Positions 1 through 64,000 of a DNA stretch of 64,000 nucleotides are shown one piece after another. The notes beneath the pieces were generated by a model, which had not been told where the DNA came from, did not search any database, and was given only the letters and a program-made list of their open reading frames with translations. Every line of letters begins with the position of its first letter. The first letter of the stretch is position 1. The position numbers were made by a program, and so were the translations under genes. This DNA comes from Candidatus Syntrophocurvum alkaliphilum. GTDB taxonomy: Bacteria > Bacillota > Syntrophomonadia > Syntrophomonadales > Syntrophomonadaceae. The stretch is from contig NZ_CP046457.1 in the NCBI RefSeq assembly GCF_009734445.1, positions 1,606,001 through 1,670,000 on the forward strand, written 5' to 3'.

Positions 1-467
1 CTAAAGACTTGTATGGAAAAACTAAAATGCTAGGTGAAGTAGATTATCCCCATTGCTTAACCTTACGCACATCAATTATAGGGCATGAATTACAATCAAA
101 ATTGGGCCTTATTGAATGGTTTTTGTCTCAAGAGGATATCATTAATGGCTATACAAACCATATATATACTGGCTTTCCTACTATAGAACTTGCAAATATT
201 ATTGCCAAATATATTATTCCCCACGAAGAACTACACGGTATTTATCATCTTTCTACAAATCCTATATCCAAATATGAATTACTTAAATTAGTAGCAGATA
301 TTTATAAGAAAAAAATCACTGTTAAACCATATGATGCTACTAGTTGTGATCGTTCACTTATCTCAAATAGATTGCAAAAAATAGTGGGGTATTCTCCACC
401 ATCTTGGCGTGATTTAGTTGAAAAGATGTATCAAGACTATTTGGTTTCATCTTATAGTAATTATTAG
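1..467 (+). CDS. SDR sugar-nucleotide reductase (RmlD/WbjC-like), 5' end missing
   Basis: C-terminal part of an extended short-chain dehydrogenase acting on a nucleotide sugar; the reading frame is open to the window edge, so the start lies outside. The first visible residues read KDLYGKTK, which contains the SDR catalytic Tyr-x3-Lys, so the Rossmann half is missing and the substrate-binding half is present. The two genes downstream (4,6-dehydratase and 2-epimerase) are the usual partners in making UDP-N-acetyl-L-fucosamine or UDP-L-rhamnosamine/quinovosamine. The protein ends about 147 residues after the Tyr and has no C-terminal cupin domain, which CapF/WbjC enzymes normally carry. This favours a simple RmlD/WbvR-type 4-ketoreductase, but the exact sugar is inferred. 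Confidence 0.8.
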   Translation, partial: KDLYGKTKMLGEVDYPHCLTLRTSIIGHELQSKLGLIEWFLSQEDIINGYTNHIYTGFPTIELANIIAKYIIPHEELHGIYHLSTNPISKYELLKLVADIYKKKITVKPYDATSCDRSLISNRLQKIVGYSPPSWRDLVEKMYQDYLVSSYSNY

Positions 468-479
468 GGGGCACTTTAA

Positions 480-1544
480 ATGTCACTTTTCAAAAATAAA
501 GTTGTACTTATAACAGGTGGAACCGGTTCACTCGGTAAAGTTCTTACACGTCGCTTATTATCAAATCCTAATGATCTTCCTAAAAAAATTATAATATTTT
601 CTCGTGATGAAGCTAAACAGCATGCGATGAGGGTAGATTACAAGCAGAAAATACAAGCTACTGATGAAATTATTTATGAGGACTTTAAAAAATTAGTTGA
701 ATTTAGAATCGGTGATATTAGAAATTATCATTCAGTTTGTGCCGCACTCGATGGAGTTAACATCGTTATAAACACCGCTGCATTAAAACAAGTTCCTACC
801 TGTGAATACTTTCCTTATGAAGCTGTTCAAACAAATATAGGTGGCGCAGAAAATATTGTTCGTGCTATACGAGAAAATAAACTAACAATAGATACTGTGG
901 TAGGAGTTTCTACTGATAAAGCCTGTAAGCCAATTAATGTAATGGGAATGACTAAAGCAATACAAGAAAGAGTCTTTATAAATGCTAACATTAGTATACC
1001 TTCAACAAGATTTATTTGTGTTCGTTATGGAAATGTATTAGCTTCACGTGGATCTGTAGTACCCCTGTTTCGTGAGCAAATAAAAAATGGTGGACCAGTT
1101 ACAATTACAACCACAGATATGACAAGATTTTTATTGTCATTAGATAAAGCAGTTGATACCGTTATCGCTTCAATTGAAAATGCATATCCCGGTGAAATAT
1201 ATATTCCAAAAGTTCCATCAGCACGTATTTTAGATGTGGCAACTGCACTGATAGAAGATCGTAATATAGAAACAATTATAACTGGTATAAGACCAGGAGA
1301 AAAAGTGCACGAAATATTAGTTTCTTATGAAGAATCACAGCATACCGTTGATAGAGGTATTTACTATGCAATACAACCTATGCTCCCTGAATTGTTACCA
1401 TATATCACCAAGCGCAACATGCTACATAAGGAATACAGTTCAGGGGATTCGGTTTTAAATTTAGAAGATACTAAACAACTACTATATGATCATAAGCTTA
1501 ATATAGATGCCCCTTTTAATTATGAAGGAGAATTTTTGCGATGA
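480..1544 (+). CDS. UDP-GlcNAc 4,6-dehydratase/5-epimerase, FnlA/CapE/WbjB type
   Basis: A 354-residue extended SDR of the polysaccharide biosynthesis CapD family, predicted to convert UDP-GlcNAc to a 4-keto-6-deoxy-L-sugar nucleotide. The nucleotide-binding motif TGGTGSLG lies at residues 12-19 and STDKA at 144-148. The usual catalytic Tyr is replaced by Met in MGMTK (155-159), as I recall for CapE/PglF-type dehydratases. It starts 12 bases after the preceding reductase and its stop overlaps the ATG of the epimerase gene (ATGA), so the three genes are one translational unit. Length is typical of the soluble FnlA group; the membrane-anchored CapD form is about twice as long. Confidence 0.88.
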   Translation: MSLFKNKVVLITGGTGSLGKVLTRRLLSNPNDLPKKIIIFSRDEAKQHAMRVDYKQKIQATDEIIYEDFKKLVEFRIGDIRNYHSVCAALDGVNIVINTAALKQVPTCEYFPYEAVQTNIGGAENIVRAIRENKLTIDTVVGVSTDKACKPINVMGMTKAIQERVFINANISIPSTRFICVRYGNVLASRGSVVPLFREQIKNGGPVTITTTDMTRFLLSLDKAVDTVIASIENAYPGEIYIPKVPSARILDVATALIEDRNIETIITGIRPGEKVHEILVSYEESQHTVDRGIYYAIQPMLPELLPYITKRNMLHKEYSSGDSVLNLEDTKQLLYDHKLNIDAPFNYEGEFLR

Positions 1545-2626
1545 AAATAATGACTATACTAGGTACTCGCCCTGAAATTATTCGTCTTAGCAAAATTATT
1601 CCTCTTCTAGATAAATATTATAATCATGTATTGGTCAACACAGGACAAAATTTTGACCCAAAATTAAATGACATCTTCTTTAATGAACTAGGAATTCGCC
1701 AAGTGAATTATTCATTAGATTGTAATTATAAAAAAGGTATAGAACAAATTTCTTATATATTAACATCCTGTGAAAATATTCTATCTTTAGAAAAACCTGA
1801 CCGTATACTAATACTTGGTGATACTAACAGTGCACTATCAGCAATAGTAGCAAAGCGAATGGGTATTCCAGTATTTCATATGGAAGCAGGAAATCGCTGT
1901 TATGATGATCGTGTTCCAGAAGAAATAAATAGACGCATTGTTGACCATTGTAGCGATATTCTTCTTCCTTATACAGAACGTAGTAGGGCAAATCTTTTAA
2001 GTGAAGGTATACCAAGCCATAAAATATTTGTAACAGGTAATCCAATTAAAGAAGTGCTAGATTATTATGCAGTAGATATTCAAGCTAGTAAGGTACTTGA
2101 AAAACTAAATATTAAAGCTAAACCCTATTTTTTAGCTACTCTACATAGAGCTGAAAATGTGGATGTTTCTTATCGATTAAACAAGTTCATGGAAGCTTTA
2201 CACTTATTAAATCTTGAATATGAAATACCTGTAATTTGCAGTTTGCATCCTCGTACACGGTCAAAATTAAACAAAAATAATCAAATACTGAACAGAAATG
2301 AAATAACTTTCATTGAGCCTATAGGCTTATTTGATTTTATTAAACTTCAACAAAATGCACATTGTGTTTTAAGTGACAGCGGAACAGTTCAAGAAGAATG
2401 CTGTATTATGGGTATCCCAAATGTGACTTTAAGAGATGTTACTGAAAGACCGGAAACAGTTGAAAATGGCAGTTGTATTATATCTGGATGTGAACCGGCA
2501 GATATAATAAATGCTGTAGAAATAGCTGTTAACCTTGAAAATACATGGAGTATTCCTGCTGAATATACAAACAATCAAGTTAGCACCAGCGTAGTGAAGA
2601 TAATTTCTAGTGCTTTACCACAGTAA
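1541..2626 (+). CDS. UDP-N-acetylglucosamine 2-epimerase family (WecB/FnlC-like)
   Basis: A 361-residue non-hydrolysing UDP-HexNAc 2-epimerase with the GT-B fold. Visible family landmarks are GTRPEIIRLSKI near the N-terminus, GDTNSALSA, HMEAGNRCYDDRVPEE, ATLHRAENVD, SLHPRTRSKL, and the C-terminal SDSGTVQEECCIMGIP followed by RDVTERPETVENG. In this operon it most likely inverts C2 of the 6-deoxy-amino sugar made by the two preceding enzymes (WbjD/FnlC/WbvD role) rather than making UDP-ManNAc, but sequence alone does not exclude ordinary WecB activity. Start ATG overlaps the dehydratase stop by four bases. Confidence 0.88.
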   Translation: MKIMTILGTRPEIIRLSKIIPLLDKYYNHVLVNTGQNFDPKLNDIFFNELGIRQVNYSLDCNYKKGIEQISYILTSCENILSLEKPDRILILGDTNSALSAIVAKRMGIPVFHMEAGNRCYDDRVPEEINRRIVDHCSDILLPYTERSRANLLSEGIPSHKIFVTGNPIKEVLDYYAVDIQASKVLEKLNIKAKPYFLATLHRAENVDVSYRLNKFMEALHLLNLEYEIPVICSLHPRTRSKLNKNNQILNRNEITFIEPIGLFDFIKLQQNAHCVLSDSGTVQEECCIMGIPNVTLRDVTERPETVENGSCIISGCEPADIINAVEIAVNLENTWSIPAEYTNNQVSTSVVKIISSALPQ

Positions 2627-2642
2627 TATGGAGGTGGAATAT

Positions 2643-4739
2643 TTGGATAATAAACATTTAATAGATCTTAGTAAACATAATGGTCTAATTTGGCATGAAG
2701 ACTTTATCGTACACCTAGCTAGTATCGTACGGCCGAAGGTTTATGTAGAGCTAGGATTATATAAATGTGCTCTTTTTAATAGAATTATTCCTTATGCTGA
2801 TAAGTTGATTGGAGTAGATGTAAATCCAGATGCACAAAACTATATGCAAAAATCTGATAAAACCTATTTTTTTAATACTACTACTGAGGATTTTGCTAAA
2901 CAATTAGAAAATGAACCTTTGCAAATAGATATGTTATTTATAGATGCTAATCATGCACGTGAAGCTGTATTACAAGATTTTAGGTCATACTTACCCTTTG
3001 TTGCTCCACATGGTTTAATACTTTTACATGATGTACACCCAGGACAGCAATATCTTATTCAGCCTGAATGGTGTGGCACAGCCTATCTTGCAGCAGAAGA
3101 ACTATCTAAACACCGAGATGAATATGAAATGATGACTATTCCAGTTTCACCGGGACTTTCAATTTGTAGAAAACGTAAAACTCAATTATCTTGGAAAGAG
3201 GAAGAAATTCGTAAATCATCAAAACAGTACAAAATTGTATGTATATGCCAAATATATAATGAACTGATTAAAGGTAATTTAGAAAGATTCGTAAAATATA
3301 TAAATCCATTAGTTGATGCTCTTGTAGTATACGATGATGGCAGTACTGATGGTAGTTATGAATATATGTTAACTCAAACACCTTATGTTATAAGAGGTAG
3401 TAAAAATGACTTTGTAAACGAAATGAGTCACAAACAAATTTTGTTGGAAGAAGCATTGAAACTATCTCCGGATTTTATTTTATGGTTAGATGCAGATGAA
3501 GTGCTAACAACTGATGATAAGGAAAAAATACAATCATTATGTGCACTTTGTGATGAAAAAGATGTTGATGGATTAGTATTTCATGAGTTAAACCTGTGGC
3601 GAAGTAATACATGGAGAAGAATCGATAGCCTTTATGATAGTGGTTGGTTTGTACGATTATGGCGCGTAACACCTAATATGCAATTTGAAAAACCACGTCC
3701 AGGATTACATCAAAGACCTTATCCACCTAGTATTCGAAGATTATACTGGTCAGATTCTGTTAAAGTTTTACATTATGGTTTTTCTTCAAAACAACGATTG
3801 GCACACAAATATCTTGTTTACCAAGCTCATGGACAAAAGGGTTATGAAATGTTGGATCGATTAATAAGTGAAGAACAATTAGTTTTAGAAAAAGTACCAC
3901 AAGAGTTATTTCCACAAGGATTATGGGTGGAAGAAGCAAAACCAGAACCTTTAACCTGGGAAGAATCGCTAGCTTATGTAGAATCATATCGAGAAGAAGT
4001 TTTCAAGCCAGCTTTTTCTATCATATGTTTAATTTACAAAAGTATTGGCTGGTTAAAATTTGTATATGAACAAGTTCATAAATATACAGATATGAAAGAT
4101 AAGGAATTCTTTTTTGTAGCCAATGATGCTACTGACGAAGTTTTAAGTTACTTACGTGAAAATAATATACCTCACTATGAGTTCAATAACACTAAAGAAC
4201 AACAAGCAGAATGGTACGTAAATAATGTCTATCGAGCATATAATTTTTCAGCAACAAAAGCCAAAGGTGATTTTTTAATATTCATTAATTCTGATATGGC
4301 TTTTAGTCCAGAATGGTTTGACAATTTATTAATCACTTATAATGGTAAAAATTGTGTATGTTCACGTTTAGTTGAATCAGGCAAATTACCTAGTGGTTTA
4401 TACGGTATTGAAAATGATTTTGGACGTACCTATGACACATATCAAGAAGAAAACTTCCAAAAATATGCTCTTTCTATCAAAGAATCCAAAGTTGAAAATG
4501 GTGGTTTATTCATGCCTTTGTTAATTCGTAAAGAGCATTTTGAAATGGTTGGAGGTTACCCAGAAGGTCAAGTTCTTATAGGAAGTGATATATATAACCC
4601 GGTAATTGCTAAACCGGGAGAAGCTTGTGTCTCAGGCGATACTGTACTTATGCAAAAACTAAGAGAAGTAGGAATTATGCATCAAACAGCATTTAACAGT
4701 ATTGTTTATCATTTTCAATGGGGAGAAAAAGATAGCTAA
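2643..4739 (+). CDS. Three-domain methyltransferase-glycosyltransferase-glycosyltransferase
   Basis: A protein of 698 residues from a TTG start, chosen because GGAGGTGG (2630-2637) sits five bases upstream; the frame is open further up to 2610 but with no ribosome site. Domain 1 (about residues 15-180) is a class I SAM methyltransferase-like fold with VYVELGLYKCALF, IGVDVNPD and MLFIDANHAREAV. Domain 2 (about 195-420) is a GT2 GT-A glycosyltransferase with VVYDDGSTDGS at about 229-239 and LWLDADE at about 280-286. Domain 3 (about 455-690) is a second GT2-like domain with FFVANDATDE and LIFINSDMAFSPEW. Presumed to assemble and modify a surface glycan made from the sugar supplied by the upstream genes; substrates are unknown. 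The second GT domain has NSDM in place of a classic DXD, so its activity is less certain. Confidence 0.82.
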   Translation: MDNKHLIDLSKHNGLIWHEDFIVHLASIVRPKVYVELGLYKCALFNRIIPYADKLIGVDVNPDAQNYMQKSDKTYFFNTTTEDFAKQLENEPLQIDMLFIDANHAREAVLQDFRSYLPFVAPHGLILLHDVHPGQQYLIQPEWCGTAYLAAEELSKHRDEYEMMTIPVSPGLSICRKRKTQLSWKEEEIRKSSKQYKIVCICQIYNELIKGNLERFVKYINPLVDALVVYDDGSTDGSYEYMLTQTPYVIRGSKNDFVNEMSHKQILLEEALKLSPDFILWLDADEVLTTDDKEKIQSLCALCDEKDVDGLVFHELNLWRSNTWRRIDSLYDSGWFVRLWRVTPNMQFEKPRPGLHQRPYPPSIRRLYWSDSVKVLHYGFSSKQRLAHKYLVYQAHGQKGYEMLDRLISEEQLVLEKVPQELFPQGLWVEEAKPEPLTWEESLAYVESYREEVFKPAFSIICLIYKSIGWLKFVYEQVHKYTDMKDKEFFFVANDATDEVLSYLRENNIPHYEFNNTKEQQAEWYVNNVYRAYNFSATKAKGDFLIFINSDMAFSPEWFDNLLITYNGKNCVCSRLVESGKLPSGLYGIENDFGRTYDTYQEENFQKYALSIKESKVENGGLFMPLLIRKEHFEMVGGYPEGQVLIGSDIYNPVIAKPGEACVSGDTVLMQKLREVGIMHQTAFNSIVYHFQWGEKDS

Positions 4740-4764
4740 TAAAATAAATTTAGAAAGGAAGAAT

Positions 4765-5535
4765 ATGAGCTGTACGGTATCTATAATCATAACCACATAT
4801 AAAAGACCTCATCTACTTAAATGGGGTTTATATTCTTTAGCTAAACAAGCCATGCCCTATGATTATGAAATAATTATTTTAAATGATGGAGTTATTGATG
4901 AAACTGAATCAATTTGTGAACAGTATAGTGAAAGACTAAACATAAAATATATCTTTACTGGTCAAAGAAACATGAATGGTATTATGAAATGGCGTGTACC
5001 AGGTTTTGCGATTAACATAGGTGCGAAGATATCGAGCGGAAAAGTACTAATACTCTCCTGTGCTGAAATGTTTCATCTTAATGACTGTGTTATACAACTA
5101 ACTATGCCAGTATTACGTAATGAAAAACTAATGGGCATACCTATTGCTAGGGATGATAGAGATGGTTCGTTTTTAAATAATCTAGAAATGACAAATGGAA
5201 GCTTTGACCGGACTGCCTTTTATAATAATTATATAAGATTAAATACTCACCTACCATTTCTTACTTCAATAAGTCGTAAAGAATTTTTTGCTATAGGTGG
5301 CTATGACGAAGATTTTACTGGTATTGGTTATGATGATAATGATTTAATGTTAAGACTTACAAAAAATGGCTGCAGTTATTATCAAACTGCAGCCGAAACT
5401 ATTCACCTTTATCATGAAAGGATATGGTTCGCTAGAGAAAACTCCCCCGAAACTAAGTTTAATCGTAATTTGTTTTATAAAAAACAAAATCAAATTGTTC
5501 GTAATTCTAATAGGGTATGGGGTAAATTGTATTAA
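4765..5535 (+). CDS. GT2 family glycosyltransferase
   Basis: 256 residues from ATG 4765, preceded by AAAGGAAG; an upstream in-frame start at 4702 lies inside the previous gene and is unlikely. The N-terminus VSIIITTYKRPHLLKWGL, the NDGVIDETE segment (a variant of the DDGSxD loop) and the C-terminal GIGYDDNDLMLRLTKNG are typical of GT-A transferases with a galactosyltransferase-type C-terminal motif. The canonical DXD is not obvious: CAEMFHL occupies the expected place. Last gene of the glycan operon; it converges on the chemoreceptor gene with only 14 bases between stops, and I see no obvious terminator there. Confidence 0.8.
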   Translation: MSCTVSIIITTYKRPHLLKWGLYSLAKQAMPYDYEIIILNDGVIDETESICEQYSERLNIKYIFTGQRNMNGIMKWRVPGFAINIGAKISSGKVLILSCAEMFHLNDCVIQLTMPVLRNEKLMGIPIARDDRDGSFLNNLEMTNGSFDRTAFYNNYIRLNTHLPFLTSISRKEFFAIGGYDEDFTGIGYDDNDLMLRLTKNGCSYYQTAAETIHLYHERIWFARENSPETKFNRNLFYKKQNQIVRNSNRVWGKLY

Positions 5536-5549
5536 ATTAATTACTAATA

Positions 5550-7529
5550 TTATTCAAGTTTGAATTCATTTAACAGACTTCTTAGCTCACTTGATAATTT
5601 ATCTAGTCTATCTGCCATGGATACAATGTTTTCTATAGCTGAAAGCTGACTTTGGGCTGTTGCAGTCACTTCTTGGGCTGAAGCTGCTGATTCCTCCGTA
5701 ACTGCAGAGATGTTTTCAGTAGCCATAACAATTTCATCAACAGATTTCATTGTTTTATCAAAAGTACTTACTATTTCTTGAATTGATTCATCTATGCTTT
5801 GAGCACCAGCTTCAATTTTATTAAATGCAGTAAGTCCGTTCTCAAGAGAATCCCCTTGTTCTTTTACCATTTTTTCTACTTCATCTACCTCTTTCACCAC
5901 ATCTGCAACTTGGGTTTGTACCTCTTGAATTATTCCAGCAATATTTAAAGTTGCTGCTCCTGTTTCCTCAGCGAGTTTCCTGACTTCTTCAGCTACAACT
6001 GCAAACCCTTTACCTGCTTCTCCTGCACGTGCTGCCTCAATAGCCGCATTTAAGGCTAAAAGATTTGTTTGTTCTGATATAGAATTAATTAAATTAATTA
6101 CCTCACTAATTTCTTTAGTTTTAGCGTCTAATACCTTTATTACCTGTGATACATCCCCTGTGCTCGTTACAGTGTTAGTCATTTTCATTTTTTGTTCATC
6201 CATTAAATCTGTAACTGTTAAAACTATTTCTTTAAAATTAGCAGTTTGCTCTGATATGGCCTTGGTAGTATTTTCTATATTTTTTATAGATGCTGCAACA
6301 TCATGCGCTATTTCACTAGTTTTTTCTGCATCTTTAGCTTGGGCATTAGATGCTGAAGCCACTTGTTCAGCACTTAAATTTACTTGCCTAGAAGCTTCAC
6401 CAGTTTGGTTAGCAGCACTTAGAATATCAGTAGATACCTCATTTAAATCTTTTGAACTATTATCTACTGCTTCAACAATACCTCTAAGGTTATTATTCAT
6501 TTCACCAAATGAATTCATTAAAATGCCAAACTCAGATTTATCATCGCTATGAATTTCTTGGGTTAAATCTTTTTGAGAAAGAGTTTTTGTTACTCCAACC
6601 ATCTCTATAATTGGCTTTATAAACTTTCCACTTATAAACCACATTATTATACCCAGTAATAATAGCACAACTCCGGTAGTCATAGCATTTCTTACAAACA
6701 TATCGTTTAAAGTATGAGTGATTTCTTCTAAAGGAGCATTTACCGCTAAAGACCAACCTACTTGCTCTATCGGAGCATAAGCTATAAATCTATCTTCACC
6801 TTCTAAAGTATAACTAGTTACTCCCGCTTGCATTGCAGTCATTTGATCTGCTATTTCAGCCACTTCTTCCCCTTGGTCAAACATGCTTTTTTGTAAAATA
6901 TAATCATGACTGGGGTGTACTATGTATTGCCCTTCCTTGTTTATCATATAAACATATCCAGTTTCTCCTAGCTGAATAGCACTAATCCTATCTATTAATT
7001 GATTAGCAAGCACCGCTCCACCTAAAACACCAACCGGCTCTCCATCTCTATAAATAGGTGACGATACTGGCACAACTATATTGCCAGTATTTCTAGAAAC
7101 CACAGGGTCAGACACAGTCGCCTCACCCTCTAAAGCACTAATAAAATACTCTCTATCAGATAAATCTAAAGTAGAACCATCATCTAAAAAGGCTTCACCA
7201 TGTGTATTGATTACAAATAAATTTTCATACTCTTCTCCTAAGACATTCATTTCTAAGGATAATAACTCTACGACCTCTTCTACTTCCATAGTTTTAGCAC
7301 TATTTAAGTTGGCTAAAATTTGGATTTCTTGAATTTTGGAATCAATCCAAAACTGTATTTCACTAGTAGCTGCCCTAGACATTATTTCTCTTCCTTGATT
7401 TTGGGTCTGTTCTGTAAATAAACTTTTAGCGTTTAAATATGTAACAACACCTTGTGAAATAGCTGCTGTGAAACAAATAAACAAAATCCAGGCTAAAAAT
7501 TTAAACCTAAGACTATCTGTTAATCTCAT
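5550..7529 (-). CDS. Methyl-accepting chemotaxis protein with dCache sensor
   Basis: 659 residues, start ATG after GGGGAGGT. Layout: membrane segment at about 11-30, a large extracytoplasmic dCache_1 domain (about 40-275; DREYF at 126-130, [16 protein letters not shown] at about 191-206), second membrane segment at about 281-300, HAMP at about 301-355, then the long coiled-coil signalling domain whose hairpin tip contains [20 protein letters not shown]. The C-terminus ends in LLNEFKLE with no CheR-binding pentapeptide. It senses an external small molecule, often an amino acid or organic acid for this family, and signals to CheA/CheW, none of which is nearby. Monocistronic by appearance. Confidence 0.92.
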
Positions 7530-7722
7530 AATTAACCTCCCCTAAAATCTCCAACAGGCTATGATTCAATAATTAGTATAACAAAAAAAAGAGGGGGTTT
7601 TACTAAAATTTAATACTTTGTTGCAAAATATATATTTACGTAATTTTATGAAAATGATAAATCTTTTTAATAGTTTTAGCATGTATGTCTAACGGCATGA
7701 AAAGTTATTTACTTTAACAAGA

Positions 7723-7752
7723 ATAAAGCCGTTATTTAACGGCTTTATTTTA
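7723..7752. terminator. Hairpin terminator, probably bidirectional
   Basis: An 11-bp perfect stem (ATAAAGCCGTT / AACGGCTTTAT) with a 4-base loop, followed by TTTTATA on the plus side. It lies 33 bases past the end of the SDR gene at 7785, which reads towards it. No gene is seen between 7530 and 7722. Confidence 0.65.
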
Positions 7753-7784
7753 TATATGATAAAGAAGAGGTGGTTTTAAAAGAT

Positions 7785-8627
7785 TTATATAGCACTTGGA
7801 CGATTTTGTTCTAATATATTTTTCATTCTCATTTCAATAATTGGCTTGTATTCTGGATGAGTCATTATAAAGAACTCATCATCTTCTACAGCCTTAATTA
7901 TTATTTCAACTGCTTTATCAGTTGCCATACCACCAGTTACTGATTGTTCCATAATTTGAGCTTTAGTTTTATAGTCTTCACTTTGATAATACGGATCTTT
8001 ATTAGGATCATTTTGTAATTCCTGCGGACGGTGACGATCTGAATTGTGTAAATCAGATACTACAAATCCTGGGCAAAGTGCTGAAGCTCTTACTTTAGCA
8101 CCTGCAAGCTGTAATTGTAGGTTTAAAACTTCAGTAAGTGTAACTGCTGCATGTTTACTACTTACATAAACAGGGGAGTTAGGTGAAACTAAAAGTCCTG
8201 CAACAGAGGCAGTATTAATGATACGACATTCTTTGTCCTGCTCTATCATTCTTGGCACAAATGATTTAATTCCATGCACAACACCCATAACATTAGTATC
8301 AAATGCCCATTTCCAATCCTTTAATGATTGTTCCCAAATATTGCCCACAACTGCTACACCAGCATTGTTGTAAAATATATCAACTGTTCCAAATGTATCA
8401 TAGGTTTTCTTAGCATAGGCTTCCATATCTTCATAGTTTCCTACATCAAAAACTGCAGTTACAATTTCTGTACCTTTTAATTCTGCTACAAGGCTTTCTA
8501 GGTTTTTAGCATCTATATCAGATAAACTTAATTTTGCTCCTTTTTTGGCATATTGAATAGCTAATTCTCTTCCTATACCATTTGCAGCACCGGTAATTGC
8601 AATTACTTTTCCTGTATATTTACCCAT
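7785..8627 (-). CDS. SDR family NAD(P)-dependent oxidoreductase
   Basis: 280 residues, ATG preceded by AAAGGAGGC. Classical short-chain dehydrogenase: ITGAANGIGRE (cofactor loop TGxxxGxG) near the N-terminus, LSDID after beta-2, IFYNNAG, the catalytic Ser in NTASVAGL and the YVSSK catalytic Tyr/Lys motif at about residue 150. The Asp in SDID suggests NAD(H) rather than NADP(H) preference. The C-terminal extension (VSDLHNSDRHRPQEL onward) resembles SDRs next to fatty acyl-CoA enzymes. It lies 22 bases downstream of an acyl-CoA dehydrogenase on the same strand, so a two-gene operon for acyl or alcohol substrate oxidation is likely; the substrate is unknown. Confidence 0.85.
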   Translation of the reverse strand: MGKYTGKVIAITGAANGIGRELAIQYAKKGAKLSLSDIDAKNLESLVAELKGTEIVTAVFDVGNYEDMEAYAKKTYDTFGTVDIFYNNAGVAVVGNIWEQSLKDWKWAFDTNVMGVVHGIKSFVPRMIEQDKECRIINTASVAGLLVSPNSPVYVSSKHAAVTLTEVLNLQLQLAGAKVRASALCPGFVVSDLHNSDRHRPQELQNDPNKDPYYQSEDYKTKAQIMEQSVTGGMATDKAVEIIIKAVEDDEFFIMTHPEYKPIIEMRMKNILEQNRPSAI

Positions 8628-8649
8628 TTTATTGCCTCCTTTAGTTTTA

Positions 8650-9807
8650 TTACACCATTTTGTTTCTTATCATATAGCCTATTTGTTCATTAAGTGCTTC
8701 TACTGAAGCACCACCTATTGCTAATACCTTGGCATCTCGCCAAAAGCGTTCAACACCTGTGTCTACTATAGTGCCAACTCCGCCAAATATTTGTATTGCC
8801 TCTCTAGCAACATATTCAGATACTTCAGCACCTTTAACCTTAAGCATACGTCCTTCTGCTAATGCAAGATGGCCTTGGTCTTTTAAAGCATAAGAGCTAT
8901 ATACTAATGCTCTTAAAGTTTGAATCTCGGTAAACATCTTTACTAGTTTATGCCTTGTTACTTGCAGTCTATCGTACATGTTTTGCCCTTGTTGTTCTCT
9001 CTCTAGACTATAATTAAGTGCCATTTCATATGCTGCTTCAGCCATACCTAGTCCCATTGGTCCACAACTTAAAAATTCATCCCTTACACTTACAAACATA
9101 GCTCGTAGAGCACCATTTAAAGGACCAAGTAAGTTTTCTTTAGGTATGCGACAGTTTTTAAATGAAATAGTACCAGTTGATGAACCATGCCAGCCAAGCT
9201 TTACCTCAGGTTTACTTACTTCAAAACCAGGGGTATCAGCATCTATAATAAACGCACTCATACCTTCTCTAGTTACAGGGTCTACCTTATCGTCTGTAAC
9301 TGCTAATACTACATAAGCATTAGCATAGTGAATGTTACTTATTAACACTTTCCCACCATTAATAACCCACTCATCACCATCAAGCACTGCTTTGGTATTA
9401 TGTTCTATATGGTTAGAACCACCTGCAGACTCAGTTGAACCACAAGCTAATATAATTTCACCTGTTGCTGCTGGTTTTAGATATTTTTCTTTTTGCTCAG
9501 GTGATCCAAGCATATTTAGCATTCCACCAGCTAATAAGCTATGGGCTCCGATTGCTACTGCTAGTACAGGTGAACTTTTTGATAATTCTTCAATTATTAA
9601 CGCAAGAGTTGTATTGTCTCCACCTAAACCACCAAATTCTTCTGGAAATGTTACTCCTAAGAAACCTAGCTCTCCAGCTCTCTTAAATAACTTCAATGGA
9701 AATTCATCTTTTTTATCAATTTCTAATGCCACAGGTTTTACTTCGTTTTCTACAAATTCCTTTGCAATATTTTGCATAAGTTGTCTTTCTTCATTCATAT
9801 ACCACAT
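8650..9807 (-). CDS. Acyl-CoA dehydrogenase family protein
   Basis: 385 residues; ATG 9807 has AGGAGGT eight bases upstream. FAD-dependent alpha,beta-desaturation of an acyl-CoA thioester is the family reaction, passing electrons to ETF. Recognisable parts are LGFLGVTFPEEFGGLGGD, ACGSTESAGGSNHIEH, the central beta domain with KLGWHGSSTGTISF, and the C-terminal helical domain with REAIQIFGGVGTIVDTGVERFWRDAKVL. The catalytic Glu of the short/medium-chain type would fall in a YEGT motif; here the sequence is AIGGASVEAL near residues 363-372, so that base is absent, as in long-chain and isovaleryl-CoA dehydrogenases, which place Glu elsewhere. No etfAB in the window. First gene of an operon with the SDR. 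Confidence 0.88.
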   Translation of the reverse strand: MWYMNEERQLMQNIAKEFVENEVKPVALEIDKKDEFPLKLFKRAGELGFLGVTFPEEFGGLGGDNTTLALIIEELSKSSPVLAVAIGAHSLLAGGMLNMLGSPEQKEKYLKPAATGEIILACGSTESAGGSNHIEHNTKAVLDGDEWVINGGKVLISNIHYANAYVVLAVTDDKVDPVTREGMSAFIIDADTPGFEVSKPEVKLGWHGSSTGTISFKNCRIPKENLLGPLNGALRAMFVSVRDEFLSCGPMGLGMAEAAYEMALNYSLEREQQGQNMYDRLQVTRHKLVKMFTEIQTLRALVYSSYALKDQGHLALAEGRMLKVKGAEVSEYVAREAIQIFGGVGTIVDTGVERFWRDAKVLAIGGASVEALNEQIGYMIRNKMV

Positions 9808-9921
9808 AATATATAACCTCCTATTAATGCACTTATCTGTTTGTAAGAAGAATTAAAGAAACATCCCCCCTTTGTCTCAACCTTAAACTTCATGGAGTGT
9901 TTATAAACGTCAATAAAAAAA

Positions 9922-9951
9922 TGAACAAAAATGCAAATATTTTTATGTACA
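9922..9951. repeat. IS21 terminal inverted repeat, istB side
   Basis: Reads TGAACAAAAATGCAAATATT then TTTATGTACA; it matches the reverse complement of 12020-12049 at 24 of 30 positions. It ends one base before the istB stop codon. Confidence 0.85.
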
Positions 9952-9952
9952 A

Positions 9953-10711
9953 CTAATCTTCTTTTTGACCAACTTTTGATAGAGCTTCTGCAGTTCTATA
10001 TGAACTACCAAGTATATTTACAATGCTAGAATGATGTACTAGTCTGTCTAAAATAGCACTAGCTAACATGTTATCAGTAAAAATATCGGTCCAATCTGAT
10101 AAACTAATATTACTAGTTACTATGGTGCTTTTTTTCTCGTATCTACGATCAATAAGCTGGAAAAACATTTTTGCCTCTTGCTCACCGATAGGCAAATATC
10201 CGATTTCATCGATTATTAAAAGCCTATATTTAGCAAAATGCTTAATTCGATTTTCTAACTTGTTTTCTAGATGAGCTTTCCTAAGTTGTTCAATTAAATC
10301 ATGGCATTTAATAAAATAAGTGCTTATACGTTTTTTAGCTGCTGCAATACCTATAGAAGTGGCCAGATGCGACTTTCCGACTCCGGAATTTCCGATCAAT
10401 AGAATATTGCTGTTAGTCTCTAAGAATCTTAAACTTTCAAAATCTAAAAATTGTTGTTTATTAATTTTAGGTTGGAATTCAAAATCAAAATCTTTGAGTT
10501 CTTTTTGATGTGGAAATCCAGCTACTTTAACCATTGCATTGGTAGCATTAAAGTTTTTAACTTCTATCTCTTTAGAAGTAAGTTCGTATAAAGCATCTAT
10601 AACGCTTATTTTCCCATCATTTATTTGGTCTAAATAATTATCTAACTTAATACTCATCTGGGTTAACTTAAGCTCTTTTAAATTGTCATGTAATATTTGA
10701 TAATTGCTCAT
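9953..10711 (-). CDS. istB: IS21-like helper ATPase IstB
   Basis: 252 residues; AAA+ ATPase that assists the IS21 transposase in target capture. Walker A is GNSGVGKS at 107-114 and Walker B LLIIDE at 164-169, followed by IGYLPIGEQEA, typical of IstB/DnaC-like proteins. The start overlaps the 3' end of istA by 26 bases, the normal translational coupling in this family. No frameshift or truncation is seen. Confidence 0.93.
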   Translation of the reverse strand: MSNYQILHDNLKELKLTQMSIKLDNYLDQINDGKISVIDALYELTSKEIEVKNFNATNAMVKVAGFPHQKELKDFDFEFQPKINKQQFLDFESLRFLETNSNILLIGNSGVGKSHLATSIGIAAAKKRISTYFIKCHDLIEQLRKAHLENKLENRIKHFAKYRLLIIDEIGYLPIGEQEAKMFFQLIDRRYEKKSTIVTSNISLSDWTDIFTDNMLASAILDRLVHHSSIVNILGSSYRTAEALSKVGQKED

Positions 10712-11978
10712 TAAATTTCTCCAATTCCCTTAGATGCTGTATAGCATATTCTTCAACCCCATCATGTTTTCTAAATGTTTGTTTTAACATGTCTAAATGA
10801 TGCTGTTCTGTGTATGTTATTTTTTTGTTTTCCATGATTTCATGGACAGTAATAAGTTTTTTGTTATAATAGACATGCAAGTTATTTTCAATTATTTTTA
10901 TTGTTACTTTCTTTCCAATTAAGGTTGAAGGAACTGAATACATTTTCTTTTTGTAAGAGAAAAGTGCATTTGTATTTACATTCACCTTTATGGAAGAAAG
11001 CTTATAGGAAGAACATATTTTTTCTTGTGGTAAAGGAAAAAGATGTTCTCTTTCTTTTTTGTACATAAGTATAGGTGGTATGCCTGTACTCTGACAAATT
11101 CTAGTATTAGCCTCGTTTGTTATCTGCTCTAATTTTTCATGTAATTGTTCGATATTATCTAACACTCCGTTATAAGTCATTATTTCATCTATAATTTTCA
11201 TAGGATTCTCTACTTTTGCTTTAGTTTGAGGCCTTCCTTTAATACAAGGAACTACTTTAAATCCATAATCATCTGCAAATTGCTGAAATTTAGGATTAAC
11301 AGTACCATCTGATAATTCTGTTCTAGCTTTTAACATCATTGTAGTAGCATTATCTATAACTAACTCCTTAGGCACACCCCCTATTGTTTCAAAAGCATTA
11401 GCTAAAAAGTCTACAACACAATCTAAGCTTGTTGATAAGTAAATAAGCCAAACTTTTTGCCTTGATGCTGATAATACTAAGCTTCCTACATTTATAATTA
11501 TTTCTTCACTATTTCTAAACCTAAATTTAATTTTTTCTTTCCAATCAAACTGTGCTTGTTTACCTAGTTCTGTTTCTGTTTTAATTGAATTTGAATTACC
11601 TTTTGGTTTAAAATAATTAGCAAACTCTTCATGCTTTAGTATGTAGTAATTAAAGTTATTCCTGGTGCATTTTAATCCATGCTCTCTTTGTAAATATCTA
11701 AACAGATGATCTTTGTAATAAAACATTTGAGATGATTCATCAGATAGTAATTCTTTTATAATTTCATAGTAGTCATCAATCACAGATTTTTTCTTTTTTC
11801 TTTCCTTTTTATCAGCTCCTATGTAATATTTTTTAACTGTCCTTCTATCAACCCCCAAATTCCTTGCTATTTCACTAAAATTTGGCTTATCCAAGTTATT
11901 TGCCTCCACAAGTGTTTTAAGTTTCGGTAAGTCTTTTACTGAGTTAATTTCAATATCAGTAATTAATTTTATTTTCAT
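10686..11978 (-). CDS. istA: IS21-family transposase IstA
   Basis: 430 residues. An N-terminal helix-turn-helix at about 34-50 (SEIARNLGVDRRTVKKYY) precedes the integrase-like core. Candidate catalytic residues of the DDE triad are D145 (QFDWKEK), D209 (LVIDNATTM) and E257 (KAKVENPM). A C-terminal beta-rich domain contains YSVPSTLIGKKVTIKI. The protein cuts and joins the element ends together with IstB. Length is within the usual IstA range. Confidence 0.93.
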   Translation of the reverse strand: MKIKLITDIEINSVKDLPKLKTLVEANNLDKPNFSEIARNLGVDRRTVKKYYIGADKKERKKKKSVIDDYYEIIKELLSDESSQMFYYKDHLFRYLQREHGLKCTRNNFNYYILKHEEFANYFKPKGNSNSIKTETELGKQAQFDWKEKIKFRFRNSEEIIINVGSLVLSASRQKVWLIYLSTSLDCVVDFLANAFETIGGVPKELVIDNATTMMLKARTELSDGTVNPKFQQFADDYGFKVVPCIKGRPQTKAKVENPMKIIDEIMTYNGVLDNIEQLHEKLEQITNEANTRICQSTGIPPILMYKKEREHLFPLPQEKICSSYKLSSIKVNVNTNALFSYKKKMYSVPSTLIGKKVTIKIIENNLHVYYNKKLITVHEIMENKKITYTEQHHLDMLKQTFRKHDGVEEYAIQHLRELEKFNEQLSNIT

Positions 11979-12019
11979 TTCTCATCACCCAGTAAAACTA
12001 TAGAAACTTATGTGATTTT

Positions 12020-12049
12020 TGTACATAGTTATTTTTGCATTTTTGGACA
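12020..12049. repeat. IS21 terminal inverted repeat, istA side
   Basis: Reads TGTACATAGTTATTTTTGCA then TTTTTGGACA; partner of 9922-9951. It lies 41 bases upstream of the istA start, so the IstA promoter probably overlaps this end. Confidence 0.85.
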
Positions 12050-12057
12050 TTTAAATA

Positions 12058-12132
12058 TTAGCATTTATACCCAGCAAAGAAGAACAAATAATCGACAAGA
12101 TTACCCATATCTATTCCGCCTATTATAGCCAT
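12058..12132 (-). CDS. Possible 24-residue peptide MAIIGGIDMGNLVDYLFFFA...
   Basis: A very short frame reading MAIIGGIDMGNLVDYLFFFA then GYKC. Its ATG lies 2 bases beyond the stop of the gene at 12135, and AAGGAGGTG, which contains that gene's last codons, sits at a good distance, so it would be translationally coupled. The IS21 end starts 8 bases past its stop. Mildly hydrophobic; no family recognised. It may be a small spore or envelope peptide, or a shortened remnant of a longer gene cut by the IS insertion. Confidence 0.4.
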   Translation of the reverse strand: MAIIGGIDMGNLVDYLFFFAGYKC

Positions 12133-12134
12133 CT

Positions 12135-12551
12135 TTATTCACCTCCTTGTACATTAGTAGGGTTATTAATGTCCTGTTCCTTTTTGTATGAGTAGTAAGC
12201 CACATCAGTATCTGAATAAACAACATTATTAAAAATTCCTGTAGCTGTTACGGTATTTTTATGAACTATGATTTTAATTTCTTTCATTGCATCAAGCACA
12301 TTTTCTAATTTAAATTGAAGTATTATTTCTTTTTTAATTATAGTTTGCATCATTCTATTGATACTTTTTTGAAAGTTAATGGTTCCATTCGTATCGACTT
12401 GTTGAGTTAATAGCATTTCAGCTATTACCTGTACTTTTTCAGCTTCCGCATTAATTAAGTGTGCTAGGGCAGTTTCTTCTACAGCTATAGATTCCAGTAA
12501 ATCTATTAATGCTTGCTCTTGTGTTACTTCAGGAATAATAGGAACACTCAT
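12135..12551 (-). CDS. Uncharacterised protein with QALIDLLESIA-type motif, possibly spore surface
   Basis: 138 residues; ATG preceded by GGAAG. The segment QALIDLLESIAVEETALAHL at about 13-32 followed by INAEAEKVQ is a motif I associate with small Firmicute proteins and the ends of collagen-like proteins of the spore surface; this is from memory and not certain. Mostly helical in its first half, with a polar C-terminal tail. No signal peptide. Sits alone with a tiny coupled frame downstream and an IS21 immediately after. Confidence 0.55.
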   Translation of the reverse strand: MSVPIIPEVTQEQALIDLLESIAVEETALAHLINAEAEKVQVIAEMLLTQQVDTNGTINFQKSINRMMQTIIKKEIILQFKLENVLDAMKEIKIIVHKNTVTATGIFNNVVYSDTDVAYYSYKKEQDINNPTNVQGGE

Positions 12552-12676
12552 AATATCACTTCCTTTCGGTTATACTCATGATATTATATGGCAAAAAATG
12601 ATATAGTGTTACATTTATAACCATTAATGAAAATTGTTTCATATTTATATAAAAGTAATAGGATTGACATTATAAA

Positions 12677-12707
12677 TTGACACAATTAAAGTTATAAAAA
12701 AGATACT
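12677..12707 (+). promoter_or_regulatory. Possible sigma-A promoter for the Smr gene
   Basis: TTGACA at 12677-12682 and GATACT at 12702-12707, 19 bases apart; spacing is longer than ideal. A second TTGACA lies at 12664-12669. The region is only A/T-rich otherwise, so this is tentative. Confidence 0.3.
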
Positions 12708-12726
12708 ATTTAGGGTGGTATATTTA

Positions 12727-12990
12727 ATGTCTAAAAAAAATATAGTTTTGGATTTACACCCAATTTTTAATAAGGGATATGAAATAGATAAGGCGTTAAG
12801 TAATGCCTTTAATGAAGCTGAAGATATAAAGGCTAAAGAGTTAGAAATAATCTGTGGTAAAGGAAGCGGGCAGTTAAAGAAAAGAGTACTACGATTTTTA
12901 GATCAAAAACACATAAAAGAAAAATACCATCGCATAAAAAAAGACCCTAACAATTATGGTAGAGTCTTCGTTTATTTCCGTTGGAAGTAG
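12727..12990 (+). CDS. Stand-alone Smr domain protein
   Basis: 87 residues from ATG 12727, with AGGGTGG eight bases upstream; the earlier GTG at 12715 lies inside that ribosome site. The Smr fold is shown by VLDLHP (LDLH motif), LEIICGKGSGQLKKRVLRFL (the HGxG-like loop, here CGKGSG) and the C-terminal NYGRVFVYF. Smr domains bind branched or nicked nucleic acid and are found at the end of MutS2; free-standing forms include RNA endonucleases acting on stalled ribosomes. The His of HGxG is replaced by Cys, so catalytic activity is uncertain. Confidence 0.8.
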   Translation: MSKKNIVLDLHPIFNKGYEIDKALSNAFNEAEDIKAKELEIICGKGSGQLKKRVLRFLDQKHIKEKYHRIKKDPNNYGRVFVYFRWK

Positions 12991-13010
12991 TTTAGCTCAT
13001 TATATAAACA

Positions 13011-13433
13011 CTATGGAATAATGTCTAATATATATGAACCGAAAAAAACAATAAATAAAAAAATTAAAAAAAGCTTAAGATATACACTACTTTTATCTTC
13101 CTCAGTTTTAATTTCTTCAGAATAATCCATTCTAGAAGAATTATAATTATAATCATATTTATCTTCTTCAATCTCTAGATAAATATCTCCATTCAATTCA
13201 TCACCATGCTCCATATGAGTTAAAATTTCAATAGCTTGTTCAAGTTTAGATGAAGGTACATAAATATCAATTCGAGTATTTATAGCTGAACCCATAAATA
13301 CTTCTAAATAAGCACCAGCCCCAGGAGTCTTTCTCATTACAGGAATTCCTTCTTCATCCAAAATATTAGCAATAAGATTATATTCATCTATTGAAACTAC
13401 ACTTTTTAAAAATTCCCACTTGTTATTTTTCAT
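13011..13433 (-). CDS. DUF2007-like protein with C-terminal membrane anchor
   Basis: 140 residues. The N-terminal half (WEFLKSVVSIDEYNLIANIL, then EEGIPVMRKTPGAGAYLEVF and IDIYVPSSKLEQAIEIL) matches the pattern of DUF2007 putative signal-transducing domains. An acidic, Asn/Tyr-rich linker follows and the last 20 or so residues (LKLFLIFLFIVFFGSYIL) form one membrane helix, so the protein is tail-anchored. Function unknown. Convergent with the Smr gene, 20 bases apart. Confidence 0.6.
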   Translation of the reverse strand: MKNNKWEFLKSVVSIDEYNLIANILDEEGIPVMRKTPGAGAYLEVFMGSAINTRIDIYVPSSKLEQAIEILTHMEHGDELNGDIYLEIEEDKYDYNYNSSRMDYSEEIKTEEDKSSVYLKLFLIFLFIVFFGSYILDIIP

Positions 13434-13536
13434 AAAAAACTCCTTTGGAACATTTATTTAGTTATATTATTACTTATTAGTTTATTAAAAAATTAATACT
13501 GCTGCAAAATATTAATCCATGTAATTTTTATTTAGC

Positions 13537-14403
13537 CTAATTAGTAATCCACTCATCTATTAAATCACGATTTTCATTAACCCAAGCATTAGCACCGTTT
13601 ACTGGGTCTTCTTCTTCTTCAATAATTGCCATTAAGTCACTAAGATTTTCATCTGTCATAAACCAATTATTCATCCATTGCACAACATCTGAAAAATCTT
13701 CTGCAAATCCTTCTCTAGTAATAAAGGCAATATCATCTCCATCTCCATATATGTTATTAGGATCATCAAGATGTTTTAAATCATAGTAAGCATAAACTCG
13801 ATGGGGCTTCCATAATGTTACTGCTATAGGCTCTTTGTCTTCATATGCTTCACCTAAAGCTTCAATCATGGCAGGTTCGGATATTTCTACAACTTCAAAA
13901 TCTAATCCGTATTCTTCTATTGCTTTTTCAGTAAGTTCATTTATATTTGAACCAGGTTCAATCCCAATAATCTCGTTATTAAGTATATCCTTTTTTTCAT
14001 TTAATTCACTTATACTATTAACCTCTACATAAGATGGAACAACTAACCCATATCTAGTCTCCTTATACCACTTATCCTGAATGTCAAAATCAGCGCCATA
14101 CTCCTCAATCAAGATATTATCTTGAGGAATCAAAACTTCCATCCCAATATCAAGATTGCCTTGTGCAACTCCTTGAAATAGCATCTCTTTCCCGACTTCA
14201 ATTACTTCAACATTATATCCATTTTCTTGTAGTAATATTTGCCACATATTAGAAACTTCAACATCTGCTATCGAATCTTCTGCTATATTATTTACCCCTA
14301 TCCTAATTGTATCATCTCTATGGTCAGCATCTGGAGCACATGCAGATAAGATAAAAATTGTTGATATTAATAATATAGCTAATAAAATTGAATTATTTTT
14401 CAT
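13537..14403 (-). CDS. Glycine betaine/choline-type substrate-binding lipoprotein (OpuAC family)
   Basis: 288 residues from ATG 14403, chosen because GGAGG lies upstream; a longer frame to 14472 has no ribosome site. The signal peptide ends in ILSACAP, a lipoprotein box with Cys at about residue 22. The mature protein shows IRIGVNNIAEDSIADVEVSN, GNLDIGMEVLIP, GIEPGSNINELTEKAIEEYG and VTLWKPHRVYAYYDLKHLDD, the pattern of OpuAC/ProX binding proteins for quaternary amines. No ABC ATPase or permease gene is nearby, so it either works with a transporter encoded elsewhere or has a sensing role. Confidence 0.8.
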   Translation of the reverse strand: MKNNSILLAILLISTIFILSACAPDADHRDDTIRIGVNNIAEDSIADVEVSNMWQILLQENGYNVEVIEVGKEMLFQGVAQGNLDIGMEVLIPQDNILIEEYGADFDIQDKWYKETRYGLVVPSYVEVNSISELNEKKDILNNEIIGIEPGSNINELTEKAIEEYGLDFEVVEISEPAMIEALGEAYEDKEPIAVTLWKPHRVYAYYDLKHLDDPNNIYGDGDDIAFITREGFAEDFSDVVQWMNNWFMTDENLSDLMAIIEEEEDPVNGANAWVNENRDLIDEWITN

Positions 14404-14472
14404 TATTAAACCTCCAATAATTAGTTTTTTAATATTATTCTTTAAAACACCCCCATTAACTTTAAAAAGCAT

Positions 14473-14675
14473 CAGCTATTTTGTATACTAAAAACATTTC
14501 GTTTATCATGTCAAGGTTGTGTATTAAAGCATATAATACAAATTTGCAAAATATCAGCATAGTATAAAAGAATACTTTAAAAGATTCACAATTTCAAAAA
14601 ACAGGGGGCTTATAAAAAATTTATTTTTAATATTATTTTACCTATTAATATACAAAACATCCTAGTTTACCAGAA
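14473..14675. other. Intergenic stretch, no gene seen
   Basis: AT-rich region upstream of the betaine-binding protein gene; it should hold that gene's promoter, but I see no pair of boxes good enough to assign. Confidence 0.5.
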
Positions 14676-14704
14676 AAATAAAAAAGCCATGGTTAATCCA
14701 TGAC
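14676..14704 (-). terminator. Terminator downstream of tRNA-Leu(GAG)
   Basis: Stem GTCATGG / CCATGGC (minus strand) with a 5-base loop followed by a T-rich run (TTTTTTATTTTT). It starts about 14 bases past the tRNA 3' end. Confidence 0.65.
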
Positions 14705-14718
14705 TTATAAGAACTGTA

Positions 14719-14804
14719 TGGTGCGGTGGGCGGGACTTGAACCCGCACTCCTGTTAAGAACTAGTCCCTCAAACTAGCGTGTCTGCCCGTTCCACCACCA
14801 CCGC
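14719..14804 (-). tRNA. tRNA-Leu (anticodon GAG)
   Basis: 86 bases with a long variable arm. The acceptor stem GCGGTGG / CCACCGC is perfect, the discriminator is A and the 3' CCA is encoded. Anticodon loop TTGAGGG in stem CTAGT / ACTAG gives GAG. The T-arm reads CGGGTTCAAGTCCCG. Confidence 0.95.
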
Positions 14805-14887
14805 ATATCATTTTGTTGTTATTCTGACAAAGGACATTATACAACAGCGTTATTATAATTGTCAATTATATTAAGTTATTTAAGTAT

Positions 14888-16531
14888 CTACACTTCTCCA
14901 TTAGTGCTAGGTTTTTCATTATCATCTAAGGAAGGTTTTAATAACTCAACTTTATACCAGTCCACCATTTCTAAACCATTTAAAGTTAAGTTTCTTACGT
15001 TTTCACCTACTATAGCAGCTGACTCTTTTTGAAATAGCCATAAAAAGGGTGAATCATCAATAATTATCTCTTCAGCCCTATTGAGCAATTTTACCCTTTC
15101 TTGAACACTCTTAGTCTCTGCACGTGATGCATCAAGAATCTTATCTACTTGTTGGTTGTGATATCCTGAAAAGTTACTTTTACCTTTTTGGGAACTGTGA
15201 AACATATTATATAGAAAGGTATCAGCATCTGGGTAGTCGGCTTTCCAGCTTATTCTGAAAAAAGACAAGCTCATATTGTTCAGTTGTTTTTTATAGTAAT
15301 CCCAATCCATTTCTTGTAATTGAACTTCAATTCCTAATTGAGCAAGTTGATCAATTACTGTTAAGGCGACCATTCTGTGGCCATCATTTTTGTTAATTGT
15401 TAAAGTTAAAGGACTAAGCCCTTCCCCTAAAGGATAGCCTGCTTCTTCTAATAACTCTTTCGCTTTATCTGGATTATAGCTATAACCAGGCATTTGATTA
15501 TTATAACCTGGCAATCCAAAAGGAATAACACCTTTGCTAGCTCGATAAGAGTCACCTAAAACAGTTTCTATTATTACATCACGATCTATACCATAGTTTA
15601 ATGCTCTACGTAAAAGATAGTTATCTGCAAAAGGAGCTTTATTGATGTTAAAACCTAAAGAATAGGTTTCATATAAAGGACGATTAATAAATAAATCTTT
15701 ATATCGAGAATGATCTTTTAAGTTTTTCACTTCCTTTAGAGGAACTTGATTTAAGTAATCAAGTTTACCTGCTTTATAATCACCAAATGCTTGAAAAACG
15801 TCTTCATAAACGTCTACATTAATAGATGCTATTTTGGGTAGACCCCTGTGATACCTATCATTTATTTCTAGAATAATTTGACCAGATTCATTTTCTTCTT
15901 TAAATATAAAAGGACCAGTTCCTACAGCTGGTTCCACCTCATCTTGGGTATCAAAAACATAGAATAATGGATGAGTTAGATAGTGCATAAATGCAGCATT
16001 GGGCTCATTAAGTTCAATTTTTAATGTCCGTTTATCTATTGCTTGTATACCTGCTATATCTGCAGTTTTTCCCTCAAGCCTTTCTTTAGAACCGCTTATG
16101 GGCATTAACAGGTTAATATTATCCCAATCCTTTGTTGTTGAAAAATTATACTCCCAAGAATCTTTTACATCCTGTGCAGTCAATAATTTACCATTATGAA
16201 ACCTTATATTAGTGTTTATGTTAATAGTAATTGTTTTGCTATCACCAGAATATTTCCAATCGGTAGCTAATAGCGGCTTTAATGATTTAGAGCTTTCATC
16301 ATAATACACTAAACTTTCGTACATAGTTGAAGCTAAAATTTTTTCTTCTTGTGTAAATACATTAGCAGGTTCAAATGTTTCTACATTACCAACTAACCCT
16401 ATATTAAAAGGGCGTGTATCTAGACTAGCTGTATATAATGTCTGATTTTTTATGTGAATAATTATACCAATTAATAATGCTAGTCCGATAATAGAAACTA
16501 GTAAAGCCATTTTCTTTTTATCTAAGAACAT
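14888..16531 (-). CDS. Peptide/oligopeptide ABC transporter substrate-binding protein (SBP_bac_5)
   Basis: 547 residues; ATG preceded by GAGGAGGG. An N-terminal hydrophobic helix (about 9-26) is not followed by a lipobox Cys, so the protein is probably membrane-anchored by this helix. Family landmarks: PANVFTQEEKILASTMYESL, FHNGKLLTAQDVKDSWEYNF, VGTGPFIFKEEN, NKAPFADNYLLRRALNYGID and YNPDKAKELLEEAGYP. It would bind peptides or similar solutes, but no opp/dpp permease genes are adjacent. Upstream and downstream genes are unrelated, so it appears monocistronic. Confidence 0.85.
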   Translation of the reverse strand: MFLDKKKMALLVSIIGLALLIGIIIHIKNQTLYTASLDTRPFNIGLVGNVETFEPANVFTQEEKILASTMYESLVYYDESSKSLKPLLATDWKYSGDSKTITININTNIRFHNGKLLTAQDVKDSWEYNFSTTKDWDNINLLMPISGSKERLEGKTADIAGIQAIDKRTLKIELNEPNAAFMHYLTHPLFYVFDTQDEVEPAVGTGPFIFKEENESGQIILEINDRYHRGLPKIASINVDVYEDVFQAFGDYKAGKLDYLNQVPLKEVKNLKDHSRYKDLFINRPLYETYSLGFNINKAPFADNYLLRRALNYGIDRDVIIETVLGDSYRASKGVIPFGLPGYNNQMPGYSYNPDKAKELLEEAGYPLGEGLSPLTLTINKNDGHRMVALTVIDQLAQLGIEVQLQEMDWDYYKKQLNNMSLSFFRISWKADYPDADTFLYNMFHSSQKGKSNFSGYHNQQVDKILDASRAETKSVQERVKLLNRAEEIIIDDSPFLWLFQKESAAIVGENVRNLTLNGLEMVDWYKVELLKPSLDDNEKPSTNGEV

Positions 16532-16645
16532 TGTAATTGTACCCTCCTCTACTCAACTTGTCTTAGGACATTATATTGAGTAAAGCGGGTAAATATTACT
16601 AATGTTAATAATAGTTATATATTGATTTTTTATAAGAATGAAAAA

Positions 16646-17212
16646 CTATGAATTATATATGGCATGATATGCTTGGTAATTTTTTAATACGTTTTTTACA
16701 TACTTTCTAGTTTCACTAAAGGGTATTTGTTCTACATTATCTTCAGTACCATCCCACTGCCCTACTTCAATCCAATTCACAACTTTACCTCTTCCTGCAT
16801 TATAAGCTGCTATAACTATTGGTAGCTGTCCATCAAATTCTTTTTTAAGACTAGCCAAGTACCAACAGCCAAAATCAATATTGATCTCTGGTTTGTGAAG
16901 TTCATCTATTTGAAAGTCTTCAACACCTCTTTGCTCTGCTATCCATAATGCTGTATCTGGCATTATCTGCATAAGCCCTTTAGCTCCAACCGGAGATTCT
17001 GCAGTAGTTTGAAATTTACTTTCAGCTCGAATTATAGAAAATATTAGATAGGGATCTATTTGATACTCATATGCAGAAGAAAAGATTAAATCTTTGTGAG
17101 GCTGAGGATAAAAAACAGTTATCCATCTAGGAAAGGTAATTATAATAAATAAAAATATTAAAATAAATAGCCATATAAATATTGATGCTCTAGGCTTACG
17201 AAATCTAGACAA
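16646..17212 (-). CDS. Lytic transglycosylase (Slt/GH23 domain)
   Basis: 188 residues from a TTG start with GGGGAGG eight bases upstream. One N-terminal membrane segment (about 10-27) then the lysozyme-like domain: IDPYLIFSIIRAESKFQ with catalytic Glu in RAESKF, SPVGAKGLMQIMP, and the YNAGRGKVVNW motif. It cleaves peptidoglycan glycan strands with formation of anhydro ends. Similar genes sit beside coaE in other Firmicutes and the 52-base spacing here suggests the same operon as coaE-ytaF-mutM-polA. Confidence 0.9.
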   Translation of the reverse strand: MSRFRKPRASIFIWLFILIFLFIIITFPRWITVFYPQPHKDLIFSSAYEYQIDPYLIFSIIRAESKFQTTAESPVGAKGLMQIMPDTALWIAEQRGVEDFQIDELHKPEINIDFGCWYLASLKKEFDGQLPIVIAAYNAGRGKVVNWIEVGQWDGTEDNVEQIPFSETRKYVKNVLKNYQAYHAIYNS

Positions 17213-17264
17213 ACTTATATCCTCCCCAACAAAAATTTATCTAATACAATTTTATTTTACAATT

Positions 17265-17858
17265 TTATAAAATTTCATTGTAATATTTGGTTGCTATTCT
17301 TATTGTTTCCTCTTTACCTTTCCTATTGTCAATAACCCTATTAGCTCTTTTTGCTTTTTCATCTAATGACATTTGAGAATCTATTCTTTTTATAGCTTCT
17401 TCCTCAGTAAAGCCATCACGTAACTTTAACCTTTCAATTTGGGTTTCACGATCAATCCATACTACCCATACCTCATCACATATATGCTGTATATTTATTT
17501 CATATAATAATGGTATTTCAAAGACTACTACAGCATTTGGTTGGCTTTTATTAATAGCTTGAATTTGGTTTTTAAAACTTTCTATTACACGAGGATGTGT
17601 TATATTATTTAATTTTTCTAATTTTTCAGGATTATTAAATACTAGTTTACCTAACTCATCCCGATTTATGGTTAAGTCGTCATTTAATATTTCTTGACCA
17701 AAGGTTTTTATTATTTCTTCATATGCGGGTTTATCGGGTTCAATAATTTGATGTGCTAGTTTATCTGCTTCAATAATTATAGCTCCAAGATCCTTTAAAG
17801 CATTAGCAACTGTACTTTTTCCACTAGCAATTCCACCTGTTAATCCTATTATTTTCAT
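17265..17858 (-). CDS. coaE: Dephospho-CoA kinase
   Basis: 197 residues. P-loop GLTGGIASGKST at 5-16, then EADKLAHQII, THPRVIESF, VFEIPLLYE and VVWIDRETQIERLKLRDG, all CoaE landmarks. It phosphorylates the 3'-OH of dephospho-CoA in the last step of CoA synthesis. The ribosome site is weak (GGTG). Part of the polA-mutM-ytaF-coaE order conserved in Bacillus and Clostridia. Confidence 0.95.
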   Translation of the reverse strand: MKIIGLTGGIASGKSTVANALKDLGAIIIEADKLAHQIIEPDKPAYEEIIKTFGQEILNDDLTINRDELGKLVFNNPEKLEKLNNITHPRVIESFKNQIQAINKSQPNAVVVFEIPLLYEINIQHICDEVWVVWIDRETQIERLKLRDGFTEEEAIKRIDSQMSLDEKAKRANRVIDNRKGKEETIRIATKYYNEIL

Positions 17859-17883
17859 GCTAACACCGACTTTTCTGTTAAAT

Positions 17884-18519
17884 TTAATTTAATCCAATTA
17901 TACCAAGTATAATCAAGATTAAACCAGGTAAAATAGACGATACTATTTTTATTTTCTCATTTATCATTAGTTTACCTAGAAATAAACCTCCATTTACTAG
18001 TAAAAATTTGAGAATTCCTACACAAGTTGCTGTTAAGATTACATTAAATCCAGTCATTGCTGCTCCTATACCAGCACCAAAAGCATCTAAAGCTAATGCT
18101 ACACCTAGAAAAAACGCCTCTTTAGCACTAATAACACCTGAATCATCAAAATCTGCTGTTGAAGGTTCTTTAAGTATATGTACTATTATTCCAAGAGGCT
18201 TTATATTAAATTCTAATAAAAGTTTTTGTTCATCTTCATCCAAACTATTTATTCTATCTTTTACTCCTTGAAATAAGAAATAAATTCCCATAATAATTAA
18301 TATAACAGCACCTACACTAGCAGCTACCTGTGGACTGAGTAGGGATGCAATGCCCATACCAAATAACATAGAAATAGTTACTGCCAAAGCTGATGCCATA
18401 GCTATAACTATTAATGAAGCAAAAGGGATTTTTATATTCCTAACTCCATAGGCCAATCCTACAACAAAACCATCAGCACTAACAGCAACAGCAAAAAGGA
18501 ACACTATTAAAAACTCCAT
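17884..18519 (-). CDS. ytaF: Sporulation membrane protein YtaF (MntP-like family)
   Basis: 211 residues from ATG 18519, since AGAGGTGG lies just upstream and overlaps an earlier in-frame GTG. Six hydrophobic segments in two halves, each with a family Asp motif: VSADGFVVGLAYG in helix 1 and LALDAFGAGIGAA in the second half, as in MntP/YtaF putative metal exporters. The central loop contains DFDDSGVISAKE, which fits a calcium EF-hand loop (D-x-D-x-S-G-x-I-x-x-x-E). Its place between mutM and coaE matches ytaF of Bacillus. Transport substrate unknown. Confidence 0.85.
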   Translation of the reverse strand: MEFLIVFLFAVAVSADGFVVGLAYGVRNIKIPFASLIVIAMASALAVTISMLFGMGIASLLSPQVAASVGAVILIIMGIYFLFQGVKDRINSLDEDEQKLLLEFNIKPLGIIVHILKEPSTADFDDSGVISAKEAFFLGVALALDAFGAGIGAAMTGFNVILTATCVGILKFLLVNGGLFLGKLMINEKIKIVSSILPGLILIILGIIGLN

Positions 18520-18597
18520 ATAAGCCACCTCTACCCATTGTTATATATATATCTACTATATGGATAAAGCTATTAAAGTGTTCCCTTGGTAGCCTGT

Positions 18598-19404
18598 CTA
18601 GTTTTGGCAATTATCACAATAGTGACTAGTTCTACCACCAATTTTTTCTCGGGTTAAAATCTGTGTACAAACAGGACAAGGTTCATTAGTTTTACCATAT
18701 ACTTTTAGGTAGTTTTGAAAATGTCCTGATTCATTATACCCATCTCTAAAATCTCTAAAGGTTGTCCCCCTATTTTCTATACTAGTATTTAAAACCTTTC
18801 TTATTGCATTTCTAAGTTTTTGGGCTTCCTTTTTGGTTAATGTGTTTGCGGGACGGTTAGGACGAACCTCTGCCATGTATAAAGCTTCATCAGCATAAAT
18901 ATTTCCTATTCCTGCTATTAGACGTTGATTTAATAATAGGTTTTTAATCGGTGTTTTTCTTTTCCTAGTTAATTCATAAAGATAATTTGCTGTAAATTCA
19001 TCTGATAATGGTTCTTTCCCTATATGAGAGAAAAATCCTTCCATATCTTTAACTAACCATACTCCACCAAAACGCCTAGGATCTTGATATACTATCTTTG
19101 TTTTATTATTTAATGTTACCACTAAATGTACATGAGACTCGGCTATATTAGCATCGACATTCATAATGTAACATCTACCACTCATTCCCATATGAAGTAT
19201 AATATACATATTTTTTTCTAAAACTATAATTAAAAACTTCCCTCGGCGGTTAATATCTATTATTTGTTTTTGAGGAATTTTTTCAGGTGAGTAATCTTTT
19301 TGCCTAATAATATCTTCTCGTCTAAACTCTACATCAAGAATAATTGTATTTTTAATTTTATCAAAAGATTTACGTATAGTTTCAATCTCAGGCAATTCAG
19401 GCAT
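18598..19404 (-). CDS. mutM: Formamidopyrimidine-DNA glycosylase (Fpg/MutM)
   Basis: 268 residues, ATG with GGAGG upstream. Begins MPELPEIETI, giving the N-terminal Pro nucleophile and Glu after Met removal. The helix-two-turn-helix with NIYADEALYMAEVRPNRPA and the C-terminal zinc finger CPVC...CDNC with QNYLKVYGKTNEPC before it are complete. It excises 8-oxoguanine and formamidopyrimidines and nicks the backbone. Directly downstream of polA (13-base gap), so repair genes are co-expressed. Confidence 0.95.
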   Translation of the reverse strand: MPELPEIETIRKSFDKIKNTIILDVEFRREDIIRQKDYSPEKIPQKQIIDINRRGKFLIIVLEKNMYIILHMGMSGRCYIMNVDANIAESHVHLVVTLNNKTKIVYQDPRRFGGVWLVKDMEGFFSHIGKEPLSDEFTANYLYELTRKRKTPIKNLLLNQRLIAGIGNIYADEALYMAEVRPNRPANTLTKKEAQKLRNAIRKVLNTSIENRGTTFRDFRDGYNESGHFQNYLKVYGKTNEPCPVCTQILTREKIGGRTSHYCDNCQN

Positions 19405-19417
19405 TATTTTTCCTCCG

Positions 19418-22024
19418 TTATTTCCATTCTTCCATCTCGTACCAATTACGTCCTATATTTAAGGATACTTCTAAAGGCACCTTTAAGCTATAGGCATTTT
19501 CCATAGCTTCTTTTACAATAGCTGTAGTTTCCTCAATTTCTTCTTTGGGAACTTCTAGCAGTAAGTCATCATGAACTTGTATTAATAGCTGTGATTTCAG
19601 TTTTCTAGTTTCGATTTCATCATTTATTTTTAGCATAGCTAGTTTTATTATATCAGCTGAGCTCCCCTGTATCGGTGTGTTAAGAGCCATTCTCTTAGCA
19701 AAAGACTGTACCATTTTATTTTTAGCATTTAAATCAGGTAAATATCTACGACGTTTTAAAACAGTTTCAACATAACCATGTTTTTTCCCAAACTCCACTA
19801 TATTATCCATGTATTGTCGTACTCCTGGATAGGAGTCTAGATATTCCTCGATATACCTTTTGGCTTCCTTTCTACTAACTCCTGTATCTCTAGATAGACC
19901 AAAATCACTTATACCATAAACAATTCCAAAGTTAACTGCTTTAGCTCTACGTCTTAAATCTGAATTAACATCAGATATATCTACATTAAAAATTTCAGAG
20001 GCTGTACGTGTGTGTATATCTATACCTTTTTTAAACGTTTCTATTAGTGTTGCATCCTCGCTTATATGTGCTAGTGCACGAAGATCAATTTGAGAATAGT
20101 CGGCAGATATTAAGTACCAATCATCTTTGGCAGTAAATGCATTTCTTATTCTGCGCCCTTCCTCCATTTTAATGGGAATATTTTGCAAATTTGGTTCAAC
20201 ACTTGAAAGTCTGCCTGTAGTAGTTAGAGCTTGTTTGAAAATGGTATGTACTCTACCCGTATCAACATGAATAAGCTCTTGTAATGCATCAACATATGTT
20301 GATTTGAGCTTACTTACATGCCTATAATCTAAAATATAAGGTATTATCTCATGCTCATCGTATAGTTCTTCTAATACTTCAGCTCCTGTAGAGTAGCCAG
20401 TCTTTGTTTTTTTGACTACCCTTAAACCTAAATCTTCGAATAGCACTTTTCCTAATTGCTTAGGTGAGTTAATATTGAAACTTCCACCTGCAAGTTCATA
20501 TATCCGTTCTTCATCTTTAGAAAGTCTAATCGAAAATTCTTCAGATATGGTTTCTAGTATTTTTTTATTCACTTTTATTCCTGCAATTTCCATTTTCCCC
20601 AAAGTATTTGATAATGGTATTTCTACATTGTATAATAAGTACTTTAAATCTTGGGGTAAGTCTTTGATTAATACTTGATATAAATCCTGAATTTTTATAA
20701 CTAAGCACTCGGGATTATCTTCTGTAACAGTAACATTAAGATATTGTAATATCACATTACTTAAAGACTCATTTTGTATTTGAGAATCATTAATATAAGT
20801 AAGAAGCATGGTGTCACATTCTATACCTCTAAGCTGTATACCATATCTACTCAACAATACTTGTACAAACTTCTGGTTGTGGATAAGTTTTTTAATATCT
20901 TTAGCTTCAAAAAATGGTTTTAACCAGGAAATTTTATAATTAATTTTTTCTCCTATATTTAAGCTATACACTTGTTTACGAAACTCTATATATATTGATT
21001 TAAGATTACACCACATAGGGTGATGATAATCAGTTTTAAAATATAAGGATAGTAAATCGTCTTTACTTATCTGCTTTATAAGTTTTTCTACATCTTCTTC
21101 ACATTCAAGCTCTATTACATCTATTTTTTCAAGCTCCTTAGCTGTTGATCCGGCTTTCTTGTTTAAAGTCGCTAAAAAATTATTAAACTCTAATCGTTTG
21201 TATATTTGAATTAAATTTTCATAATCTGGTTCACTCTTTTGAAATTCATCTATTTCAATATCTAAATCCATATCTCTAACTATTTCAGCTAGCTCACGAC
21301 TTAAAAATGCCTTATCTCTATTTTCTGCTAATCTCTCTTTTAGTTTCTTCCCACTTACTTGGTCTAAATTTTCATAAATATTCTCTAACTTATTAAATTG
21401 TTTAATAAGTTTTATGGCAGTTTTTGCGCCTACTCCTGGAACACCAGGTATATTATCAGATGAATCCCCCATTAAAGCTTTAATTTCTATCATTTTTTCT
21501 GGTGGTACTTCCCACTTTTCTATCACTTTGTTTATATCGTATAACTGTATATCTGTAATACCTTTTTTAGTCATTAAGACTTTTACTGAATCAGAAACTA
21601 ACTGAAGATTATCACCATCACCAGTAACTATAATACTACTCACACCTTGAGTTTCCGCTATTTTACTTATGGTTCCAATTATATCATCTGCTTCAAACCC
21701 TGGAACTTCAATGTATTTTACTTTAAGTGCCTTTAAAACATCCCTTAGCAATTGAAACTGAGGAGTAAGTTCATCAGGGGGAGCAGACCTATTAGCTTTA
21801 TAATCAACAAACCTTTCCGTTCTAAATGTTTTCTTATCCATATCAAAGGCTACTACGATATGGGTTGGTTTTTCTTGCTCAACTATCCTATTATACATAG
21901 TTAAAAAACCATATACCCCGTTGGTATATATACCTTCTCTATTATGCAAAAGTGGAAGCGCATAAAAAGCTCTATACAATAGGCTATTCCCATCTATTAG
22001 CATCAATTTTTTATCAGACATCAT
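19418..22024 (-). CDS. polA: DNA polymerase I
   Basis: 868 residues; two adjacent ATGs, with GGTGGTG upstream. N-terminal 5' nuclease (LMLIDGNSLLYRAFYAL, VVAFDMDKKTFRTERFVDYK, GDSSDNIPGVPGVGAKTA), a middle 3'-5' exonuclease-like domain and the C-terminal polymerase with VSADYSQIDLRALAHIS (motif A), RRRAKAVNFGIVYGIS (motif B) and QVHDDLLLEVP (motif C). The exonuclease domain lacks the DxE motif (around LLSLYFKTDYHHPM), so proofreading is probably absent, as in other Gram-positive PolA. Heads the polA-mutM-ytaF-coaE run. Confidence 0.96.
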   Translation of the reverse strand: MMSDKKLMLIDGNSLLYRAFYALPLLHNREGIYTNGVYGFLTMYNRIVEQEKPTHIVVAFDMDKKTFRTERFVDYKANRSAPPDELTPQFQLLRDVLKALKVKYIEVPGFEADDIIGTISKIAETQGVSSIIVTGDGDNLQLVSDSVKVLMTKKGITDIQLYDINKVIEKWEVPPEKMIEIKALMGDSSDNIPGVPGVGAKTAIKLIKQFNKLENIYENLDQVSGKKLKERLAENRDKAFLSRELAEIVRDMDLDIEIDEFQKSEPDYENLIQIYKRLEFNNFLATLNKKAGSTAKELEKIDVIELECEEDVEKLIKQISKDDLLSLYFKTDYHHPMWCNLKSIYIEFRKQVYSLNIGEKINYKISWLKPFFEAKDIKKLIHNQKFVQVLLSRYGIQLRGIECDTMLLTYINDSQIQNESLSNVILQYLNVTVTEDNPECLVIKIQDLYQVLIKDLPQDLKYLLYNVEIPLSNTLGKMEIAGIKVNKKILETISEEFSIRLSKDEERIYELAGGSFNINSPKQLGKVLFEDLGLRVVKKTKTGYSTGAEVLEELYDEHEIIPYILDYRHVSKLKSTYVDALQELIHVDTGRVHTIFKQALTTTGRLSSVEPNLQNIPIKMEEGRRIRNAFTAKDDWYLISADYSQIDLRALAHISEDATLIETFKKGIDIHTRTASEIFNVDISDVNSDLRRRAKAVNFGIVYGISDFGLSRDTGVSRKEAKRYIEEYLDSYPGVRQYMDNIVEFGKKHGYVETVLKRRRYLPDLNAKNKMVQSFAKRMALNTPIQGSSADIIKLAMLKINDEIETRKLKSQLLIQVHDDLLLEVPKEEIEETTAIVKEAMENAYSLKVPLEVSLNIGRNWYEMEEWK

Positions 22025-22123
22025 CTACACCACCATATTTTATTTATCCCTATAAAATTCAATAGGACAGGAATTATTTCCTGCCCTATGATAGTATATC
22101 CAATTTTATTTGTCTTAATATAT

Positions 22124-23224
22124 TTAAGGTTTCATTTCCTCTATAAGATAAACTTCAACAGTTACCATATTTACCTCTTTTTCTATAGCTTCTTTAGTAT
22201 TTGCCCATTTAGCAATATCATTTTCTATAATTTTTAGCTTATTTTTTTCTTCCTCTGTTAGTTCATCCTTTTCAGTAATTTCTTTTTTCTGATCTTCCAA
22301 TGAATTAATTTGTTCAACTGCGTTTTCATACTCCTGTGTAAGAACTATTTTATCACTAACCGAGGTTCCAACCTTACCTAATGGATCTAATTCCTCTATT
22401 ACTTTGTCTTTCTTTTCTTCTTTAACTGTTATTGAAACTATTTTAACATTATTACTATCAAAAGCTTGCATAGTATTTCTATCAGAAGCTGGCAGATGAT
22501 ATTGACCAGTATTTGCTTCTGCTATTTTTATAACTTCTCTAATTGAATCTTCTATGTTTTCTACTCTAACTTTTGTTGTTACAACATTAACTTCCTTAGG
22601 TTCAGGTTCTTTTGCTATTGTTATAGGCTTATCATCTTCTTCATCTTTTATATCTTTAGGTTCTTCTTTTGTGCTTTCATCTTCATCAATTGTATCCTTA
22701 TCTTCATCTGGTGTTATGGGTTCTTCATCAACTTCTCCCGGTATTATGTCCGAACTAGGGTCTTTATCTTTATCTTCGCTCATTTCCCATTGCAATTTAA
22801 CTCGATTTATAATATCTTCTACTGCTATTTGTGGTTTTTCAGATTCACCCTCCATCCAGTCTTCTACTGAAGCCACAATTGATTTAAAAGGTATAAAGCT
22901 ACTTGCATAGATACCTATAGCCAAAGCAACACCTGCAACGCTTGCTGCAACCCATCCTGGTCTTCTCGGGGTTTTAATGTCCTTATTTCCGAAGACTTTA
23001 ACCTTCTCATGCATTAAACGTTTCTTTAAATCCTCTGAAAACTCTTCTGGAGCCTCTAGATTTTCAATATTACGCATCATAACGCATACCGTCTTTAGGT
23101 GATCAAACTCTTCACGACATTGTGAGCAGACGTTTAGATGAGCTTTTATAGCCTCGTTTTCTTTTTCAGTTGTCATTTCATCAAGATAAGGTGAAAATAA
23201 TTCCCTTATATGCTCACATCTCAT
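22124..23224 (-). CDS. Anti-sigma factor with zinc-binding domain and DUF4349-like extracytoplasmic part
   Basis: 366 residues, ATG preceded by GAGGAGG. The N-terminal zf-HC2/ZAS domain has C3 and H29-x3-C33-x2-C36, which bind zinc and hold the ECF sigma factor. A membrane helix follows at about 89-108 (GWVAASVAGVALAIGIYASS). The outside part starts with an Asp/Glu-rich spacer (about 150-205), then a DUF4349-like domain with a coiled coil (VVTTKVRVENIEDSIREVI, LTQEYENAVEQINSLEDQKK). Encoded 33 bases after the sigma gene, so the pair is one operon. Release is probably by regulated proteolysis as for RsiW; the signal is unknown. Confidence 0.82.
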   Translation of the reverse strand: MRCEHIRELFSPYLDEMTTEKENEAIKAHLNVCSQCREEFDHLKTVCVMMRNIENLEAPEEFSEDLKKRLMHEKVKVFGNKDIKTPRRPGWVAASVAGVALAIGIYASSFIPFKSIVASVEDWMEGESEKPQIAVEDIINRVKLQWEMSEDKDKDPSSDIIPGEVDEEPITPDEDKDTIDEDESTKEEPKDIKDEEDDKPITIAKEPEPKEVNVVTTKVRVENIEDSIREVIKIAEANTGQYHLPASDRNTMQAFDSNNVKIVSITVKEEKKDKVIEELDPLGKVGTSVSDKIVLTQEYENAVEQINSLEDQKKEITEKDELTEEEKNKLKIIENDIAKWANTKEAIEKEVNMVTVEVYLIEEMKP

Positions 23225-23257
23225 TTTAAGTCCTCCTCGCTAATTTAGACGAGGCAA

Positions 23258-23839
23258 TTAAGGTAAAAGTTCCCTGTCAGATAATTTTTTCCGCAAAGCA
23301 GTTCGCGCACGGTTTAACCTGGATTTAACCGTACCCACAGAACAATTTAATACTTCAGATATTTCTTCATAAGTTAAATCCATCATATCTCTTAAAATAA
23401 TTGCTGTTTTATGTTCAGGTTTTATTTGGTCCAATATGTGTTGTATGTAACCTGCAAATTCTTTTTGTTCATATAATATGTCAGCTGTTGGAGATGTGTC
23501 AGGAATTTCTTTTTCTACTTCATCACCTTCATGAGTCGCTAAAGGTTCATTGAGAGATAAGGGGGCAATTCTTCTTTTTCTACGCCGCAATTCATCTAAA
23601 CATACATTGGTTGTAATACGATAAATCCAAGTGCTAAAACTTGCATCTCCTTTAAAAGTTCGCAAAGAACGAAAGGCTTTTAGAAAAGCTTCTTGGGCCA
23701 TATCATAGGCATCTTCTTCATTACTCATATATCTAAACGACAAAGAATATACTTTATTTTTATATCTACTAACCAGCTCTTCAAACGCCTCAGAATCCCC
23801 ATCTCTAGCTTTTTTAACTAGTTGCTCATCTGATATCAT
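23258..23839 (-). CDS. ECF RNA polymerase sigma factor (SigW-like)
   Basis: 193 residues, ATG after GGGGAG. Sigma region 2 is at about 10-80 (FEELVSRYKNKVYSLSFRYM, DMAQEAFLKAFRSLRTFKGD, SFSTWIYRITTNVCLDELRR) and region 4 at about 130-185 (LRDMMDLTYEEISEVLNCSV then GTVKSRLNRARTALR). It directs RNA polymerase to envelope-stress-type promoters. I looked upstream for an autoregulatory ECF promoter of the TGAAAC/CGTC type and did not find one. Confidence 0.92.
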   Translation of the reverse strand: MISDEQLVKKARDGDSEAFEELVSRYKNKVYSLSFRYMSNEEDAYDMAQEAFLKAFRSLRTFKGDASFSTWIYRITTNVCLDELRRRKRRIAPLSLNEPLATHEGDEVEKEIPDTSPTADILYEQKEFAGYIQHILDQIKPEHKTAIILRDMMDLTYEEISEVLNCSVGTVKSRLNRARTALRKKLSDRELLP

Positions 23840-24141
23840 TAATATTCTCCCCTAAAGTTATAGCTATTAAATTTGTTAGGAACATATGGAATTATAAGTA
23901 TATATTAAAAAATAAAAAACTAATTTGTTAGAAAAAACTTAATCAATATTCAACAAAACTACCTAAAATCCTTTGTTATTTAGCAGGCAATGTGTACACT
24001 AATTACCAAACAATTATTCTTTATCTTTATTATGTATAATACACTTATTTAAGTTTATTTTACCATTTTATAGCATACATTATAAATGCATTAAACTAAC
24101 CAATATTTCATAATATATAGTAATAATGCAAAAATAACAGT
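23840..24141. other. Intergenic stretch, no gene seen
   Basis: About 300 AT-rich bases upstream of the ECF sigma gene and before the first repeat copy. It must carry the sigma operon promoter; no boxes are clear. Confidence 0.5.
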
Positions 24142-24305
24142 AGTTCCACTGCAAAAAGCTAAACCTAGACTATGGAATCGGCTGAGCAAACATGTTTATC
24201 ACGCCACTTATCAGTCTTTATTTCCATTTTGGCTTAGCATTTATTATCTAAGACGAAATTTTACCATTGCCTTGTTACTAAAGTACTTAGATAAACTAGT
24301 CTACT
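24142..24305 (-). repeat. Dispersed palindromic repeat, copy 1 (one end decayed)
   Basis: Begins TTCCACTGCAAAAAGCTAAA and contains ATCGGCTGAGCAAACATGTT TATCACGCCACT, nearly identical to the copies at 35386 and 50061. The far end follows them up to GCCTTGTTACTAAAGTACTT AGATAAACTAG and then diverges. About 164 bases remain. Confidence 0.8.
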
Positions 24306-24446
24306 AGAACCTATATGCTCTAATAATAAATTACTAGTCATTGCTAAATCAACTTTTAATTATATATACATTTTAAGTGTATTTATACCTCCTTGACATC
24401 TAAATAAGTGACTATTATAATGTTTGTGCAATAAAGCTTTTAATAA
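24306..24446. other. Spacer before tRNA-Leu(CAA), nothing assigned
   Basis: AT-rich; should contain the tRNA promoter. No convincing paired boxes are seen. Confidence 0.4.
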
Positions 24447-24530
24447 GCCAGAGTGTCGGAATTGGCAGACGAGCGCGACTCAAAATCGTGTGCCTAGTGC
24501 GTGTGGGTTCGAGCCCCACCTCTGGCACCA
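24447..24530 (+). tRNA. tRNA-Leu (anticodon CAA)
   Basis: 84 bases. Acceptor stem GCCAGAG / CTCTGGC, discriminator A, CCA encoded. The anticodon loop CTCAAAA in stem CGCGA / TCGTG gives CAA; there is a long variable arm, and the T-arm is GTGGGTTCGAGCCCCAC. Confidence 0.94.
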
Positions 24531-24573
24531 CTACAAAGCGAACAAGTTGTTTATATAGAATAACAAGAAAAAT

Positions 24574-24599
24574 AGAGGGTTTTAAGCCCTCTTTTGTTA
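24574..24599 (+). terminator. Terminator after tRNA-Leu(CAA)
   Basis: Stem AGAGGG / CCCTCT with loop TTTTAAG, followed by TTTTGTT; 43 bases past the tRNA. Confidence 0.65.
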
Positions 24600-24656
24600 T
24601 ATTAAGCACTAAATTCGCCTTCAAGTATTAAGTTTTATTTAATTTTTTTAAAAAAT

Positions 24657-24760
24657 GGTCCCACTGCAAAAAGCTAAACTTAAACTATGAAATCGGCTGA
24701 GCAAACATGTTTATCACGGTTTCCACCTCCATTTTAGCTTAGCACTTTTGTAGCAGAATC
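24657..24760 (-). repeat. Dispersed palindromic repeat, copy 2 (short form)
   Basis: A 104-base version with the same end (CCCACTGCAAAAAGCTAAAC), the ATCGGCTGAGCAAACATGTT TATCACGG core, and the other end GTAGCAGAATC, but without the second inner hairpin. It is flanked on both sides by the direct repeat AAAAAT (24651-24656 and 24761-24766), a possible 6-bp target duplication. Confidence 0.82.
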
Positions 24761-24853
24761 AAAAATTAATTATTTTTAATTGCTCATTTAATTGGAATAA
24801 TACCTCCTTATTTTGAACAACCTATAAAAAATAAAAAAAGGAGGTTATTTTAA

Positions 24854-25156
24854 ATGAGAATCAGTGATCCTAATAAGCTAGTAGGAAGGGTAATGAGTGT
24901 AAAAGCAGGCCAAGATATGACAGAGATTGTTATAGATGTTGGAGATCAGGCCGTAACTGCTACCATAACTAAAGGGGCATTTGATGCAATGAATCTAAGT
25001 GAAGGTGATGAAATTTTTGCAATGTTTAATTCAACATCAGTTAGCTTAATAAGAGGAGATGTTGATGAACATCACAGAGATAATAGAGCTTATAGAAAAT
25101 ATGGAGCTTATGGATCCGGAGCATATGCTGGAGATTATGGAGTATATGGAGTGTAA
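24854..25156 (+). CDS. TOBE-domain (Mop-like) protein with Gly/Tyr-rich tail
   Basis: 100 residues; AAGGAGG upstream of ATG. Residues 5-68 (LVGRVMSVKAGQDMTEIVID, then VTATITKGAFDAMNLSEGDE and FNSTSVSLI) form one molbindin/TOBE domain of the kind that binds molybdate or tungstate as an oligomer. The tail from about 72 is unusual: charged (DVDEHHRDNRAYRKY) then Gly/Ala/Tyr-rich (YGAYGSGAYAGDYGVYGV), which is not part of Mop proteins I know and recalls spore or envelope surface tails. No modABC genes are nearby. Confidence 0.75.
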   Translation: MRISDPNKLVGRVMSVKAGQDMTEIVIDVGDQAVTATITKGAFDAMNLSEGDEIFAMFNSTSVSLIRGDVDEHHRDNRAYRKYGAYGSGAYAGDYGVYGV

Positions 25157-25240
25157 AAAACCAAGAATTTTACAATAGTTGACAATCCGGCATGATTAAG
25201 GTAATATTTACTTGAAAAAATTTGGGGGAAGATATTTTTT

Positions 25241-25645
25241 ATGAAGTTAGAGGGGTATATATTTTTAGTTTTTGTTTTAACAGCAGCAGTAATAACTGGC
25301 TCAACTTTAGGCTTAATTAGTAACATTAAGTATTTGAACCAAAATACTGACCTAATTAGTATAGAAAAAGAAAATGTTGTTGGTAAAAAACAAAAAACAG
25401 ATCAAGAAGTTAATATTACTAATAGTAATAAAATCCCAGATAAGCCTTATAAAGAATCAAGTAAAAGTCCTTTACCTGAAATTAACCAAAAAAAAATTGA
25501 AGCTATACTAGTTCAGTTAGACCAAGTTAGTAAAAAAGATGATAACGAGTATATCTTGAAATACCAACAAGATAATAATATAAAAACTTCGGGAATTTTA
25601 GATCCTATGACTTTAATAACAATAATCGAACAAAGCAAATATTAG
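25241..25645 (+). CDS. Membrane-anchored protein with peptidoglycan-binding-like domain
   Basis: 134 residues, ATG preceded by GGGGGAAG. An N-terminal membrane helix or uncleaved signal (about 5-26: YIFLVFVLTAAVITGSTLGL), a Lys/Ser-rich linker, and a C-terminal segment ILKYQQDNNIKTSGILDPMT fitting the end of a PG_binding_1 domain (Q..N.I..TG..D..T). Function unknown; likely at the cell or spore envelope. Followed by a strong terminator. Confidence 0.65.
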   Translation: MKLEGYIFLVFVLTAAVITGSTLGLISNIKYLNQNTDLISIEKENVVGKKQKTDQEVNITNSNKIPDKPYKESSKSPLPEINQKKIEAILVQLDQVSKKDDNEYILKYQQDNNIKTSGILDPMTLITIIEQSKY

Positions 25646-25659
25646 ATTAAATATAATTA

Positions 25660-25691
25660 GCGAACTCAATTTTTTAGTTCGCTTTTTTTTT
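25660..25691 (+). terminator. Rho-independent terminator
   Basis: Stem GCGAACT / AGTTCGC with a 9-base loop and nine T residues after it; 14 bases beyond the stop of the gene at 25241. Confidence 0.88.
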
Positions 25692-25838
25692 AGTCAAAAA
25701 ATTACTAATTTCATCTATTTACATAAATATAATATGATATATTAATGTGCAATAGGAAATTTCCACTAATGCATGCAAATCAATTAATTATAAAAAAATA
25801 ACTATATATCTATAACTAAAACTAGGAGGTGGTTAGAG

Positions 25839-25980
25839 TATAAATCTGACAAAGAACAGGTATTTGGTTTTAGAGATTATAAGATTGCAGTTTAGGAGCA
25901 AAAACAATAGGCTTAGACATTGCTCGTGCATTAGCTAGTGCTGTTAAAAAAGTTGTTCTTTAAACTGGCAGAGGTTTTTA
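25839..25980 (+). pseudogene. Remnant of a short-chain dehydrogenase gene
   Basis: An AGGAGGTGG ribosome site at 25824-25832 is followed by a broken frame: KSDKEQVFGFRDYKIAV, a stop/frameshift, then GAKTIGLDIARALASAVKKV VL, an in-frame stop, and TGRGF. Together these resemble the N-terminus of an SDR (FxxKxAxVTGAxxGIGLxIA..L...GAKVVLTGR). The rest of the gene is missing before the crotonase gene. An upstream partner of the acyl-CoA enzyme gene was probably lost here. Confidence 0.6.
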
Positions 25981-26027
25981 AGATTAAATAAAAAATAAAA
26001 TGTTAAATATTCTAGGAGGACTCTATT

Positions 26028-26825
26028 ATGTCATATAGGGATAAGCAATTTAAAACATGTATAGTATCTGTTGATGAAATAGGTATAGCAACAATTCAAA
26101 TTAATCGCCCAAAAGCGTTTAATTCAGTAAATGTTAAGCTATTAGATGAAACTTTTGAGATACTTGAAGGATGTCATTATGACCCTGAAGTAAAAGTTAT
26201 AATAATTTGTGGCAATGAGAATGCATTTGCTGCTGGTGCAGATTTAAAAACTATTAAAGATTATAATGCATTTGAAGCTCGCGACTTTTTAGATAAAGCT
26301 CATAAGACTATTTATGCAGTCGAAGATAATCATAAGCCAACTATAGCAGCTGTAAACGGATTAGCTCTAGGTGGGGGGTTAGAGCTTGTTATGGCTTGCG
26401 ATATACGAATAGTTGCTGATAATGCTACTTTGGGATTACCAGAAATAAATCTTGGAATTTTTCCTGGTGCTGGTGGCACCCAAAGATTCCCGCGCAATGC
26501 ATCAATATGTAAAGCCAAACAATACATATTTACCGGAGATTTCTTCGATGCTGCTACTGCTGAAAAGATGGGATTAATAAACATGGTTGTTTCAGCTGCT
26601 GAAGTTTTAGATACTGCTAAGAAATTTGCTAAGAAACTAACTAGAAAGTCACCATTAGCTTTACGGGAAGCTAAAAATGCTATTAATTTATCAATGGATA
26701 CTGATATTAAATCAGGTTGCCGCGCGGAGCAACTAGGGTGGTCCATGCTCTTTTCATCTGAAGACCAAAAAGAAGGTTTTTATGCTTTTTTAAAAAATCG
26801 CAAAGCCGAATTTAAAGGAAAATAG
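26028..26825 (+). CDS. Enoyl-CoA hydratase/isomerase (crotonase) family protein
   Basis: 265 residues, ATG after TAGGAGGA. Crotonase landmarks: NRPKAFNSVNVKLLDE, ENAFAAGADLKTIKDY (oxyanion-hole segment), AAVNGLALGGGLELVMACDI, and PEINLGIFPGAGGTQRFPR. The two catalytic Glu positions of enoyl-CoA hydratase correspond to the E in GGGLELVMACD and PEINLG; both are present, so hydration of crotonyl-CoA-like substrates is plausible. A decayed SDR lies upstream, so it may once have been in a short operon. Confidence 0.88.
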   Translation: MSYRDKQFKTCIVSVDEIGIATIQINRPKAFNSVNVKLLDETFEILEGCHYDPEVKVIIICGNENAFAAGADLKTIKDYNAFEARDFLDKAHKTIYAVEDNHKPTIAAVNGLALGGGLELVMACDIRIVADNATLGLPEINLGIFPGAGGTQRFPRNASICKAKQYIFTGDFFDAATAEKMGLINMVVSAAEVLDTAKKFAKKLTRKSPLALREAKNAINLSMDTDIKSGCRAEQLGWSMLFSSEDQKEGFYAFLKNRKAEFKGK

Positions 26826-26874
26826 AGAAAAAATTTCTCATATTAGAGTTTTAGGGAATCAAGTTATAGGTAAT

Positions 26875-26911
26875 AAAAGGGACTTCAACAAATTAAGTCG
26901 AAGTCCCTTTT
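26875..26911. terminator. Bidirectional terminator between crotonase and pyk
   Basis: A 12-bp stem AAAAGGGACTTC / GAAGTCCCTTTT with a 13-base loop; T-rich on both strands. It serves the convergent genes on each side. Confidence 0.85.
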
Positions 26912-26917
26912 CTATTT

Positions 26918-28666
26918 TTAAAAAATTTTAGCTAAGCCCTTATATACTCTTCCGCTCGGTACATCCATAGTAACCATCATTTCATTACTTAATATAGAAA
27001 CTGCATCTTTAGCTCCTACTATTACTGGTATCTTTGCATCAATTCCAATAATTGCTGCATTTGATGTCAAACCGCCTTCTTCCACTATCAAACCTGCTAT
27101 TTTCTCTAAATAAGGACTAAAACTACTTTCCACGCTCCGAGCTACAACAATTTCACCATGTTGAATATTTTTTAAATCATCTTTATTTGCAACTATTCTA
27201 ATTTGTCCTTTTAATGAAATTGATCCTATACCCATTCCTTCAACAAGTATATCACCTACTACGTGAACTTTTAGTAAATTAGTTCCACCTGAATGTCCTG
27301 TAGGATCACCCGCTGTTAAAATAACTAAGTCACCATTGCTAATAAGTTTATTAGTTAAGGATTGTTTTATTGATTCTTCTAACATTTGGTCTGTCCCTAT
27401 GGTTTCCTCACTTAGTACTGGATATACTCCCCAAAAAAGTAGCAATCTATTTATGAGTTTTTTTTCTGGAGTAACTGCAATTATCTTGGCTTGAGGTCTA
27501 TACTTTGCTACCATAGCCGCGGTATTACCAGTACGTGTTGCTGTTATTATGGCTGAAGCACCTAAATTCATAGCTGTAGCACAGGTAGCATAGCTTATAG
27601 CATCAGTTACAGAAAGTGTTTCCAAAGATCTTTTTTGTCTAAGTACTTCTCTATAAGGGTAAACTTCTTCAGCCCTTTTTGCTATACGAGCCATAGTTTC
27701 AACTACTTCAATCGGATACTTACCCGCAGCTGTCTCACCAGATAGCATAATTGCATCTGAACCACTAAAAATAGCGTTCGCTACATCAGAGACCTCTGCC
27801 CGAGTTGGACGGGGATTATTTATCATAGAATCTAACATCTGAGTTGCTATAATCACTATTTTTCCAGCAAAATTACATTTTTCTATCATGGTATTCTGAA
27901 CTATTGGAACCTCTTCGGCTGGGATCTCTACTCCAAGGTCTCCTCTAGCTACCATAACTCCATCTGCTACTTTTATTATATCCTCTAAGTTATCAACACC
28001 AGATTGACTTTCTATTTTAGCAATTATACCAATATCAGCTTCTCTTTCTTCTAATATACGTTTTATCTCCAATACATCCTCAGCAGATCTCACAAACGAT
28101 GCAGCAATAAAATCAACTTCATTATCTATTCCAAAATGAATATCTTCAATATCTTTTGTACTTAAAAAAGGAAGGTTAATTCGTATTCCAGGAACATTTA
28201 CTCCCTTTCTCTCACCAAGTTCTCCACCATTGACCACCGTACAAATAATATCAGTTTCGGTTACCTGTTCGACTTGTAAGCTTATTAGGCCATCAGATAG
28301 TAATATAGATGTTCCTTCACTTACTTCATTTGGTAGATTAGGATAATTTATTTGAACTTCATTTTTATTACCTTCTATATCCCTATTAGTTAAAATAAAT
28401 TTTTGTCCAGACTCTAGCATTACTTTTTTATCTTCTAATAAACCTGTTCTTATTTCTGGTCCACGAGTATCTAGCATTATAGCTACTGGTTGACCTTGTT
28501 TGTTAGAAGCTTCTCTAACATTATTTATTCTATTTTTATGTTCCTCATACGAACCATGCGAAAAGTTTAGTCTAGCTACATTCATTCCGTTATTAATTAA
28601 CTGTTGTAATACATCTACTTTTTCACTTGCAGGTCCTATAGTACATATTATTTTTGTCTTTCTCAT
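26918..28666 (-). CDS. pyk: Pyruvate kinase with C-terminal PEP-utilizing domain
   Basis: 582 residues from ATG 28666, with GAGGTGG upstream. Catalytic barrel: KIICTIGPAS, MNVARLNFSHG, MLDTRGPEIRTG, MVARGDLGVEIP and ISGETAAG-type loop (MLSGETAAGKYP). The extra domain from about residue 470 is a PEP-utilizer mobile domain, as in Geobacillus PK; its GGxTxHAA motif reads GGLTSNAAI, so the His of PPDK-type enzymes is replaced by Asn. Catalyses PEP + ADP to pyruvate + ATP. Follows pfkA with a 12-base overlap, a glycolytic operon. Confidence 0.95.
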   Translation of the reverse strand: MRKTKIICTIGPASEKVDVLQQLINNGMNVARLNFSHGSYEEHKNRINNVREASNKQGQPVAIMLDTRGPEIRTGLLEDKKVMLESGQKFILTNRDIEGNKNEVQINYPNLPNEVSEGTSILLSDGLISLQVEQVTETDIICTVVNGGELGERKGVNVPGIRINLPFLSTKDIEDIHFGIDNEVDFIAASFVRSAEDVLEIKRILEEREADIGIIAKIESQSGVDNLEDIIKVADGVMVARGDLGVEIPAEEVPIVQNTMIEKCNFAGKIVIIATQMLDSMINNPRPTRAEVSDVANAIFSGSDAIMLSGETAAGKYPIEVVETMARIAKRAEEVYPYREVLRQKRSLETLSVTDAISYATCATAMNLGASAIITATRTGNTAAMVAKYRPQAKIIAVTPEKKLINRLLLFWGVYPVLSEETIGTDQMLEESIKQSLTNKLISNGDLVILTAGDPTGHSGGTNLLKVHVVGDILVEGMGIGSISLKGQIRIVANKDDLKNIQHGEIVVARSVESSFSPYLEKIAGLIVEEGGLTSNAAIIGIDAKIPVIVGAKDAVSILSNEMMVTMDVPSGRVYKGLAKIF

Positions 28667-28677
28667 TAATAACCACC

Positions 28678-29634
28678 TCATATAGAAAGTATCCGAGCAA
28701 TTTCAAACATTCCTAACTCTGGTGTTTTTACACCATTAATAACTTCGGCTAAAGGAATAGTAAGTATTTTATCTACTCTACCACCTATCATTATGTTCTT
28801 TTTACCTTCTAATATAGAATCAATTGCTTTTTTGCCCATGTAGGATGCAAGTATTCTATCTATAGCAGTTGGTGTCCCACCTCTTTGTATATGTCCTAGG
28901 ATACTTATTCTAGTATCCTGCTCAGTTCTTTCTACTATTTCATTTTTTAACTCCATAATTGGATATATACCTTCGGCTACAATAATTATGCTATGACGTT
29001 TTCCTCTTTCAATCCCTCTGTTAACCTTATCAATAATTTTATCTAAGTCAGTTGCAATTTCAGGTATGATAATAGATTCAGCTCCACCACCTACTCCAGC
29101 AGCAAGTGCTAGTTCACCACAGTCTCTTCCCATAACCTCTATTATAAAAATTCTACCGTGGCTAGTTGCAGTATCCCTTATTCGGTTTATAGCACTAAGC
29201 ACGGTATTTACAGCTGTATCATATCCTATTGAATTAGTGTATACTATATCGTTATCAATTGTAGCGGGAATACCAATTACATTTATACCAAGTTTTGAAA
29301 ATTCGTAGCCACCTTTAAAAGTCCCATTACCTCCAATAACGACCAGGTTATTAACACCATGTTCATCAAGTATTTTTTTTGCTTTTTTCCTTCCTTCGTG
29401 TGTTTTAAACTCTTCAGATCTTGAAGTATGCAGTATAGTTCCACCTCTATGAATTATATCTGCTACAGAGCCAGCAGACATTTTCTCTAATTCTCCGGCT
29501 ATAAGTCCCGCAAAACCTTGATAAACTCCATAAACTTCAATGTTATTAAAAATAGCCGATCTAACTACCGCCCTTATGGCTGCATTCATTCCTGAAGCAT
29601 CACCACCGCTAGTTAATACCGCTACTTTATGCAT
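28678..29634 (-). CDS. pfkA: ATP-dependent 6-phosphofructokinase
   Basis: 318 residues from ATG 29634 (GGGAGGA upstream); a longer frame to 29670 lacks a site. Motifs: VLTSGGDASGMNAAIRAVVR, GGNGTFKGGYEF, PATIDNDI with the catalytic Asp, EVMGRDCGELAL, and HIQRGGTPTAIDRILA. GGNGT in place of GGDGS at the ATP site is a variant seen in some PFKs. Phosphorylates fructose 6-phosphate. Encoded between mtrB and pyk. Confidence 0.94.
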   Translation of the reverse strand: MHKVAVLTSGGDASGMNAAIRAVVRSAIFNNIEVYGVYQGFAGLIAGELEKMSAGSVADIIHRGGTILHTSRSEEFKTHEGRKKAKKILDEHGVNNLVVIGGNGTFKGGYEFSKLGINVIGIPATIDNDIVYTNSIGYDTAVNTVLSAINRIRDTATSHGRIFIIEVMGRDCGELALAAGVGGGAESIIIPEIATDLDKIIDKVNRGIERGKRHSIIIVAEGIYPIMELKNEIVERTEQDTRISILGHIQRGGTPTAIDRILASYMGKKAIDSILEGKKNIMIGGRVDKILTIPLAEVINGVKTPELGMFEIARILSI

Positions 29635-29669
29635 AAAATTCCTCCCTATGGGGCGAAAATATAAAGTCA

Positions 29670-29915
29670 CTAACCTTTTTTATTACTCGGTTCCCCACTA
29701 ATAGTTGTCCCAAATTTATGAAATATCTCAGCATATCCTCTTATCTTCATTGCTGAAGTATGTTCAGTAAACTGAAGAACCATAACTTCGCCCTTATCTA
29801 ATTTTTCGGTATGATGAAATTTGGTATCCTTACCTCTAGTAAGTCCAATTATTGTTACCCCATTTTCTAATGCTTTAATTACAATATAATCTTCTCCCAT
29901 ATAACTTGTATTCAT
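29670..29915 (-). CDS. mtrB: trp RNA-binding attenuation protein (TRAP)
   Basis: 81 residues, AAAGGAGG upstream. Very close to Bacillus Mtr[21 protein letters not shown] and [13 protein letters not shown]. The RNA-binding residues known in B. subtilis (K37, K56, R58) are present as K38, K57 and R59, and the tryptophan-binding TRGxDTKFHH segment is kept. It forms an 11-mer ring that binds (G/U)AG repeats when charged with tryptophan and attenuates trp genes. No trp gene and no obvious (G/U)AG repeat leader is in this window. The anti-TRAP gene is also absent. Confidence 0.92.
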
Positions 29916-29946
29916 GCATATAATCCTCCTTTAATATTGATTTTTT

Positions 29947-32900
29947 CTATAGAAACCATATATTATTCTTTCCATATATATCGATTAATTCTTTCTTTAA
30001 CTCTATACTTGAAGCAACATTATACTTCTCATCTAAAACAATGCGCCTTTTACTAGAAAGATGTACTAATACCCCTGCATTACCAGGATGCTTTTTAAGT
30101 ATGTTGATTAGTTTTTCCTTATGGTTAGCATCAGATAGGTCCGGGGATATACGTATATTCAGCTCTTTCACCTTATCAACTATAGGATAAGCTTTTCTCA
30201 CTGCAATTTTAGGCTGATCTTCTCGATTATCAAAAAAACCTTCTATAATTAGTATAGTGTCTGGTTGAATACTATTAATATATTCCTTGTATGCCGATGG
30301 AAATAAAAACATATCCATTCGGCCAGTTAAGTCCTCTAGTATAAATCTTGCATAGTTTTCACCTTTTTTACTGATTCTTTTTACTAAATTTACTGCTAAG
30401 CCAGCTACTCTTACATAAGCTTCTTCATTACTATTATTTAATTCATTAATACTACATGTAGTAACTAGGTCTAATATATTTTTATACCTATCTAAAGGAT
30501 TCTCCGATACATAAAAACCTAAAACATCTTTTTCTCGCGAAAGTTTATCATAAATATCCATTTCCCCACTAACTGTAGGTTTAGGTTCATCAATTTGTGA
30601 AGCCTCTTCGCCAAATAGTGTTAACTGATTACTATTTTCAGTTTGTTGTATAGCTATTGCTAAATTTATACACTCTTCCATAATTGATAGGTTTTGTTTT
30701 CTACTAATTCCTAATGAATCAAAACAACCTGCTAATATTAAATTTTCAACTGTTCTTTTATTTATTATTGATAAATCTACTCTACGGCAAAAGTCATAAA
30801 GTGATGTAAAATGCTCTTTTTTTCTAGTCTCCACTATGTTCTTAACAGCATTAAAACCCACATTTTTAATGGCTCCTAAACCAAATCTTATTCCATCCTT
30901 TGATACAGTAAAATTTTCAAAGCTTTCATTTATATCAGGAGGAAGTATGGAAATGCCTAATAGCTTACATTCTTGCAAATAAAAAACTACCTTGTCTTGA
31001 TGGTCTATTACACTAGTTAAAAAAGCACACATATATTCAGCTGGATAGTGAGCTTTTAAGTAAGCTGTTTGATATGATATAACTGCATATGCCGCAGAGT
31101 GACTTTTGTTAAAACCGTACCCTGCAAAACTCTCCATATTATCAAATAATCGATTAGATGTATTCTCAGGGATATTATTTTCTTTGGCCGCTTTTACAAA
31201 TTTATCTCTTTGAGTAACTAGTTCCTGTGGTTTTTTCTTCCCCATAGCTCTTCTTAGTATGTCAGCTTCTCCCATAGTAAAATTAGCTAAGTCATTTGCT
31301 ATTTTCATAACTTGTTCCTGATATAATATAACTCCATAGGTTTCTTCTAATACTTCTTCAAGCATGGGGTGAATGTATTCTGTTTCCTGCCTTTTATGTT
31401 TACGATTAATAAAGTCTTCTACCATGCCACTTCCTAAAGGACCGGGACGATAAAGCGCTATAACTGCAACTAAGTCTTCAAAGCGGTTTGGTTTCATTTC
31501 AGTAAGTATTCTTCGCAGTCCATCACTTTCTAACTGAAACACCCCTACCGTTTTACCCGCAGATATTAATTCATAAACCTTAGGATCATCCATTTCTACA
31601 CTATCTATATTAACCCTAATACCACGAGTTTTTTCTATTATATCTAAAGCCCTATCTAAAACAGTTAAAGTTCTTAAACCTAATATATCCATTTTTAATA
31701 ATCCTATTTCTTCAACTGTTTCTTTACTAAATTGCGTAATAACATGTCCATCTGTTGTTTTTTGTAATGGCAATATTGTGCTTAAGGGTTGATTACCAAT
31801 AACAACCCCTGCCGCATGAATAGAAGCATGACGTGGCATACCCTCTATAGCTTTTGCAATATCAATTATCCTTCTAGTGTTATAATCGTTTTCATATGCT
31901 TCTATTAACTCTGGTGATATTTCTAAAGAGCGATTAATAGTTACCCCTAGTTCAGCAGGAATCATTTTAGCTATCTTGTCTACCTCACCATAAGGTATAT
32001 CTAAAGCACGTCCAACATCTCTTATAGCTGCTCGCGCAGCCATAGTACCAAATGTAATAATTTGTGCCACGCGATTAGCACCATATTTTTCAACTATGTA
32101 GTCAATTACCTTGTCTCTTTTTTCAAAGCAAAAATCTATATCTATATCCGGCATACTTACTCTTTCCGGATTTAAAAAGCGTTCAAAAATTAAATCATAT
32201 TTTATAGGGTCAACTGTAGTAATATCTAGTATATAAGATACTAGGCTCCCCGCAGCCGAACCCCTCCCAGGGCCAACAGGCACACCGTTTTCGCGTGACC
32301 AGTTAACTAAATCTTGGACAATTAAAAAATAGGCAGCAAAGCCCATAGAATTTAATATATTAAGTTCATAATCAACACGATTTATTAACTCTTTGTCTGG
32401 TGATGGATACCTATCATAAAATCTCTGCCAAACTATTTCCGATAGGTAGCTTTCAGCAGTATGCTCTTTAGGGATGTCAAAATGTGGAAGAAAAAAGCTA
32501 CCAAAATCAAATTTTACATTACACTTTTCACTTATTTTTAAGGTGTTAACCATTGCTTCGGGATAGTTAGGAAAAAGCTCTGACATCTCTTCTAACGATT
32601 TCATATAAAACTCGCTACCATAAAACCTCATGCGTTGCTCATCATCTACAACCTTACCTGTTTGAATACATAAAAGTACATCATGTACCGATGAATCATT
32701 GCGATTTATATAATGAATATCATTGGTTGCAACTAAAGGTATATTTAATTCTTCACTAAGTTTATAAATTCCCCTTAAAGCTATTTTTTGTTCTTCTAAG
32801 CCATGGTCTTGAATCTCAAGATAAAAGTTTTCTTCACCAAATATTTCTTGATAAAATAATGCTGTTTCTTTGGCTTCTTCATAGTTGCCTGCTAATATTT

Positions 32901-33339
32901 TTTGAGGGATTTCACCTGCTAAACAGCCACTTAAGGCTATTAAACCTTCACTATACTCCTTTATTAGGTCACTATCAACTCGAGGTTTATAATAAAAGCC
33001 TTCTAAATAAGATTTACTTACTAATTCCACAAGGTTCTTATACCCTGCATTATCTTTGCATAATAATACTAAATGATATAAATTATCATCTATTTTAGCT
33101 TCCTTATCAAAGCGAGTACGAGGAGCAACATATACTTCACAACCAATAATAGGCTTTATCCCCTGATTATTGGCTTCTTTATAAAAATCTATAGCTCCAT
33201 ATAGTACACCATGATCAGTAATTGCTACAGCAGGCATATCTAACTCTACTGCACGAGTAACTAAGTCTTTTATTCTACAAGCACCATCTAAAAGACTATA
33301 TTCCGAGTGATTATGTAAATGGACAAACCCTTTACCCAT
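29947..33339 (-). CDS. dnaE: DNA polymerase III alpha subunit DnaE
   Basis: 1130 residues, ATG after GAGGAGAG. N-terminal PHP domain (FVHLHNHSEYSLLDGACRI, AITDHGVLYGAIDFYK), polymerase core with GPGRGSAAGSLVSYIL and PDIDIDFCFEKRD (catalytic Asp residues), HASIHAAGVVIG, FAGYGFNKSHSAAYA, and a C-terminal OB domain (YVRVAGLAVNLVKRISKKGE). In low-GC Gram-positives DnaE works beside PolC in lagging-strand synthesis. Upstream of mtrB and the glycolytic genes on the same strand. Confidence 0.96.
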   Translation of the reverse strand: MGKGFVHLHNHSEYSLLDGACRIKDLVTRAVELDMPAVAITDHGVLYGAIDFYKEANNQGIKPIIGCEVYVAPRTRFDKEAKIDDNLYHLVLLCKDNAGYKNLVELVSKSYLEGFYYKPRVDSDLIKEYSEGLIALSGCLAGEIPQKILAGNYEEAKETALFYQEIFGEENFYLEIQDHGLEEQKIALRGIYKLSEELNIPLVATNDIHYINRNDSSVHDVLLCIQTGKVVDDEQRMRFYGSEFYMKSLEEMSELFPNYPEAMVNTLKISEKCNVKFDFGSFFLPHFDIPKEHTAESYLSEIVWQRFYDRYPSPDKELINRVDYELNILNSMGFAAYFLIVQDLVNWSRENGVPVGPGRGSAAGSLVSYILDITTVDPIKYDLIFERFLNPERVSMPDIDIDFCFEKRDKVIDYIVEKYGANRVAQIITFGTMAARAAIRDVGRALDIPYGEVDKIAKMIPAELGVTINRSLEISPELIEAYENDYNTRRIIDIAKAIEGMPRHASIHAAGVVIGNQPLSTILPLQKTTDGHVITQFSKETVEEIGLLKMDILGLRTLTVLDRALDIIEKTRGIRVNIDSVEMDDPKVYELISAGKTVGVFQLESDGLRRILTEMKPNRFEDLVAVIALYRPGPLGSGMVEDFINRKHKRQETEYIHPMLEEVLEETYGVILYQEQVMKIANDLANFTMGEADILRRAMGKKKPQELVTQRDKFVKAAKENNIPENTSNRLFDNMESFAGYGFNKSHSAAYAVISYQTAYLKAHYPAEYMCAFLTSVIDHQDKVVFYLQECKLLGISILPPDINESFENFTVSKDGIRFGLGAIKNVGFNAVKNIVETRKKEHFTSLYDFCRRVDLSIINKRTVENLILAGCFDSLGISRKQNLSIMEECINLAIAIQQTENSNQLTLFGEEASQIDEPKPTVSGEMDIYDKLSREKDVLGFYVSENPLDRYKNILDLVTTCSINELNNSNEEAYVRVAGLAVNLVKRISKKGENYARFILEDLTGRMDMFLFPSAYKEYINSIQPDTILIIEGFFDNREDQPKIAVRKAYPIVDKVKELNIRISPDLSDANHKEKLINILKKHPGNAGVLVHLSSKRRIVLDEKYNVASSIELKKELIDIYGKNNIWFL

Positions 33340-33354
33340 TGAAAACTCTCCTCA

Positions 33355-33822
33355 TTATTTAAATGATACATTACACGGACTGGCATCAGTAATATTTAGT
33401 AGTTGGTTAAAAGTAATTGGCAAAGCTGTATTAGCTGTACCTGCAGCTGCATAAACAACATCATATTTGGTTAAACTTTCATCAATATATATTTTAACAG
33501 GTATATTTAAAGCAAAAGGACAAACCCCTCCAATATCATATCCTGTAACTTCTTTAACCTCATCTGAATTTGCCATCCTAATCCTCGCACCTGCAAGATC
33601 CTTTATAGCCTTAAAGTCAAGTTTTACATCACCTGCCGCAACTATCATTAAGAAATCATCTTTTTTGGTTTTAAATAAAATGGATTTAGCTATTTGTCCC
33701 ACTTCTGTCCCTAAAGCTTGTGCTGCTAACTCTGATGTAGAAGTATCGGCATCAAGCTCTATAATTTTAAGATTACTTTCTTTTTCTTTTAAAAAATCTC
33801 TAACTTTTTCAATCGCTTGCAT
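33355..33822 (-). CDS. YbaK/ProX-like aminoacyl-tRNA deacylase
   Basis: 155 residues from ATG 33822; the earlier GTG at 33831 overlaps the AGGTGGGG ribosome site. The YbaK/ProXp fold is shown by GTEVGQIAKSILFKTKKDDF, VAAGDVKLDFKAI (Lys of the active site near here), and GGVCPFALNIPVKIYIDES. Family members hydrolyse mischarged tRNAs, such as Cys-tRNAPro or Ala-tRNAPro. Sits 15 bases upstream of dnaE on the same strand. Confidence 0.88.
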   Translation of the reverse strand: MQAIEKVRDFLKEKESNLKIIELDADTSTSELAAQALGTEVGQIAKSILFKTKKDDFLMIVAAGDVKLDFKAIKDLAGARIRMANSDEVKEVTGYDIGGVCPFALNIPVKIYIDESLTKYDVVYAAAGTANTALPITFNQLLNITDASPCNVSFK

Positions 33823-33897
33823 ATTCCCCACCTATTTTATTAATAAACTTATCCTACATTATAAAAGAAAATCTGGTAAGAATTAAGCAATAAAAAC

Positions 33898-33934
33898 AAA
33901 ATGCCTGAACATTATATGTTCAGACATTTTATTT
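33898..33934. terminator. Hairpin terminator
   Basis: Stem AAATGCCTGAACAT / ATGTTCAGACATTT with one mismatch and a short loop, then TTATTTATT. Between ybaK (minus, starts at 33822) and the SASP gene (minus, ends at 34043), so it terminates the SASP-side transcript. Confidence 0.7.
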
Positions 33935-34042
33935 ATTAATAAAAATAATTAGCTTTCTTAACTCACTTAGTAGAGAATTCATTCTTTTGCCATTAATTAA
34001 TTGAGCATACTTTCGGCAAATAAATTCGTCATAGAAAATAGC

Positions 34043-34252
34043 TTAATTTTCTGCTTGTTTTTGTTTTGCTGCTTTTTGCCGCAGGCGTTTACTCATGATT
34101 CCTCCGATTTTGCCACACATAGCATTACTAAGTGATTCCCATCCATCTTTTTCTACCTGTTCCCAAATACCTAGTTCTTTTGCTATTTCGATTTTCATTA
34201 AATCTTTTTCAGTAATAACTTTTTTCTTTTTTGGCTTTTTCTTTTCAGAAAT
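34043..34252 (-). CDS. Small acid-soluble spore protein-like, apparently ATT start
   Basis: 69 residues. KIEIAKELGIWEQVEKDGWE and KIGGIMSKRLRQKAA match the two conserved blocks of alpha/beta-type SASP, DNA-coating spore proteins (E-A-KELG, then GxxGGxMxKRL). The frame has an in-frame TAA at 34256-34258, and the first possible initiator after it is ATT at 34250-34252, exactly six bases from a strong GGAGGTG (34259-34265). The next ATG (codon 19) would lose the Lys-rich head and has no ribosome site. ATT initiation is rare but known (infC). The Lys-rich N-terminus (KKKPKKKK) is unusual for the family. Confidence 0.78.
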   Translation of the reverse strand: MSEKKKPKKKKVITEKDLMKIEIAKELGIWEQVEKDGWESLSNAMCGKIGGIMSKRLRQKAAKQKQAEN

Positions 34253-34315
34253 GGATTACACCTCCACCCTATGTTTAATTATTTCATATAGTAGAGTCCC
34301 CATTTCTTCTACCTA

Positions 34316-35038
34316 TTATTTAATTGATTTTAAATCATCAATAAATTTATATAAGTCTTCAACCATACCCCTATAGTCTGGAATATAGTCTACATCACCT
34401 TTATCAATTAGCATATTTTCAACTAAAAATGTTGTCATACCCATTTTTCCAGATACTATATCCTCTCCTCTATCATTCCCAATCATAATACAATCTTTAG
34501 GGTCAACTTGAATTTTATCTGTTATTTCTTGATAGTATTCTATGTGTGGTTTACAAAAATGCATCAATTCATACGAAGTAATTAAACTGTAATCAAACCC
34601 ATCTAAACCAGCCCACTCAATTCTATTTTTTATTGCACTCATGGGAAAAACAGAATTTGTAGCTATTACAACTATGTAACCCTTTTCAAAGATCTTTGCC
34701 ATCATATCTCTCATACCAGGAATTGGTTGACAATAATCCTTAAGCTGTGGAAATCCTTTTTCATAAAAATAATTAAAAAATTTTCTTATTTCATTTTCTG
34801 AATAAGGCCACCTGTTTAGAAAATCCTTCATGAAAACTTCTTCATTTGTTAATTTTGGATCTTTATTACCAATCATAACAGCAGTAGATTGAAAAACTTT
34901 TTCTGCTAATGTTTCAGAGTTTTCAAAACCATATTCATTAGCCATTATTGCCATTTTTTTGAAATACTTAGGCAAAAAGTAGTTCATATCTATGTTTAAC
35001 AAAGTGCCATCTAAATCAAATAAAATTGCTTTAATCAC
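34316..35038 (-). CDS. HAD-superfamily hydrolase
   Basis: 240 residues from GTG 35038, preceded by GGGGG five bases up; the earlier in-frame ATGs at 35050 and 35065 have no ribosome site. Motif I ILFDLDGTLL carries the nucleophile and acid/base Asp, motif II is IATNS, motif III the Lys in FCKPH, and motif IV IGNDRGEDIVSGKMG. A helical cap lies between. Likely a phosphatase for a small metabolite; substrate unknown. Starts 13 bases after the preceding gene's stop. Confidence 0.87.
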   Translation of the reverse strand: MIKAILFDLDGTLLNIDMNYFLPKYFKKMAIMANEYGFENSETLAEKVFQSTAVMIGNKDPKLTNEEVFMKDFLNRWPYSENEIRKFFNYFYEKGFPQLKDYCQPIPGMRDMMAKIFEKGYIVVIATNSVFPMSAIKNRIEWAGLDGFDYSLITSYELMHFCKPHIEYYQEITDKIQVDPKDCIMIGNDRGEDIVSGKMGMTTFLVENMLIDKGDVDYIPDYRGMVEDLYKFIDDLKSIK

Positions 35039-35051
35039 TTTTACCCCCATT

Positions 35052-35351
35052 CTATTCAAAAGCATTTAATGAAGTTTTAACTACATCCATACCACTAACA
35101 AAATAAGCCAAGCGTAATGTTTCTTGTATTTCTTCATCAGAAGCACCCGCCATACGTGCTTGTTTTGCAAGAACCTTAACTCCTTCACTAGCACCTTTAA
35201 TAGCATCAAGTGCAAGTACTATAAGAAGTTTAGTTTTATCATCTAGGGCTCTAGTATCTAAAGCCTTAGATACTACTTCATGTATAACCTCAGCATATTC
35301 CGGGTCATATTGCTTCATTTCCTCAACAAACCAAGGTAACTTTTGACTCAT
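35052..35351 (-). CDS. Carboxymuconolactone decarboxylase-like (AhpD fold) protein
   Basis: 99 residues, AGGAGGT upstream. The all-helical segment KTKLLIVLALDAIKGASEGV, then KVLAKQARMAGASDEEIQET and LRLAYFVSGMDVVKTSLNAF, fits the CMD/AhpD family. The CxxC redox pair of peroxidase-type members is missing, so it is not an alkylhydroperoxidase; the role is unknown. Cotranscribed with the HAD gene. Confidence 0.8.
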   Translation of the reverse strand: MSQKLPWFVEEMKQYDPEYAEVIHEVVSKALDTRALDDKTKLLIVLALDAIKGASEGVKVLAKQARMAGASDEEIQETLRLAYFVSGMDVVKTSLNAFE

Positions 35352-35385
35352 GATTTACCTCCTAATAATTTTATATATATGTTTT

Positions 35386-35613
35386 GATTCTGCTGCAAAA
35401 AGTAACTACAACAAACTTAAGGCTGAGCAAACATGTTTATCTAAGTCCTTAAGTAGCAAGGCGTGGTGCATAGATCACGGCTAAGTATAAATAAAAAATC
35501 ATTTTAGATAATAAGTGCTAAGCTAAAATGAAGGTAAAGACCGATGAGTGGCGTGATAAACATGTTTGCTCAGCCGATTCCATACTCTAAGTTTAGCTTT
35601 TTGTAGTGGAATC
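35386..35613 (+). repeat. Dispersed palindromic repeat, copy 3 (best full-length)
   Basis: 228 bases. Left end GATTCTGCTGCAAAAAGTAA CTACAACA; right end is its imperfect inverse (...GCTTTTTGTAGTGGAATC). Inside are two hairpins, each centred on GAGCAAACATGTTTATC in opposite orientation. The whole element can fold as one long interrupted palindrome. TGTTTT flanks it on both sides (35380-35385 and 35614-35619), a probable 6-bp target duplication. No coding capacity. Confidence 0.88.
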
Positions 35614-35807
35614 TGTTTTTTAAACCGATTAAAATCCATATTAGCAATAATAAATTCAACTGTTTTATATTATAGTCAAATTAATTACTAAAATAAACCA
35701 AAGCTTAATGCAAATAAAGTTTTTTACACTTTTTCATCCTACAAGCAGGAATTTTTGGAAATATATAGAAATTATGTTTATTAATTAAATAATAAAGGAG
35801 GATTAAA
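35614..35807. other. Intergenic stretch, no further feature
   Basis: AT-rich leader of the gene at 35808; ends with an AAAGGAGG ribosome site. No clear promoter pair. Confidence 0.4.
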
Positions 35808-36992
35808 ATGTTTTTCACATTTCTCTCAAAAGAAAATGTTCACAAATTAGATACTTCAGTAATGTTTGAATATTCTCCAGAGCAAGTTTTATTTTATTAC
35901 TACAATTCGTATATAAATATAAGTTTAAGCTCATATAATAACTTAAAAAATTATTGCTTAGAAGAAGATTATTCAAACAACTGTATCTATGAATGGATTT
36001 GTTTTTTAGATGAGGATATTAAGGCTATGGAAGATTTAGTTGCTTTTGAACAAAATGATTTTCTTGATTACATTGGACCTTATTATTACTTAAAGACTAA
36101 CACACGAGTATACTTTTCTAAAACCGATTCAATAGAATCAGAACGTTTGACAGCAAAAGACTTAGATACTATCTTAGGGTTACATGTTACCCCTGAAACT
36201 AATATTGAAGCTCACCAATACAATAAAACTCGAAAAAACAATAGAAAAAACCCTCGCGGTAAATCAGAACTAATAAAAGATATTAATATGTGTTTAACTT
36301 CATTAAATGAAATAGAAAAAATTAATAAACACATAAACTATTTAAACAAAATATTAGAACAAAGAAACCAAATAATAAATCAAGAAGTTATTTCGCCTTT
36401 GGAACCTGATACTTTACCACTTAAACCAGAAAAAAGTGAAGATCCTGAGCCTCAAGAAAAAAGTAAGTTTTTATCTTTTCCACGTTTTAAACAAAAACAA
36501 GTATATCGTGATGGTTCACAATATAACCATGATATGAAGGTTTATATTATCCGTTATCGCGAATATGAAAAAGCATGTGACCGTTATAAAAAGGCCTTAG
36601 GCGATTGGAAAGAAGCCGAAAAGGAGTTTGAGAACAATAGTTTATCTGATATATATGACTTAGAAGCAAAGTTAAAGTCTACAAACAAAACTTTAAAGAT
36701 TTATAATTCAATCTTAAAAAAATCATTTATTCATACAGATTATCAAGACTTAGTTACTTTAAACACCTTTAAAAATTATTTAGAAACTGGTAGAGCTAAT
36801 GACATTCAAGATTGTATGAATCTTTATGAAGAAGAAAGACATTGGACAGAAATAAAGCTAAGTCAGGAGAGAATAGAGAATACTATCTATATGTTGCAAA
36901 ATGATCATGAATATATTAAATTAGCAGATAATAAAGTAAATGATTTAATAAGCAAAATTAATAATAAAAATAAAGTAATGGTAGAAGCCTAA
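35808..36992 (+). CDS. Uncharacterised protein, 394 residues, coiled-coil rich
   Basis: I do not recognise this protein. ATG follows AAAGGAGG. The first 110 residues are rich in Tyr, Phe and acidic residues (PEQVLFYYYNSYINISLSSY), with no signal peptide or membrane helix. Residues about 150-190 and 245-320 look like coiled coils, separated by a Pro/Glu/Lys linker (PLEPDTLPLKPEKSEDPEPQ). The C-terminal third is helical and charged. Cytoplasmic and structural or scaffold-like by appearance. It converges on the equally unknown gene at 37022 and shares its terminator region. Base composition is like its neighbours. Confidence 0.75.
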   Translation: MFFTFLSKENVHKLDTSVMFEYSPEQVLFYYYNSYINISLSSYNNLKNYCLEEDYSNNCIYEWICFLDEDIKAMEDLVAFEQNDFLDYIGPYYYLKTNTRVYFSKTDSIESERLTAKDLDTILGLHVTPETNIEAHQYNKTRKNNRKNPRGKSELIKDINMCLTSLNEIEKINKHINYLNKILEQRNQIINQEVISPLEPDTLPLKPEKSEDPEPQEKSKFLSFPRFKQKQVYRDGSQYNHDMKVYIIRYREYEKACDRYKKALGDWKEAEKEFENNSLSDIYDLEAKLKSTNKTLKIYNSILKKSFIHTDYQDLVTLNTFKNYLETGRANDIQDCMNLYEEERHWTEIKLSQERIENTIYMLQNDHEYIKLADNKVNDLISKINNKNKVMVEA

Positions 36993-37014
36993 TATAAAAA
37001 GGCTTCTATTTTTT
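36982..37014. terminator. Terminator overlapping a stop codon
   Basis: Stem TAGAAGCC / GGCTTCTA with an 11-base loop, then TTTTTT. The 5' arm contains the last codons of the gene at 35808. Bidirectional use is possible, since the facing gene ends at 37022. Confidence 0.8.
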
Positions 37015-37021
37015 ACTTCTT

Positions 37022-38785
37022 TTAATAATTTAATTTAACCATTCCTTTTAATTTAAGTGACAATATTAATGATACTGCATCCTTAAAACAAGATCGCATT
37101 AATTCTATTTTTTCATTATCATTAACCGGTATCGGCTCACTTTTAAATGGATGGATATAAAGGTTCCTTAAACTATGTATTATTAATAATAATCCTATCA
37201 ATTCATATAACCCTTCATCTACATTTTCTTTTTGTATAACACCCAAAAATAACATCCAAGCAGCTGTATTAATATCTTCTGGTTTTTCATTAATATATGG
37301 AATATTGCAAAATGTATAAAAATTAGATGGATGACAATTCTGTAAATACGTTAGCAAATCCGGATTTTTATTTTCTATTTTATTAACAATATTATCGAAA
37401 CACTCCGTATAAGCACTATTTTTAACATTCTCTCTAATTTCTCTTATTTTACTTATACCTATATCATTAATAGAAACAGCTTTCTTTACTAACGATTCAA
37501 CTACATTTACATAATTAAGTAATATGTATGCATCGTTGGTTATAACATTACTAAGTTTATTATTATTATAAATTTGATATATTACTTCTGTATCAACTAC
37601 TAATTTATAGTGAAGGATACTTTCAGGTACAGTTTTCAAATCATAAAGTACCGGAATTTCTCTGATAATATAATTTTCAATATGTTCAGTAACATCTGGA
37701 CTTAAATTTTCAAACACCATTTTTTTAACTTTATATATTTTTTCTAAGATATCTTGCCAACGTTTTTCCAATAAAATATCTTGCCATGCTATTGTCACAA
37801 GTAAACCACTTGATTCATCTTTCAGTTCGGTTATATCGGTTATTTTTTCTTCAAGCCTTTTTATTAATAAATTACTTTCATTTTTGCACATATCTAGTAA
37901 AGTAGTAATATCTTCTTCTAAATCAATAAACACGCTCGACAATTTTGAGGTAGTCATTTGCATTTGTCCAACCATATCTGCAGAATGATCTTCCATTTCT
38001 TGGTTGATTGTATTCTCAAATTCTTGCATTCTACTCTCTATTGATTGTTCAATTATTGAGTTAAATTGATCGCCTAATGTGTAGATATTGATATATTCAA
38101 TTAATTCTAGTCCTTCTTCTTGAGTGTTTAATTGCTCTATTAAAAGTTCATTTACATAACCATAGAAAATTTCCTTTTCCTTTTCTAGTATTTGCTTTAA
38201 TTCTGTTGATTTTTTATGTAAATATCTATCAATACTATTAACAGCTTTTTCTCTACTGCTAAAAACCTCATTGACTAGTCTTATTACATATGCATTATTG
38301 TTTTCTATAGATTCTAATATTTTTGTTCGCTCATCATTATAACTATAAACTAATTGTATAGTTGTTCTTATTCCGTTTGATTTTTCATTAACCTTTTGTA
38401 AAAAGTTTATATAATCCTGCCATAGCCATTCACTGCCTTTAATTATTTCTTTTTGTAAATTAGTTAAAAATAATTGCATATAATTATCTACTTTGCGATT
38501 AAAAATATCTTCACAGATTGGTTTTATTTGTTCCATTAAATCATTAACATTAACCTCTACTTCTTCTATTATTTCTTGTTCAGTAACTAAAGGTAAACTA
38601 GCAATAAATTTTATTATCATTAAACCAGCTATAACCAATAGTATAGTTAAGAAAAAATATGTCCATTCGAACCCTCTATAAACAAATGTAATAAGTGCAA
38701 TATTCAACATAAACAAAACCCAAATACTCATCCAAAGATAAGAATTATTCACTATACTTACCCTCAAACGATATATATCAAACAT
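37022..38785 (-). CDS. Uncharacterised membrane-anchored coiled-coil protein
   Basis: 587 residues from ATG 38785, preceded by a run of G (GGGGGGGA) at a good distance; an upstream ATG at 38812 is less likely. Two membrane helices at about 15-34 and 41-60, then an acidic helix (EQEIIEEVEVNVNDLMEQI) and a long cytoplasmic part with coiled coils (about 90-330; for example MVGQMQMTTSKLSSVFIDLE). A region with two QDIL repeats (TIAWQDILLEKRWQDILEKI) follows and the last 200 residues are helical. It resembles the architecture of a receptor or cell-envelope scaffold without a known output domain. Family unknown. Confidence 0.72.
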   Translation of the reverse strand: MFDIYRLRVSIVNNSYLWMSIWVLFMLNIALITFVYRGFEWTYFFLTILLVIAGLMIIKFIASLPLVTEQEIIEEVEVNVNDLMEQIKPICEDIFNRKVDNYMQLFLTNLQKEIIKGSEWLWQDYINFLQKVNEKSNGIRTTIQLVYSYNDERTKILESIENNNAYVIRLVNEVFSSREKAVNSIDRYLHKKSTELKQILEKEKEIFYGYVNELLIEQLNTQEEGLELIEYINIYTLGDQFNSIIEQSIESRMQEFENTINQEMEDHSADMVGQMQMTTSKLSSVFIDLEEDITTLLDMCKNESNLLIKRLEEKITDITELKDESSGLLVTIAWQDILLEKRWQDILEKIYKVKKMVFENLSPDVTEHIENYIIREIPVLYDLKTVPESILHYKLVVDTEVIYQIYNNNKLSNVITNDAYILLNYVNVVESLVKKAVSINDIGISKIREIRENVKNSAYTECFDNIVNKIENKNPDLLTYLQNCHPSNFYTFCNIPYINEKPEDINTAAWMLFLGVIQKENVDEGLYELIGLLLIIHSLRNLYIHPFKSEPIPVNDNEKIELMRSCFKDAVSLILSLKLKGMVKLNY

Positions 38786-38816
38786 TACAAATCCCCCCCA
38801 ACCCATTATCATTTGT

Positions 38817-39611
38817 TTAAAACGATGAAGTTAAATAAACAAATGACATATAAGCAAAAATCACAGTAAACAATAGCCTAAAAATTAATGGACTAATAAA
38901 TGACGAAATTTTAACTCCGATTTGAGCTCCAATAATCGTACCTATTCCTAGTAGTATTGCGGCTTGGATATCTACAAATCCTTGCATTAATTTTATAGCT
39001 CCCCCAAAAGCAGTTATCGGAAACATCGCCAGCAATGTAGTTCCAACAGCAACAGATGGAGATAGGGAAAGTATCCAAAGTATAGCTGGAACTAATATAA
39101 AACCTCCACCTAACCCCAACATTCCAGTAAGGCAACCTGTAACAATGCCTAGTATAAATAAAGGATATAAAAATTGTTTGTTGGTTTTTACTTTATTTAA
39201 TAAATCGTTGTTTGTTTTTGCATTATAAATTTTCCATTCTTTATACGATTCATAAGCCATTCGTATACACATACCAAAAAACAATATACCTAATAACAGG
39301 GTTAATATGCTTACATCTTCAGTGAAATACTCCTTAAAAACAAAGGAACCCACGATTATACCTATTAATCCACCAGCACCTATAGTGATAGCTTTTTTAA
39401 CTAAAACATTTCCAGCTCTATAGTGTCCATAAGCACCTGAAATAGAGGTAAAGACAATAGCCACTAAAGTAGTTCCAACTGCAGTCAGTGGCTCAAATCC
39501 TAATAATAATTGAATTGCTGGAAGCATAATAATGCCACCACCAAGACCTAGAATTGCTCCTAAGATCCCTGCTAATATTCCTGTTATAATCAGGTAAATT
39601 ATTAACCCCAT
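38817..39611 (-). CDS. Sulfite exporter TauE/SafE (TSUP) family permease
   Basis: 264 residues from ATG 39611, with AAAGGTGG upstream; the longer frame to 39701 runs into a repeat fragment and is unlikely. About eight membrane segments in two related halves, each starting with the TSUP motif: GAILGLGGGIIMLPAIQLLL and GMLGLGGGFILVPAILWILS. Transports sulfur-containing or organic anions in other bacteria; substrate here unknown. Stands 31 bases upstream of the unknown membrane protein on the same strand. Confidence 0.88.
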   Translation of the reverse strand: MGLIIYLIITGILAGILGAILGLGGGIIMLPAIQLLLGFEPLTAVGTTLVAIVFTSISGAYGHYRAGNVLVKKAITIGAGGLIGIIVGSFVFKEYFTEDVSILTLLLGILFFGMCIRMAYESYKEWKIYNAKTNNDLLNKVKTNKQFLYPLFILGIVTGCLTGMLGLGGGFILVPAILWILSLSPSVAVGTTLLAMFPITAFGGAIKLMQGFVDIQAAILLGIGTIIGAQIGVKISSFISPLIFRLLFTVIFAYMSFVYLTSSF

Positions 39612-39705
39612 GTATAAATAAACCACCTTTGTTAGGCTATGGTTATATCTTATATCTTTTACATAAAACCGTACAGATGCGACAATAATAGTTTGCCGCA
39701 TCTTA

Positions 39706-39733
39706 TGTTGTAGTTACTTTTTGCAGCAGAATC
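39706..39733 (-). repeat. Fragment of the dispersed repeat (one end only)
   Basis: 28 bases identical, in inverse orientation, to the left end of the copy at 35386. The inner part is missing; next to it a different hairpin (AGATGCG ... CGCATCT, 39675-39704) stands. It lies four bases beyond the stop of the gapN-like gene. Confidence 0.8.
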
Positions 39734-39737
39734 TTTA

Positions 39738-41351
39738 CTAAAATCTTAAAAACTCTGATTTATCGCTTGCTAAAACATTGCAAAATAGTTCTTTTCCTTG
39801 TTCATTAGCTACTACTAAAGATCTAATAGAAAAACATCTAAGTGCATCTGAAACAGATAGTGTACCTTCTCCAGAATTTTTCCGTCCAGTAAATGGCAGT
39901 TCATCAGGTCCTCGCCTACATTGTGCATTCAAATTTATCCTAGATACTTGATTTACTAATATATCTATTAAAGGAGCTGCAAAATCTGTAGATTTTGTAA
40001 ATATGCTAGCTTGTTGCCCATAATCACTTTCTATTAAATACTCCACAATCTCGTTAATATCACTAAATGAGCTAATAGGTATAATAGGTCCAAATTGTTC
40101 AACATGATATAATTGCATTTCCTTTGTGACTGGATAAACAACAGCTGGATAAAAAATATTTCCTATATTATTACCTCCACCTTTATTAACAACCTTTCCT
40201 CCTTTTTCTATAGCATCTTCAACTAAACCTTTTAAATAATCTATTTTACCCGCCTCAGGTAGAGGTGTTATCAAAACATCTTTCTCCCATGGCATTCCAC
40301 ATTTGATTTTGTCTAATTCATCACATAATTTAGTTAAAAATTTTTCTTTTATATTATTATGAACCCATAAATGTTTAATAGAAGTACATCTTTGACCATT
40401 AAACTCTAAAGCACCTTTTAAACATTCTTCAACAGCTAAATCTAAATCAGCATCAGATAAAATGAAAGCTGAATTTTTTGCTTCTAAACCTAATATAGTT
40501 CTTAATCTATTAGGGTATGGATGTTGTTTAATTAAAAGATTGGCAACTTTAGTTGAGCCAATAAATCCAAGAACATCTATTTTACCGCTCTTAATAATGG
40601 GACTAATTATTTCTTCCCCATTGCCATTAATTATATTTATAACACCAGGAGGAAATGCTTTTGCAAAATCCTCCAATAAGGTTAAAGTGCATAATGAACC
40701 ATAATCCGGTGGTTTAACAATTGCCGTATTCCCCATAATTAATGCCGGAATCAACATCGCAAATGTTTCATTTAAAGGATAATTAAATGGCCCCATACAT
40801 AAGGTTGTTCCTAATGGACACCTTCTAATTTGAGCTATAAACCCATAAATTGTTTTTATATCACTAGTATCATCATGAATCATCCGCAATGTATTTATGG
40901 TATTTTCAATATACTTTACTGTTCTTTTAAATTCATCTTGGCAATCTTGATAACTCTTTGCTATTTCCCACATTTCAATTATAGCAAAGTTTTTTTCTTT
41001 CTTTTTAATCAATGAAAGAAAATATTCCATATATTCGATTCTTTTTTCAACCGGCATAGTAGCCCATTCACCTATTCCTAATTGATAGGCTTTATTAGCT
41101 GAATTCAATGCACTAATTGCTTCAAATTCTGTTAATAAAGGTCTCTCACCTAACTCAATCTGCTTAGTCTGTAAGCCTTCTTTTAATACAATAGGAGAAG
41201 TAATCTTTTGGGTTTTACCTTCCCATTTATAAACCTGACCATCAAGCAAATAGTTTAACCCATGATTTATTTTGGAAACAATAGTGTTTTCTAGCATAAA
41301 TTCTTTAGGCACATTAGTTGTTTCGACATTTTTACCATCCATTGTAAGCAA
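39738..41351 (-). CDS. gapN: Non-phosphorylating NADP-dependent glyceraldehyde-3-phosphate dehydrogenase (GapN-like)
   Basis: 537 residues from TTG 41351 with AAAGGAG nine bases upstream; an in-frame ATG three codons later has no site. Aldehyde dehydrogenase fold: the GPFNYPLNETFAMLIPALIM segment with N190, KPPDYG, E290 in LGLEAKN (general base) and C322 in FNGQRCTSIK (nucleophile). The extended N-terminus and the MGPFNYPLNETF block are typical of plant/archaeal-type GapN. It oxidises GAP directly to 3-phosphoglycerate, making NADPH and bypassing a substrate-level ATP. Other aldehyde substrates cannot be excluded. Confidence 0.82.
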   Translation of the reverse strand: MLTMDGKNVETTNVPKEFMLENTIVSKINHGLNYLLDGQVYKWEGKTQKITSPIVLKEGLQTKQIELGERPLLTEFEAISALNSANKAYQLGIGEWATMPVEKRIEYMEYFLSLIKKKEKNFAIIEMWEIAKSYQDCQDEFKRTVKYIENTINTLRMIHDDTSDIKTIYGFIAQIRRCPLGTTLCMGPFNYPLNETFAMLIPALIMGNTAIVKPPDYGSLCTLTLLEDFAKAFPPGVINIINGNGEEIISPIIKSGKIDVLGFIGSTKVANLLIKQHPYPNRLRTILGLEAKNSAFILSDADLDLAVEECLKGALEFNGQRCTSIKHLWVHNNIKEKFLTKLCDELDKIKCGMPWEKDVLITPLPEAGKIDYLKGLVEDAIEKGGKVVNKGGGNNIGNIFYPAVVYPVTKEMQLYHVEQFGPIIPISSFSDINEIVEYLIESDYGQQASIFTKSTDFAAPLIDILVNQVSRINLNAQCRRGPDELPFTGRKNSGEGTLSVSDALRCFSIRSLVVANEQGKELFCNVLASDKSEFLRF

Positions 41352-41688
41352 TGACTTTTACTCCTTTCATAACCTATTTAAATTAGTATTAAATATATTT
41401 ATATTCGTCATGCATTTGCGTTTGATATAAATATATTTTATGCAAATTATAAACGAAAGTCCTATACAAATTTACATAATGTTTATATAATAAAAAAGTA
41501 AAATCGCAGTAAAAAACTCAGTATGTCTTTAACATGATGCCAACCATACGCACTAAGCACCTATTCACTACAATATACAAATTTTAATAATTTTATTTGA
41601 GTCTTGTAGCACCTTTGTTGAATAATATTTGTTAAACCAAAGTAGTTTTGTAAAATATACTCATATTTTTTAAAAGGAGGTGAATAGG
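41352..41688. other. Intergenic region between divergent gapN and hydC
   Basis: Holds promoters for both directions. TATACT at 41656-41661 is a good -10 for hydC but its -35 is poor. A 14-bp inverted repeat at 41391-41438 lies near gapN. TTGTTAA at 41629-41635 matches one half of a Rex operator only; the other half is not recognisable. No gene seen. Confidence 0.5.
41391..41438. repeat. 14-bp perfect inverted repeat upstream of gapN
   Basis: AAATATATTTATAT (41391-41404) and its exact inverse ATATAAATATATTT (41425-41438) separated by 20 bases. Made only of A and T, so chance is possible; the position 40 bases before the gapN start suggests an operator or leader hairpin. Confidence 0.4.
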
Positions 41689-42135
41689 TTGACTAAATAC
41701 GCAAATCTAATTAATGACTTAAAAGAAAAGAAGGGAGGTATTATAGAAGCTTTTCATGCTATTGAAAAGGAATATAGCTACCTCCCTGAAGACGCTATTG
41801 TTGAAGCAGCAAAGACTTTCAATGTATCTACTGCTGAAGCATATGGTGTAGCTACCTTCTACTCTATGTTTTCCGTTAAACCCCGTGGTAAAAATGTAAT
41901 CCGTTTATGTGAAAGTGCTCCTTGTCACATTGCTGGAGCTGATGAAGTTTTTGATGCATTAAAAAGAGAACTAGGAATTGATGTAGGCGAAAGCACTGAA
42001 GATGGACTATTTGCACTTGAGTTAACTGAATGTGTTGGACAATGCCAAGCAACACCTGTAATAACTATTAACGGCAAAGCATATTTAGATGTTAATCCAG
42101 CAAAAATACCTGAAATATTAGCAGAATATAAATAA
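41689..42135 (+). CDS. hydC: NADH-dependent [FeFe] hydrogenase subunit HydC (NuoE-like)
   Basis: 148 residues from TTG 41689 with AAGGAGGT seven bases upstream; the earlier GTG at 41680 lies in the ribosome site. Thioredoxin-like [2Fe-2S] subunit: a helical N-terminus (KGGIIEAFHAIEKEYSYLPE), GVATFYSMFSVKPRGKN, then the four Cys ligands as CESAPC and CVGQC. It passes electrons between the flavin subunit and HydA. First gene of hydC-hydB-hydA. The gap to hydB is 39 bases. Confidence 0.93.
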   Translation: MTKYANLINDLKEKKGGIIEAFHAIEKEYSYLPEDAIVEAAKTFNVSTAEAYGVATFYSMFSVKPRGKNVIRLCESAPCHIAGADEVFDALKRELGIDVGESTEDGLFALELTECVGQCQATPVITINGKAYLDVNPAKIPEILAEYK

Positions 42136-42174
42136 AATAGTGTTAATTTTTCCGAAGGGAGGAGAAGAAAAGAA

Positions 42175-43398
42175 ATGGCAGAAGAAATGCGCATAGTGTT
42201 GCGTAACTATGGTAAAATTAATCCTCTAAAAATTGATGATTATATTGCTCAGGGAGGATATAAACCATACGACAAAGCCTGCAACATGGATGCTTTTGAA
42301 TTAATCCAAGAGGTAAAAAGCGCTAACCTAAGAGGACGTGGGGGAGCAGGATTTAACTGTGGCCAAAAGTGGCAGTTTGCCCACCAAGCTCAAGCAGATC
42401 AAAAATATGTAGTTTGTAATGCAGATGAAGGTGAACCTGGCACTTATAAAGATCGAATGATTATGGAAAATGACCCTCATGCCCTATTAGAAGGAATGGC
42501 AATTTGCGGTTATGCAATTGGTGCAACTAAAGGGTATATATATTGTAGAGGAGAATATCCACAAGTTGTAACAATACTAAACACTGCTATAGACCAAGCG
42601 CAAGAAAAAGGGGTATTTAAGAACTTTGATGTTGAAGTAAGAACTGGAGCCGGTGCATACGTTTGTGGTGAAGAGACTGCACTTATTGAATCATTAGAAG
42701 GTAATAGAGGAGAACCTAGGTACAAACCTCCATATCCACCAAGTGAAGGACTATGGGGCAAACCTACAATAGTAAATAATGTTGAAACATTTGCTAATAT
42801 ACCAATAATAGTTGAAAAAGGCGGGGACTGGTATGCATCAATTGGTACACCAGCATATCCTGGAACTAAAATATTAACATTAACCGGCGACATTAATAAC
42901 CGCACATTTTTTGAAGTTCCTACAAATACAACCCTAAGAGAAGTTATTTATAAATATGGTGGTGGCATACCTGGAGGTAAAAAATTCAAAGCTGTTCAAA
43001 CTGGCGGAACTTCCGGAGCCTTTATTCCTGAAAATTTATTGGATACACCAATAGCTTTTGATTCCATGAGTGAAATAGGAGCGGTTTTAGGTTCAGGTGC
43101 AGTTTTTGTACTTGATGAAACCCGTGATATTGTAGATGTAGCATGTCGTATATCTAAATTTTTTGAACATGAGTCCTGTGGTAAATGCGCTCCTTGTAGA
43201 GAAGGTACTATGAGAATTTATGATTTAATGACAAAAATTAATGGTGGTAAGGGATCTAAATCTGATACAGCACTTCTTAATAAACTTGGCAGAGTAATGT
43301 CTTACTCATGTTTTTGTGGACTTGGTCAAGCAGCTCCCGCCCCAGTACTTAGTACCATTAAGCATTTCCAGGCCGACTATGATGCTAAATTAATGTAG
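42175..43398 (+). CDS. hydB: NADH-dependent [FeFe] hydrogenase flavin subunit HydB (NuoF-like)
   Basis: 407 residues. FMN/NADH domain with GRGGAGF at 54-60, CNADEGEPGTYKDRMIMEND and CRGEYPQ; SLBB-like segment, then the [4Fe-4S] motif with C335, C338, C341 (ESCGKCAPCREG) and C381. The protein lacks the N-terminal thioredoxin-like domain and the C-terminal two-cluster ferredoxin domain present in electron-bifurcating HydB of Thermotoga (about 600 residues). This short form is reported for the NADH-only hydrogenase of Syntrophomonas wolfei, so simple NADH-linked activity is the better guess. Oxidises NADH or reduces NAD+. Confidence 0.93.
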   Translation: MAEEMRIVLRNYGKINPLKIDDYIAQGGYKPYDKACNMDAFELIQEVKSANLRGRGGAGFNCGQKWQFAHQAQADQKYVVCNADEGEPGTYKDRMIMENDPHALLEGMAICGYAIGATKGYIYCRGEYPQVVTILNTAIDQAQEKGVFKNFDVEVRTGAGAYVCGEETALIESLEGNRGEPRYKPPYPPSEGLWGKPTIVNNVETFANIPIIVEKGGDWYASIGTPAYPGTKILTLTGDINNRTFFEVPTNTTLREVIYKYGGGIPGGKKFKAVQTGGTSGAFIPENLLDTPIAFDSMSEIGAVLGSGAVFVLDETRDIVDVACRISKFFEHESCGKCAPCREGTMRIYDLMTKINGGKGSKSDTALLNKLGRVMSYSCFCGLGQAAPAPVLSTIKHFQADYDAKLM

Positions 43399-43421
43399 GA
43401 AAGAGCAAAGGAGTGAATTAA

Positions 43422-45149
43422 ATGGTTAATCTTACTATAGACGGAATACAGGTATCTGTTCCCCAGGGCTCAACTATCCTGCAGGCAGCAAAGGAAGTCG
43501 GCATAAATATACCTACACTATGTTATCATCCTGACCAAGCAGTTAAAGCTAACTGTAGGGTATGTGTCTGCGAAGTTGAAGGGAACAACTGGGTATTACC
43601 AGCAGCTTGTTCACAACCAGTCTTTGATGGTATGGCTGTTAAAACTAAAACCCCAAAAGTAATAGAAGCTAGAAAAACTATATTAGAACTAATATTATCT
43701 AATCATTCACAAGATTGTTTAAATTGTATTCGTAACCAAAACTGTGAATTACAAGAATTAGCTGAAGAGTACTTTATCCGTGATAATCCTTTTGAATTAA
43801 AAACTAAAGGAATTGCAAAAGATTTTTCAACACCTTCTCTAGTCAGAGACCCTGATAAGTGTGTACTATGTCGTCGTTGTATTGACACATGTAGCAATGT
43901 TCAAGATGTTAAAGCACTTGGTGTGGAAAATCGCGGACATGAATCTATGGTGGTTCCTAGCATGGGTAAAGACCTTATCGACAGTCCATGTGTAATGTGT
44001 GGACAATGTGTACATGCTTGCCCTGTAGGCGCAATTAGTGAAAATGAACAAATAGATGAGCTACTAGAAGCTATAGCTGACCCAGATAAAGTAGTAGTAA
44101 CTCAAATAGCTCCAGCAGTTAGGTTAGCAATTTCTGAAGAAATAGGTATGGATATTGGCTCTATGTCTATGGAGGTTTTTGCTAGTGGGTTAAAGCAAGT
44201 TGGATTTGACTATGTTCTACACACTAACTTTACAGCCGACCTAACTATACTTGAAGAAGGTAATGAGTTATTAGCTAGATTAAAAGAAGGTGGAGCTTTA
44301 CCAATGTTTACCTCCTGTAGCCCAGGATGGATAAACTACTGTGAAACCTTTTACCCAGATCTATTAGATAATCTATCAACATGTAAATCACCGCAACAAA
44401 TGTTTGGATCTCTTGCTAAAACTTATTGGGCAGAAAAAATGAATATTTCTCCTGATAAAATCTATTCAGTATCTATTATGCCCTGTACCGCTAAGAAATT
44501 TGAAGCATCACGCCCAGAAATGCAAGATAGTGGATACAGAGATGTAGATGTTGTTTTAACAACAAGAGAAGTAGGCAGATTATTTAGAATGAGCGGAATT
44601 GATTTTGAAAAGCTCCAAGGTACAAATCTAGATTCTTGGATGGGAGCGTATACTGGTGCAGCAGTAATATTTGGAGCAACTGGTGGAGTTATGGAAGCTG
44701 CTCTACGTACAGTATATGAAGTTGTTACTGAAGAAGATTTACCAAACCTAAACTTTACTATGGTTCGTGGAATGGAAGGAATAAAAGAAGCCGAAGTGGA
44801 CCTTAAAGGAACCAAAGTAAAAGTTGCTGTTGCTCACGGTTTAGGTAATGCTAAAAAATTAATGGATCAAGTAAAAGCTGGCAACTCCCCTTACCATTTC
44901 ATTGAGGTAATGGCATGCCCCGGTGGATGTATCGGTGGTGGAGGACAACCAATAACTAAATCTAATGCTAAGCGTCAAGAGCGTATAGACGCTATATATG
45001 TAGAAGATGAAAATTGTGCTATTAGAAAATCTCATGAGAATCCTGAAGTAAAAACCATTTATGATGAGTTTTTACAAGAACCTCTAGGGCATAAATCTCA
45101 TGATTTACTTCATACCCACTACCATGCTAAGAACAAAAAGTTCTTATAA
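43422..45149 (+). CDS. hydA: [FeFe] hydrogenase catalytic subunit HydA
   Basis: 575 residues, the length of Clostridium CpI. N-terminal [2Fe-2S] (C34, C45, C48, C63), the His-Cys3 cluster (H95, C99, C102, C108), two [4Fe-4S] clusters (C147, C150, C153, C157; C190, C193, C196, C200). H-cluster motifs: L1 FTSCSPGW (C299), L2 MPCTAKKFE (C355), L3 EVMACPGGCIGGGGQP (C499, C503). A C-terminal small-subunit region (residues about 512-575) is fused. L1 has Ser300 where CpI has Cys. Evolves H2 from NADH via HydB/HydC. Maturation needs HydE, HydF and HydG; only hydF is in the window. Confidence 0.95.
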   Translation: MVNLTIDGIQVSVPQGSTILQAAKEVGINIPTLCYHPDQAVKANCRVCVCEVEGNNWVLPAACSQPVFDGMAVKTKTPKVIEARKTILELILSNHSQDCLNCIRNQNCELQELAEEYFIRDNPFELKTKGIAKDFSTPSLVRDPDKCVLCRRCIDTCSNVQDVKALGVENRGHESMVVPSMGKDLIDSPCVMCGQCVHACPVGAISENEQIDELLEAIADPDKVVVTQIAPAVRLAISEEIGMDIGSMSMEVFASGLKQVGFDYVLHTNFTADLTILEEGNELLARLKEGGALPMFTSCSPGWINYCETFYPDLLDNLSTCKSPQQMFGSLAKTYWAEKMNISPDKIYSVSIMPCTAKKFEASRPEMQDSGYRDVDVVLTTREVGRLFRMSGIDFEKLQGTNLDSWMGAYTGAAVIFGATGGVMEAALRTVYEVVTEEDLPNLNFTMVRGMEGIKEAEVDLKGTKVKVAVAHGLGNAKKLMDQVKAGNSPYHFIEVMACPGGCIGGGGQPITKSNAKRQERIDAIYVEDENCAIRKSHENPEVKTIYDEFLQEPLGHKSHDLLHTHYHAKNKKFL

Positions 45150-45203
45150 AATAATTGTTATAGATAGATAAAAGATATTAAAATATTAGAGAGATAAAAT
45201 TAG

Positions 45204-45240
45204 CACATAAGCTTACCCATAGGGTAAGCTTATGTGTTTT
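45204..45240 (+). terminator. Strong terminator after hydA
   Basis: A 15-bp perfect stem (CACATAAGCTTACCC / GGGTAAGCTTATGTG) with a 3-base loop, then TTTT. It separates hydCBA from hydF, which needs its own promoter or read-through. Confidence 0.85.
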
Positions 45241-45301
45241 ATGGGTATATATTTTGTGGAATGTTAAGAATATAAATAAACAATATAAGGTGGTCTAGAA
45301 T

Positions 45302-46492
45302 ATGAATGAAACTCCACGTGCTAATCGATTACATATAGGTATATTTGGCAGACGCAACAGTGGAAAGTCTAGTTTAATAAATGCTTTAACTAATCAAGAA
45401 ATAGCTTTAGTATCTGATGAGCCCGGTACTACTACAGATCCAGTTTATAAAAACATTGAAATACTCCCTATAGGTCCTTGTGTAATTATTGATACTGCTG
45501 GTATAGATGATATAGGAGACTTAGGCAATTTGCGCATTGAAAAAACAAAAGAGGTTTTAGAAAAAACAGATATTGCTATACTTGTTATTGACCCTAAATC
45601 AAGTATTAGTGACTTTGAGTCTCAGCTAATAGAACAGTTTAAAAAAATTAATATACCTTTTATAACTGTATTATCTAAGTTTGATATTTATAAACCTGAC
45701 AAAAAAATTTTAGAAGAAAAATTAGAAAATGAACCAAAATTAATAAGTAGTAAAACTGGCAAAGGAATTGAAGAACTGAAAGAAGAATTAATCCAAAAAG
45801 CACCTGCTCAGCTTTTAGATAGACCTATTGTAGGAGATCTAATATCTGCAGGTGATGTGTTAATTTTGGTTACTCCAATAGATGCCGCTGCACCTAAAGG
45901 TAGACTCATATTACCCCAAGTACAAACAATAAGAGACATACTAGATCATAACGGGCAAGCTCTAGTTGTAAAGGAAACAGAATTGAAAAATGCACTTAAA
46001 TCATTAACAAGTAATCCTAAATTAGTTATTACAGATTCACAAGTATTTAAGGAAGTAGATGAGATTTTAAAAAAGGATGTTCCGCTTACATCTTTTTCAA
46101 TCCTTTTAGCTCGCTATAAATGTGATCTACAGTCATTAGTTGATGGAGTAAATGTTATTTCTAACCTTACACCCAATAGTAAAATTTTAGTAGCTGAAGC
46201 ATGTACCCACCATAGACAAAAAGATGATATCGCTACCAAAAAAATACCCACTTTATTAAGAAAACGTATTGGAGAAAAATTAGAATTTGAATTTAGCTCT
46301 GGCAGCACCATCCCACAAAATATACGGGAATTTGATCTTATAATTCATTGTGGCGGCTGTATGCTTAATAGAAAACAAATGCTAAATCGAATAGAAAAAG
46401 CAAAATTAGCAGGAGTTCCTATAACTAATTTTGGAATTGTTCTAGCCTATTTAAACGATATTTTAGATAGAGCTTTAAAACCCGTATTATAG
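45302..46492 (+). CDS. hydF: [FeFe] hydrogenase maturation GTPase HydF
   Basis: 396 residues, ATG after AAGGTGG. GTPase domain with the P-loop GRRNSGKSS at 16-24, EPGTTTDPV, VIDTAG and LSKFD; dimerisation domain; C-terminal cluster domain with CTHH and HCGGC, giving the three Cys ligands of the [4Fe-4S] cluster plus His. It is the scaffold that carries the 2Fe subcluster made by HydE/HydG and delivers it to HydA. Near hydA as usual. Confidence 0.95.
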   Translation: MNETPRANRLHIGIFGRRNSGKSSLINALTNQEIALVSDEPGTTTDPVYKNIEILPIGPCVIIDTAGIDDIGDLGNLRIEKTKEVLEKTDIAILVIDPKSSISDFESQLIEQFKKINIPFITVLSKFDIYKPDKKILEEKLENEPKLISSKTGKGIEELKEELIQKAPAQLLDRPIVGDLISAGDVLILVTPIDAAAPKGRLILPQVQTIRDILDHNGQALVVKETELKNALKSLTSNPKLVITDSQVFKEVDEILKKDVPLTSFSILLARYKCDLQSLVDGVNVISNLTPNSKILVAEACTHHRQKDDIATKKIPTLLRKRIGEKLEFEFSSGSTIPQNIREFDLIIHCGGCMLNRKQMLNRIEKAKLAGVPITNFGIVLAYLNDILDRALKPVL

Positions 46493-46642
46493 TCTCTATC
46501 GGTGAGTAATTCATTTAATTCATTTTTTAAATTTTTTGAAATTTAAGTAATGATTAACTACAAACCTTATTTTTTTCGTGATTATTTTATATTAAAGCTG
46601 AACAAGCTAAATATGAAAAAAGAAAAAGGAGGTTTTTTTTTA

Positions 46643-46846
46643 ATGCATGATAGAGGATTGGCACCACATGAAATGCTCGAATTGCGAGAGATTCTTCAAT
46701 TCAAAACAGTTTGTGCTACCAAAGCTGCTGCTATGAGTGACATTGTACAAGATTCAAGACTCCAACAATTATTAATGGCAGATGTTAGTAAGACAAAACA
46801 AGAAATACAGGCAATACAAATAATGTTAAACAATACTTTACAATAA
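46643..46846 (+). CDS. Small spore coat-like protein (CotF-related)
   Basis: 67 residues from ATG 46643; AAAGGAGG stands 11 bases upstream across a T run. HDRGLAPHEMLELREILQFK and VQDSRLQQLLMADVSKTKQE are the pattern seen in small coat proteins paired with CotF, where they cover the first half of the domain. An upstream in-frame start at 46550 has no support. Forms an operon with the next gene, 14 bases on. Probably sporulation-controlled, though no sigma-E/K promoter was clear. Confidence 0.75.
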   Translation: MHDRGLAPHEMLELREILQFKTVCATKAAAMSDIVQDSRLQQLLMADVSKTKQEIQAIQIMLNNTLQ

Positions 46847-46860
46847 GCGAGGTGGAAAAT

Positions 46861-47148
46861 ATGGTTTATAAAACTAGTGGTATGGATGTTCTTAATGATC
46901 AAATAATAGCAACAGATTTATTAATCACTTCAAAACAAGCAGTAAAATCTTTATCATCAGCTCTTACAGAAATTACTTCTCCTGAAGCAAGAAGAGCAGT
47001 TAAACAACAATTAGATGATGCAATCAGATTCCATGAACAGGTTTCAAATTATACTATGCAAAACGGATGGTACGATCCTTATGACTTAAATGAACAAATT
47101 AAAAGAGAAATGCAAAGTGCCCAAAGTGTAATGCATATAGAAGGGTAA
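46861..47148 (+). CDS. CotF-like spore coat protein
   Basis: 95 residues from ATG 46861, with GAGGTGG just upstream and over the earlier GTG. The sequence DQIIATDLLITSKQAVKSLS, TEITSPEARRAVKQQLDDAI then FHEQVSNYTMQNGWYDPYDL matches the C-terminal part of the CotF family, including the YxxxxGWYxxY-type tail. The preceding gene supplies the other half of a two-gene CotF-like module. Confidence 0.85.
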   Translation: MVYKTSGMDVLNDQIIATDLLITSKQAVKSLSSALTEITSPEARRAVKQQLDDAIRFHEQVSNYTMQNGWYDPYDLNEQIKREMQSAQSVMHIEG

Positions 47149-47159
47149 TTTTTTAGGAA

Positions 47160-47190
47160 TAAGGCACCTTAATGTTAGGTGCCTTATTTA
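47160..47190. terminator. Bidirectional terminator
   Basis: Stem ATAAGGCACCT / AGGTGCCTTAT with a 7-base loop, T-rich on both strands. It lies between the coat operon and the facing ATPase operon. Confidence 0.85.
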
Positions 47191-48039
47191 AATTTGAGCC
47201 ATCACTTCATCCCATATAGGCTTTATTATTTTATATATTTTTGGATTATAAACTGGTATTTTTGTGTTTGATAATTGATCAACTATATCTAAACTAAATG
47301 GTATTTTACCTAATAGCTTAATATTATAATTAATTGCCCATTTTTCTATTTCCTTTGTTAAAACTTCATTTAAATCATATTTATTAATAATTAATGTAGT
47401 TTTAATATTATATTTTTCAACTAGCTCATATACTCTTTTCATATCGTGAAAACCAGAAATATTAGGCTCTGCAACTAATACAACAAGATTAACACCTACT
47501 AAAGAAGAAATAACAGAACAACCTATACCAGGAGATCCATCTGATATTATTAAGGGTATGTTTTTTTCATCTGATTTTTTAATAGCAGCTTGTTTTATCT
47601 GTGCCACTAATTTTCCCGAATTTTCTTCACCTGGACGCAACTCACCATAGAAAGTTAGTTTGTTTTCTTCTGATATAGATTCAAACCACTTACCAGAGGA
47701 AACACTTGTCATATATATAGCATTGGTTGGGCAAATTCTAGAACAAAAAGCACAGCCTTCACACAATAAATCATTTACCTTAAATTCTTCTATAGCATCA
47801 AATCTGCATAATTCAGAACATAACCCACATTCTATGCACTGTTCTTTTTTAATAACAGCTGTTTCAGCACCACTATATTCATGTTCTTTTTTAATATTTG
47901 GTTTTAGTAATATAGGCAAATTTGATGCATCAACATCGTAATCACAAGCTATACATTTATCAACTAAACTGATAAACGATGATGATAGTGCTGTCTTGCC
48001 GGCTCCTCCTTTACCACTAATAACTAATATTTCTTTCAC
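47188..48039 (-). CDS. MinD/ParA-like ATPase with inserted two-cluster ferredoxin domain (second)
   Basis: 283 residues, GTG start with GAGGAG upstream. P-loop with deviant Walker A GKGGAGKTAL near the N-terminus, then an inserted 2x[4Fe-4S] ferredoxin domain: CIECGLCSELC and CEGCAFCSRICP, followed by the ATPase core (IISDGSPGIGCSVISSL). Proteins of this kind (NBP35/Mrp-related) are encoded with NifX-like and DUF134 genes in many anaerobes and are thought to assemble or move metal clusters. Overlaps its paralogue upstream by 23 bases. Confidence 0.88.
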   Translation of the reverse strand: MKEILVISGKGGAGKTALSSSFISLVDKCIACDYDVDASNLPILLKPNIKKEHEYSGAETAVIKKEQCIECGLCSELCRFDAIEEFKVNDLLCEGCAFCSRICPTNAIYMTSVSSGKWFESISEENKLTFYGELRPGEENSGKLVAQIKQAAIKKSDEKNIPLIISDGSPGIGCSVISSLVGVNLVVLVAEPNISGFHDMKRVYELVEKYNIKTTLIINKYDLNEVLTKEIEKWAINYNIKLLGKIPFSLDIVDQLSNTKIPVYNPKIYKIIKPIWDEVMAQI

Positions 48040-48880
48040 GGCATTCGCTCCTCACTTGGTCCAATAGGCTTTCTATAATCTCTTGTAATTCTGGTAGAAT
48101 GGTAAAAACATCTTCACCCTTGGCATAAGCGCTTGCTAACTCGACACTAAATGGGATTTTTCCCAAAACAGGTAAATTATATTTTTCTTTTAGTTCTTTA
48201 ATTACGCCTTCATCACCATCCCATTTATTAATTACTAAGCCACATGGAATTTTTAACATATGCACTGCTTCTAAGGCTAAGTTTAAATCATGAAGACCAA
48301 AAGGAGTAGGTTCAACTGCTAATATACAAAAATCAACTCCTCTTATAGCTTCAATCATTGGACATGTTGTACCTGGTGGACAATCCATTATAACCACTGA
48401 GGCGTTAGTAGCATAATCTTTAACAGCATTTATTAATGGCGGGCTGTAAGCCTCACCAATTTTCAGCCTACCAGTAAATATCTGCCCTCCATGCACAAGC
48501 TTCGCTATTTCAATAGAACCAATGTAATAGTCAATTTCATTTATTGCATTTTCAGGACACAAATAAGAACATGCTCCACATGAATGACACAATTCTGGGA
48601 AAAGAGTAATTTCATCCGCCAAAACTGCCAATGCATTGAAGTTACATACTTCAGCACACTCCCCACATAGCGTGCATTTATCATAATCAATTCCCGGTAC
48701 CGGTCTACTAACATTTTTAGTTTGTACAATGTTGTGTTGCAAAAATAATCCTATATTAGGTTCTTCAACATCTGTATCTAAAACTATTGGATCAACTTCG
48801 GCTAATTTTTGGGCTAAACACATAGCAAGAAAGGTTTTACCTGTCCCTCCTTTGCCACTAGCCACAGCTATTTTCACCAC
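48017..48880 (-). CDS. MinD/ParA-like ATPase with inserted two-cluster ferredoxin domain (first)
   Basis: 287 residues from GTG 48880 with AAAGGAAG upstream. Walker A AVASGKGGTGKTFLAMCLAQ, the Cys motifs CTLCGECAEVC and CHSCGACSYLCP in a ferredoxin insert, then the signature VVIMDCPPGTTCPMIEAI. Paralogue of the next gene; both probably form a heterodimer since MinD-type ATPases dimerise. Downstream of two NifX-like genes. It may insert Fe-S or Mo-type cofactors; target unknown. Confidence 0.88.
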   Translation of the reverse strand: MVKIAVASGKGGTGKTFLAMCLAQKLAEVDPIVLDTDVEEPNIGLFLQHNIVQTKNVSRPVPGIDYDKCTLCGECAEVCNFNALAVLADEITLFPELCHSCGACSYLCPENAINEIDYYIGSIEIAKLVHGGQIFTGRLKIGEAYSPPLINAVKDYATNASVVIMDCPPGTTCPMIEAIRGVDFCILAVEPTPFGLHDLNLALEAVHMLKIPCGLVINKWDGDEGVIKELKEKYNLPVLGKIPFSVELASAYAKGEDVFTILPELQEIIESLLDQVRSECRERNISY

Positions 48881-48897
48881 ATATCTTCCTTTCTATT

Positions 48898-49245
48898 TTA
48901 GGAGTGACAATCACCTGCATGTTCATGTTCTTTACACACTGCACCAGTACTTTGCAACTCATTATTTAAATATTTTTTAATTGCCTCTTCTATTTCCCCT
49001 TTAATCCCTACTATTACTTCTATTCCTTCAGAATCAAATAAAATTTGAGCTCTTTCTCCCATACCTCCTGCTATAACTACATTAGTTCCCTGCTCTTTTA
49101 AGAACTTTGGTAGTTGCCCCGGTATATGTCCTGGACTTTTTATGATTTTTAACTCCCCTGAATCAATATTGTATAATGCAAATTCTTCACAATGTCCAAA
49201 GTGCTGACATATTAAGGCTCCTTCTTTCGGCAATGCTAATATCAT
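48898..49245 (-). CDS. NifX/NifB-type cofactor-binding domain protein
   Basis: 115 residues, AGGGGGG upstream. RNase H-like dinitrogenase iron-molybdenum cofactor domain: ILALPKEGALICQHFGHCEE, IPGQLPKFLKEQGTNVVIAG, GGMGERAQILFDSEGIEVIV. A His/Cys-rich tail (CKEHEHAGDCHS) suggests metal binding. In such operons these proteins are proposed to carry a metal cluster for the ATPases beside them. Confidence 0.88.
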   Translation of the reverse strand: MILALPKEGALICQHFGHCEEFALYNIDSGELKIIKSPGHIPGQLPKFLKEQGTNVVIAGGMGERAQILFDSEGIEVIVGIKGEIEEAIKKYLNNELQSTGAVCKEHEHAGDCHS

Positions 49246-49258
49246 TTTAAACCCCCCC

Positions 49259-49609
49259 TTAATTATTTGCTTGAAGCATTTCTTCTAATTCATTAGTTTT
49301 GTATTTCTCTACATTAGCTTTTATGGATTCTTCAGCTTTTGGTATATAAACCTTTATCCCAGCTTTTTGTAATGCTGCAAACGCTTTTGCTCCCACACGA
49401 TTGGATATTACAGCTTTTACGCCTTTATCAACTACTATTTGTGCTGCTTGAATTCCTGCTCCCTGTTTACTATTACCAGCATTATTAGGAATTGATTCAA
49501 AATTGTTGCTTTCTAAATCCCCAATAATAAAATAGGCACATCTACCAAATCTTCCATCAATTTGACCATTTAAACTATCCCCTGAACTACAAACAGCTAT
49601 TTTACTCAT
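49259..49609 (-). CDS. NifX-like cofactor-binding domain protein
   Basis: 116 residues from ATG 49609 with GGAGGTG upstream. KIAVCSSGDSLNGQIDGRFG then RCAYFIIGDLESN, AGIQAAQIVVDKGVKAVISN and RVGAKAFAALQKAGIKVYIP are typical of the family. Its start overlaps the stop of the DUF134 gene by 8 bases. Confidence 0.88.
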   Translation of the reverse strand: MSKIAVCSSGDSLNGQIDGRFGRCAYFIIGDLESNNFESIPNNAGNSKQGAGIQAAQIVVDKGVKAVISNRVGAKAFAALQKAGIKVYIPKAEESIKANVEKYKTNELEEMLQANN

Positions 49610-49985
49610 CTTTGTAAACACCTCCATCCTTTGATTCATTTACACAATCTTCATAAGGCTGTAAATAGCGTTCCTCCCTACGGCAATACCCTTTACCTAA
49701 ACAATAATTGCCACCTTGAATCTTTATGGCTTTTCCATTAATCAAAGCATCTGCAATCTTTTTTCGGGCATCTGCCAAAATGCGCTGAAAAGTCTGTCTT
49801 GAAACCTTCATTACATTTGCACATTCCTCCTGTTCTAAACCCAAATAATCTTTTAGTCTGATAGCTTCTATTTCTTCGTAATAGACTGCTATATCCTCTA
49901 ATTGTTGCATAGATATTCCTTGAGGTTTAAAAAAGTTAACTCCGGGTTCATTAACAATACGTCTACATCTCCTTTTCCTTGACAA
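49602..49985 (-). CDS. DUF134 (UPF0251) DNA-binding regulator
   Basis: 127 residues from TTG 49985, with a run of G upstream. RKRRCRRIVNEP, EEIEAIRLKDYLGLEQEECA then MKVSRQTFQRILADARKKIA are the family pattern: a sigma-like HTH with a preceding basic stretch. A Cys pair near the C-terminus (CLGKGYC) may bind metal. Being first in this operon, it is likely its own regulator and may sense a metal or cluster. Confidence 0.88.
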   Translation of the reverse strand: MSRKRRCRRIVNEPGVNFFKPQGISMQQLEDIAVYYEEIEAIRLKDYLGLEQEECANVMKVSRQTFQRILADARKKIADALINGKAIKIQGGNYCLGKGYCRREERYLQPYEDCVNESKDGGVYKDE

Positions 49986-50060
49986 AAATATCCCCCCCTT
50001 TTATGTTTTGGGCATATGCTCTTTTTTATTGTAATAATTTTGTTAGGATAAGTCAACATT

Positions 50061-50287
50061 AGTTCTGCAACAAAAAGCAAAACTTAGACTATGGAATCGG
50101 TTGAGCAAACATGTTTATCACGCCACTCATCGGTCTTTATCTCCATTTTTTCTTAGCACTTATTATTTAAAATGATTTTTTATTTATACTTAGCCGTGAT
50201 CAATCACCACGCCTTGCTACTTAAGGACTTAGATAAACAAGTTAGCTCAGCCTTAAGTTTTTTGTAGTTGATTTTTGCAGCAGAATC
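50061..50287 (-). repeat. Dispersed palindromic repeat, copy 4 (full-length)
   Basis: 227 bases with ends AGTTCTGCAACAAAAAGC and TTTTTGCAGCAGAATC, the core ATCGGTTGAGCAAACATGTT TATCACGCCACTCATCGGTC, and a second hairpin near ACTTAGATAAACAAGTTAGC TCAGCC. Opposite in orientation to copy 3 and about 80-85% identical by eye. Two short AT stretches flank it; no target duplication is clear. Confidence 0.85.
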
Positions 50288-50335
50288 AATTTTTAGAAAT
50301 GAAAATTTATTAGAGGTAATAAGAAGGGTTATTAA

Positions 50336-50368
50336 AAAAAGAGCCAGTTTTTAACTTGGCTCTTTTTA
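50336..50368. terminator. Bidirectional terminator
   Basis: Stem AAAAAGAGCCA / TGGCTCTTTTT with a 10-base loop. It serves the minus-strand gene at 50366 and may stop transcription from the other side. Confidence 0.8.
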
Positions 50369-50761
50369 TACTTTTCCTCGATTTTTTCTTATAATCTGAA
50401 TAGCTTGTTGCCTATTTTCTTTATAGGTAACTAGTGTAAGCATAAAAGCCTCTCCTCCTGCACTACCTGCATTAGGATTGCCAATTCCACTTGCTGAATC
50501 ATGTGCAGCTAATAAAGGATTTGCTCCATCTTCTCCTGATTCATTTGATAATAATGTTATAGCACTAAGTGTAAGTGAATTATTGATAGGACTATTCATT
50601 TTAGGATTTTCAGATATACTAAATTGAGATATTTTATCAATTTGTGCTGCCCCAGGCTCAGGTACTAATCCTTGCTTTTTCAATTCATCTAACGCTTTTT
50701 GCGCTCTATTGCTAGTAGAAAAATACGCTAAGATACTGCTCTCATCCTTTTCTATTTGCAA
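50366..50761 (-). CDS. Uncharacterised protein, ferredoxin-like domain by pattern
   Basis: 131 residues from TTG 50761, seven bases after GAGGTG. The beginning LAYFSTSNRAQKALDELKKQ and the end FMLTLVTYKENRQQAIQIIR look like the first and last strand-helix units of an alpha/beta ferredoxin-like fold; the middle is polar with Asn/Ser/Gly. Similar small proteins occur in spore-formers, but I cannot name the family with confidence. No neighbours to suggest a function. Confidence 0.55.
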   Translation of the reverse strand: MQIEKDESSILAYFSTSNRAQKALDELKKQGLVPEPGAAQIDKISQFSISENPKMNSPINNSLTLSAITLLSNESGEDGANPLLAAHDSASGIGNPNAGSAGGEAFMLTLVTYKENRQQAIQIIRKNRGKV

Positions 50762-50897
50762 AAGCAATCACCTCTACTTTACTTTACCCTAGTTTTTGTA
50801 AATACTTTTAATCTTATTCACCTTACACTTTTAGAGAAAAAATAAAGTATTATAACGATTTAAATTATTAAAGGCACCAGAACTATCAGAAAAAATA

Positions 50898-50932
50898 AAA
50901 AGTGTCTTAGTTTTTAACTAAGACACTTTTTA
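50898..50932. terminator. Terminator after the DUF4013 gene
   Basis: Stem AAAAGTGTCTTAG / CTAAGACACTTTT with a short T-rich loop. It lies 10 bases beyond the stop on the minus strand. Confidence 0.82.
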
Positions 50933-50941
50933 TTAAATAAA

Positions 50942-51514
50942 TTAATAAACTGTACCTACATAATGTGAAAAAACAATCCCTACATAAAAAACTAACAATA
51001 TAGCGATAGCTCCTGCAAAGGGAATAGCTAATACTAAGCTTGAGCCAATATACGAAAGTAAAACAAATGCTAAGTAAGGGAATATAAACCTATCCATTTT
51101 CTCAGATAATTTTTTGTACACCTGTTGGAAGTCAAAAGCATCTGCAAAATTTTTGTTCACTGAGTAACTAGCAAGAGCAAAAAATATCATCATACCTGCA
51201 AAAATAGTAATAACTATAGACAATAAAACTCCTACAAATGGAATGTTAAACAAAGCAGCGCTTAATAAAATAGGCAATAGAAGATAAACAATAGTAATAA
51301 GAAATGAGTAAAGTCCGTCATTAAAAAGTTCACCCCACTCATTCCATTGAGGTAAGGTATAACTATTACTCATCCCTAGTTTTATGCACCTTATATAATA
51401 ACCTAATACCAAAAGATTTATAATAGGAATGATTGATAAAAGACCTCCAATAACTATTTTCTTTCCCCATTCCCTATCATTTAGTGGAAATTTGATATAG
51501 CTTCTTATATCCAT
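50942..51514 (-). CDS. DUF4013 membrane protein
   Basis: 190 residues from ATG 51514 with GGGAGGG upstream; an earlier in-frame start at 51550 is unsupported. Opens with PLNDREWGKKIVIGGLLSII and GYYIRCIKLGMSN, the DUF4013 pattern, then five or so membrane helices. Function unknown; members are found in archaea and Firmicutes near envelope genes. Confidence 0.75.
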   Translation of the reverse strand: MDIRSYIKFPLNDREWGKKIVIGGLLSIIPIINLLVLGYYIRCIKLGMSNSYTLPQWNEWGELFNDGLYSFLITIVYLLLPILLSAALFNIPFVGVLLSIVITIFAGMMIFFALASYSVNKNFADAFDFQQVYKKLSEKMDRFIFPYLAFVLLSYIGSSLVLAIPFAGAIAILLVFYVGIVFSHYVGTVY

Positions 51515-51573
51515 TTTTGTCCCTCCCTTTCCCATAACATTATATAACATTATGGCTTTGAGCTGAACAAAAA

Positions 51574-51594
51574 AAAGGGGCTTTTACTGCCCCT
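51574..51594 (-). terminator. Terminator overlapping the gene at 51584
   Basis: Minus-strand stem AAGGGGC / GCCCCTT with loop AGTAAAA that holds the stop codon, followed by TTTTTT. Confidence 0.75.
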
Positions 51595-51862
51595 TATATG
51601 GTTCTAATTTAGGTTCCCTACTATACTGTTCTTTTATTAAATCTACTCTTTCTGCCCAATATTGAATCTTTCTAATGGCTTCGTCTTCCATAGTTGTATC
51701 AACAACTACTACTTCTTTATCATTTATTTGAACTCCTATGTTATAATAGCCATTATGATCTGATCTAATTAAAAGACCAGGAATACGGTCTTTTTCTAAT
51801 AAACCAATGGTAAACTCATCTAAAGCCATTATGGGAGTTTCATAACTTTTAACATCACCCAT
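51584..51862 (-). CDS. Uncharacterised small protein, paralogue of the next upstream gene
   Basis: 92 residues, GGGAGGT upstream. The centre RIPGLLIRSDHNGYYNIGVQ then INDKEVVVVDTTMEDEAI matches EYEGLIVAADDQSGFYNFGL then QLDEDKIMVVDKDVKESM in its neighbour; helical C-terminal WAERVDLIKEQYSREPKL. A duplicated small gene. Function unknown; the pair is in one operon, 16 bases apart. Possibly a sporulation protein. Confidence 0.65.
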   Translation of the reverse strand: MGDVKSYETPIMALDEFTIGLLEKDRIPGLLIRSDHNGYYNIGVQINDKEVVVVDTTMEDEAIRKIQYWAERVDLIKEQYSREPKLEPYKGQ

Positions 51863-51878
51863 TTAAAAACCTCCCTAC

Positions 51879-52160
51879 TTAGTGGTCTTTTATATAGTTT
51901 TGTAGATCGGATCCTGCATTATATTTTTGTTTTATTGGTTCAATTTGTGCTACCCAATTTTGCAACTTTGTCTCCACCATACTTTCTTTAACATCTTTAT
52001 CTACCACCATGATTTTGTCTTCATCCAATTGAAGCCCGAAATTATAGAAACCACTTTGATCATCAGCTGCCACTATTAAACCTTCATATTCTTCTTTTGC
52101 ATAAGAGCTATTCTTTAGAAACTGTTCTTTATTAACAATTTGCCCTCTTTGTAATTGCAT
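51879..52160 (-). CDS. Uncharacterised small protein, paralogue of the next downstream gene
   Basis: 93 residues with AAAAGGAGG upstream. Shares its middle and C-terminal pattern (WVAQIEPIKQKYNAGSDLQN) with the gene at 51584. Soluble, acidic, no signal. First gene of the pair. Confidence 0.65.
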   Translation of the reverse strand: MQLQRGQIVNKEQFLKNSSYAKEEYEGLIVAADDQSGFYNFGLQLDEDKIMVVDKDVKESMVETKLQNWVAQIEPIKQKYNAGSDLQNYIKDH

Positions 52161-52238
52161 CTTATTGACCTCCTTTTATTTTTTAATCGCTTTAGTTTAT
52201 TTTTTCCCGTTGAAGGTCTTTTATGTAACATAAAAATT

Positions 52239-52496
52239 TTAAATTAATTTTGATAAATATAAGCTAATAATATTTAGCTTCTCTTCACGTGTCATCGACT
52301 TAATCTTATTCTCTCTTTTTAGAGCCTCACTTTTACTAGTAAAAGACTCCAAATATACTAAATTTACCGGCTTTCTACCTCTAGTATATTTACTTGCTTT
52401 TCCAATATTATGTTGTTTTATTCTTTTTTCTATATCAACTGTATATCCGGTATATAGTGTTTTATCACTACATTCCACTATATAAACATATACCAA
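52239..52496 (-). CDS. GIY-YIG nuclease domain protein (UPF0213)
   Basis: 85 residues from TTG 52496, which has AAGGAG nine bases upstream; the ATG at 52523 has no ribosome site. YVYIVECSDKTLYTGYTVDI matches the GIY-YIG start, then EKRIKQHNIGKASKYTRGRK, with Arg and a Glu (LESFTSKSEALKRENKIK) as expected for the YazA/YhbQ group. Role in DNA structure or repair is inferred from the fold only. Confidence 0.85.
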   Translation of the reverse strand: MVYVYIVECSDKTLYTGYTVDIEKRIKQHNIGKASKYTRGRKPVNLVYLESFTSKSEALKRENKIKSMTREEKLNIISLYLSKLI

Positions 52497-52579
52497 TTGT
52501 TCATTCTCCTTTTTAATAAGCATGAAATAACATACTTTTTATTGTTTATGTTATATTATTTGCTTATAATATAAAAAAT

Positions 52580-52613
52580 CCTGTTAATAATCTTTTTTTG
52601 AGTTATTAACAGG
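52580..52613 (+). promoter_or_regulatory. Hairpin overlapping a ribosome binding site
   Basis: An 11-bp perfect stem CCTGTTAATAA / TTATTAACAGG with a 12-base loop. The end of the 3' arm (AGG) is the first part of the AGGAGGT ribosome site of the small gene at 52623, so folding may limit translation. Alternatively it ends an upstream transcript, but no T run follows. Confidence 0.45.
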
Positions 52614-52622
52614 AGGTAAAAT

Positions 52623-52712
52623 ATGCTTATCAGGCAAAGCTTCTTATTAATAAAAATAATCCTTGTTTTTATATTTATATTATATTTGTATTTTTCGACT
52701 ATCTGGAATTAA
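52623..52712 (+). CDS. 29-residue membrane peptide
   Basis: MLIRQSFLLIKIILVFIFIL then YLYFSTIWN. AGGAGGT lies five bases before the ATG, and a terminator follows its stop directly, so the unit looks like a complete small gene. One membrane helix with Arg/Lys near the N-terminus. Similar in size to type I toxins and small regulatory membrane peptides; no family recognised. A hairpin covers the edge of the ribosome site. Confidence 0.5.
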   Translation: MLIRQSFLLIKIILVFIFILYLYFSTIWN

Positions 52713-52739
52713 AAAAAGCGGGAATTTATCCCGCTTTTT
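52713..52739. terminator. Bidirectional terminator
   Basis: Stem AAAAGCGGGA / TCCCGCTTTT with a 5-base loop. It ends the small plus-strand gene and the minus-strand gene at 52749. Confidence 0.85.
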
Positions 52740-52748
52740 CTTTATATT

Positions 52749-53576
52749 TTATAATCTACTATGAGAAACCTTTAACGGTAGTTTAAATTTATGAGTTATG
52801 GTATTACCTATCTCTTCTATATCATCTAATGTTACATCTATAACTAAACATTTAAACTTTTTATATATTCTATAAGCATTATCTAACTCTTCAGCTACTA
52901 ATTGTTCTAGTGAATCAATATCTACTGGCAAATCACAACTTTCAAACTTTTCTTTACGTAATTCTATTAGTGTATCTGGATCTATAGTTAATCCTACCAT
53001 TGGCACTTTACCTTTAAGTGCTATAATTTCATCAGGTATATCTTTTTCTAATTCGATATTGAAATTAGCTACTTTCAAACCTAAATTTGCAAGATGGGTA
53101 GAAAGTGGTGTTTTTGATGTACGTTGTAAACCAAGTATAATTAAATCAGCTTCGTGTATTGTTTCTAAGTTTTGACCATTATCATGATCTATTGTCCATT
53201 CTATTGCTTCTATACGATTAAAATAATGCTCATCTTTTTGATGCATAAGACCTGTTTTATATGATGGCTCTAGATTAGTTTTATCTTTAATTGCTTCTAG
53301 CAATGGTTCTAATGCGTTAATTGCTATAATACCTTTCTCATTAGCTTTTTCATCCATTAATCTAGATAATTGAGGTTTAATTAAAGTATAAACAATAATA
53401 GCATCTTCCTTAACAGCTTTTTCAACAACATCTTCTACCTTTTCTTCTTTATTAACTCTAGAAAAACGAGTTATATTACGATCAATTGCAAACTGTATCG
53501 CAGATGCTACCGCTATTCTCTCAGCAGTTTCTCCTACCGAATCTGAAACCGCAAAAACATGAATCTTTTCTTCCAT
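52749..53576 (-). CDS. Pyruvate, phosphate dikinase regulatory protein (DUF299)
   Basis: 275 residues; ATG after GGGGGAT. FAVSDSVGETAERIAVASAI and LGLQRTSKTPLSTHLANLGL, the unusual P-loop of this bifunctional kinase/pyrophosphorylase, then GLTIDPDTLIELRKEKFE. It switches PPDK or PEP synthase by ADP-dependent phosphorylation of a Thr and Pi-dependent dephosphorylation. The target PPDK gene is not in the window. Confidence 0.92.
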   Translation of the reverse strand: MEEKIHVFAVSDSVGETAERIAVASAIQFAIDRNITRFSRVNKEEKVEDVVEKAVKEDAIIVYTLIKPQLSRLMDEKANEKGIIAINALEPLLEAIKDKTNLEPSYKTGLMHQKDEHYFNRIEAIEWTIDHDNGQNLETIHEADLIILGLQRTSKTPLSTHLANLGLKVANFNIELEKDIPDEIIALKGKVPMVGLTIDPDTLIELRKEKFESCDLPVDIDSLEQLVAEELDNAYRIYKKFKCLVIDVTLDDIEEIGNTITHKFKLPLKVSHSRL

Positions 53577-53749
53577 TTCATCATCCCCCTTTGTAAGATC
53601 TAAAACTTCCTTGCGAGGTGCCTATGTAATATTATATTTCGACACTCTTTGAAGATTTTCCTTTTTTCCTCCCAAAAGAAATATACTTGGTTATAATATT
53701 ATATGCTTAATCAAGGGAAAATGTTTCTATATTGTTTTTTTTTTTATTT

Positions 53750-54856
53750 CTAGGTGTATACTTCCAATTTATCCTTTTGTTCATTTAAATAATTACTATC
53801 ACTACTTAGTATATCACTTAGATTTTGTATCGGTAAATATAGGTCACCTTGATATAAAAGGGGTGCTGATTTTAATAGTTTTGTTTTATCGTTAATGCAA
53901 TACCTTTTTTCATTAGCTATAAAATTAATGTTCTTACCACCATCTGGATTAAAGCTGAATAACCCATAACCCACTAATTCATTAAAACCACTTTCTCCTA
54001 AATCTATGCTTTGGAAATGGAGTAATAATTTTACCCATTCTGGTGATGGATACATTTTAAAACGTTTAAAAAAGCGTGAATAAATAAGTGCTAGAGCTCC
54101 AGAAATATGTGGAGCTGCCATAGATGTGCCCGAAAGAAATGTATATTTGCCTCCCGGATAGGTTGAATAGGTATCAACGCCTACGGCTACCAAATCAATC
54201 ATATCATTTGTGTTACTAAAGTTAGCGTAATTAGTTTTTATATCAACTGCCCCAACAGAGATACTTTCTTGGTAATAGGCAGGAAAGTTAATTATGCTCA
54301 CCTCATTATCTATATCACTATCATTGCCTGCTGCACACACAATACTAATACCAGATTCATAGGCTTTTTTAATTTCTTTGTGCATTGCAGTGTTAGGAAT
54401 TGAACTACCTAAGCTTAAATTAATTATATTAACTACTTCTCCTTTTTCCCCCCTCCAATTTCTAACCCACCTTATTCCATTAGTTATATCTTGAAATGAA
54501 CCTATCCCATATCGATTTAAAACCTTTACAGCTAAAATTTTTGTTTCTGGTGCTACTCCTAATAACTTTTTATTCGCGGCAATTGTCCCAGCTATATGTG
54601 TTCCATGTCCATCATAATCCATATAATCTTTTTCATCTCTGATAAAACTAATTCCATCAATAATATTTTTTTCTAAATCGGGATGTGTATAGTCAATACC
54701 GGTATCTAGTACTGCAACAACTGTATTTTCACCACGAGTGGAGGGCCAAATTCTTCTAGCAGCTATTAGAGAAACACCAGGTGGACTCCATGGTCTTATA
54801 TCAAGAGTATCTTCATAAACACCCTTTATTATATGTTTATATTTTTTAATTCTCAT
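53750..54856 (-). CDS. Subtilisin-like serine protease (S8)
   Basis: 368 residues, ATG with AGGAGGTG upstream. Catalytic Asp in VAVLDTGIDYTHPDL, His in DYDGHGTHIAGTIAA, Asn-containing AAGNDSD and Ser in GTSMAAPHISGALAL. No signal peptide or propeptide of usual length, so it is probably cytoplasmic or spore-associated. A C-terminal extension from about 290 (ERYCINDKTKLLKSAPLLYQ, LPIQNLSDILS) resembles a copper amine oxidase-like N-domain or stalk motif. Stands alone. Confidence 0.88.
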   Translation of the reverse strand: MRIKKYKHIIKGVYEDTLDIRPWSPPGVSLIAARRIWPSTRGENTVVAVLDTGIDYTHPDLEKNIIDGISFIRDEKDYMDYDGHGTHIAGTIAANKKLLGVAPETKILAVKVLNRYGIGSFQDITNGIRWVRNWRGEKGEVVNIINLSLGSSIPNTAMHKEIKKAYESGISIVCAAGNDSDIDNEVSIINFPAYYQESISVGAVDIKTNYANFSNTNDMIDLVAVGVDTYSTYPGGKYTFLSGTSMAAPHISGALALIYSRFFKRFKMYPSPEWVKLLLHFQSIDLGESGFNELVGYGLFSFNPDGGKNINFIANEKRYCINDKTKLLKSAPLLYQGDLYLPIQNLSDILSSDSNYLNEQKDKLEVYT

Positions 54857-54930
54857 AATTTACACCTCCTGTTCTATCCTAGTCAGAAGGTGTAAATATA
54901 GTACTAATTCTAGCTAATTAATAGATTAGT

Positions 54931-55124
54931 TAGGTTGCAACAAACCAATTTTTTCTTTTTGTTAGTAATCCTAACTATAATAGGTTTGTCCGGCTAACTT
55001 TGGACTTTAAAACTTGAGATTTTATTTGTATTTCACTGTGATCTTACACCAAGAGCTATTCGAGAATTAGATAAAAAAGTTATCTCATCCTTAATTTTTT
55101 GGCAATTACTTTTACAACACAACC
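54931..55124 (-). repeat. Dispersed palindromic repeat, copy 6 (degenerate)
   Basis: About 194 bases. The right half (GAATTAGATAAAAAAGTTAT CTCATCCTTAATTTTTTGGC) follows copies 3 and 4 closely, and the end TTTTACAACACAACC matches TTTTGCAGCAGAATC. The left end (GGTTGCAACAAACCAA) is weak. The right end overlaps the PBP gene and includes its stop codon and last codons. Confidence 0.55.
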
Positions 55125-57187
55125 AAATTTTCTATTTCATTATCAATTTGATTTTCTTCATCTTCAATTTCATTATTTATTTCGTCTTCTATATCCTCAA
55201 ACTCTTCTTCAATATCTTCAAACTCATCATATAGTTCATCCTCTATATCCTCAAGCTCTTCTTCAATTTCATCTTCAATAGCTTCTTCAATTTCATCTTC
55301 ATTTTCTTCAGTTTCATCTTCAATATCTATTATTTCATCTTCTTCCTCATGTGCTTCTTCAGAAGGTAGCACTGGTGATGGTCTTTCTTCAAATATATTT
55401 AACCAGTATAAGGTATTCATATAATCTCTAAATATTGGGGCTGCAACCCCACCTCCAGATACACCAAATCCAGTTATTGCTCTGTTGTCAGTATTACCTA
55501 CCCATAAAGAAGTTACTAATTCAGATGTATATCCTACATACCATAAATCTCGACTATCAGTTGTAGTTCCAGTTTTTCCACCACTAGTTATTGGAATTTG
55601 TGCAGCAGTTCCCGTTCCATAGTCAACCACATTCCTTAAGAGGCTATCCATTTGTGTTGCAGTATTACTACGGATAATATTTTTTGATTGATTTCTATGC
55701 ATGTATAGCTGTCTACCATCTTCATCCTCTATTCTTTTTATTGTATATGCTTTAACCAACTGTCCTTTGTTAGGAAATATAGTATATGCAGAAGTTAACT
55801 GAAGTGGCGATATACCTTTAGTCATACCACCTAATCCTAAAGCTAGATGTATATCATCTTCTTCTATAGAAGTTATATTCATTTCTCTTAAATAGGATAC
55901 CGCTCTATTAACCCCTAACTTACTTAGTATTTCTACTGATGCTACATTATGTGATCTAACTAAAGCCTCTCTTATAGATACCTCTTCCGGAGCTGCAGCA
56001 CTATAATTTACTGGTCTATAGTCTCCAAAGTCTGTTTCTTTATTATTAACTACACTATCAGGCTCAATTAATAGATGTTCCATTGCAGCAGCATAATAAA
56101 GTGGTTTAATTGCAGATCCTGGTTGTCTAGGTCTTACTGCCATATTAATTTGGCTTCGACTAAAATCTACCCCTCCTACCATAGCTCTAATGCTACCATT
56201 CCTTGGATCAATAGATACTAGAGCTATATCATTAGCATCTATACCACGATTTTTAATTTGGTTAGCATGATTTTTAACAGTAGTTTCAGCAGTATTTTGC
56301 ATCTGACTATTTATTGTTGTATATATTTTCAGCCCACCACGATGAAGTTGTTCATTGTCAATATCCTTTTCTAATATCGAAGTTAAGTAAGCCATGTAAT
56401 AAGGGTGTTTAGTTTGAATCGACTCTCGAGGAATTATGTTTAGGTCTTGTACAGCTATTTTTTTTCCTTCTTCTTCAGATAAAATTCCATCATCAACAAG
56501 TATATTTATTACAGTTTGTTGTCTACTTCTAACACCTTCGAAATTATTTTCGGGATTATAAAATTCTGGAGCTTGAATTATACCAACTAACATTGTTATT
56601 TGAGCACGATTTAAATCCATAACATCCTTAGCAAAATAATAGCGCGCAGCAGCTCCCATACCAGAAGAACCGCGCCCCATATATATTTCATTTAAATAAA
56701 TATTTAGTATTTCATCCTTTGAAAACTTCTCTTCTAAAGCTGTAGCAATAAATATTTCTTTAATTTTTCTAGTATAGGTTCTCTCTTGCGTTAAAAAAAC
56801 TGTTCTAGATAACTGTTGCGTAATTGTGCTACCACCTTCCGCCTTTGTCCCTGTCTGTATGTTCATCCATAAGGCTCTACCAATACCCTTAGCATCAAAA
56901 CCTAAGTGTTGATAAAACCTCCTATCTTCTACAGCAACAATTGCATCCTTCATAAACTGTGGAAATTCATCACTATATAAACGCTTATAACCAATTCTCT
57001 CCATCTCAGTTTCATCATTATAATAAATAATGCTTTGTTCCTTAGGTATATATTCCCAGTCATTAATTCCCGTTGCCATTAGTATTAGACGGGGTGTAGT
57101 TTGCGTAATAGATGCCCCTATAAAAAAAAATAAAACGAAAATTACTACTCCCGCTATCATCACGGCTATTTTCGATATAATTTTCAT
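55112..57187 (-). CDS. Class A penicillin-binding protein with acidic C-terminal tail
   Basis: 691 residues from ATG 57187 (AGGAG eight bases upstream). N-terminal membrane helix (about 5-27), glycosyltransferase 51 domain (AIVAVEDRRFYQHLGFDAKG, STITQQLSRTVFL, EIYMGRGSSGMGAAARYYF) and transpeptidase domain with SAIKP catalytic Ser, SHN and the KTGTT box. From about residue 605 the protein ends in a tail of about 80 residues made almost only of Glu, Asp and Ile (EEDEIIDIEDETEENEDEIE). This tail is rare for the family. Synthesises and cross-links peptidoglycan. Confidence 0.93.
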   Translation of the reverse strand: MKIISKIAVMIAGVVIFVLFFFIGASITQTTPRLILMATGINDWEYIPKEQSIIYYNDETEMERIGYKRLYSDEFPQFMKDAIVAVEDRRFYQHLGFDAKGIGRALWMNIQTGTKAEGGSTITQQLSRTVFLTQERTYTRKIKEIFIATALEEKFSKDEILNIYLNEIYMGRGSSGMGAAARYYFAKDVMDLNRAQITMLVGIIQAPEFYNPENNFEGVRSRQQTVINILVDDGILSEEEGKKIAVQDLNIIPRESIQTKHPYYMAYLTSILEKDIDNEQLHRGGLKIYTTINSQMQNTAETTVKNHANQIKNRGIDANDIALVSIDPRNGSIRAMVGGVDFSRSQINMAVRPRQPGSAIKPLYYAAAMEHLLIEPDSVVNNKETDFGDYRPVNYSAAAPEEVSIREALVRSHNVASVEILSKLGVNRAVSYLREMNITSIEEDDIHLALGLGGMTKGISPLQLTSAYTIFPNKGQLVKAYTIKRIEDEDGRQLYMHRNQSKNIIRSNTATQMDSLLRNVVDYGTGTAAQIPITSGGKTGTTTDSRDLWYVGYTSELVTSLWVGNTDNRAITGFGVSGGGVAAPIFRDYMNTLYWLNIFEERPSPVLPSEEAHEEEDEIIDIEDETEENEDEIEEAIEDEIEEELEDIEDELYDEFEDIEEEFEDIEDEINNEIEDEENQIDNEIENLVVL

Positions 57188-57208
57188 CTTAATTTCTCCT
57201 ATCTGCAA

Positions 57209-57503
57209 CTTATTTTAGTTAACTAATGCTTACTTTTTTGACTACTTTAATAAGATTATACCTATTATTTAGTATGAACTTATATAAATAAAAAATTACC
57301 AATTCTTTAAAAGATATTTAACAAAAGTATTGAATGTGCCGTCTTTTCGAAATAAGATATAGTTGTAAATAAACTTATTATAAATACTACAATCATTTAT
57401 AATATCTCGATTATTGAAAAATAATGTCTAATCGTGTAATAATATAGTTAAGCCAAAACCCCCTTTAAAATTTAATATAGTAATACCATAATATTTCCCT
57501 CTC
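57209..57503. other. Intergenic region, possible small RNA start
   Basis: About 490 bases separate the divergent PBP and minD genes. On the plus strand, TTGAAT (57330-57335) and TAAGAT (57353-57358) have 17-base spacing and lie upstream of a strong hairpin at 57504, which no protein gene needs. No coding frame is seen. Confidence 0.35.
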
Positions 57504-57540
57504 AAATGAGTCTGTTGCCCCCAACAGACTCATTTTTATT
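57504..57540 (+). terminator. Strong orphan terminator
   Basis: A 14-bp stem (AAATGAGTCTGTTG / CAACAGACTCATTT) with loop CCCC, then TTTATTTT. It lies between two genes reading away from it, so it does not end either of them. Confidence 0.75.
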
Positions 57541-57699
57541 TTGCTTCATTTTTTTCTACTCATAAAATTCTTAGTTTTTCCAAAGTTAGCAGTTTATCCT
57601 GATTAAAATATGTTTTACAATAAAGTAAAGTTTGTTTATGTCGAAATAATAAATAAGTGATAATAGAACAGGCATTAACTTGTTTGAAGGAGGAACCTT

Positions 57700-58512
57700 A
57701 TGGAAAAGAAAATGACTGACAGTCAAGTGATAGTTGTAACCTCTGGTAAAGGAGGCGTTGGAAAAACAACTACTGTAGCAAATATCAGCACCGGTTTAGC
57801 TAGATTGGATTTTAAAGTAGTAGTATTAGACTTAGATATAGGATTAAAAAAACTTGATTTAATACTTGGGTTAGAAAACCGCGTTATTTACGATATAGTA
57901 CAAGTAATAGAAGGGGAGTGCTCATTAAGGCAAGCCTTAGTAAAAGATAAACGATTCCCATCTTTATATATGCTCCCCGCTGCTCAAAGCCGTAATAAAA
58001 ATGATATTACATCAGAGCAGGTAATAAATATATGTGATCAACTAAGAGAAGATTTTGATTATATTATTATTGATTGTCCAGCTGGAATTGAGCAAGGCTT
58101 TAATAACTCTATCGCGGCTGCTGATAGAGCATTACTAATAACAAACCCTGAAGTTTCCGCTGTTAGAGATGCAGATAGAATTATTGGAATACTTGAATCT
58201 AGTGGATTTACTGACATAAAGCTAATCGTTAATAGAATTGAACCAGAAATGGTTAAAAAGGGAAATATGTTAAGTATTGAAGACCTTTTAGAACATTTGT
58301 ATATAGAGCTAATAGGTATTGTTCCTGAAGACAAAAATGTAATTATTTCAACCAATAATGGAGAACCAATTATATTAAATAATCGCACCTCTGCTGGATT
58401 GGCATTTTCTAACATAGCTCGTCGTATAACTGGTGAAGACGTTGAATTTTTAACGATGGAAACTGACAGCTTTTGGACAAAGCTTAAGCGCAACTTATTT
58501 GTAAGCAAATAA
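57700..58512 (+). CDS. minD: Septum site-determining ATPase MinD
   Basis: 270 residues, AAGGAGG upstream. Deviant Walker A SGKGGVGKTT at 15-24, LDLDIGLKKLDLILGLENRV, IIDCPAGIEQGFNNSI, and the C-terminal amphipathic membrane-targeting segment FWTKLKRNLF. Recruits MinC and MinE to the membrane to place division. Heads a minD-minE-minC operon. Confidence 0.95.
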   Translation: MEKKMTDSQVIVVTSGKGGVGKTTTVANISTGLARLDFKVVVLDLDIGLKKLDLILGLENRVIYDIVQVIEGECSLRQALVKDKRFPSLYMLPAAQSRNKNDITSEQVINICDQLREDFDYIIIDCPAGIEQGFNNSIAAADRALLITNPEVSAVRDADRIIGILESSGFTDIKLIVNRIEPEMVKKGNMLSIEDLLEHLYIELIGIVPEDKNVIISTNNGEPIILNNRTSAGLAFSNIARRITGEDVEFLTMETDSFWTKLKRNLFVSK

Positions 58513-58527
58513 GAGGAGGGAAAATAA

Positions 58528-58776
58528 ATGATAGAATTTCTCAAAAAATTTTCTAAAGGAAAAGACTCTAGTCGTACAAAAGCAAATCAAAGATTAAGAT
58601 TAGTTCTAAGCCATGACCGATTAGGGGCTTCTTCTGCTTTAATGGATAATCTAAAAGAAGAGATAATTCAAGTAATAGCTAAACACGTCGAAATAGACGG
58701 CACACCACAGGTTAACTTTATTTCTAAAGGCAAACACTCTGCATTAGACATAAACATCCCTTTAAAAGGTAGGTAA
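58528..58776 (+). CDS. minE: Cell division topological specificity factor MinE
   Basis: 82 residues, GAGGAGGG upstream. N-terminal membrane-binding helix ([10 protein letters not shown]), the anti-MinCD segment [10 protein letters not shown], and the topological domain [19 protein letters not shown]. It stimulates MinD ATPase. Between minD (15 bases before) and minC. Confidence 0.92.
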
Positions 58777-58781
58777 TAGTA

Positions 58782-59396
58782 TTGGCACTTGTAAACATAA
58801 AAGGAATTAACGGCAATTTAGTATTTATATTTGAAAGCGGAAGTATAGATGAAATAAAAACTTATTTAAAAAATAAATTTGATGAAACTCCTAATTTATT
58901 CAAAGGTTCTCCAGTTGTTTTTACAGGTAATGCCTTAAATGATTTAAGTTTAGAAGAAGTTATTTCATTGCAAAAAATGTGCTTAGATCATGGAATGGTT
59001 TTAAATAATACTCAAAATATAAAAACTTCTAAACACAAATCTAATGAAAAACATCAATTTATATATAAAACTATCAGAAGTGGGCAAAAAATACATAGTC
59101 AAGGATCACTAGTTATTTGGGGAGATGTTCACGAAAGTGCTGAAGTTACTGCTGGAGGAGACATAATAATACTAGGTAAATTAAAAGGTATTGCTCATGC
59201 AGGTATTTATGGTGATATGGAAAGTATTATTTTTGCATTAAACTTTAATCCAAGCCAAATACGAATAGCGAATAAAATATCACGTAATTCTGATGAAGAA
59301 ATTGATAGAAACACTTCAGAAATTGCTTTTTTAGAAGATGGTAGTATATGTGTAAAACCTTATAATTCAAGAAACAATAACACTAAAAACATGTAA
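58782..59396 (+). CDS. minC: Septum formation inhibitor MinC
   Basis: 204 residues from TTG 58782; GGTAGG in the end of minE is the ribosome site, so coupling is likely. The N-domain (about 1-90) is followed by a linker and the C-terminal beta-helix: IRSGQKIHSQGSLVIWGDVH, then AGGDIIILGKLKGIAHAG, the MinD-binding part. The order D-E-C is unlike the usual C-D(-E). It blocks FtsZ polymerisation away from midcell. Confidence 0.9.
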   Translation: MALVNIKGINGNLVFIFESGSIDEIKTYLKNKFDETPNLFKGSPVVFTGNALNDLSLEEVISLQKMCLDHGMVLNNTQNIKTSKHKSNEKHQFIYKTIRSGQKIHSQGSLVIWGDVHESAEVTAGGDIIILGKLKGIAHAGIYGDMESIIFALNFNPSQIRIANKISRNSDEEIDRNTSEIAFLEDGSICVKPYNSRNNNTKNM

Positions 59397-59411
59397 ATAC
59401 TGTAAAGTCAG

Positions 59412-59480
59412 AATATAAACCGGGTAAGCGACGTAATAAACGCGTTTGCTCACCCGCTTAGTAGATTTATGGTTTATATT
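59412..59480. repeat. Long hairpin related to the dispersed repeat core
   Basis: Outer stem AATATAAACC / GGTTTATATT and inner stem GGGTAAGC / GCTCACCC. On the minus strand the inner part reads GGGTGAGCAAACGCGTTTAT TACGTCGCTTACCC, close to GCTGAGCAAACATGTTTATC ACGCCACTCATC of the dispersed repeats, with ACGCGT in place of ACATGT at the centre. It lies between convergent minC and the spoVA operon and may end both transcripts. Confidence 0.65.
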
Positions 59481-59502
59481 TTATTTTTAAAACAATAGAA
59501 AG

Positions 59503-59706
59503 CTATTGCTTGTATTGAGGTTCTTGTTCCTCAATATAGTTTTGCCTTTTTTTCATTTGCTTTAGCATAGTATCTAAATCTTGAGCATACTTGTTAAATT
59601 CGTTTTTTACTTGTTGATCTTGAACCTCTAAGGCAAAAATTTTCATTTGAGATGAAGCACTTTGAAGACCGGCAATTGCTTGTTGAAATTGTGTTCCTAC
59701 TGTCAT
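59503..59706 (-). CDS. DUF1657 protein, end of spoVA operon
   Basis: 67 residues, AAAGGAGG upstream. TVGTQFQQAIAGLQSASSQM and ALEVQDQQVKNEFNKYAQDL show the two-helix DUF1657 pattern also seen at 62482 and in the tail of the DUF421 protein. Last gene of the spoVA operon. In spoVA2mob operons of Bacillus, DUF1657 genes take the same place. Function unknown. Confidence 0.85.
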   Translation of the reverse strand: MTVGTQFQQAIAGLQSASSQMKIFALEVQDQQVKNEFNKYAQDLDTMLKQMKKRQNYIEEQEPQYKQ

Positions 59707-59744
59707 TTATAAATCCTCCTTTCTTTTTTATTAGATATTTATAT

Positions 59745-60098
59745 TTAACCCTTAGGCTTAAAGAGTAAAGCTGCTATAAATCCAAAGATTATAGCTGCTG
59801 ATATACCTGCACTTGTTACTTCAAAAATTCCAGTTAATACCCCTATAATGCCATTTCTATCTGCTTCAGCTAAGGCGCCTTGTACTAGTGAATTACCAAA
59901 ACTACTAATTGGCACTGAAGCTCCTGCTCCCGCAAATTCTATTAAGGGTTCATATAACCCAAACCCTCCAAGAACTGCACCACTTACAACTAATGTAACC
60001 ATAGTATGTGCAGGTGTTAGTTTTGCTACATCCATAAGTAATTGACCTATAACACAAATTGCTCCTCCTACTAAAAATGCTATTGCAAATTGTTCCAA
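59745..60098 (-). CDS. spoVAE: Stage V sporulation protein AE (SpoVAEb)
   Basis: 117 residues from TTG 60098, eight bases after AAGGAGGT; the frame stays open into the spoVAD gene but without support. About four membrane helices with [20 protein letters not shown] then [20 protein letters not shown]. Part of the SpoVA channel that moves dipicolinic acid into and out of spores. Membrane protein of the inner spore membrane. Confidence 0.9.
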
Positions 60099-60112
60099 AT
60101 TATATGACCTCC

Positions 60113-61114
60113 TTAAGCCTCTATTGCTACTGCATGAGCTACACAAGGAATACTTTCTTTTTGTTGATACGACATTGGTGATAATAGGGCTCCAGTTGCA
60201 ACTACTAAGATTTTTTTAAGCTTTCCTTTTTTCATCTGTTTTAGTAAATGACCATAAGTTACTGTAGCAGAACATGCACAGCCACTTGCGCCCGCAAATA
60301 CCGGTTGGTCTTGTCTATATATCATTAATCCACAATCATTGAATTTCTCATCCGGTAGTTCAACTTTATGTTTTTTTAACAAGTCAGAAGCAATATTAAA
60401 ACCAACTCTTCCTAAATCACCAGTTACGATTAAATCATAATAGGTATGATCTCTATTTAAATCTCTAAAATGAGCTTGGATAGTATCTACTGCTGCAGGT
60501 GCCATAGCTCCCCCCATATTAAATGGATCTGAGATGCCCATATCAACTACCTTCCCTATTGTTGCAGTTGTTATTTTAGGCCCATCTCCTTCTTGGCTAA
60601 CTAAAGCAGCTCCTGCCCCAGTAACACTCCATTGAGCTGTAGGTGGTTTTTGAGCACCATATTCGGTAGGATATCTAAATTGCTTTTCAGCTGCACCATT
60701 ATGTGAAGAAGTACCTGCTAATGCATAATTAGCAGCTCCACAATTTACCATGGTAGCGGCTAACGATAAACTTAGCATCGAACTAGAACAAGCACCAAAT
60801 ACACCTATATAAGGGACTGCTAAAGTACGTGCAGTAAAACTAGAGGATATTATCTGATTCATTAAGTCTCCGGAAAAAAATAACTGAACATCATTTTTTG
60901 AAACTCCAGCCTTATCTAGAGCTTTTTCACACGCCTGTTCCAAAAGTTTCTTTTCTGCCTTTTCAAAGCTATCTTGTCCTAACCATATATCATCATGGAG
61001 TATATCAAAATCATCGGCAAGATTTCCTTTGGCTTCAAAGGGTCCCCCAACAGCTGCTGCTCCTTTAATAATTGGTTTGTTATCAAAAACCCACGACTGA
61101 TATCCTGTTAACAC
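60113..61114 (-). CDS. spoVAD: Stage V sporulation protein AD
   Basis: 333 residues, GTG start with AGGTGGG six bases before, abutting the spoVAC stop. Thiolase-like fold: [60 protein letters not shown], and [20 protein letters not shown]. It binds dipicolinic acid and has no known catalytic activity. Core of the SpoVA complex. Confidence 0.95.
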
Positions 61115-61594
61115 TTACATCCCACCTAACGCTTGTATAGTTAATTTAATCAGTGCTACAACAAAAGCAGCAAAAACCCCAAAGACGATAACTGAACCAG
61201 CTAGTTTAAACATATTGCCTCCTACACCTAAAACAAACCCTTCACTACGATGCTCTATTGCGGATGAAGCAATTGAATTAGCAAACCCTGTTACAGGTAC
61301 TGCAGTGCCGGCTCCAGCCCATTGAGCTATATGGTCATAAACACCTAGTCCAGTAAGTAAAACTGCTATAATTATTAAACTAGCCACAGTAGGGTTACTC
61401 GCTTGAATTTGAGAGAAACCAAACTGTGTCATATAAAAATATTGAAATGCTTGTCCAATAGTGCAAATAATACCTCCAACTAAAAATGCAATAACACAGT
61501 TTTTAAGCACAGGTCTTTTTAATTCTCTTTCTTGGGCAAAATCCTGGTATTCTTGTTGAGTAGGAGTTAGGTTTTTACGCTGTTTATTTGACAT
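61115..61594 (-). CDS. spoVAC: Stage V sporulation protein AC
   Basis: 159 residues, GAGGTGAG upstream. A soluble Arg/Lys/Gln-rich N-terminus (PTQQEYQDFAQERELKRPVL), then four membrane helices with AFLVGGIICTIGQAFQYFYM and GAGTAVPVTGFANSIASSAI. SpoVAC is the mechanosensitive channel part of the complex. Stop touches the spoVAD start. Confidence 0.93.
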   Translation of the reverse strand: MSNKQRKNLTPTQQEYQDFAQERELKRPVLKNCVIAFLVGGIICTIGQAFQYFYMTQFGFSQIQASNPTVASLIIIAVLLTGLGVYDHIAQWAGAGTAVPVTGFANSIASSAIEHRSEGFVLGVGGNMFKLAGSVIVFGVFAAFVVALIKLTIQALGGM

Positions 61595-61607
61595 ATATCT
61601 CTCACCT

Positions 61608-62465
61608 CTAACGTAGTAAATAAGGTCTTAGTTTATTTATAAGTTGCTCTATAATTTGTGCATTTTTTTGATACATTTTCTTAGCCTCTTCATTTTCGGT
61701 TTCTAAGTAAAAGGACATTAGATTAGCATGAATGTTTTCTAAATTAGCAAAAACTAATTCTTTTACATTTGTTTGATCTACCTCTATAGCATCATCAAAA
61801 AGATCTAAATATAGGTTTCCTGAAGTATCTACTTGGCCAACAAAAACATTATCTAGCGAAACACCCGATGTTTCTAGTTGTTGTTTAATCCATTCCTTAT
61901 TTAACCCTAAAGAAGTTAGGCCTTCATTTATTATGCTCCCATCAAGGATAACTGTTTCTGGTTCAGTTTCAGGTGCAACTTTACGTTCCATGTCGTGTGC
62001 AGTTATAGGTTTTTTGTTAGCCTTTAATAATACATTTATATTGCCCGTGTTTTCCATTACCGCAAACTCTATATCCGCTAAGTTAAAAATATCTTTTTGT
62101 CTTAATTCGCGTGTAAGTTCCTCTGCTGAATATCTTACCCGCATTAGGTTTTCTTCTAAAATTTTGCCCTGCTTTATAAGTATTGTTTCTCGTCCGTAGA
62201 ATATATCATGTACAACTTTGCTTTTAATAGAAAGATAATCTAAGGCTATAGGTAAAGCAAACCAAATTCCTAAAGCTATTAAACCATGCACTATCGGGAT
62301 CATATTTACAGATATTAAGGCAGCTAATATTGCTATAACTACATAGGTAACAAAATAAAATGGAGTTGTTCGAACTGGGTGTCTTTTACCTAAAATTCTT
62401 AATATAAAGAAGGCTAGAAAAAATATTAATACTGAGCGTAATAAGATTTCAATCCAAGGTTCCAT
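61608..62465 (-). CDS. DUF421 (YetF-like) protein with DUF1657-like C-terminus ('2Duf')
   Basis: 285 residues, AAGGTGAGGTGG upstream. Three membrane helices in the first 85 residues (SVLIFFLAFFILRILGKRHP, FYFVTYVVIAILAALISVNM), then the DUF421 cytoplasmic domain (YGRETILIKQGKILEENLMR, YSAEELTRELRQKDIFNLAD, FAVMENTGNINVLLKANKKP). The last 55 residues (LENIHANLMSFYLETENEEA then KKMYQKNAQIIEQLINKL) look like DUF1657. Such a DUF421-DUF1657 fusion in the spoVA2mob operon raises spore wet-heat resistance in Bacillus. The gene order here is the same, so a similar role is inferred. Confidence 0.85.
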   Translation of the reverse strand: MEPWIEILLRSVLIFFLAFFILRILGKRHPVRTTPFYFVTYVVIAILAALISVNMIPIVHGLIALGIWFALPIALDYLSIKSKVVHDIFYGRETILIKQGKILEENLMRVRYSAEELTRELRQKDIFNLADIEFAVMENTGNINVLLKANKKPITAHDMERKVAPETEPETVILDGSIINEGLTSLGLNKEWIKQQLETSGVSLDNVFVGQVDTSGNLYLDLFDDAIEVDQTNVKELVFANLENIHANLMSFYLETENEEAKKMYQKNAQIIEQLINKLRPYLLR

Positions 62466-62481
62466 ATATCCACCTCACCTT

Positions 62482-62688
62482 TTAGTTGCCTTTATAATCA
62501 GGTTCTTGATATTCTAAAGATCTTACTCTATCTTGCAAATCACTTATAACTTTATCTATAGTATCTACAGACTCTTTATAAACTTCTTTTTCTTCAATTG
62601 ATTTAGTCTGCTCTGCATAAATTTTCAAGGTGCCTTGAACACTTTTAACACTTGCTAAAGTTTGTTTAACTTTTGATCCAACTGTCAT
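62482..62688 (-). CDS. DUF1657 protein, start of spoVA operon
   Basis: 68 residues from ATG 62688 (AGGAGTG upstream); the open frame continues to 62727 without a site. TVGSKVKQTLASVKSVQGTL then KIYAEQTKSIEEKEVYKESV. First gene of the six-gene run DUF1657, DUF421, spoVAC, spoVAD, spoVAE, DUF1657. Forespore sigma-G control is expected, but a clear TGAATA/CATACTA pair is not seen upstream. Confidence 0.85.
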   Translation of the reverse strand: MTVGSKVKQTLASVKSVQGTLKIYAEQTKSIEEKEVYKESVDTIDKVISDLQDRVRSLEYQEPDYKGN

Positions 62689-62788
62689 ATTATCACTCCT
62701 ATCTTGATTAATTTTTACATAGGACATAGATTTAATTCATAAGTTTAGCATTTAATATTTTTCCAATATAAATTTAATAATAAATATA

Positions 62789-62817
62789 GTGACATCTAAA
62801 AAAAAATCTTATATACT
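62789..62817 (+). promoter_or_regulatory. Sigma-A promoter of the S-box/metY transcript
   Basis: GTGACA at 62789-62794 (one mismatch) and TATACT at 62812-62817 with the ideal 17-base spacing. It is 35 bases before the riboswitch. Confidence 0.7.
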
Positions 62818-62851
62818 ACTAAACAAGTAAAAATTAAATAAGAACAAAAGG

Positions 62852-62956
62852 ATTCTTATCGAGAGTGGTTGAGGGACTGGCCCGATGACACCCAGCAACA
62901 GCTAGTTAAACTAGTAATGTGCTAATTCCTGCAGGATTAATCCTGAAAGATAAGAA
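62852..62956 (+). ncRNA. SAM-I (S-box) riboswitch aptamer
   Basis: The strand reads TTCTTATCGAGAGTGGTTGA GGGACTGGCCCGATGACACC CAGCAAC, then the variable P3 stem GCTAGTTAAACTAGT, ATGTGCTAATTCCTGCAG and finally GAAAGATAAGAA, the full set of S-box conserved blocks. P1 pairs CTTATC with GATAAG. It binds S-adenosylmethionine and lets the downstream terminator form when SAM is plentiful. Confidence 0.95.
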
Positions 62957-62976
62957 GGCTTCAGCATAAACTGATG

Positions 62977-63010
62977 TCACTTCTTATCAAGAAGTGATTT
63001 TTTGTTTTTT
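62977..63010 (+). terminator. S-box expression-platform terminator
   Basis: Stem TCACTTCTT / AAGAAGTGA with a 3-base loop, followed by TTTTTTGTTTTTT. The segment CTTCTTATC in its 5' arm and loop is complementary to GATAAGAAG (62949-62957), the 3' strand of P1, giving a clear antiterminator. Confidence 0.93.
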
Positions 63011-63032
63011 AAATTATAAGGAGGATTTATTT

Positions 63033-64000
63033 ATGTCTGATAAATGGGGCTTTAATACCAAATCAGTCCAAGGAGGATGGCAACCCAAGGCTGGTGAACC
63101 CAGAGTACTTCCAATTTATCAAAGTACAACCTATAAGCAAGATGACCCTGACTTTGTAGCTGACTTATTTGATCTAAAAGAAAACGGGTTTTTCTATACC
63201 AGGCTAGCAAATCCTACATTATCTGCTTTTGAAGAAAAAATATCTCTTTTAGAAGGTGGCGTAGGTGCAGTATCAACTTCTTCAGGTCAAGCTGCAATTA
63301 TGTATGCACTTTTAAATATTTGCCAAGCTGGAGAACATATAGTTACTGCTTCAACACTTTATGGTGGAACACATACTCTTATGGCATCCACTTTTAAAAA
63401 ATTTGGAGTTGAAGTAACCTTTGTTGACCCTGATTTAGATGCAGAAGAAATAAAAAAGCATTTTAAACCGGAAACTAAAGCATTATATGGCGAAACAATA
63501 GGTAATCCTCGTTTAAATGTATTAGATTTTAAAAAGTTTAGTAAAATTGCTGAAGAAATGAAAGTACCTTTAATTGTTGACAATACCTTTCCAACCCCTT
63601 ATTTATGTAGGCCCTTAGAACATGGTGCAAATATTGTTGTTCATTCCGCAACTAAATATATAGATGGTCAAGCAACCAGTTTAGGTGGTGTAATAGTTGA
63701 CGGAGGAAACTTTAACTGGAATAATGGAAAGTTCCCTGAATTATCAGAACCAGACCCTAGTTACCACGGATTAAAATACTGGGAAACATTTGGTAATCAA
63801 GCATATATAGTTAAAGCTAGAGTACAACTTTTAAGAGATATGGGTTCTGTATTAAGTCCCTTCAACGCATTTTTATTAAACTTAGGAACTGAGACCTTAT
63901 CATTAAGAATGGCTAAACATAGTGAAAATACTTTAAAACTAGCTGAGTATTTAAATAATCATGATAAAGTAGAATGGGTTTGGTATCCACTACTAAAAAA
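63033..64000 (+). CDS. metY: O-acetylhomoserine aminocarboxypropyltransferase (MetY), 3' end missing
   Basis: 322 residues visible, open at the window edge; ATG after AAGGAGGA. PLP-dependent trans-sulfuration enzyme: FNTKSVQGGWQP, PIYQSTTYKQDDPDF, YTRLANPTLSAFEEKISLLE, and the PLP lysine in HSATKYIDGQ. The long linker before NPSYHG-type (SEPDPSYHGLKYWETFGNQA) is a mark of MetY rather than MetB/MetC. It joins O-acetylhomoserine with sulfide to give homocysteine. Under S-box control. Confidence 0.93.
   Translation, partial: MSDKWGFNTKSVQGGWQPKAGEPRVLPIYQSTTYKQDDPDFVADLFDLKENGFFYTRLANPTLSAFEEKISLLEGGVGAVSTSSGQAAIMYALLNICQAGEHIVTASTLYGGTHTLMASTFKKFGVEVTFVDPDLDAEEIKKHFKPETKALYGETIGNPRLNVLDFKKFSKIAEEMKVPLIVDNTFPTPYLCRPLEHGANIVVHSATKYIDGQATSLGGVIVDGGNFNWNNGKFPELSEPDPSYHGLKYWETFGNQAYIVKARVQLLRDMGSVLSPFNAFLLNLGTETLSLRMAKHSENTLKLAEYLNNHDKVEWVWYPLLK

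Follow-up and report, generated by a model that had tools for sequence, protein, structure and literature searches.

An alpha/beta-type spore protein gene of Syntrophomonadaceae that very probably starts at ATT, and candidate AUH starts elsewhere in the family

Introduction

The AUU starts found in the literature are few and, in the available parts of the sources, mostly single cases. Starts at AUU or AUA behind an extended Shine-Dalgarno (SD) sequence are reported, in the available text, to reach about 10% of AUG output in S. aureus grown in poor medium; for ccpN the figure rises to as much as 30% when the medium is rich, and its start is described there as conserved in B. subtilis (PMC13009471). 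The accessible portion of a second study has IF3 repressing noncanonical starts in both E. coli and Streptomyces (PMC5472188), and that of a third describes the translation of engineered AUU starts in clostridia (PMC11040787). Among open-licence papers, none was found that pairs small acid-soluble proteins (SASPs) with an AUU start codon, and none that treats Syntrophomonas spores together with SASPs. For Syntrophomonas wolfei, a family member of which named isolates exist, the titles and abstract openings of open-licence papers on start codons held nothing on AUU starts.

Here, we describe a SASP gene with a putative AUU start in a 64-kb stretch of DNA (the window), its orthologues in Syntrophomonadaceae, and candidate AUU, AUA and AUC (AUH) starts in unrelated genes of the family.

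Results

The SASP gene and its start codon

A profile search of the 2.36 Mb single-contig genome that holds the window returned three SASP matches: two that we take to be the major and the SspF-like SASP, and the ATT-started one described here. The latter is a divergent third class of 69 aa with a Lys-rich N-terminus. Its 69-codon product scored 35.5 bits against PF00269, above the curated cut-off of 22 (residues 17-64 of 69), which bears out the SASP identity proposed in an earlier note on this DNA. A PDB sequence search with the protein gave no relative at E 0.01. The features of the gene are:

34043..34252, minus strand: SASP gene, alpha/beta-type, third SASP class of the genome; 69 aa from ATT, PF00269 match
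34250..34252, minus strand: start codon ATT, assigned from SD placement and orthologue comparison
34259..34265, minus strand: Shine-Dalgarno GGAGGTG, six bases from ATT, SD score 15.3
34256..34258, minus strand: in-frame TAA directly 5' of TCC-ATT, read in the sequence
34196..34198, minus strand: first internal ATG, codon 18 after ATT, the start of a standard caller; weak SD (4.6)
34043..34045, minus strand: SASP stop codon TAA, read in the sequence

Downward from 34270, the minus strand reads AGGGTGGAGGTG TAA TCC ATT TCT GAA. The in-frame stop, the GGAGGTG and the ATT six bases on, which the earlier note had described with no strand given, were therefore all seen on the minus strand. A start further upstream in the SASP frame is ruled out because of the in-frame TAA (34258-34256). 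The ATT is SD-optimal, and no ATG, GTG or TTG has a comparable SD. As had been claimed, gene callers shorten the protein: a caller restricted to ATG, GTG and TTG gave an ORF of 51 aa from the ATG at 34198, and the residues SEKKKPKKKKVITEK of the ATT-started product lie outside it. A scan of 69 ORFs of the window turned up no ATT start besides this one. On this reading of the sequence, a gene for a small spore DNA-binding protein very probably starts at ATT, with DNA binding putative from the family profile.

Orthologues in the family

Orthologues were sought in 54 genomes of the family, taken as Syntrophomonadaceae from its named loci, and found in 42 (E 1e-8 or better), with an intact 5' end in 41; L054, cut at a contig end, was left out of the counts. 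All in-frame codons were scored for SD pairing, blind to codon identity. The codon does not follow from the blind score alone, which in many genomes with an ATG start peaks at a codon next to the ATG; starts were then assigned by hand with the sequences, the start-like codon within reach of the SD being taken. The 41 starts comprised ATG in 26, ATT in 10, ATT or ATG in two (L015 and L051, where ATT is weighed against an upstream ATG), TTG in two, ATA in one and GTG in none, so that homologues carry both codons that the earlier note had considered for this place.

Of the 23 genus codes in the family, seven are represented among the clear ATT genomes (G000, G042, G034, G020, G011, G025, G041, G031, G017 and G005), and one of the ten is also on record as a named isolate, S. 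wolfei subsp. methylbutyratica JCM 14075 (L037). In all ten, the ATT is where the SD fits best, and the SD of every standard start is less good by comparison. It was the single top-scoring codon by the blind score in eight; in L024 it came second by 0.1, and in L007 it was second to an internal GAG. L026 has no ATG, GTG or TTG before the conserved motif, and L024 has none before codon 50.

This motif, E-I/V/T-A, which we presume to be germination-protease-like, was present in 41 of 41 intact orthologues, the same pattern having served as the anchor, and its cleavage is putative. The distance from start to motif is 15-19 codons in the ATT orthologues versus 15-23 in the ATG orthologues. The N-terminus is basic and mostly Lys-rich, and its basic character is seen in ATG orthologues as well. 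Between the ATT and the motif, L006 and L005 differ by three synonymous and no nonsynonymous changes; over the N-terminal part of other pairs, the synonymous/nonsynonymous counts were 0/1 (L006/L007), 6/7 (L024/L025) and 4/6 (L012/L015). The codon-substitution test for the ATT-started N-terminus is thus small and mixed. Among homologues from other families, SD scoring found an ATG, GTG or TTG within reach in L055-L062, and no ATT start was seen by eye in L063-L076 (L064 was ambiguous).

A quick species tree was built from ThrS, IF3, L35 and L20 for 40 genomes (G003, G010 and G032 absent), and 19 of its 37 inner branches were well supported. The ATT state changes at least four times on this tree, or five if the two ambiguous orthologues count as ATT. 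As read from these assignments, start-codon identity switches between ATG and ATT among the SASP orthologues.

Control genes

For infC, rpmI, rplT and thrS, the start-like codon with the best SD was called in 40 loci taken from the 51 genomes with a match. infC starts with ATC in 29 and ATT in 11 of the 40 loci, and ATG was called in none; AUH initiation therefore works in this lineage. The rpmI start was ATG in all 40, and that of rplT was ATG in 39 and GTG in one. Five AUH calls among 34 for thrS were rejected as artefacts: in three the adjacent codon is an ATG, and the other two fall where the stretch is cut off.

The major SASP starts with ATG in 22 of 24 loci and with ATT in none; the remaining two are L132, which has ATA beside its ATG, and L142, which is truncated. 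The SspF-like SASP was called in 23 of 24 loci (L166 was left uncalled), with TTG in 13, ATG in nine, GTG in one and no ATT; the ATG of L151 is internal because the locus is cut. A preference for TTG (13/23), with strong SDs (L147-L166, L002, L077-L079), was observed in this set. Since ATT was absent from the major and the SspF-like SASPs, it is a mark of the third class rather than of SASPs at large. The start position, its conservation, the ATG/ATT switching and the controls are all read from sequence comparison.

AUH starts in phosphohexomutase and RNase R

The earlier note had held ATT starts to be very rare outside infC, a statement that does not carry over to this family. The phosphohexomutase gene (PF02878) was examined in 30 of 46 genomes, each represented by its best copy (L336-L365; first copies only), and these loci are nearer to the window genome than average because the best-scoring 30 were taken. 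A first automatic count (n=30) gave ATT 12, ATG 11, ATA 3, ATC 3 and none 1. On re-reading, L349 and L353 became ATG, and L358 (ambiguous) and L351 (truncated) were removed, leaving 28 called loci: ATT 9, ATA 3, ATC 3 and ATG 13, or AUH in 15/28. Upstream in-frame standard starts of these 15 all have an SD of 5.5 or less, eight of the loci having no such start at all, and the first downstream standard start falls at codon 13 or later. In the copy of the window genome (L209:8071-9441, G000:C1:1552071), PF02878 begins at residue 3; it has no in-frame standard start upstream, and the first downstream is at codon 45. Outside the family, AUH was called in 0/19 (21 loci, two truncated).

RNase R was called in 29 of 30 family loci (L366-L395; L372 truncated) as ATT in four, ATA in two, TTG in one and ATG in 22, which gives AUH in 6/29; L378 and L380 were kept as ATT despite a weak-SD ATG at codon 4. 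The window genome's copy is at L211:14025-16133, minus strand. Among 30 outside loci (L445 truncated), one clear AUH start was found in 28 called, L430, with ATC after AGGAGGTG. The ATC call in L442 (SD 6.7) was judged an artefact; if kept, the outside count is 2/29.

Fisher p values for family versus outside were 6e-5 for phosphohexomutase and 6e-6 pooled with RNase R (21/57 vs 1/47), and overstate independence because the species are related. An AUH start in the SASP was found in 6/12 genomes with an AUH phosphohexomutase vs 1/11 without (p 0.07, or 0.03 including the two ambiguous SASPs), by hand counts confounded by relatedness.

Genome-wide scan

The pattern GGAGGTG-N4-8-ATT occurs at 29 sites in the window genome and is rarer than its reversed control (40). 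An open frame with no good-SD standard start was present at infC, the SASP, an epimerase-like gene and lysine 2,3-aminomutase. An orphan-SD scan covered 464 kb of this genome (a 400 kb sample plus the 64-kb window). It assigned standard starts to 359 ORFs, and in 47 others an orphan SD lay close to the 5' end. ATT stood in frame in 12 cases vs 4 and 5 out of frame. The corresponding counts were 4 vs 3 and 3 in G068 (33% GC), 8 vs 6 and 4 in G020, 7 vs 1 and 5 in the control G075, and 1 vs 0 and 2 in G074; noise was high in the scans of the GC-rich controls G070 and G075, and the orphan-SD scans are usable as leads only. Because other genomes show similar in-frame counts, the genome-wide ATT excess is weak and only suggestive, and the comparison of orthologues is the stronger test of family-wide AUH starts.

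Inspection by hand of the 464-kb scan picked out six likely AUH starts, judged from their sequences: phosphohexomutase, RNase R, MATE, YitT, polyprenyl synthetase and a periplasmic binding lipoprotein (ATA or ATT). The other orphan-SD cases were rejected. Likely ATT starts in the window genome, besides the SASP, include:

L177:823-1503, minus strand: epimerase-like gene
L185:1515-2783, plus strand: lysine 2,3-aminomutase gene
L208:3350-4765, minus strand: MATE gene
L209:2701-3564, minus strand: YitT gene

By the hand-picked count, the share of AUH-started genes in the window genome would be, very roughly, 1-2%. A SufS-like desulfurase gene (L214:16639-18027, minus strand) was observed to have no ATG, GTG or TTG from an SD-placed ATC/ATA to codon 125; it was left off the list of likely cases, as a possible one, because of a rival upstream GTG (SD 5.2). 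In G020, the NusG gene (L244:904-1503, minus strand) has GGAGGTG and an ATT (SD 21.2) that would extend the protein by ~29 residues; the rival start is a GTG at codon 31 (SD 14.2).

Nothing odd was seen in the initiator or other tRNAs among 18 loci scanned (of 30 taken, from 38 matches). The initiator anticodon arm of the window genome is GGG-CTCATAA-CCC, presumably the usual form.

Leader structure and neighbourhood

Three features flank the SASP start or gene:

34247..34307, minus strand: predicted leader hairpin, with a stem 34307-34299/34255-34247 over the ATT and a stem 34296-34290/34268-34262 over part of the SD
33894..33934, minus strand: predicted intrinsic-terminator-like hairpin 3' of the SASP
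34316..35065, minus strand: ORF just upstream, a HAD-type hydrolase gene named by eye

Folding of the leader hairpin gave z -4.4, and -3.8 on a slightly different stretch. The mean z for the 41 third-class leaders was -1.65, with 46% below -2, versus 0.07 for the major SASP (n=23), 0.22 for the SspF-like SASP (n=23), 0.73 for rplT (n=40) and -2.14 for infC (n=40). By this folding model, the third-class leaders are unusually structured relative to other SASPs. No difference in structuredness was found between ATT and ATG orthologues among the 41 compared, and the predicted structures vary from genome to genome; in part, they could be terminators that belong to the gene upstream. Within the available flanks, a homologue of the HAD-type gene lies upstream in 35/41 SASP loci and a YbaK-like homologue is present in 30/41. 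Coupling to an upstream peptide was considered for a 15-codon frame, from the ATG at 34303 to the TAA before the ATT (34256-34303, minus strand), and rejected; nothing similar was seen by eye in relatives. Within 150 bases upstream, a pattern that we take to be sigma-G/F-like was found in 2/41 orthologues.

Discussion

We consider it probable that the gene encodes a minor alpha/beta-type SASP that is translated from AUU, with an extended SD, decoding as fMet and low output, and that AUH starts, AUU more often than AUA or AUC, recur across the family in several unrelated genes. The extended SD (GGAGGTG) would position the 30S subunit at the ATT, where the initiator tRNA would read AUU as fMet despite the third-position mismatch. 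Initiation would then proceed at a fraction of AUG output and would presumably be IF3-sensitive, a sensitivity that is plausible from the literature on other genes. The predicted hairpin, which covers the ATT and some of the SD, could lower SASP translation further in the window genome. By analogy with published cases, the SASP may be made at a low level. AUH starts that follow a strong SD are probably tolerated or put to use in the family, with low translation as the result, and the SASP is best seen as one such case. The broader proposal, that AUU, AUA and AUC form a regular minor start class throughout Syntrophomonadaceae genomes, in unrelated housekeeping genes as well as the SASP and with orthologues moving between AUG and AUH, seems to us somewhat better than an even prospect.

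Among the alternatives, tolerated drift with no regulatory value fares best and is a real if lesser possibility. Weak starts would be allowed because the SD is strong and a minor SASP is needed in small amounts. On the species tree the start shifted to or from ATT at least four times, which agrees with it, as do the scatter of ATT over genera and the common use of TTG in the SspF-like SASP. Drift alone would nevertheless be expected to give GTG or TTG at least as often as ATT, and the 41 orthologues have ATT in 10, TTG in two and GTG in none. For the AUH habit as a whole, selected control and tolerated drift both stand as readings.

The earlier note had also envisaged an IF3-sensitive switch in translation, specific to the forespore, by which the SASP would stay low until late in sporulation; we regard this as unlikely. 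Repression of noncanonical starts by IF3 in Streptomyces and E. coli, as given in the available part of PMC5472188, would suit such a switch, as would the unusually structured third-class leaders. It is opposed by the ATG of 26/41 orthologues, since the special start is not kept; by AUU, AUA and AUC in housekeeping genes, so that the start is not confined to a spore gene; and by the simple sporulation-promoter pattern in only 2/41 loci. A special forespore timing of SASP translation is neither shown nor needed.

More doubtful still is a reading in which translation really begins at the internal ATG (34198, codon 18), giving a 51-aa SASP with the ATT there by chance. Such a product would retain most of the SASP domain, given the extent of the PF00269 match. 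The SD score at this ATG is 4.6, however, versus 15.3 at the ATT, and five orthologues (L005, L006, L007, L012 and L024) have no ATG at the corresponding place. The TTGs before the motif in the first four have SD scores of 6.4 or less, L024 offers no standard start ahead of codon 50, and the basic N-terminus is shared with ATG orthologues. A sequencing or assembly error for ATG, for which it speaks that the family search included no second genome of the window genome's genus code, is excluded because the ATT is spread over ten genomes in seven genera, one also as a named isolate record.

Returning to AUU-started translation of the SASP, standard gene finders would misread such genes, because ATT starts recur in the family's SASP and housekeeping genes. 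If AUU starts do recur in several family genes, gene callers shorten or miss proteins, and N-terminal domains would be cut in databases. Start-codon choice would also evolve quickly, as a tuning knob, and Syntrophomonadaceae would lend themselves to natural tests of whether start-codon discrimination by IF3 is relaxed or exploited.

Comparison with known systems

The window SASP lies above the cut-off of the alpha/beta-type family (PF00269), yet it belongs to a divergent third class with a putative AUU start. A close parallel is infC, which likewise has ATT or ATC after a GGAGGTG-type SD (40/40 family loci) and a structured leader. Unlike the SASP, infC is regulated autogenously, by the IF3 that it encodes, as far as the available sources describe it, a loop that the SASP does not have; and no ATG was called for infC, whereas the SASP often has one. 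The S. aureus genes cvfC1 (AUU) and ccpN (AUA) resemble the SASP as Firmicute genes with a weak AUH start and an extended SD, and ccpN also in a start conserved between species, on the available text of PMC13009471. They differ in being non-spore genes whose starts were demonstrated there by ribosome profiling and reporters, the SASP being known from sequence. Streptomyces sigR, in the accessible part of PMC5472188, shares a noncanonical start, a AGGAGGTG RBS and misannotation by gene callers; it differs in its GTC start, in encoding a sigma factor and in that IF3 repression was shown there. Finally, E. coli pcnB is reported to have a chromosomal AUU start that limits translation, a parallel to the putative start of the SASP; it is an unrelated gene with no spore role.
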